Virus record (IMG/VR): IMGVR_UViG_3300036045_000169
Coordinates: 1-23,648 of that record
Source: a virus
Length of the DNA stretch: 23,648 bases
Direction: 5' to 3' (one strand)
Part shown: piece by piece, positions 1 to 23,648 of the stretch
Numbering within the stretch: the stretch's first letter is position 1
Layout: every line of letters begins with the position of its first letter
Notes under the pieces: generated by a model
The model's database searches: none
Seen by the model: only the letters and a program-made list of their open reading frames with translations
What the model was told of the DNA's origin: nothing
Program-made: the position numbers and the translations under genes

Positions 1-1
1 T

Positions 2-121
2 GGCGAGTCGGAGGATGGCGAGTCGGAGGATGGCGAGTCGGAGGATGGCGAGTCGGAGGATGGCGAGTCGGAGGATGGCGAGTCGGAGGATGGCGAGTCG
101 GAGGATGGCGAGTCGGAGGAT
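2..121 (+). repeat. 15-bp tandem repeat, 8 perfect copies, coding (GESED)8
   Basis: Eight identical copies of the 15-bp unit ggcgagtcggaggat run back to back from base 2 to 121, followed by a partial copy (ggcgag). The unit is five codons long, so changes in copy number keep the VWA-like reading frame. It encodes a strongly acidic GESED pentapeptide. The array reaches the window edge, so the true copy number may be higher. There are no spacers between units, so it is not a CRISPR array. Confidence 0.95.
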
Positions 122-1012
122 GGCGAGGGAGAATCTCAAGCCCCTACACCCTCCGAGGATGGCGACGAAGACGGGGACAGCACCGACGGTGCGGGCGACT
201 CCGGCGCCCAGCAGGAAAGCTCCCAGGAACCCACGAAGCGCGACCCCGCCAACGGTCAGTGTGGCTCCGGTGCCGGCGGCGAAACCCTCCCCGACGAGCC
301 CTCCGAAGGTCAGCTCGACGAAGACGGCGACCCGATCTCGTTCCACTCCGAGCAAGAGATGGAGGCGATCTCGCAGGAAGCCGCCGAAGTCATCGCCAAG
401 GCCGAAGCCAAGGCGCGCGGCACCGTCCCCGCTGCGCTGGCTCGCTGGGCCGATGCCGCCCTCCTCCCGCCCCAGGTGCGCTGGGAAAGCCGCTTGCGCC
501 GCCTCGCAACTGTCGTGGTCCGCAAAGCCGGCCGCGAAACCAAAACCTACGCCCGCCCCCACCGCCGACAGATTTGCTTGGGGACCCCCGCGATCTTGGC
601 CACCCGCGAGGCCAAGGTCTGCGACGTGTGGTTCGCGATCGATACCTCGGGCTCCATGAGCCCCACAGATCTGCGGAAAGCCGTCACCGAGCTGGAAGGG
701 ATGCTCTCCTCGCAGCTCGGCACGGTCTCAGTGCTGGCCTGCGACGCCGCCGTCCAGGGACGGCCTACGAAGGTCGAGTCCTGGCGGGACGTGGTCCCCA
801 TGCTCACCGGCGGCGGCGGAACCAACTTTCGCCCGATCTTCGACGAGTACCAGGCCGCCAAGATCAAGCCGAAGCTGATCGTGATCGCGACCGACGGTGA
901 CGGCCCGGCTCCCGCCCAAGCTCCCAAGGGCGTCGGCGTGGTCTGGCTGCTGACCTCGGCCTATTGTCGCGCCCCCGTGAGCTGGGGCGAACAGATCTGT
1001 CTCGGCACCTGA
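2..1012 (+). CDS. VWA-like domain protein (DUF2201 type), 5'-truncated by the window edge
   Basis: The reading frame is open from base 2, so the start lies upstream of the window. The visible N-terminal part is an acidic, low-complexity segment that opens with eight GESED repeats and continues with D/E/G/S-rich sequence. From about base 359 a folded domain follows. It contains a metal-ion-dependent adhesion-site-like motif, DTSGSMS (near bases 643-663), then GGGGTNFRPIF and IATDGDG, and ends in PVSWGEQICLGT. This order matches the VWA-like C-terminal domain of DUF2201 proteins, which often carry a metallopeptidase-like N-terminal half and are encoded beside a MoxR-type AAA ATPase. Neither partner is visible here; both would lie upstream. 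The family is thought to work with the ATPase as a chaperone or remodelling pair. The domain call is fairly secure, but its role in a phage is unknown. Confidence 0.75.
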   Translation, partial: GESEDGESEDGESEDGESEDGESEDGESEDGESEDGESEDGEGESQAPTPSEDGDEDGDSTDGAGDSGAQQESSQEPTKRDPANGQCGSGAGGETLPDEPSEGQLDEDGDPISFHSEQEMEAISQEAAEVIAKAEAKARGTVPAALARWADAALLPPQVRWESRLRRLATVVVRKAGRETKTYARPHRRQICLGTPAILATREAKVCDVWFAIDTSGSMSPTDLRKAVTELEGMLSSQLGTVSVLACDAAVQGRPTKVESWRDVVPMLTGGGGTNFRPIFDEYQAAKIKPKLIVIATDGDGPAPAQAPKGVGVVWLLTSAYCRAPVSWGEQICLGT

Positions 1013-1020
1013 CCGCACCT

Positions 1021-1074
1021 AGTCTTCTCCCGGCGCGTGAGCTTCCTCCAACCCCGGAGAGAAGACTCACGCGC
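1021..1074 (+). other. Interleaved inverted repeats, possible H-type RNA pseudoknot
   Basis: Just after the VWA-like stop codon, bases 1021-1033 pair with 1054-1067 (agtcttctc with gagaagact, plus ccgg with ccgg across one bulge). Bases 1033-1041 (gcgcgtgag) pair with 1066-1074 (ctcacgcgc). The order is A-B-A'-B', which is a pseudoknot topology and not a simple hairpin; the two downstream arms share two bases. No T-run follows directly, so it is not a classical terminator. It lies in the leader of the gene starting at 1208. Function is unknown. Confidence 0.4.
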
Positions 1075-1092
1075 TAGCCGGTGGAAGTTCTA

Positions 1093-1139
1093 CATTTTTT
1101 CATTTTTTATGTTGCTGTTTTACTGGAATCAGGTAAAGT
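1093..1139 (+). promoter_or_regulatory. AT-rich candidate promoter with UP-like T-tracts
   Basis: Two T6 tracts (1095-1100 and 1103-1108) stand out in this GC-rich sequence. They lie directly upstream of a weak -35-like TTGCTG (1112-1117) and, after a 16-base spacer, a -10-like TAAAGT (1134-1139). The A/T block sits where an UP element would be. The match to the sigma-70 consensus is modest, and a phage-specific promoter cannot be excluded. It would drive the gene starting at 1208. Confidence 0.3.
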
Positions 1140-1207
1140 CTACTCACGAAGCGCCAACCGGGCACTTCTCCCCAAAACCAACCGAACCAACAAAGAAAAC
1201 CGAAACC

Positions 1208-2068
1208 ATGAACGCACCGAAGTTTCACACGCACCTCTCCATCGCAGCCTCTTCTACCGCGGATTCCGACCTTGCGGGCAAAGTGATCTGGTGGTCCCTT
1301 TCCGGGGACGTGCGGATCTCCGAGATCAACGCCGCCCTCGACGATGCCGGGCTCCCCGAGGAGTACCGGCTCAAGCAGCCTTCGTCTGGGAAACGGATCG
1401 AGCGCACGCTCAAGCAGGTCGCCTTCAAAGGCCAGATCGTGCGCCCTGGCAAGAAAGGCGGCTACGTCCTGATCTCCGAAGGTCAAGATGCGGGGGGCGA
1501 CAACGCCTACTCGCAGGAGCTGCGGGTTTGGACCGAGGTCCAGGACATGACCGAAGTGCTCTGCCTCTCGGATGAGGCGCATTCCAAGGCCGACATCGTG
1601 CGCGAGGTCTTCGCGCACCACTCCGAAGTGGTCGCGACACCGGACGTGAGCAACTGGCTCTCGACGTTCGTGATCAAGAACGTCTCCGCGGTCTCTCTGC
1701 GCAACACCGGCGGGTACTACTTCATCCCATCGGGCGACCTCCCCTTGTGGGGCAAGATTCAGCGGGTGCTGGAGCAGGTCTCGCAGCACGAGATCTACGA
1801 CCTTCCGGCGCACACCAAAGCCACCGCGATGCGCGCGGTGATGAAGGCGGTCATGGAAGAGGCCGAGCTGGCGCTGTCTCTGGTCGCGGAAGCCGCCGAG
1901 ACCAACATGAACCGGCGCGGCATCGCATCCCGCTCCGATGAGCTGGACGCCCTGACCGAGAAGCTGATCAAGTACGAAGACATCCTCGGGGTCACGCTCG
2001 GGGTCCTGAAAGACCGGGCGAAGGGGCTCAAGGAGCGCCTGGCCGCCAAGCTGCTGGCCGACGACTGA
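1208..2068 (+). CDS. Phage protein of unknown function (possibly DUF6744-like), 286 aa
   Basis: The ATG at 1208 is preferred over an upstream in-frame GTG at 1037, because the intervening 57 codons run through the AT-rich leader and encode an unlikely F/Y-rich stretch. There is no Shine-Dalgarno; the leader is C/A-rich and nearly free of G. The N-terminal half has an alternating pattern that could be winged-helix-like (RISEINAALDDAGLP, then a basic RTLKQVAFKGQIVRPGKKGGYVLI). The middle has NTGGYYFIPSGDLPLW. The C-terminal third (about residues 195-286) is helical and charged. The overall look recalls DUF6744-type phage proteins, but I recognise this only loosely. No catalytic motif is visible. 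An intrinsic terminator follows. Confidence 0.7.
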   Translation: MNAPKFHTHLSIAASSTADSDLAGKVIWWSLSGDVRISEINAALDDAGLPEEYRLKQPSSGKRIERTLKQVAFKGQIVRPGKKGGYVLISEGQDAGGDNAYSQELRVWTEVQDMTEVLCLSDEAHSKADIVREVFAHHSEVVATPDVSNWLSTFVIKNVSAVSLRNTGGYYFIPSGDLPLWGKIQRVLEQVSQHEIYDLPAHTKATAMRAVMKAVMEEAELALSLVAEAAETNMNRRGIASRSDELDALTEKLIKYEDILGVTLGVLKDRAKGLKERLAAKLLADD

Positions 2069-2084
2069 CCGACCCGGTCTCCCT

Positions 2085-2108
2085 CGCCCCCGAGTCGGGG
2101 GCGTTCTT
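2085..2108 (+). terminator. Intrinsic terminator after the 286-aa gene
   Basis: An 8-bp GC stem (2085-2092 with 2096-2103, cgcccccg with cgggggcg) closes a 3-base loop and is followed at once by ttctt. It lies 17 bases after the stop codon of the upstream gene, which fits transcription ending or attenuating here. Confidence 0.75.
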
Positions 2109-2188
2109 GCTACTCGGAGAGACTCCCTCCGGGTGGCTAGCGCGATTCCGACTCCTAACCTCCCAACCCACCGAAAGACCGAACCCTC

Positions 2189-2461
2189 ATGCTCACCGAA
2201 CAAGAACGAATCTCTACCCGTGATGTTGCGCAAAGCTTCCGAGATTGCGCGAAGCTCTTTGTCGAGAGTGCTTCCGAAGAAGCCATCGAAGCCGCTTCCG
2301 AGCGGATGGAGAACGCGATCTACAGCGTCCCCAAGGGCTACTTGCTCGAACAGATCGCGCTCGCCATCCGCACGATGGCCTCGACACTCGACCTGGAGAA
2401 TCCCGATCCCGAAACTCTGCTCGTTCTGGCGGATACCATTCAATGTTTGGCGGATTGCTGA
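2189..2461 (+). CDS. Hypothetical small acidic protein, 90 aa
   Basis: A small, acidic, almost fully helical protein with no motif that I recognise. The ATG at 2189 follows a C/A-rich leader that has almost no G and no Shine-Dalgarno, like the leader of the gene at 1208. Codon use is GC-rich at third positions, in keeping with real coding. It ends nine bases before the sigma-like gene, so the two are probably cotranscribed. The larger frames that cross this stretch have arginine-rich shadow compositions. Function unknown. Confidence 0.65.
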   Translation: MLTEQERISTRDVAQSFRDCAKLFVESASEEAIEAASERMENAIYSVPKGYLLEQIALAIRTMASTLDLENPDPETLLVLADTIQCLADC

Positions 2462-2470
2462 GGCGCCAAC

Positions 2471-3046
2471 ATGAGCCAAACCAAGTCAGACCTCTACCAA
2501 GAGCTTCACGCGACCGTAGCCAAAGCCATCGGCGCCGCGTGCCGGAAATGGACGTATGTCGACCGGGGAGACATGGAGTCGGCGGCGTGGATCTTCGCGA
2601 TCGAGGCGATGGCGCGATTCAACCCCGAGTTGGGGGTCCCGGCGAAGAACTACATCACGAGCGTGCTGGCGCGGGCGCTGCCAAACGAAGTCCGGCGCTG
2701 CCTGTCCGCCGTCACGTTGCGGCGGAATCACGAGTACAAGGTCAACGTCGCAGACGTGATTCCTGTTGCGTTCGACCCTACCCTCGACGAGGCATTGTTC
2801 GGCGTCCCTGAATCCATGGAAGACGCCTACTTCCGACATGAGCGAGCAGTTCAGGTGAGGCAGGCGGCGGAAGAGGTGGAGTCGGACCCTCGACTTCGGG
2901 AGGCGCTGCTCTCGGAAGAGCGTGGGCCGCTGGTCAAGCTCGTGCGGGACCACGGGCGGCACAAGAACTATTGGTGCGAGCGGATGGTCGAGTCGCGCGC
3001 CCGCTTGAAGCAGAAGCTGATCTCCCTCAACCTCCACTGCGCATGA
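2471..3046 (+). CDS. Sigma-70 family-like protein, divergent, 191 aa
   Basis: Residues about 30-80 resemble sigma-70 region 2: an acidic DRGDMESAAWIFAIEAMARF followed by NPELGVPAKNYITSVLARAL and a basic NEVRRC. This follows the usual pattern of a helix, then F-x-P-x-x-G, then a second helix. Residues about 140-182 could be a degenerate region 4, ending in ESRARLKQKL. The usual -35-recognising helix-turn-helix is not obvious. If active, it would bind host RNA polymerase and direct it to phage promoters. A GAGG at 2460-2463 is a plausible ribosome binding site, seven bases before the ATG. The gene overlaps the next by 4 bp (ATGA). The region 2 assignment rests on pattern recognition and is moderately secure; activity is inferred. 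Confidence 0.6.
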   Translation: MSQTKSDLYQELHATVAKAIGAACRKWTYVDRGDMESAAWIFAIEAMARFNPELGVPAKNYITSVLARALPNEVRRCLSAVTLRRNHEYKVNVADVIPVAFDPTLDEALFGVPESMEDAYFRHERAVQVRQAAEEVESDPRLREALLSEERGPLVKLVRDHGRHKNYWCERMVESRARLKQKLISLNLHCA

Positions 3047-3675
3047 CCCCGCACCTCGACCCCGCACTCCCCATCCGCCAGATCTGCGAACCCTCCAGCA
3101 ATCCCAACGTCATGCCGCCGGCCGACTTTGACCGGCTGGTTGCCAACATCGCCGCGGAGGGCTTTCTCCAGCCCGTTCTCGTGCGGGCGCTGGAGAACAG
3201 GCCGGACCGTTTCGAGGTGGTCGACGGTGTGCATCGCGTGCGCGCAGCCTCGGAAGTCGGGCTCGATGAGGTGCCGGCGGTGGTGCTGCCGCCGGACTAC
3301 CCGGTCGAGAAGGTCCGACTTCTCCAGATCGGGATGAACAGGCTCCGCGGTCAGCTCGACCTCACGATGGTCGCGGCAACCCTATCCGACCTGAGAGACA
3401 CACTCGGGCTGGACCTGACGCTCTCGGGGTTCAGCGAGGACGACATCGAAGGGCTGCTCGCAGCAGCGGCTCCGAGCGACATCAACCGCATTCTCGCCGA
3501 ACAAGGCGGGGGGGATGAGCCGGAAGACCGGGACCCGTCGGCTCCGGTGTTCGAGCTGCGGTTGGAGTTCGATTCGGCGGCGAAGCTCAAGGCAACAAAG
3601 CGGGCGCTCAAGAAAGCTGCCGGCAAAGGTGGCACTTTGGCTCAGGGTATGCTACGAGCACTGGGAATCGAGTAG
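3043..3675 (+). CDS. ParB/Srx-fold domain protein, 210 aa
   Basis: The ATG at 3043 overlaps the previous stop codon (ATGA), which is better than an upstream in-frame start that would add 24 shadow-like residues. Residues about 8-105 show the ParB N-terminal fold: ICEPSSNPNVMPPADFDRLV, then GFLQPVLVRAL, the signature DGVHRVRAA (61-69) and VPAVVLP. A helical segment with MNRLRGQLD follows. Residues 155-166 form an acidic linker, and the C-terminus is a short basic domain. In phages such proteins may bind or nick DNA, bind or hydrolyse nucleotides, or regulate transcription. The usual DNA-binding helix-turn-helix domain of chromosomal ParB is not obvious and no ParA partner is seen, so a partition role is not supported. 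Confidence 0.75.
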   Translation: MTPHLDPALPIRQICEPSSNPNVMPPADFDRLVANIAAEGFLQPVLVRALENRPDRFEVVDGVHRVRAASEVGLDEVPAVVLPPDYPVEKVRLLQIGMNRLRGQLDLTMVAATLSDLRDTLGLDLTLSGFSEDDIEGLLAAAAPSDINRILAEQGGGDEPEDRDPSAPVFELRLEFDSAAKLKATKRALKKAAGKGGTLAQGMLRALGIE

Positions 3676-3682
3676 ATGCCCA

Positions 3683-5158
3683 ATGCTCTTGGCGGTCGAC
3701 AATAGCTGGACCTTCGTGCGGCAGGCTTCCGAAGAGGAGCTGCGCTGGCTCAACGAGTTTCTCTCCTTCGAGAACACCAAAGCAAAGTGGGCGAGGTCCC
3801 AGGGGTACAACGTCCAAGACCGGGTGAGGCTGCTTCGTGTTCGCCCGAACCTGGACCCTACGTTTCCGACCGGGCTGCTCTCGACCGTGGAAGCCGGTTG
3901 CGGGCGGGCGGGCTTCCGGGTGGACAAGCTCGAGCTGAGGGCGCCGATGCCGGAGTTTGACTTGAGCGCTCTGCGAGAAGCACCGTGGGAGATGGTGGGG
4001 GCGTACGCGCATCAGGTGGACGCGATCGAGCAGTGGCTCCTGGGAGGCCCCAGGATGGTCGCGCACCCGCAGCCGGGCCGCGGCATCATCTGGGCGCCCA
4101 CCGCGTCTGGGAAGGGCCGTATCGCGGCTGGGATAGCCCATGCGGTCCCTGGCCGCTGGCTCTTCGCCGTGCATCGGGGTCACCTCGCGCTCGACGTGCG
4201 GGGTCGCTGGGAGAAGCTGACGGGGACCGAGGCCGGCTTCATTGGGGACGGGCAGTGGACAGAGGGGGAGAGACTGACGTGTGCGACTCTCCAGTCCCTC
4301 TACGCCGCCAAGGGGACGCCGAGGTACGCGGGGCTCGTGGAGCGAGTTACGGGCGTGATCACGGATGAGAGTCACACGGCGCCCGCGGCGACCTTCTATT
4401 CCGTGCTCCAGTCTTTCCGAAACGCTCGGCTGAGAGTCGGGCTTTCGGGGACGCCGCTGGACCGGGGGGACAGGCGGTCGATGGTGGCGGTGGGCGCGAT
4501 CGGGCCGGTGGTGTACCGGATTCTTGCGAAGACGCTTCAGGACCGGGGGGTGCTGGCGGTGCCGACCGTGCGCATCGTGCCGGTGTACCAGTCCCTCCCG
4601 GATTTCTGCGAGTGGAGGCAGGTCTACGAGTCCCTGATCTGTCGGTCGAAGCATCGCAACGGTGCGGTGTTGGCGGCGATGGCGAAGGCCAAGGCGGAAG
4701 GGGAGGTGCCTGGGATCGTGTTCGTGCGGTCGGTAGACCATGGAAGGACGCTGACAAAGCTGGCGAATGCGCAGGGCATCACGACCAAGTTCGTGCATGG
4801 CTCGGCGACGCTGCCGGAGCGGAAGGCGGCGTGCCAGCAGCTCGAAAGCGGGCGCACGGATTTCATCGTCGCGACCAAGGTCTTTACGGAGGGAGTCGAC
4901 ATCCCCAGCCTTGCGACCGTGATCAATGCACAAGGGGGTAAGAGCGTGATCGATACCCTCCAGCAGATCGGTCGCGGAATGCGAGTCACGAAGAACAAAA
5001 CCACGGTGACGGTATGGGAGTTTGGGGACAAGGGGAATCCGTGGACGAACAGTCATGCCAAGGCGCGGGTGGCGGCTTGCCAGCGGGAGGGATATCGCTG
5101 CATCGTCGATCACACGCTTTGGCCCGAGAGGGCCACTGAAAGAACGCATCACCCATGA
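3683..5158 (+). CDS. SF2 DNA helicase, UvsW/RadD-like, 491 aa
   Basis: A DEAD/DEAH-type superfamily 2 helicase. Motif I is APTASGKG (138-145), motif II is DESH (228-231) and motif III is SGTP (255-258). The second RecA domain has ATKVFTEGVDIP (397-408) and motif VI QQIGRGMR (427-434). The last residue of the Walker A is Gly where Thr or Ser is normal. About 105 residues precede the helicase core, as in UvsW-type proteins with a small N-terminal domain. The ATG at 3683 lies 7 bases after the ParB-like stop; frames further upstream read poorly. Likely role: branch migration, R-loop or fork remodelling during recombination-dependent replication, next to the RecA and SbcCD genes in this window. 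Confidence 0.85.
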   Translation: MLLAVDNSWTFVRQASEEELRWLNEFLSFENTKAKWARSQGYNVQDRVRLLRVRPNLDPTFPTGLLSTVEAGCGRAGFRVDKLELRAPMPEFDLSALREAPWEMVGAYAHQVDAIEQWLLGGPRMVAHPQPGRGIIWAPTASGKGRIAAGIAHAVPGRWLFAVHRGHLALDVRGRWEKLTGTEAGFIGDGQWTEGERLTCATLQSLYAAKGTPRYAGLVERVTGVITDESHTAPAATFYSVLQSFRNARLRVGLSGTPLDRGDRRSMVAVGAIGPVVYRILAKTLQDRGVLAVPTVRIVPVYQSLPDFCEWRQVYESLICRSKHRNGAVLAAMAKAKAEGEVPGIVFVRSVDHGRTLTKLANAQGITTKFVHGSATLPERKAACQQLESGRTDFIVATKVFTEGVDIPSLATVINAQGGKSVIDTLQQIGRGMRVTKNKTTVTVWEFGDKGNPWTNSHAKARVAACQREGYRCIVDHTLWPERATERTHHP

Positions 5159-5424
5159 ACCAAGAAGATGTACCGGTCACGATCTTGCTCCCCAAGGCGC
5201 TTCATGCCGTGTTCTGCCGCGCCTTGGCACAGGCAACGGAGGAGCAACTCCAGGCGCCCGGACACACCCGGACGGTGAGGGTCAAGATGGCTCACGTCCT
5301 AAGGACGGCACTCCAGATCGGGGCGCCCTACGTGCTGGAGGAGCTGAGGGCACAGAGCCGGGAGGCAGTCCAGGCGGATGAACCACCGGTAGCGGAGGAC
5401 GAGATCTCGCCCTTGTCGGCCTGA
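5155..5424 (+). CDS. Hypothetical protein, 89 aa
   Basis: Starts with an ATGA overlap of the SF2 helicase stop codon, so it is probably translationally coupled. The first half begins with PVTILLPKALHAVF, which could be a beta strand followed by a helix as in ribbon-helix-helix proteins. The second half, VRVKMAHVLRTALQIG, is a basic helix, and the C-terminus is acidic. No family is recognised. It is the last gene before the long intergenic region, so it ends an operon. Confidence 0.6.
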   Translation: MNQEDVPVTILLPKALHAVFCRALAQATEEQLQAPGHTRTVRVKMAHVLRTALQIGAPYVLEELRAQSREAVQADEPPVAEDEISPLSA

Positions 5425-5581
5425 CTCTCTCTCCACGTAGACTAACAATCCTGCCGTAGAGGTACGACTCCAGCATCCTGAGAGTGCCTAAGTTTCACTC
5501 AAGCTCTCAGTCAATCTCTACCTGATTACTGGACTTACAGTCTTGGCTTAGGTCTTGGCATGATCCCTGCAATTCTGAATC

Positions 5582-5632
5582 TCTGACTCTGAATTCAGAG
5601 TCTCTGAGAATTCAGAGTCAGATCTTTTTTTT
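5582..5632 (+). terminator. Strong intrinsic terminator, 15-bp stem and T8
   Basis: Bases 5582-5596 (tctgactctgaattc) pair perfectly with 5608-5622 (gaattcagagtcaga) around an 11-base loop. The stem is followed by tc and then eight T at 5625-5632. The left arm also lies within the 18-bp palindrome at 5585-5602, so two mutually exclusive hairpins can form. This would end the transcript of the helicase and the 89-aa gene. Confidence 0.8.
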
Positions 5633-5701
5633 GTTTTCTTCCGATTCGTCTGCAGACTGCTTCGCAGTCTTTGACTCTCTCCAGAAAACAAAAAAAAGAT
5701 C
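5621..5701. repeat. 19-bp perfect inverted repeat with T8/A8 arms and an inner hairpin
   Basis: The left arm 5621-5639 (gatc, T8, g, T4, ct) is the exact reverse complement of the right arm 5683-5701. The 43-base loop holds a second hairpin, 7 bp with a 3-base loop (agactgc 5654-5660, gcagtct 5664-5670). The whole can extrude as a cruciform or fold into a long RNA hairpin. Confidence 0.9.
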
Positions 5702-5729
5702 CGGCGATGTAGTCAAAATCCCTACATCG
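5683..5729 (-). terminator. Possible - strand terminator mirroring the + strand one
   Basis: Read on the - strand, an 8-bp hairpin (cgatgtag 5705-5712 with ctacatcg 5722-5729, 9-base loop) is followed after seven bases by T8. The long spacing from stem to T-run makes it weaker than the + strand terminator. No - strand gene lies immediately to its right, so it would guard against antisense transcription. Confidence 0.35.
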
Positions 5730-5877
5730 AAGAAATTTCGGCCTCCGACAGCAGGTCCAGCGAAGTCAGGTCTCACAAAAATATTTAGGGCTTAGTCAAA
5801 ACTTGAGAGAGTACCGAAACTCAGGATCGCGCAAGAAGTCCTAGGAGCCTCCCTGGTCTCTTCCGAGGTGCGAACCC

Positions 5878-6777
5878 TTGCCCACTAGCCCCCACCCCCC
5901 TAAGCCCGATCCTGGAGGCTCCCAGGAAGTCTCAGGGGCCAAGGCAACCAGCACCGCCAAGAAAGTCGGCGCCGCTGCGGCGCCTTTCAAGAGATTAGGC
6001 CCCGCGCCTAGAGCAAACACACAAGGTAGGGTAATCTCCTACTTTCGAGACGAGCACGGCCAAGTTTGGGGGGCCATGCTCGCGCCGGTCGGGGGCTCGC
6101 TGCCTCGCTGGGAAATGCCGCGCGAGGTCTACGATGCTGTGGCCCCGCGACTCTTTGCCCCGATTCCGGCTTGCTACCGCCCCGCCTTCCCGCTGGTCCG
6201 GGAAGAGCCAATGGATACAGTGGCGCATTTCATGGGTCTCGCCTGGAAGGCGGTTCTTCGGCGTCACGAGCCCCGAGCCAAGGGTTATCTTTCTAGGCTG
6301 TACGGAAAGAAAAAGGCGGCAGCGCTTCCGCCGGGTCGAATCAAAACCCTCGGAGAAGCCGGCGCCGTACTGCGCTCATTCGGCCTGTCCCCGTGGGTAT
6401 TCTTCGAGTGGTGCTGGCGCCGAGAAGTCGAGCGCTTTGGACGCACTCCCAAGCTCTACATCGTCGGCACCCGCGCCCACGTCAAGCGCTGGGCTCGCAC
6501 CTGTCTCGATGAGTACGGCACCCAGCTCCAAGCCGTGAAGTTCATCGTCCCGCTCTCCGCGGTTTCGGAGCTTCTCTCCCTCCAGCGCAACGCCCACCAC
6601 ACCCTCCGCGTCCGCCGAGCTTCTCTCCCCCACGTCGCCCTGCAAGTTCTCGACGAGGTCCTCCCTCAGCCTGTCTTTGTGAGGCTCCTCCGGGACGCAC
6701 ACGCGCAAGTCACCATGCAGACCGCGCTCTTCGAGCACCAAGTCCGCCAAGGTCTCTGGGTCTGGCCCAACGCATGA
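5878..6777 (+). CDS. Unknown protein directly upstream of the replicative helicase, 299 aa
   Basis: The start is TTG at 5878, supported by a GAGGTG at 5865-5870 with 7-base spacing. The first in-frame ATG is codon 67, which would cut into protein-like sequence. The first 45 residues are rich in P, K, S and A and probably disordered. Residues about 50-95 (GRVISYFRDEHGQVWGAML...) look like a small beta domain. The remainder is helical and basic with W-rich SPWVFFEWCWRREVERFG and AHVKRWARTC. No nucleotide-binding motif is visible. It overlaps the DnaB-like helicase by 4 bp. Phage helicase loaders and replication initiators often occupy this position, so such a role is a reasonable but unproven guess. 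Confidence 0.65.
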   Translation: MPTSPHPPKPDPGGSQEVSGAKATSTAKKVGAAAAPFKRLGPAPRANTQGRVISYFRDEHGQVWGAMLAPVGGSLPRWEMPREVYDAVAPRLFAPIPACYRPAFPLVREEPMDTVAHFMGLAWKAVLRRHEPRAKGYLSRLYGKKKAAALPPGRIKTLGEAGAVLRSFGLSPWVFFEWCWRREVERFGRTPKLYIVGTRAHVKRWARTCLDEYGTQLQAVKFIVPLSAVSELLSLQRNAHHTLRVRRASLPHVALQVLDEVLPQPVFVRLLRDAHAQVTMQTALFEHQVRQGLWVWPNA

Positions 6778-8159
6778 CATCAGCCCCCCACAACCCCCCT
6801 CGCGTGCGCCTCCTCCGGCCTTCCGAGACCTCCGAAGAGCCTTACCAAGAGTTCGAGCCCCAGATCGAGCGCGCCCTCGTCTACGCCTGCTGCACCATCC
6901 CGCGGTTCTGGTCCCTGATCGGGACTCACCTCCACCCCGCCTGCCTCCGCGACCCCCGCGGCGCCGAACTCCTCCGGGCCTGCGCCTCCGTCGCCCGCGA
7001 CACCGGCGAAGGCCCCACCCGGCCCGCCGTCGTCGCCCAACGGCTCCGCGCCGATCACGACTCCGGGCGCCTCCCCATGTCGGCCCTGGAGAGCGCCCTC
7101 CAGCTCGTCACAGACGTCGAAGACATCGACGGGGGTATCCCCTCAATCGAAGAACTGGTCGCACTCGCAGCCCCCGTGCTGCGCCGCAGAGCCCTGACAC
7201 GCGCGATCCGGGATGCCGTCACCGACCACGGCAAGGGCAAGTCCCTGCTCGCCCGTGCCCGCGAGATCGAGGCCGCCGAACGCATCGGCCACGAAACCTC
7301 CGTCGGCTCCACCGCGCTCACCAACTCGGTCTGGACCGCCATCGAAGACCTCCGGCGCGTGGACCGGCTCAAGACCGGCATCGACGCCCTCGACCAAGCG
7401 CTCGGCGGCGGCTTCACCGCCCGCTCCCTCGTGACCCTCGCCGCCGCCACCAACGTCGGCAAAACCGCGATGTTGGTCCACGTCGCCTGCTACGCCTGGC
7501 TCTGCGGCCGGCGCGTGATCTTTCTCCCCACCGAAGAAGGCGTTTCCAACACCCTGACCCGGATCGTGTCCTGGATCTCGGGCATCCCCATCGACCGGGT
7601 CGCACTCTCCGACCCGCTCGCCAAACAGCGCTTCGCAGACCGGCTCGCCCAGTACAACTCCGGCTCCCTCTTCGTCGAGTACCTCCCGCAAGGCTCCACC
7701 GTCGGGCAGCTCCGTCGCCTCGTCACCAAGATCCAGGACGACCACGAAGCCCTCCGCGACGGCTACGACGTCCTGATCGTGGACTACGCCGACAAGATGG
7801 ACGCGCCGGGCGAAAAAGCGTACGACAAGATGAAGGTCGTGTACGAAGGGCTGCGCCAGCTCGCGGTCGACCACAACAACTGGACGATCACGGCTTCCCA
7901 GGTCAAGCAGATTCAGGACAAAGATCGCGTCCGCCCCGACGTCAACGACCTCTCCGACTCGTCCTGGAAAGGCCGCACCTCCGACGCCGTGATCACGATC
8001 TATCGCGACCCCAACGACATCCACGCACGCTCGTTCTACGTCGCTAAAAACCGCGGTCCGGGCGTGGGCGCCGAGATCGGGCCAGTCCCGTCGCAGCTCG
8101 AACGCGCCCGGATCGTTCCCCTCCTTGCGGGTCTCTTCGACGAGGATGATGATCCATGA
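6774..8159 (+). CDS. Replicative DNA helicase, DnaB-like, 461 aa
   Basis: An N-terminal helical domain (about 20-170) is followed by a RecA-fold motor. Visible motifs are KTGIDALDQALGGGF (200-214), Walker A AATNVGKTA (224-232), a catalytic-Glu region PTEEG (252-256), Walker B DVLIVDYAD (332-340), TITASQVKQI (371-380) and KNRGPG (425-430), where DnaB proteins have the basic finger. This is the standard layout of hexameric DnaB helicases, at about their usual length. It would unwind DNA at the fork and recruit primase. The ATG at 6774 overlaps the preceding stop codon. Walker A has Asn-Val where many DnaB proteins have Ser/Gly-X; this is within the known range. Confidence 0.9.
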   Translation: MTSAPHNPPRVRLLRPSETSEEPYQEFEPQIERALVYACCTIPRFWSLIGTHLHPACLRDPRGAELLRACASVARDTGEGPTRPAVVAQRLRADHDSGRLPMSALESALQLVTDVEDIDGGIPSIEELVALAAPVLRRRALTRAIRDAVTDHGKGKSLLARAREIEAAERIGHETSVGSTALTNSVWTAIEDLRRVDRLKTGIDALDQALGGGFTARSLVTLAAATNVGKTAMLVHVACYAWLCGRRVIFLPTEEGVSNTLTRIVSWISGIPIDRVALSDPLAKQRFADRLAQYNSGSLFVEYLPQGSTVGQLRRLVTKIQDDHEALRDGYDVLIVDYADKMDAPGEKAYDKMKVVYEGLRQLAVDHNNWTITASQVKQIQDKDRVRPDVNDLSDSSWKGRTSDAVITIYRDPNDIHARSFYVAKNRGPGVGAEIGPVPSQLERARIVPLLAGLFDEDDDP

Positions 8160-8443
8160 CCTCCGAGACTCCGAAGAAAACTTCCCCCGACCTGGTTGTG
8201 CATGACCTCCACCAAGAGATCAATCTCGACGTGGTCTTCATCCTCGAAGAAGCGCTCGAACAAGCCAAGCGGGGCGAGATCCGGGCGATCTCGATCGCGT
8301 GCCTGCTCTCGCACCCGGACTATACGTCGCAATCGATCGCGGTTGCGGGGGACCGCGACCGCCTGCGCCTGATCGGGCTCCTCCAAACGGTGGTGACGAG
8401 CATCTCTTTGGCTCACATCAACGACAGATCCGGGGATCGATGA
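8156..8443 (+). CDS. Hypothetical protein between helicase and primase, 95 aa
   Basis: Overlaps the DnaB-like gene and the primase gene by 4 bp each, so all three are probably coupled. The protein has a short polar N-terminus and a central helical region (NLDVVFILEEALEQAKRGEIRAISIACLL). Its central portion somewhat recalls short proteins in other phage replication modules that pair an acidic helix with RGEI. No catalytic motif is seen. A structural or adaptor role between helicase and primase is possible from position only. Confidence 0.65.
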   Translation: MTSETPKKTSPDLVVHDLHQEINLDVVFILEEALEQAKRGEIRAISIACLLSHPDYTSQSIAVAGDRDRLRLIGLLQTVVTSISLAHINDRSGDR

Positions 8444-9321
8444 ACTGGTCTGCCCAGATCTCCGAGGCGTACTTGGAAGCCCAAACGGGACCGTCCCCCT
8501 ACGTTCGCGTCAACTGCCCCGCGTGCCTGACCCGCACCGGGAAGCAGGACTTCAAGCGCTCGGTCAGCGTGAGCCGGTCGAGTGGATTTTGGAGGTGCTG
8601 GAAGTGCGACTTGCGGGGAAGGCTTCCCGGCGAGTGGGGCGAGCTGGAAGAGAGCGAGGTCTCCGATGAGTGGGAAGATGTGGACTTGGTGGAAGAGCCG
8701 AGCGACTACGTGGCGCTGGACCCCGAGGACCCGGACCCGGAGACCTTGCACGCGCGGCGGTACCTCCGGGCGCGGCGTGTGGACCCTGCGCTCTGGCGTC
8801 CGGCCCGTCTGGGGTACGCACGTACGGGAGCGCACCGTCACCGGATCGTGTTTCCGATTTGGGATGCGGCGGGGGAGTCGCTGGGGTGGGTGGCGCGCTC
8901 GATTGGGAGCACGACCGGGAGCGGGGTTCCGAAGTACCTGACGGCGGCGGGCATGAACCGGGCCGAGTGCTTTTACAACGACGCCGAAGTCAGCCGAGAG
9001 ACTGTGGAGCCTCTGATCTTGACCGAGGGGCCGCTCGATGCGCTGCGCCATTGGCCGCGTGCGGTGGCGGCGCTGGGGAAGCCGACGCGCCCGCAGGTGG
9101 AGCGACTCCGGGGGCTCCGGCGCCCGGTCATCGTCGCGCTCGACGGGGACGCATGGCGCGAGGGCTTGGGGATTGCGCAGGCTCTTCGGCTGGGCGGCGG
9201 GGAGGCGTACGCGGTCAAGCTCCCCGCGGGCGCGGACTTAGACACGCTGGACGTGGGCGCGTTTGAGCTGGCTTTGCGGTGGGCGCTTGCCGAAAAGTCG
9301 GATGTGGAAGTTCTCCCGTAG
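8440..9321 (+). CDS. DNA primase, DnaG type (zinc ribbon and Toprim), 293 aa
   Basis: The ATG at 8440 overlaps the previous stop codon (ATGA). A zinc-ribbon is formed by C26-x2-C29 and C53-x2-C56. An acidic linker (65-100) separates it from the catalytic part. Toprim motifs are LILTEGPLDALR (192-203, acidic E196) and VIVALDGDAW (230-239, the D235-x-D237 pair), with LPAGADLDTL near 261-270. The protein is about half the length of cellular DnaG and has no helicase-interaction domain; compact phage primases are often like this. It would make RNA primers at the fork opened by the helicase encoded two genes upstream. Confidence 0.88.
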   Translation: MNWSAQISEAYLEAQTGPSPYVRVNCPACLTRTGKQDFKRSVSVSRSSGFWRCWKCDLRGRLPGEWGELEESEVSDEWEDVDLVEEPSDYVALDPEDPDPETLHARRYLRARRVDPALWRPARLGYARTGAHRHRIVFPIWDAAGESLGWVARSIGSTTGSGVPKYLTAAGMNRAECFYNDAEVSRETVEPLILTEGPLDALRHWPRAVAALGKPTRPQVERLRGLRRPVIVALDGDAWREGLGIAQALRLGGGEAYAVKLPAGADLDTLDVGAFELALRWALAEKSDVEVLP

Positions 9322-9340
9322 TGCGCAAGAAGATAAAGCC

Positions 9341-10030
9341 ATGCCTAGTCACCGGATCCGGTCATCCTCCATCTACCAAGAAGTCCCGCCCTCGGAATAC
9401 CCGTACTTGCTTCGCGTGGAAGTCCACGTGCGAGAGTACGAGCAAGCGATGGAGCTTTTGCAAGTGATCCAGCACGCGCAGCTCCATCAGGATTCCGGTA
9501 CACCGCCGGTACCGGTACCAGCGTCCTCGCCCGCACCTGTACCCACATCCGCACCTGTACCCACATCCGCACCTGTACGAAAGCCTCTCGTGCCGTTGCG
9601 AACCCCTGCCGTCGTGGGCTTTCTGGCAGGAGAGGAGTACAACGGGAAGAGAGTGGAGAGGGTTCAGCGCTTCGAGAAAAAGGGTTTCGGCGTTGCGGTT
9701 CTCGTAGGTGGGACTCTCGTCAAGTTCAGCCTGGAAACGGGAGACGTGCTCGCCGTCAAAGAGCCCTCGAAGGAAGAGTCGGGGACCGCGGCCCCGCCTC
9801 CCGTTTCGGAAGCACTGCCGGTGAGTTCGCCGGACTGGGTCCAGCAAGTTCTGGAGAAAAAGAACCTCCGGGAAGTGGTCGAGCTGGCCCTGGCTCACAT
9901 GGGTGAAGACCAGGTCAAACCGTGGGCTCTGAGCGTACATGAGCAAGTTCCGGTGCTTCGGCGCCTCAACCGCGATGCGCTTCCCGCACGCATTGACCGC
10001 GTGATCGTGACCCTCAAGGAGCTGACATGA
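9341..10030 (+). CDS. Unknown three-part protein with Pro-rich linker, 229 aa
   Basis: The ATG at 9341 is the best start; an earlier in-frame start overlaps the end of the primase and gives poor sequence. An N-terminal segment (1-60, YLLRVEVHVREYEQAMELLQVI) is followed by a Pro/Ala/Val linker with APVPTS repeats (about 62-85). Next comes a small beta-rich domain (about 90-140, EYNGKRVERVQRFEKKGFGVAVLVGGTLVKF, in two parts) and a helical C-terminal domain (160-229). I recognise no family. It lies between primase and polymerase, overlaps the next gene by 4 bp, and may be a replisome accessory protein. Confidence 0.6.
   Translation: MPSHRIRSSSIYQEVPPSEYPYLLRVEVHVREYEQAMELLQVIQHAQLHQDSGTPPVPVPASSPAPVPTSAPVPTSAPVRKPLVPLRTPAVVGFLAGEEYNGKRVERVQRFEKKGFGVAVLVGGTLVKFSLETGDVLAVKEPSKEESGTAAPPPVSEALPVSSPDWVQQVLEKKNLREVVELALAHMGEDQVKPWALSVHEQVPVLRRLNRDALPARIDRVIVTLKELT
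9531..9578 (+). repeat. 18-bp coding tandem repeat, 2.7 copies
   Basis: The unit ccgcacctgtacccacat occurs at 9531-9548 and 9549-9566, and in part at 9567-9578. It is six codons long and encodes the APVPTS linker repeat, so the frame is kept when copy number changes. Confidence 0.9.
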
Positions 10031-10323
10031 ACACCTTTGACGCCAAAGCCGTTGCCCTCGTCGCCCTCTTCGAGAGGCACTTCGGAATCAAGGTGCCGGA
10101 CGCCACCCGAGAAGCTCTCCTCGTCGACGCCAAGCGCGTTTTGCTCGCGACCGTCGATGAAATCGAAAAGTCCAAAGCGTATCACCTGGAAGTGATCTCG
10201 CGGACCTTGATGATGCTCATGGGGATGCTCGGAGTCTATGCCTCCACAGGTCAGCTCACCTCCGACCAGATCGATAAAATGATGGGCGCCTTTTCCCAGG
10301 ACCATAAAGCTCCGACCCCGTGA
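10027..10323 (+). CDS. Hypothetical protein, 98 aa
   Basis: A small, largely helical protein with ATGA overlap on its 5' side and GTGA overlap on its 3' side, where the polymerase starts. It has an amphipathic N-terminal half (ALVALFERHFGIKVPDATREALL) and a Met-rich hydrophobic patch, TLMMLMGMLGVYAS (about residues 60-73). That patch is a little short for a transmembrane helix. No family recognised; its position suggests a replication accessory. Confidence 0.6.
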   Translation: MNTFDAKAVALVALFERHFGIKVPDATREALLVDAKRVLLATVDEIEKSKAYHLEVISRTLMMLMGMLGVYASTGQLTSDQIDKMMGAFSQDHKAPTP

Positions 10324-12995
10324 AAGTCTTTCCGCTTCACGCCTCGCCTCGGGTCTATCCGATCGAGCGAGTGGACCCGTATCTGCGCGAGTCCACGTTT
10401 CTCGAAGAAGCACGAGACCGCGTCCTCGTGCTGACCGACGGGGACTTTTCGCCGAAGCAGGAAGAGCTGATTCGGGACACCGTGCAGCGTGTCACGGGAA
10501 AGCCGGCGCTGTTTCACGACTGGATGCACTATGACGTGACGCAGCCCGAAGGCATGGAAAAAGCGACACGCTACCTCGTGGCGTGTATCGAGCATCAGCG
10601 ACCTGGACGGATCTTGGCGTTCGGGGAGCGCACGGCAGAAATGCTCTGCGGCGAAGGTACAGGATGGGTCGAGCGCGTGACACGTCCCTGGGTCTGGCTC
10701 GGACAGACTCCGACCTTCTTTTTCCTTCGGGAGTTCACGAAGGTCCAAAAAGGGCTGCTGGACCAGGAACTCAGTTGGGCACTTCACCACAACCCGGATC
10801 CCGCACACTCCCTCAAGCAGCGCCAGTATTGCCAGATCGAGAACTCCCAAGACGCTCAAGCGTGCGTCGAAGCTTTGCACGGCCGCCGCGTTGCGCTCGA
10901 CGTGGAGACGTTCGGGAGGCTGGGCTCCCCGAATTTCAAGATCTCGACCCTCGCCCTCGTCGACATCGACGCGCCCGCTTCCCCGGCATGGGTCTGGCAG
11001 GAAGACTTCCTGCAACTCGACAGCCCGTGTCGCCACGCTCTCGTCCAGGTGCTCACCAACCTGTCGGCCGTCGGCGGCCACAACGTCAAGTTCGACCTGC
11101 GCGCAATTTCCAAAGCCCTGCGCCTCGACCCCTGCCGCCGCCCCGAAGTCCAGGTCATTGACACCTACGTCTGGGGCCGCCTGATCCAGGCCAACGGTCC
11201 CGGCAATCTGGACGACCTGTCTTTCCAAGTCGGCGAAGGCGGCCACAAGGCCGAAGCCCAAGAAGAACTCGCCAAACTGATCAAGGTCCTCCGAAGTCTT
11301 CGCACCGCCGCCGAGAAACCCGTCGCAACCGCCCACGCAATCCAGGAGCGCACTCTCGCCAACGGCCGCAAGCAGCGCCGTCAAGTTCCAACTGAGACCC
11401 GCCCCCCAACCCCGACTGAGCGCCTCAACCGGATCGTGACCCAGTGGCGAACAAGCGCATGGGGGGACTCCGAATCCATGGCCGGTTACGGCAACATGCC
11501 CTCGGGCGACTGGCTCACCGCCGTCGATGACACATCCTCCGACCCCGAGGTCTACGTCTACGGCCTCATGGAGCCCAATCTGCGCGCCCGCTACTGCGCC
11601 CGCGACACGGTCTCGACCGCGCTGCTCGCCCGCCACTACGAACCCCTCGTAGAGCCCTACCGCGAGCTGCTGGATAGTCACCTCGCGCGTGCTTCATGGT
11701 CGATCGGGAAAGTCGAACAGCGCGGCCTCCAAGTCTCCGTTCCCGAGATCCAGCAATTCAGTGACCAGCTCACCCGCAAATCCGACGAACTGCTCGCCCA
11801 TATCTTGCTCTACGCACCGGATCTCAACCCAGGATCCCACAAAAGCCTGTCAGAGTACCTGTACTCGTCTCTGAGAACGGGTGGCCTCGACCTCGCCCCG
11901 ATCTCCTACACCGCCAGAGGAGCCCTCTCCACCGACAAGGACACGCTCGCCCGCCTCGCCGACCAGCATCCCGTCATCCCCCTCGTCCAAGCCTGGAAGG
12001 AAGCCGAGAAGCTCCAGAGCACCTACGCCCGCGGTCTCCTCCCCCACGTCGACCCCGACCAGCGCGTCCGGTGCAGCTTCAACATCATGGGCGCCGAATC
12101 CGGCCGCATGAGCTGCTCCTCCCCCAACCTCCAAACCCTCCCCTCTCGCGGCCTGTACGCCAAGCAGGCCAAACGCATCTATCGCGCCTCCCCAGGCTAC
12201 CAGTTCCTCCAGTTCGATTACAAGACCCTGGAGGTCCGCGTCGCCGCCATGCTCTCCGGCGACTCCGCCATGATCGAGATCTTCAAGACCGGCGAAGACC
12301 CCCACAAGCGCACTGCCCAACTGATCTCAGACATGGTCTGGAAAAGCCCCTTCGAGACCTGCGGCGGCCTCACCGGCGAAGCCCTCGCCGAAGAACAGAA
12401 ACGACGCCGCCAAGTCTGCAAAACCATCAACTTCGCCCTGATCTACGGCAGCTCCACCAAAAGCATCGCCGAAGCCGCCGGCATCAGCGACGCCGAAGCC
12501 GAACTCGCCAAAGAGATCGTGCTCGGCAGGTTCTCCGGCCTTGCACGCTGGATCCGGCGCACGATCTACGCTGCCAAGCAAACCGGCGTTGCCCACACCT
12601 ACTGGAACGGCAAGAAGGCCCGTGCACGTCCCCTGTCCGCGATCTACAGCACCGACAAGGCCAACGTCTCCCGCGGCGAACGCCAAGCCTACAACACCCC
12701 GATCCAGGGCACCGGCCACGAATACTGCCTCGCCAGCGGCGTCCAGGCCGTGACCTGGATCCTGAACGAAGGCATCGACGCCTACCTCGTGCTCCTGATT
12801 CACGACTCCCTCTTCTTTGAAGTCGCCCACCACGAGATCGATGCCTTTGTGCCCGAGATCAAACGGATCATGACCTCGCACTACACCCCGCACGACGTCC
12901 CGCTAGAAGTCGACGTAGAGATCGGGCCAACTTGGGGAGACCTCCGTCCCTACGGGACGCCAGCCCCAAGCGCGCAAGAAGGAGTAGCCCCATGA
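10320..12995 (+). CDS. DNA polymerase I, family A, with 3'-5' exonuclease, 891 aa
   Basis: Starts at GTG 10320 inside the previous stop codon. Residues 1-155 are not a 5'-nuclease; RILAFGERTAEML (97-109) and the following segment recall the inactive uracil-glycosylase-like fold at the N-terminus of some phage polymerases. The proofreading exonuclease has D194 and E196 (ALDVETFG), N255 to D259 (HNVKFDL) and Y425 to D429 (YCARD). Polymerase motif A is DYKTLEVR (633-640, D633 and E638). Motif B is R697-x3-K701 to Y709 with Phe at 705, the position of E. coli F762. Motif C is HDS (828-830), where Glu normally follows the catalytic Asp. A charged insert sits between the exonuclease motifs (about 303-415). 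It should be the replicative polymerase of this phage. Confidence 0.93.
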   Translation: MKVFPLHASPRVYPIERVDPYLRESTFLEEARDRVLVLTDGDFSPKQEELIRDTVQRVTGKPALFHDWMHYDVTQPEGMEKATRYLVACIEHQRPGRILAFGERTAEMLCGEGTGWVERVTRPWVWLGQTPTFFFLREFTKVQKGLLDQELSWALHHNPDPAHSLKQRQYCQIENSQDAQACVEALHGRRVALDVETFGRLGSPNFKISTLALVDIDAPASPAWVWQEDFLQLDSPCRHALVQVLTNLSAVGGHNVKFDLRAISKALRLDPCRRPEVQVIDTYVWGRLIQANGPGNLDDLSFQVGEGGHKAEAQEELAKLIKVLRSLRTAAEKPVATAHAIQERTLANGRKQRRQVPTETRPPTPTERLNRIVTQWRTSAWGDSESMAGYGNMPSGDWLTAVDDTSSDPEVYVYGLMEPNLRARYCARDTVSTALLARHYEPLVEPYRELLDSHLARASWSIGKVEQRGLQVSVPEIQQFSDQLTRKSDELLAHILLYAPDLNPGSHKSLSEYLYSSLRTGGLDLAPISYTARGALSTDKDTLARLADQHPVIPLVQAWKEAEKLQSTYARGLLPHVDPDQRVRCSFNIMGAESGRMSCSSPNLQTLPSRGLYAKQAKRIYRASPGYQFLQFDYKTLEVRVAAMLSGDSAMIEIFKTGEDPHKRTAQLISDMVWKSPFETCGGLTGEALAEEQKRRRQVCKTINFALIYGSSTKSIAEAAGISDAEAELAKEIVLGRFSGLARWIRRTIYAAKQTGVAHTYWNGKKARARPLSAIYSTDKANVSRGERQAYNTPIQGTGHEYCLASGVQAVTWILNEGIDAYLVLLIHDSLFFEVAHHEIDAFVPEIKRIMTSHYTPHDVPLEVDVEIGPTWGDLRPYGTPAPSAQEGVAP

Positions 12996-13429
12996 CCCAG
13001 ATCCACGACGAAACCTTCGACGACTACCTCGCCCAGTGCGTCATGATCAATGAGCACGACATCAACGCCGAGTTCGTCCGCGTCTCCGCGGACATGGCAT
13101 ACTGGGTCCGAAAAGCCGCCCAGACCGAGCGCGCCTTTCTTCTCGCCAAACACAAGGTCAAAGACTGCGAAGCCACCGCCTACCTCCAAGCTCGTGAACT
13201 CCTCGACAACGACCCCGCCATCAAACGCCCCACCGAAGCCCTCGTCGAAGCCACCGCCTCCAAGATGCCGGCGCCCGCCAAGGCCCGCGAAGAACTCGCC
13301 GAACTCGCCGCCCAACGCGAAGAGCTGAAAGGCTACCTCGAAGCCATCAAAACCAAGCGCGACTCCCTGATCTCGCTCGGCGCCATGCTCCGGCGCGAGA
13401 TGCAGCTCGACCCCGCGATCCGGTCCTGA
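12992..13429 (+). CDS. UvsY-like recombination mediator candidate, 145 aa
   Basis: The ATG at 12992 overlaps the polymerase stop codon. The protein is almost all helix: an N-terminal segment with INAEFVRVSADMAYWVRKA, a long charged helix, KRPTEALVEATA, and a C-terminal coiled-coil-like part with ELAAQREELKGYLEAIKTKR. Length (145 aa; T4 UvsY is 137) and this order of helices resemble phage UvsY proteins, which load RecA-like recombinase onto SSB-coated single strands. The next two genes are a gp32-like SSB and RecA, the natural partners. Similarity is by eye only; a generic coiled-coil protein remains possible. Confidence 0.5.
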   Translation: MTQIHDETFDDYLAQCVMINEHDINAEFVRVSADMAYWVRKAAQTERAFLLAKHKVKDCEATAYLQARELLDNDPAIKRPTEALVEATASKMPAPAKAREELAELAAQREELKGYLEAIKTKRDSLISLGAMLRREMQLDPAIRS

Positions 13430-13503
13430 ACTACCCTTCTTCCACCGAACCCCAATCCACCAACTTCCGAACCAACTCTTTTCCAAACACCTGAGACCTC
13501 AAC

Positions 13504-14427
13504 ATGCCCTCCCGCCGAAGCCCAGCACCCGCCGACCAGCCCCTTTCCTACATCGAGTTTGACATCAACGAAGTCGAGAAGAACCTCGAACAGGAGAAGA
13601 TCGATTCCGACACATCCCTCTTCTTCTCGGCCCCCATGGGCGAGTCGCAGGTTCGGGTCATTCCGCCGCTCGCCGCTTGGGCTCCCAAGTTCGCCGCGAT
13701 CGACAAGAAGCCCGACCCGTTCTTCGTGTTCTGGAAGCACTTCTTCGCGCGTCCCGACGACCCCCAAAGCTACGTCTCGGTCCCGTGCCCCAAGAAAAAC
13801 GTCGGGCAGCGGTGCGCGATCTGCGATGAAGTGGACCGGCTCGCCGAGACCGGCGACGTAACCGACTACGAGCTGTCGCAGGACATGCAGGCCAAGCGCC
13901 GTTTCCTCGTCAACGTCATCGACCGTGATCGCGAAGCCCTCGGTCCCATGATCTACGAAGCCAGCTACCCGTGGCGGAAGTGGAACGGCAAGAGCGTGTA
14001 CGAAAAGATCCAAGCCCTGATGACCGGCCGCGCCCGCGTCAACCTCGTGACTCCGAGTCCTCAAGGCTTTGATCTCCTCATCAAGCGCGAAGGCAAGGGG
14101 CGCACCGGCACGAACTACTCGTTCCAGGCCGCCCGAAATCCGAGCCCCTTGTCCGAGGACCCCGAGCAAATGCTCAACTGGATCCAGAACCAACACGATC
14201 TCTGGGAGCACATCGCGATCCCCACCGAGGCTCAGGTCCGCGCCGTCATGGAAGGCAAGGCCATGAGCCCCAACATGCTCAACCCCGATGGGTCACTCAA
14301 GGGGGGCGCTCGTCGAGGTCCGCCAGTACCGGCCGTCCAGCATCACGAGCAGACTCGGCGCCCGGCCCTCCCGGAGGCCGCCACGTCGAGCTATCCCGAC
14401 GATGACCTCGACGAGATTCCGTTCTGA
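13504..14427 (+). CDS. Single-stranded DNA-binding protein, T4 gp32-like with zinc site, 307 aa
   Basis: A gp32-type zinc site is visible: H79, then C95, C104 and C107 (H-x15-C-x8-C-x2-C), within FWKHFFARPDDPQS and VPCPKKNVGQRCAICDEVD. The surrounding RVIPPLAAWAPKF, RRFLVNVIDRD and YPWRKWNGKSVYEKI fit the core of gp32-like proteins. A Pro/Ala-rich linker (270-295) leads to an acidic tail ending DDDLDEIPF. This looks like the DDDIPF tip of bacterial SSB. It would coat single strands and recruit partners through the tail. The gene starts after a 74-base G-poor leader without a Shine-Dalgarno, so it begins a new translational unit, and it overlaps recA by 1 bp. Confidence 0.8.
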   Translation: MPSRRSPAPADQPLSYIEFDINEVEKNLEQEKIDSDTSLFFSAPMGESQVRVIPPLAAWAPKFAAIDKKPDPFFVFWKHFFARPDDPQSYVSVPCPKKNVGQRCAICDEVDRLAETGDVTDYELSQDMQAKRRFLVNVIDRDREALGPMIYEASYPWRKWNGKSVYEKIQALMTGRARVNLVTPSPQGFDLLIKREGKGRTGTNYSFQAARNPSPLSEDPEQMLNWIQNQHDLWEHIAIPTEAQVRAVMEGKAMSPNMLNPDGSLKGGARRGPPVPAVQHHEQTRRPALPEAATSSYPDDDLDEIPF

Positions 14428-15410
14428 TGGCCAAGAAGCAACCCGCCCCCGAACCTCCTCGCTCCACTGCGTTTGCCGCGATCGTCGCCAAGTACGGCCC
14501 GAACTCAATCTCGAAGCTTGGGATCGGCCCCGAACAGCAGTACCGCACCGTCAGCACGGGCTCGGTGCAGCTTGACAAAGCGATCGGGATAGGCGGCCTC
14601 CCACGGGGCCGGATCGTGGAAGTGTTCGGCGTGGAGTCGGGCGGGAAGACCACGCTCTGCCTTCACGCCATCGCCAGCGCTCAAGCTCAGGGGCTCCAAG
14701 CGGCGTTCATCGACGCCGAGCACTCCCTCGACCCTTCGTACGCCAAAGCGCTGGGCGTCGACACCAAGGCGCTGACGTTCGCGCAACCAGACTCCGGGGA
14801 ACAAGCTCTCGGAATCGTGGACATGATTGCGAAGGCCGGCGACCACGGGATCGTGGTGGTCGACTCGGTGGCGGCGCTGACCCCTCGGGCTGAGCTGGAC
14901 GGCGAGATCGAGGACCAGCACGTCGGAACTCAAGCGCGCATGATGAGCCGTGCGCTCCGGCGCCTCGCCTCCTCGGCCGCTCACACCGGAACGCTCGTGA
15001 TCTTCGTGAACCAGCTCCGTCAAAAGATCGGAGTCCGGTTCGGCAACCCCGAAACCACCCCCGGCGGCAACGCGCTCAAGTATTACTCCAGCGTGCGCTT
15101 GGACGTTCGCCGGATCACGATGCTCAAGGACGGCGATACCCCGATCGGGATGCAGACCCGCGCCAAGGTCGTGAAAAACAAGTGCGCGCCCCCGTTCGGC
15201 GAAGCGGTCTTCGACATCTTGTTCGGCAAGGGCATCGACCAGGGCTCTGAGCTGCTCGACCTGGCTCTTGAAGCCGGCCTGCTCACCAAAGCCGGCGCCT
15301 GGTTCTCGCACGGCGAAACCCGGATCGGGCAAGGTCGGAAGGCCGCCTGCGAATACATGCTCGCTCACCCCAAGCTACGCACCGAGCTTTCCAAGAAAAA
15401 CAGCCCGTGA
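14427..15410 (+). CDS. recA: RecA recombinase, bacterial type, 327 aa
   Basis: Clear RecA. Walker A is GVESGGKT (68-75, canonical GPESSGKT), and the catalytic Glu is E97 in FIDAEHSLDP. Walker B is GIVVVD (141-146), and the L2 region runs through NQLRQKIGVRFGNPETTPGG (195-214), followed by LKYYSSVRLDVRR. The C-terminal domain is present but short, without a long acidic tail. It is closer to cellular RecA than to T4 UvsX. It would form filaments for strand exchange with the SSB and the UvsY-like protein encoded just upstream. The ATG overlaps the SSB stop codon by one base (TGATG). Confidence 0.95.
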   Translation: MAKKQPAPEPPRSTAFAAIVAKYGPNSISKLGIGPEQQYRTVSTGSVQLDKAIGIGGLPRGRIVEVFGVESGGKTTLCLHAIASAQAQGLQAAFIDAEHSLDPSYAKALGVDTKALTFAQPDSGEQALGIVDMIAKAGDHGIVVVDSVAALTPRAELDGEIEDQHVGTQARMMSRALRRLASSAAHTGTLVIFVNQLRQKIGVRFGNPETTPGGNALKYYSSVRLDVRRITMLKDGDTPIGMQTRAKVVKNKCAPPFGEAVFDILFGKGIDQGSELLDLALEAGLLTKAGAWFSHGETRIGQGRKAACEYMLAHPKLRTELSKKNSP

Positions 15411-16588
15411 AGTACCTGATTCTCGCCGACATTCACTACGCCAATCACCGCGTCCTGGGAGGCCCCTTCGACGAAGACGGCATCAACGAGCGCGCTCGCC
15501 GGATCGATGAATCCTTCCGCTCCGCTCTCGAAACTGCCCACGACATCGGTGTGGACCACCTGATCGTGGCGGGCGACATCTTCGACTCGTGCAACGCATC
15601 CCCCCAGCTCGTCGCCCTCGTGCAGCGCTCCCTCACCAATCCGCTGACCGAGAAACGCCGCGTCCCGATCCTGATCCCAGGCAACCACGACCGCGGGCGC
15701 GGCACCGGAGAAGACCACGCGCTCGCACCTCTGCGCCCGCTGGCGTACGTCGCGACGAAGCCAGGCTCCCACCAAGTCAACATCGACGGCGAGTGCTGCC
15801 TCGTCCCTTACACCGCCGGCCAGACCGGGGAGTCCGTGCTCCAGGCGTTCCGAGAGCACGGCGCAAAGGCTGCGCTGTGGGTCGGTCACTGCGGGATCTC
15901 GGATGAGTCAACGGCACCGTGGCTCCGGGAAGGCGACCGGCACTTGCCCGTCCGGGCCGTGTTCGAGGCGATGAAGGAGACCAAGGCCATCGTCGCCGTC
16001 TTCGGCGACTGGCACGAACACCGGGAATGGACTGAGGTCCACGAAGGCCGCACGCTGCACGTGGTCCAGTGCGGCGCCTTCGTCCCGACCGGCTTCGACA
16101 ATCCCTCCACGATCGAGAACTTGGACGATCTCTGCGACCCCTACGGCTCGATCCTGCTCCTGGAGATCGATGGCTCCGAAGAAGACGGCTGGACGCTCAA
16201 GCACTCCCCGAACCTCCAGTGCTTCCCGATCTCAGGACCACGCTTCGTGAAAGTGACCTCGATCGAGGAAGCTCTCGAAGCGAAGAAGGCTGCGGAAGTC
16301 GGCGCCCCGCATCACCTCTACCTCCGCTACATGCAGCCCTTCGAGACTTATAGCGCCGAGAACACCCGAGCTTTGCAAGAGGCCGTCGGCCCCGATGTGC
16401 GCGTCGACTCACAACCGCTGGCCGCCAAGTCGCTCCAGCGCGCCGCAGTCGCGCAAGAAGTGCAGCGCACCAAGTCTCTCGACCAGGCGCTCTCGACTTA
16501 CGTCTCTTCGACCGAGTACCAAGGCTCGCCGGACAAAGAGAAGGTGCTCCAAGCTGCCCGCGATCTCGTGAAGGGGGCTGCCCCTTGA
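15407..16588 (+). CDS. sbcD: SbcD/Mre11-type nuclease (T4 gp47-like), 393 aa
   Basis: A calcineurin-like phosphoesterase with the full metal set: D8-x-H10 (ADIHY), D57 (GDIFD), N93-H94-D95 (PGNHDR), H161 (VGHCG) and H203-x-H205 (GDWHEH). This is the Mre11/SbcD order. The start is GTG at 15407 within the recA stop codon (GTGA). With the SbcC/Rad50-like partner it should process double-strand ends to make 3' single-strand tails for RecA. The C-terminal part (about 320-393) is helical and probably docks on the partner's coiled coil. It is slightly longer than T4 gp47. Confidence 0.92.
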   Translation: MKYLILADIHYANHRVLGGPFDEDGINERARRIDESFRSALETAHDIGVDHLIVAGDIFDSCNASPQLVALVQRSLTNPLTEKRRVPILIPGNHDRGRGTGEDHALAPLRPLAYVATKPGSHQVNIDGECCLVPYTAGQTGESVLQAFREHGAKAALWVGHCGISDESTAPWLREGDRHLPVRAVFEAMKETKAIVAVFGDWHEHREWTEVHEGRTLHVVQCGAFVPTGFDNPSTIENLDDLCDPYGSILLLEIDGSEEDGWTLKHSPNLQCFPISGPRFVKVTSIEEALEAKKAAEVGAPHHLYLRYMQPFETYSAENTRALQEAVGPDVRVDSQPLAAKSLQRAAVAQEVQRTKSLDQALSTYVSSTEYQGSPDKEKVLQAARDLVKGAAP

Positions 16589-18279
16589 TCGTGCGGCGCA
16601 TCACGCTCCGGGGCGTCACGACGCACGAAGCGCTGGACCTTCAACTGCCCCCGCGTGGCGTCGTGCTCGTCACTGGCACCAACGGCTCGGGCAAAAGCAC
16701 CCTTGTTGAGGCCACTCCGCTGGCGGTCTGGGGGAAAACTCTCCGGGGCGCGCAAGTCTGGTCCAGCAGCGATTCCTCGTGCGCCGTGGAGTTCGCGGAC
16801 CCGTCTTCCGACGGAGCGACCTACGAAGCCGTCCGGCGCAACAAGGGCGCCGTCAAGCTCTCCCACGGCCCCACCAACACCCGCGACCGCCCTACCCGCG
16901 ACACCACCACCAAGGCCCAAGAAGCGCTGGACCAGGTAGTCCGGCTCTCGTTCGACCAGTGGCGCCGCGCGTGCGTGCTCTCCAGCTCCGACGCATCGAG
17001 CTTCACGCAGGCGTCCGACGCCGAGCGCAAGCGCCTGGTCGAGGAAATGGTCGGGACAGAACGCCTGGAAGTCGCATACCGCGCCGCGCGCGAGAAGCAC
17101 AAGAGCTTCCAGGTCCAGCACCTACAGCTCACGTCCGAGCTGGCCGTCGTTGACGAGCGGATCTCGGGCCTCCACCAGCAGATCCAGGGTCTCACCGAAG
17201 TGCTCCAACACGAGCGCGCGCCAGCCCCTCCAGAGAACATCAAGCAGCCCCTACCGCCCCAAGAAGTCGAGCGGCTCTCCAAGCTCCATCGGCAAGTGCT
17301 CGATGAAGTCGCGCAAGTCGAAAAGTCGCTGCGTCAGCAGGACCAGGAACAAGTCCAGGCCCGCGCCGCCTACTTTTCGGCGATGAAACACGCCGAGCGG
17401 CTGCGCGATGACTTGTGCCCGACCTGCGGCCAACCGATCTCGGAGCACCTGCGCCACGAACTCGCACGCGACGTGCAAGCCGCCGAAAAGACTGCGCAAG
17501 AAGCTGACGCCCACGCCGAAGCTCGCCGCAAGGAGAATGCGCAGGAAGTCGAAGATCTGCACCAAGAAGCCAAGGCGTTGCAGGACAAGCTCGAGCAAGA
17601 CCGGAGTGCTCGCGCCGCGCATCAAGCCTACGAGCGCGAACTCGCCAAGGCCCAAGCCCAGAACACCAAGATTCCCGAACAGCTCAGCGTGGCTCACAAG
17701 GCGCTCGAACTCGCAGAGAGCAAGCGAGAGGCCCTCGAAGCCACGCGCGAGGAGTGCGCGCACAACGAGGTGAACTACCGCGCGGTCGTGCAGACGCTCT
17801 CGACTCGCGGCGTGCGCGCCCTTCTTCTCCAGGGCGCACTCGACCAGGTCGAGAAGGTCTCGAACTATTGGCTGACCCGGATCTGCGAGGGGCGGTACCG
17901 CCTCAAGCTCTCGTCCACGGAAACCAAGAAGGACGGGGAAGCCCGCGACGTGGTCTCGCTCAAGGTCGAAGCCGACACCGAAGTCGGGGGCGGTCGAGGC
18001 TACGAAAGCCTCAGCGGCGGGGAGCGCCGCCGTGTCGACATCGCGCTGACGCTGGCGCTCTCTCAAGTCGCCGAGGCCATGACCGGCGCCGAAGGCTCGA
18101 CTCTGTTCTGCGACGAGATCTTCGATGCGCTCGATGACCAGGGCATCCGGGATTGCTGTGACGTTTTGCGCGAGATCTCGAAAGACCGGTGCGTGGTCGT
18201 GATCTCGCACAGCCCGAGCCCGGACCTGCGGGACTGCGCTTCGACCGTGCTAAGCCTCCGACCCCCGGAAGCCGCATGA
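16585..18279 (+). CDS. sbcC: SbcC/Rad50-type ATPase (T4 gp46-like), 564 aa
   Basis: The start is TTG at 16585 in the SbcD stop codon (TTGA). Walker A is GTNGSGKST (31-39). Two coiled-coil arms flank a zinc hook, C278-P-T-C281. The ABC signature is LSGGERRRVD (476-485), and Walker B has D510-E511 (FCDEIFDALDD). The length is close to T4 gp46 (about 560 aa) and about half that of E. coli SbcC, so the coiled coils are short. It forms the ATPase half of the end-resection complex with the upstream nuclease. Close coupling between the two genes fits a fixed ratio of subunits. Confidence 0.93.
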   Translation: MIVRRITLRGVTTHEALDLQLPPRGVVLVTGTNGSGKSTLVEATPLAVWGKTLRGAQVWSSSDSSCAVEFADPSSDGATYEAVRRNKGAVKLSHGPTNTRDRPTRDTTTKAQEALDQVVRLSFDQWRRACVLSSSDASSFTQASDAERKRLVEEMVGTERLEVAYRAAREKHKSFQVQHLQLTSELAVVDERISGLHQQIQGLTEVLQHERAPAPPENIKQPLPPQEVERLSKLHRQVLDEVAQVEKSLRQQDQEQVQARAAYFSAMKHAERLRDDLCPTCGQPISEHLRHELARDVQAAEKTAQEADAHAEARRKENAQEVEDLHQEAKALQDKLEQDRSARAAHQAYERELAKAQAQNTKIPEQLSVAHKALELAESKREALEATREECAHNEVNYRAVVQTLSTRGVRALLLQGALDQVEKVSNYWLTRICEGRYRLKLSSTETKKDGEARDVVSLKVEADTEVGGGRGYESLSGGERRRVDIALTLALSQVAEAMTGAEGSTLFCDEIFDALDDQGIRDCCDVLREISKDRCVVVISHSPSPDLRDCASTVLSLRPPEAA

Positions 18280-18926
18280 TCTGGATCCTACAAGCCCTCC
18301 TTTCATTCTTCGGCCCTCCGGGCCAAGTCGGCCAGTGCAACCCCGAACAGGGCGAGCCCTACACCTGGTCGCAGGAAGTCCGGGAAGAGACCCGGCAGCG
18401 CGTACAGGATACGTGTCGCGCCGTCGGAGCCTCCGATGCCGTGTGCGCCTTTGCGGACTCGGTCGTAGTCCGGGAAAGCTCGGGGCGCCCCGGAGTTCGT
18501 CACACCAAGGGGCCCGGCGAACACGGGCTCGGCCCGATGGGGCTCTCGCTCCGATGGCACGCCGACAAGTGGCCAGGTCAGGACGAGGACCCCATGTTCT
18601 GTCTGCCCGAGGTCAGCTTCCTGGTCGCGCTCGCGGTCTGGAGAAGCGCCGTGACGCGGTACGGGGCCAAGACCCTGCTCGACGTGCAGGCTGTCTACGC
18701 GGGCAACTGGACCTGCTACGAAGACGCCCACGGGCATCGCCGGTGCCGCGCCACCCCGACCGCCGGCACTCGGAGCGCGATCTGCCACCGCCTGCAGATC
18801 CGGGGTCATTCCTGCACCGCCAAGATCTCGCTTGCGGACTTCGGCCGACGTGTCCCGTTCCGGGAGCGCCGCGCCTTCGCGCTCGACCTGATCTCACGCC
18901 GAGAAGAGGGCGACCTTGATCCGTGA
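18276..18926 (+). CDS. Secreted lytic-transglycosylase-like protein, 216 aa
   Basis: The ATG at 18276 overlaps the sbcC stop codon. The N-terminus MIWILQALLSFFG is short and hydrophobic and may be a signal peptide. VVVRESSGRPGVRH (63-76, candidate catalytic E67) followed by HGLGPMGLSLRW (83-94) resembles the E-S-x-G ... G-L-x-Q pattern of SLT/lysozyme-fold enzymes. Eight cysteines after the start (C21, C47, C57, C109, C147, C157, C170, C180) suggest an oxidised, extracytoplasmic protein. It may be a lysin or a virion-associated peptidoglycan enzyme. The enzyme call is by motif only; the fold is not proven. Confidence 0.5.
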   Translation: MIWILQALLSFFGPPGQVGQCNPEQGEPYTWSQEVREETRQRVQDTCRAVGASDAVCAFADSVVVRESSGRPGVRHTKGPGEHGLGPMGLSLRWHADKWPGQDEDPMFCLPEVSFLVALAVWRSAVTRYGAKTLLDVQAVYAGNWTCYEDAHGHRRCRATPTAGTRSAICHRLQIRGHSCTAKISLADFGRRVPFRERRAFALDLISRREEGDLDP

Positions 18927-19513
18927 CTCGGTTGCGCGCCGCTTTGCCCTCCTCGCCGCCTTCGGCGAAGCTGCGCTCTACGTCTTTCACGTTTTCAGAT
19001 AGGTCTGTTCTTGGACTAGACCTCGGCCAGTCGACAGGGTGGGCGCACTTTTCCGCCGGCAAGCTCCAGGCGCACAGCACCCTCAAGCTTCTCCGAGGCA
19101 AGCCACAGCAAGCGCTAGAGCGCTTACAAGCTCTTCTCCAGGCCACCAATCCAAACGTGGTCGCCGTAGAGCGCGTCAACTTCGTCCGGTTCTCTCTCGC
19201 CCATGCCGGACACTGGAGGGTGCGGACCCTGGTCGAGCTGGCGCTCGATTTCCGTGGGCAGTTCGACTCTCTCACGGAGGTCGACACCACGACGCTCAAG
19301 CGATGGGCGACCGGGAAGGGCAACGCGACGAAGCCTCAGATGTGCGCAGCCGCCCGCCGGCTGTTTGGGGTGAAGCTCTGGGCAACGGGCGAACGGAGAG
19401 CCTCCAAGGTCGCGGCCGAGTCGTCGAGGCAAGAAGACCAGGCCGACGCGATCCTGATCGCGGCGTGGGCGCTGGACCGGATCTCGAACGTGTGCCAGGA
19501 TGAGCCCGCGTGA
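18923..19513 (+). CDS. RuvC-like Holliday junction resolvase, 196 aa
   Basis: The start is GTG at 18923 in the previous stop codon. The RNase H-like acidic set is present: D33 in LGLDLGQSTGW, E83 in VAVERVNF, and D172 and D175 in QEDQADAILIA. The phage RuvC-type signature KRWATGKGNATKPQM (126-140) is also seen. The first 27 residues precede the fold and are polar and basic; they may be a true extension or reflect the coupled start. It would cut recombination intermediates before packaging, the job of endonuclease VII in T4. Confidence 0.8.
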   Translation: MTRLRAALPSSPPSAKLRSTSFTFSDRSVLGLDLGQSTGWAHFSAGKLQAHSTLKLLRGKPQQALERLQALLQATNPNVVAVERVNFVRFSLAHAGHWRVRTLVELALDFRGQFDSLTEVDTTTLKRWATGKGNATKPQMCAAARRLFGVKLWATGERRASKVAAESSRQEDQADAILIAAWALDRISNVCQDEPA

Positions 19514-19920
19514 GGACTCTCCTTCCAGCCGTCCTGATTTTTCTTGGCGCCTGTGCCTCTCCGAGGTCCACGGCGATCCAGGTCGCTGTCGCGTCGGACC
19601 TGGCAGCCGACCGGCTCGCGCAAGGCTGGAGTGCCGCCACCGAGGCCAAGATCGAGATCTGTCGGGCAACGCTGCCGGAGAACTCGACACCGGATGACCG
19701 GCGCGTGTGCCTCGGGCTCTTCTCGCCTGAGAACACCGACCGCGTGATCGATGCCGTGGAGGCGCTTGTCGCCGTCCAAAAGCTCGTGAAGCAGGCGGCC
19801 GAGTGTGAGGAGCTGCGGATGTGCGCGGAGTCCCTGGACTGGGCTCAGGTCGCGCGCGACATCAAGGTGCTGTGGAGTGACTTACTGCCCTACGTTCGGG
19901 CGCTTCAGGAGGCCAAGTGA
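19510..19920 (+). CDS. Putative lipoprotein, 136 aa
   Basis: The start is GTG at 19510 (GTGA overlap). The N-terminus is a lipoprotein signal: R2, hydrophobic LLPAVLIFLG, then the lipobox LGAC with Cys15. The mature part is helical with four cysteines (C51, C67, C98, C104), probably two disulfides. Some phages make lipoproteins for superinfection exclusion or as outer spanins. Near a transglycosylase-like gene a lysis role is attractive, but no inner-spanin gene is seen nearby and the protein is not rich in proline as many outer spanins are. Confidence 0.65.
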   Translation: MRTLLPAVLIFLGACASPRSTAIQVAVASDLAADRLAQGWSAATEAKIEICRATLPENSTPDDRRVCLGLFSPENTDRVIDAVEALVAVQKLVKQAAECEELRMCAESLDWAQVARDIKVLWSDLLPYVRALQEAK

Positions 19921-20099
19921 AGGAGCAACTTTTCAAGATCGGGGAATTCTTTGTTGAAGCGCTTCCGAAGCTCGTAGAGCTGGTTCGGCAGGGTCGCGAT
20001 CCGGCCAGCATTCGGCTTGACGAGATCTTGTCGAAGGACGCCCTTGCGGCACTGCGAAGTTCGCGCAAGAAGGCGCAGGAGTACGTCGACGACGGATGA
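19917..20099 (+). CDS. Hypothetical protein, 60 aa
   Basis: The start is GTG at 19917 in the lipoprotein stop codon, and the end overlaps the next gene by ATGA. It is an amphipathic helical protein (LFKIGEFFVEALPKLVELVRQG) with a charged C-terminal half (DEILSKDALAALRSSRKKAQEY). No transmembrane segment is clear. Its inclusion in a chain of 4-bp overlaps supports its being real. Function unknown. Confidence 0.55.
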   Translation: MKEQLFKIGEFFVEALPKLVELVRQGRDPASIRLDEILSKDALAALRSSRKKAQEYVDDG

Positions 20100-20338
20100 G
20101 AGTCATGGACCTTCGCCCCATCCCAGGCACCGATGGCTACGAGATCGATGCAGACGGTACGGTCTACCGCTGCGACGGGTCTCGGCGTGTCATCGTGCCT
20201 CTGGATCGGAATGGAAGGTTCCGCGTCCAGGCAGGGAACGGAGAGCCAGATTTCGATCTTTGCGCTTATGTTGCAAAGTTAGTCCTCTTCCCGACCGAAT
20301 TGGCCGAGGCAGGCAGGGGGCCGCGTTGGGCGAGGTGA
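20096..20338 (+). CDS. NUMOD4-like protein, possible remnant of an HNH endonuclease, 80 aa
   Basis: IPGTDGYEIDADGTVYRCDG (9-28) matches the opening of NUMOD4 domains, which sit at the N-terminus of phage homing-type HNH endonucleases; the following VPLDRNGRFRVQAG fits the same fold. The HNH catalytic part expected after AYVAKLVLFP (57-66) is absent. The ATG at 20096 overlaps the previous stop codon. The last 149 bases overlap the end of a gene on the opposite strand, so this may be a truncated endonuclease gene or a stand-alone DNA-binding domain. Confidence 0.55.
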   Translation: MRVMDLRPIPGTDGYEIDADGTVYRCDGSRRVIVPLDRNGRFRVQAGNGEPDFDLCAYVAKLVLFPTELAEAGRGPRWAR

Positions 20339-20720
20339 TGAAGATCGGGGTCGGGTCGACCTCCTCACCGCGCTTCTTCTCGATCTTTTGGTGCGCTGCC
20401 CAGCCCTTCGTCACGAGGTCTTCGGCCATTTTTACCGATGCCACGAGCTCGTCCATTTCGTACTGGCGGATTCGGATCTGCTCGTGAAGGATCCATTGAT
20501 CGTTCATGCGCTTCCATTTCGTGAACCAGTACACGATCGTGTTCTCGAAGGTGCCCTCGCGCAGGCCGACGATGAGCAGGTCCATCCAGCCTCCTTGGCG
20601 TGTGCTCCCGATCTGGACGGTGCCGAGGTGAAGCACGCGCTTCCCGGTCCGGTCTGTGCGGGACCAGCGGAGTTCCTGGGGGTCGAATATGATCGAGGTT
20701 CCTCGCTCGACGAACGGCAT
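20190..20720 (-). CDS. Unknown - strand protein, 176 aa
   Basis: The only convincing gene on the - strand. Residues 1 to about 130 have natural composition and GC-rich third positions, including WMDLLIVGLREGTFENTIVYW and EQIRIRQYEMDELVASVKMA. The last 45 codons lose that codon pattern and overlap the NUMOD4-like gene, so the C-terminus may be a read-through into foreign frame. The ATG at 20720 is preceded on its own strand by TACAAT, 5 bases upstream, and gaggg touching the start codon. No family recognised. Strand and codon use mark it as a possible late insertion (a moron). Confidence 0.6.
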   Translation of the reverse strand: MPFVERGTSIIFDPQELRWSRTDRTGKRVLHLGTVQIGSTRQGGWMDLLIVGLREGTFENTIVYWFTKWKRMNDQWILHEQIRIRQYEMDELVASVKMAEDLVTKGWAAHQKIEKKRGEEVDPTPIFITSPNAAPCLPRPIRSGRGLTLQHKRKDRNLALRSLPGRGTFHSDPEAR

Positions 20721-20725
20721 CCCTC

Positions 20726-20731
20726 ATTGTA
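20726..20731 (-). promoter_or_regulatory. Candidate -10 box of the - strand gene
   Basis: On the - strand the hexamer TACAAT (five of six matches to TATAAT) ends 5 bases before the ATG at 20720. Transcription would begin at or next to the start codon, so the mRNA could be leaderless. No clear -35 box is found 16-18 bases further upstream. Confidence 0.3.
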
Positions 20732-20770
20732 TCTCACGACCGCAGCACCATCGCCAGGACTCAGACCATC

Positions 20771-21193
20771 ATGAGCAAAGACCCCGGACTCGGCCTCAGC
20801 AACAGCAACCTCTCTTCTCTTCGCACGGACGTGGATCGTCCGCACGTCGAGTACACGCTCCCGGAGAACAAGATCTCGCGGTTCTTCCAGCAGCAGGGCT
20901 TCGAGAAGGAAGACTTGACGTTTCGCATGATCGAGATCTCGCCGGCACAGCAGGACCGGGCGGCGAAGACGGCGAACAACAACCCGTCTGTGCTGTCGCG
21001 GGAGCTGCTCTTCGCGTCGCTGTGGCAGGTTGGCTCGTGGAGCGGGCGCGACAACCGGGACAAGCTGGCGAAGTGGTGGGAAGCGATCGGGACGAAGGGG
21101 CGGCGCTACGTCGAGGCGGCGTTCATGGAGATGCAGTCGGTCGAGGAGGCCGACGTGGAGTCCTTTCTCGCTTCCGGGCGCGCGAAGAGCTAG
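20771..21193 (+). CDS. Tail assembly chaperone candidate, lambda gpG-like position, 140 aa
   Basis: Begins at ATG 20771 after a leader with few G and no clear Shine-Dalgarno. It is an acidic-to-neutral helical protein, ending in YVEAAFMEMQSVEEADVESF. Its length (140 aa, like lambda gpG) and its place two frames before the tape-measure gene fit a tail assembly chaperone. Those proteins bind the tape-measure protein during tail assembly, and a longer frameshifted form is made in small amounts. A second coding frame continues past its stop codon, which supports the assignment. Sequence similarity to named chaperones was not tested. Confidence 0.55.
   Translation: MSKDPGLGLSNSNLSSLRTDVDRPHVEYTLPENKISRFFQQQGFEKEDLTFRMIEISPAQQDRAAKTANNNPSVLSRELLFASLWQVGSWSGRDNRDKLAKWWEAIGTKGRRYVEAAFMEMQSVEEADVESFLASGRAKS
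21157..21167 (+). promoter_or_regulatory. Candidate +1 programmed ribosomal frameshift site
   Basis: Within the chaperone gene, in frame, the sequence reads GGAG, then TCC TTT C. A Phe tRNA on TTT can slip one base forward onto TTC, a better match to anticodon GAA. The downstream frame is exactly one base forward. GGAG (21157-21160) sits 3 bases upstream of TTT, the same spacing as the internal Shine-Dalgarno in the bacterial RF2 gene. TCC TTT C is also the core of the influenza PA-X +1 site. Confidence 0.4.
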
Positions 21194-21242
21194 CGCGGAG
21201 AGTGGCTCGGAGGAGCCGGCTGTCTGGGTTCATTCGCCGGTC

Positions 21243-21554
21243 ATGGGGCGCGTGGGCGGCGTGCTGTTCACGCAGCCTCCCTCGTCGCGCCGGGACATCA
21301 CAGAGCCCTACGAGCTGGCCTGGGAGCGGGCGAAGTGGCTCATGCAGGATGGACTCTTGCGCAAGGTCGTGTGGCCGACTTGGGAGCACGTGGTCTTCGT
21401 GGCCCGGTACGCCTGCCAGCCGATCTCGGAAGTCGAGCACTGGCCGCGGAGCAAGGTGCTGCGCGTGTCCAGGCTGACATCGGACATGTTGAAGGAGGAG
21501 GCGCGTCAGTCGGCGCTTCCGGCGTCTGCGACGCACACCGGGGGCGCGTGGTAG
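21243..21554 (+). CDS. Tail assembly chaperone extension (gpT-like frame), 103 aa from ATG
   Basis: This frame is coding-like from before the 21193 stop codon (bases 21168 onward) to 21554, with natural segments PYELAWERAKWLMQDGLL and EHVVFVARYACQPISEVEHW. The first ATG is at 21243, but the good Shine-Dalgarno GGAGGAG (21209-21215) lies 27 bases before it, too far for normal use. Third-position GC is also high between 21194 and 21242. The likely product is therefore a fusion from the preceding gene by +1 frameshift at 21164-21167, as in lambda gpGT. Independent translation from 21243 is the alternative. Confidence 0.5.
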   Translation: MGRVGGVLFTQPPSSRRDITEPYELAWERAKWLMQDGLLRKVVWPTWEHVVFVARYACQPISEVEHWPRSKVLRVSRLTSDMLKEEARQSALPASATHTGGAW

Positions 21555-21577
21555 GCTCTGGGTGAGCCGCCGGAGCC

Positions 21578-23648
21578 ATGCAAGGGATCGAGTACTACGT
21601 CCGGGCGGTTCTCGACTTCACGAAGTCGGCGGCGTCGTCGGCGAACCTCCAGAAGTTCAGCGAAAGCCTGATCTCGGCCGGCCAGAAGTTCCAGGCGGCG
21701 GGCGACCGGATGATCGGGTCGACGTTTCGGATCGCGGCGGGGTTTGCGAAGGCGGCGGCATCGGCGGGTCTGATCGGGGGGGCGCTGGGGCTTGGGCGCG
21801 CGATCATGTCCGGGGTGAAGTTCAACGAGCAGCTCGAAACCATGAAGTACAGCATGGCGAGCACGCTTCAGCTCATGGGGCATTCGTCCGGCGACTTCGC
21901 GCGCAACCTGGATGTGAGTCAGGCGGCGATGGACAAGCTCTACATGATTGCGGCGGCGTCGCCCGCGACGTTCGAGCAGACTTCGCAGATGTTCAACAAC
22001 ATGCTTCCGGGTGCCAGGTCGGTGACCGGAAACATGGAAGAGATCCTGCAACTCACCAAGGAGTCTCTCGCGCTCGGCATGATTATGGGCGGGGACTTTG
22101 CGACGACCGGGTCGCAGCTCAGCCGGATCTTGACGGGTGGTGCGGGTGCGGATTTCGAGACGTGGAAGGTGCTCCAGAAACCGATCATGGACGCCGGCAA
22201 GGCGGCGGGGTACTTTTCGGAGAACCTCCAGATGGGGACGAAGCTGACGGAGAAATTCAATCGACTCTCCCCGGAGCAGCGGCTCGAACTCACGAAGAAG
22301 GCGATGGAGAAGCTCGGTGTTGCGACCGACGCATTCGGAACGACGTGGGCCGGCCTGATCTCGACCGTGGAATCCGACTTCCAGATCTTGAAGAAGGCGC
22401 TCGGCAAGTCGGTGTTCGAGAAGATTAAGGAGCAGGTCGGGCAGATGGCGGCGCTAGGTTCTGGCGGTGTGCTGGACCCTGAGGGAGAGACCATGGCCAA
22501 GCTGACGAGCTTTGCGTCGTTCATCGGGGACAAGCTCGGCAACGTGACGCAGCGGCTCCTCAAGGGGCTGGAGAAATTCATCACCAACTTTGCGGACAAT
22601 TGGCAGTTCTACGTCGAGAAGTTCGGGGAGTACGCGGACCTGGTATTCCGGGCTGGCAAGGCGTTTCTCAAGGCCAAGGTCGCGATGGCGGGCGCGGGTG
22701 TTGCCGCCAAAGCGGTCGGGGTCGGGGTCCAGGGTGCGGGGATGGCGTACGAGGGGCTCAAAACGATCTGGCCGTTGATCCAGAAAATGGGGATCTGGTC
22801 TCTGGTCCTGGTCCCGATCTTGGCCATTCTCGGAACGGCCCTGATTGCGGTCGGCGCGATCTTTGCGGGCATCGGGGCGTACGTGGTGACGAAGTGGAAA
22901 GAGATCTATTCGGCGGTGGAGTCGGGAGCGGTTCACTTTCAGCCGCTCTTCGATGCGATCGATCATTTCTGGGCCAAGCTGGTTGCGTTGGGCGGGACGT
23001 TCTTCCAAGGAGGCACTACCACGAGCATGGTTCAGAGTGCGGTGGACATGCTCACCAATGCGCTCTACGGACTGATGGGCGTGATCTCGTTCGGGCTTCG
23101 TGTACTTGGCGTGTTCCAGTTTGTTTTCAACGCCGTACAGATGGGGCTTCGCACGATCTATCTGGGTTTCACGTACATCATCACGGGCATCGTGACCATG
23201 ATCAAGGGGGCATTGGAGTACCTTCCCGGCATGGACGGGGTGGCGGCGAATCTCCAGACTACGCTCAACAACCTCAACAAATCGTCTCAGAAAACCCTTG
23301 GGAACATTATGATGGACTCGCAGGAATCCACCGCCATGTTCGAGCGGGCGCGCGCGTTTGACGATGCGTTTGCGACTCCTGGCACCGGCCCATCGGAAGC
23401 GATCAAGAAGGCTGCTCAGAGCTGGATCGATGAAGCCCAGAAGAAGATGGACGATGATCTGCTCAAGGGCGAGAGCGCCAAGAGCCCCAAAGTACCCAAA
23501 GGCGGCAACGTCCACATTCACAAAATGGTCGTGAATCAGGACCTCCGAAACCACGACCCGGACAGGATTATCGGTGCATTCTATAGCGCCGTCGACAAGA
23601 GCATCCGCAACCGCACGCAATCTCTCGCCCAGGCGGAACAGGGAACCT
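21578..23648 (+). CDS. Tape measure protein, 3'-truncated by the window edge, at least 690 aa
   Basis: Open from ATG 21578 to the end of the window. The N-terminus has long helices and then SGVKFNEQLETMKYSMASTL and MIAAASPATFEQTSQMFNNM, typical of tape measure N-terminal domains. Two hydrophobic blocks follow: SLVLVPILAILGTALIAVGA (around 407-426), and a stretch around 490-530 with GLMGVISFGLRVLGVFQF and YLGFTYIITGIVTM. The last visible part, NHDPDRIIGAFYSAV, resembles the C-terminal end of such proteins, so little is probably missing. Tape measure proteins set tail length and enter the host membrane during DNA injection. At least 690 residues predict a tail of roughly 100 nm by the usual length rule. 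The chaperone pair upstream supports the call. Confidence 0.85.
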   Translation, partial: MQGIEYYVRAVLDFTKSAASSANLQKFSESLISAGQKFQAAGDRMIGSTFRIAAGFAKAAASAGLIGGALGLGRAIMSGVKFNEQLETMKYSMASTLQLMGHSSGDFARNLDVSQAAMDKLYMIAAASPATFEQTSQMFNNMLPGARSVTGNMEEILQLTKESLALGMIMGGDFATTGSQLSRILTGGAGADFETWKVLQKPIMDAGKAAGYFSENLQMGTKLTEKFNRLSPEQRLELTKKAMEKLGVATDAFGTTWAGLISTVESDFQILKKALGKSVFEKIKEQVGQMAALGSGGVLDPEGETMAKLTSFASFIGDKLGNVTQRLLKGLEKFITNFADNWQFYVEKFGEYADLVFRAGKAFLKAKVAMAGAGVAAKAVGVGVQGAGMAYEGLKTIWPLIQKMGIWSLVLVPILAILGTALIAVGAIFAGIGAYVVTKWKEIYSAVESGAVHFQPLFDAIDHFWAKLVALGGTFFQGGTTTSMVQSAVDMLTNALYGLMGVISFGLRVLGVFQFVFNAVQMGLRTIYLGFTYIITGIVTMIKGALEYLPGMDGVAANLQTTLNNLNKSSQKTLGNIMMDSQESTAMFERARAFDDAFATPGTGPSEAIKKAAQSWIDEAQKKMDDDLLKGESAKSPKVPKGGNVHIHKMVVNQDLRNHDPDRIIGAFYSAVDKSIRNRTQSLAQAEQGT

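Follow-up and report, generated by a model that had tools for sequence, protein, structure and literature searches.

A probable +1 frameshift at a conserved UUU_C in a viral tail assembly chaperone gene

The window (the whole 23,648-base stretch of viral DNA that was analyzed) ends in a tape-measure gene, and two overlapping plus-strand frames, ORF1 and ORF2, lie directly 5' of it (Table 1). Open reading frame translation showed that the frame of ORF2 is +1 relative to ORF1, and that the +1 frame of the window is open from 20931 and ends at 21554. The coordinates and offset given in a preliminary description of this DNA were therefore correct. The lambda-type arrangement, with a -1 downstream frame and an X_XXY_YYZ heptamer, was not found, as the downstream frame is +1. 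Close to the end of ORF1, the window reads TCC TTT C (21161-21167); the UUU (21164-21166) is in frame with ORF1 and, together with the C at 21167, allows re-pairing to UUC. The tape-measure product gave a weak match to the model PF20155 TMP_3 (E value of 1.6e-4) that fell short of the Pfam cut-off. Elsewhere in the window, a replication and repair block (10320-18279; PolA, RecA, and SbcD- and SbcC-like genes) adjoins the tail genes, and contig L018 has this block at 33-56% identity. The protein encoded at 18189-18926, which from its motif we take to be possibly a lysozyme or transglycosylase, is 50% identical to one in contig L017 (14268-14897), and in both cases an SbcC-like gene comes immediately before. 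The contig opens (1-127) with a perfect tandem array of a 15-base unit in 8.5 copies, which encodes a GESED repeat; the later part of the open frame that begins with this repeat resembles, on our own reading, a VWA-type domain.

Table 1. Positions in the window of the two frames, the proposed slip site, and neighbouring elements
Feature	Position	Strand	Remarks
ORF1	20771..21193	+	ATG start, TAG stop, 140 aa; likely tail assembly chaperone, lambda gpG-like short product
AGGAGG	21144..21149	+	Fully complementary to the anti-SD; 14 nt before UUU; putative stimulator
GGAG	21157..21160	+	Three bases before UUU; RF2-like stimulator of the preliminary description; GGAA in L019/L020
UUU_C	21164..21167	+	Proposed +1 slip site, tRNA-Phe UUU to UUC; kept in L019/L020; rare in frame
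ORF2	21165..21554	+	Proposed +1-frame extension, gpT-like part of fused product; fused product would be 260 aa
ORF1 stop TAG	21191..21193	+	Shortly 3' of slip codon
ATG	21243..21245	+	Only ATG/GTG/TTG start of ORF2 just 3' of slip; without well-placed SD; not conserved in L019/L020
Tape-measure gene	21578..23647	+	Reaches window end

The query that found relatives was the N-terminal portion of the tape measure. Two virus contigs, L019 and L020, were the only ones found, and as they are near-identical, they represent one independent comparison lineage only. Their tape-measure protein matches PF20155 TMP_3 at 6e-5. Identity to the window was 50% over the full length of the tape measure, 64% in ORF1, and 36% in ORF2; the 36% identity of ORF2 to L019 was obtained over the entire frame and so also covers the residues upstream of every start codon. 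Gene order and the +1 offset are common to the window, L019, and L020. The minus-strand ORF before the chaperone pair (20190-20720) has a weakly similar counterpart in L019, in the corresponding position and also on the minus strand (4504-4947; E value of 4e-4 in a pairwise comparison). No relatives were found when virus contigs were scanned with ORF1, ORF2, or the full tape-measure protein singly, in tblastn searches of named phages with ORF1, the tape-measure protein, and their L019 homologues, in a tblastn search of plasmids with the L019 tape-measure protein, or in two scans of genome contigs. With the conserved EEADVE-x-F region written as a degenerate DNA pattern, 58 stretches were detected, among which the real relatives were the L019 and L020 records only, and no homologous tail module was present in the searched records of phage contigs linked through RecA or SbcC.

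The structure predicted for ORF1 had a mean pLDDT of 72.5. When its model was compared with 350,542 PDB chains, the first three matches were to YqbN (3klu) and the HK97 tail assembly chaperone (2ob9), with individually weak E values of 0.34-0.67, and several annotated tail assembly chaperones were among the viral structure matches. The sequence libraries and family models searched with ORF1 did not recognise it as a chaperone. Taken together, position and predicted structure suggest that ORF1 is likely a tail chaperone; with the conservation of the locus, they support the proposal in the preliminary description of a tail-chaperone pair that shifts into the +1 frame. For ORF2, the predicted structure was of poor quality, and no useful match resulted. 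Arthrobacter phage Salgado, which was examined after a structural match, had no chaperone annotated as joined in the part examined.

We compared the sequence around the end of ORF1 in the window (GAG TCC TTT CTC GCT) with that in L019 (GAA AAC TTT CTG GCT). UUU_C occurs at the same codon in L019 and L020, where both frames also persist, so that the slip codon and the next base passed the homologue alignment that had been suggested as a check, but the UCC before them and the close GGAG did not. This conservation favors UUU to UUC slippage in the P site, which had been put forward from the window sequence, as the best candidate. The likeness to the influenza PA-X core that had been seen in the window holds for UUU_C only, since the UCC in the E site is AAC in L019 and L020, and the A site has CUC (window) or CUG (L019) in place of CGN. 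A slow codon is not evident at the A site, because CTC and CTG are both common.

In-frame TTT-C is rare, amounting to 0.23% of codons in the window and 0.06% in L019, where the one instance among the 1,606 codons counted is the slip-site codon itself. The chance of finding one in a 21-codon overlap is about 5% for the window and 1% for L019. In L019, the +1 frame is kept closed by a TGA up to a point 21 codons ahead of the ORF1 stop; a shift must therefore fall in the short overlap, which contains UUU_C. Right after the slip codon, the +1 frames of the window and L019 align (F-LPG..R); over the first 26 residues, none of 2000 shuffles was as good, whereas the other two frames over this stretch did not align (P = 0.34 and 0.14). 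The aligned stretch includes bases before the ORF1 stop, where start codons are absent. Two codons beyond UUU, the window and L019 both have GCT, a rare codon for Ala, as would be expected if its third base doubles as part of a Leu codon in the +1 frame.

We consider these data to be best explained by a +1 frameshift at the UUU_C of a tail assembly chaperone gene, and this reading to be probable. ORF1 and ORF2 would be a single gene read two ways. The majority of ribosomes would terminate at the end of ORF1 and release the short chaperone. In a minority, tRNA-Phe in the P site on UUU would slip one base forward onto UUC, and translation would continue in the ORF2 frame to give a fused protein of about 260 residues. 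By analogy with lambda gpG and gpGT, the short form would coat the tape measure, and the fused form would recruit tail tube subunits.

The start codons of ORF2 bear on the alternative that it is translated independently, as a separate protein, from a start of its own (ATG 21243 in the window, GTG 5401 in L019) and that no frameshift occurs, which we regard as unlikely. Start codons are indeed present in ORF2 of both the window and L019, and the GTG of L019 has a GGAG six bases upstream. However, the two starts are not homologous, as in the protein alignment the window has a GTC where L019 has its GTG, and L019 a non-start codon where the window has its ATG, and the two sequences share no ORF2 start codon. 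The ATG at 21243 indeed has no well-placed Shine-Dalgarno sequence, as had been stated before, and between the slip codon and this ATG the ORF2 frame has no ATG, GTG, TTG, or CTG. Protein-level similarity (F-LPG) also reaches upstream of both starts, although the stretch from the ORF1 stop to ATG 21243, aligned alone, was only suggestive and not significant (P = 0.098).

The elements upstream of UUU_C were also analyzed. In the window as in L019, no site in ORF1 pairs more strongly with the anti-SD than AGGAGG (-11.8 kcal/mol), which lies in a 31-nt stretch just 5' of the slip codon that is identical in the two. Identical synonymous codons numbered 11 of 12 next to the slip site, in comparison with 37 of 66 upstream (Fisher P = 0.017, for a region chosen after the alignment had been seen), and the length of the longest run of identical codons was not significant by permutation (P = 0.17). 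The nucleotide conservation before the slip codon is thus supportive of a site there, and not strong. The close GGAG, which had been likened to the RF2 stimulator at 3 nt, did not hold up, because it is GGAA in L019 and L020 and its predicted anti-SD pairing falls from -5.9 kcal/mol in the window to -3.3 kcal/mol in L019. AGGAGG was considered as the Shine-Dalgarno sequence of a start site and dropped, as the ORF2 frame has no ATG, GTG, or TTG near it. RNA folding downstream of the slip codon gave GC-rich hairpins in both the window and L019, with no recognisable shared structure.

Shine-Dalgarno-like elements favor backward shifts at about 10-14 nt and forward shifts at 3 nt. AGGAGG may stimulate slippage here, although it lies at a spacing usually tied to backward shifts. 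The same spacing would suit a -2 ribosomal frameshift at or near UUU_C, as in phage Mu, which had been named earlier as an alternative; it lands in the same frame and would give a fused product one residue longer. A similar chaperone site is labelled putative -2 in the newer GenBank records of HRTV-14, HJTV-1, and HCTV-6. However, none of the tRNAs near the site would find a good match after moving back by two bases. For tRNA-Phe, a step of one base forward gives perfect pairing with UUC, whereas a step of two bases back would place it on CCU (window) or ACU (L019), which favors +1 over -2. At the UUU_C of influenza PA-X, mass spectrometry gave a +1 and no -2 peptide (PMC3498833). We rate a -2 shift as unlikely, and slightly less probable than separate initiation of ORF2; these two are the chief rivals of the +1 reading.

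Among the conserved codons, only UUU_C and the GGG four codons after UUU can re-pair forward. A +1 shift at another codon, for example at this GGG, is very improbable, because GGG to GGC re-pairing is worse than UUU to UUC and the conserved +1-frame Leu-Pro, including the wobble base of the rare GCT, lies upstream of GGG. That the frame offset stems from a broken gene or from an error in sequencing or assembly, as might be thought of for a virus record from a metagenome-based collection, is hardly credible, because L019 and L020, which are separate contigs of diverged sequence, have the same +1 offset.

A +1 frameshift at UUU_C can be compared with several known systems. Lambda gpG/gpGT likewise comprises a short and a fused chaperone from one gene before the tape measure, with a frameshift near the end of the upstream frame (PMC5009743), but uses -1 tandem slippage. 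The -2 frameshift of the Mu chaperone reaches the same target frame (PMC5009743), but good -2 re-pairing is absent at the window site. The influenza A PA-X site, UCC_UUU_CGU, in which a +1 shift was established by mass spectrometry, has the same UUU_C and P-site slippage of tRNA-Phe (PMC3498833), with the UCC also present in the window; it differs in its eukaryotic ribosome and unrelated gene, and UCC is not conserved and CGN is absent in the phage lineage. The prfB (RF2) gene also shifts +1, and the window has a GGAG three bases before the P-site codon, but this GGAG is not conserved in the lineage of the window, in which the A site is a Leu codon.

A close parallel is found in the haloarchaeal Hafunaviridae. 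Tailed phages use -1, -2, or +1 shifts at the tail chaperone gene, and the chaperone of HSTV-2 is very likely shifted +1 (Atkins et al., 2016, PMC5009743). Thus, +1 chaperone frameshifting has already been reported, and the proposed site in the window adds another case. On the direction in hafunaviruses the sources disagree, since this review gives very likely +1 for HSTV-2 and newer records give -2. We compared the hafunavirus chaperone records KC117376, MZ334492, MN901521, MZ334509, AY190604, MZ334519, and OK649958. The pairs are annotated as frameshifted and have an in-frame TTT_CGC in the overlap (14982-15813 of L085, and L086-L091); the overlap reads AAG TCC TTT CGC in HSTV-2 and AAG TTT CGC AGA TAG in the other hafunaviruses, the two groups being 52-53% identical at the protein level. 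As in the window, the chaperone pair lies directly before the tape-measure gene, the downstream frame is +1, and UUU_C stands near the end of the upstream frame (TCC_TTT_CGC or AAG_TTT_CGC) with a purine-rich stretch upstream. In contrast with the window, the hosts are archaeal, the A site is CGC as in PA-X, where the window and L019 have CUC and CUG, and a better anti-SD site than the upstream purine stretch exists elsewhere in the ORF. No homology was detectable between ORF1 of HSTV-2 and ORF1 of the window, and UUU_C may thus have arisen by convergence in the two, or be an ancient feature whose common origin is unrecognised. We tentatively suggest, as a possibility rather than an expectation, that UUU_C has evolved repeatedly and separately as a +1 slip site of tail chaperones in unrelated bacterial phages and haloarchaeal viruses, aided in the phage lineage by AGGAGG at 14 nt. 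The proportions of two proteins that control tail assembly are set by the frameshift in the tail chaperone gene, and the majority of those described are -1. The presence of UUU_C in the overlaps of this phage lineage and of the haloarchaeal chaperones provides a simple motif that can be tested in the +1 class, which is poorly catalogued, and that is also useful for annotating split chaperone genes.
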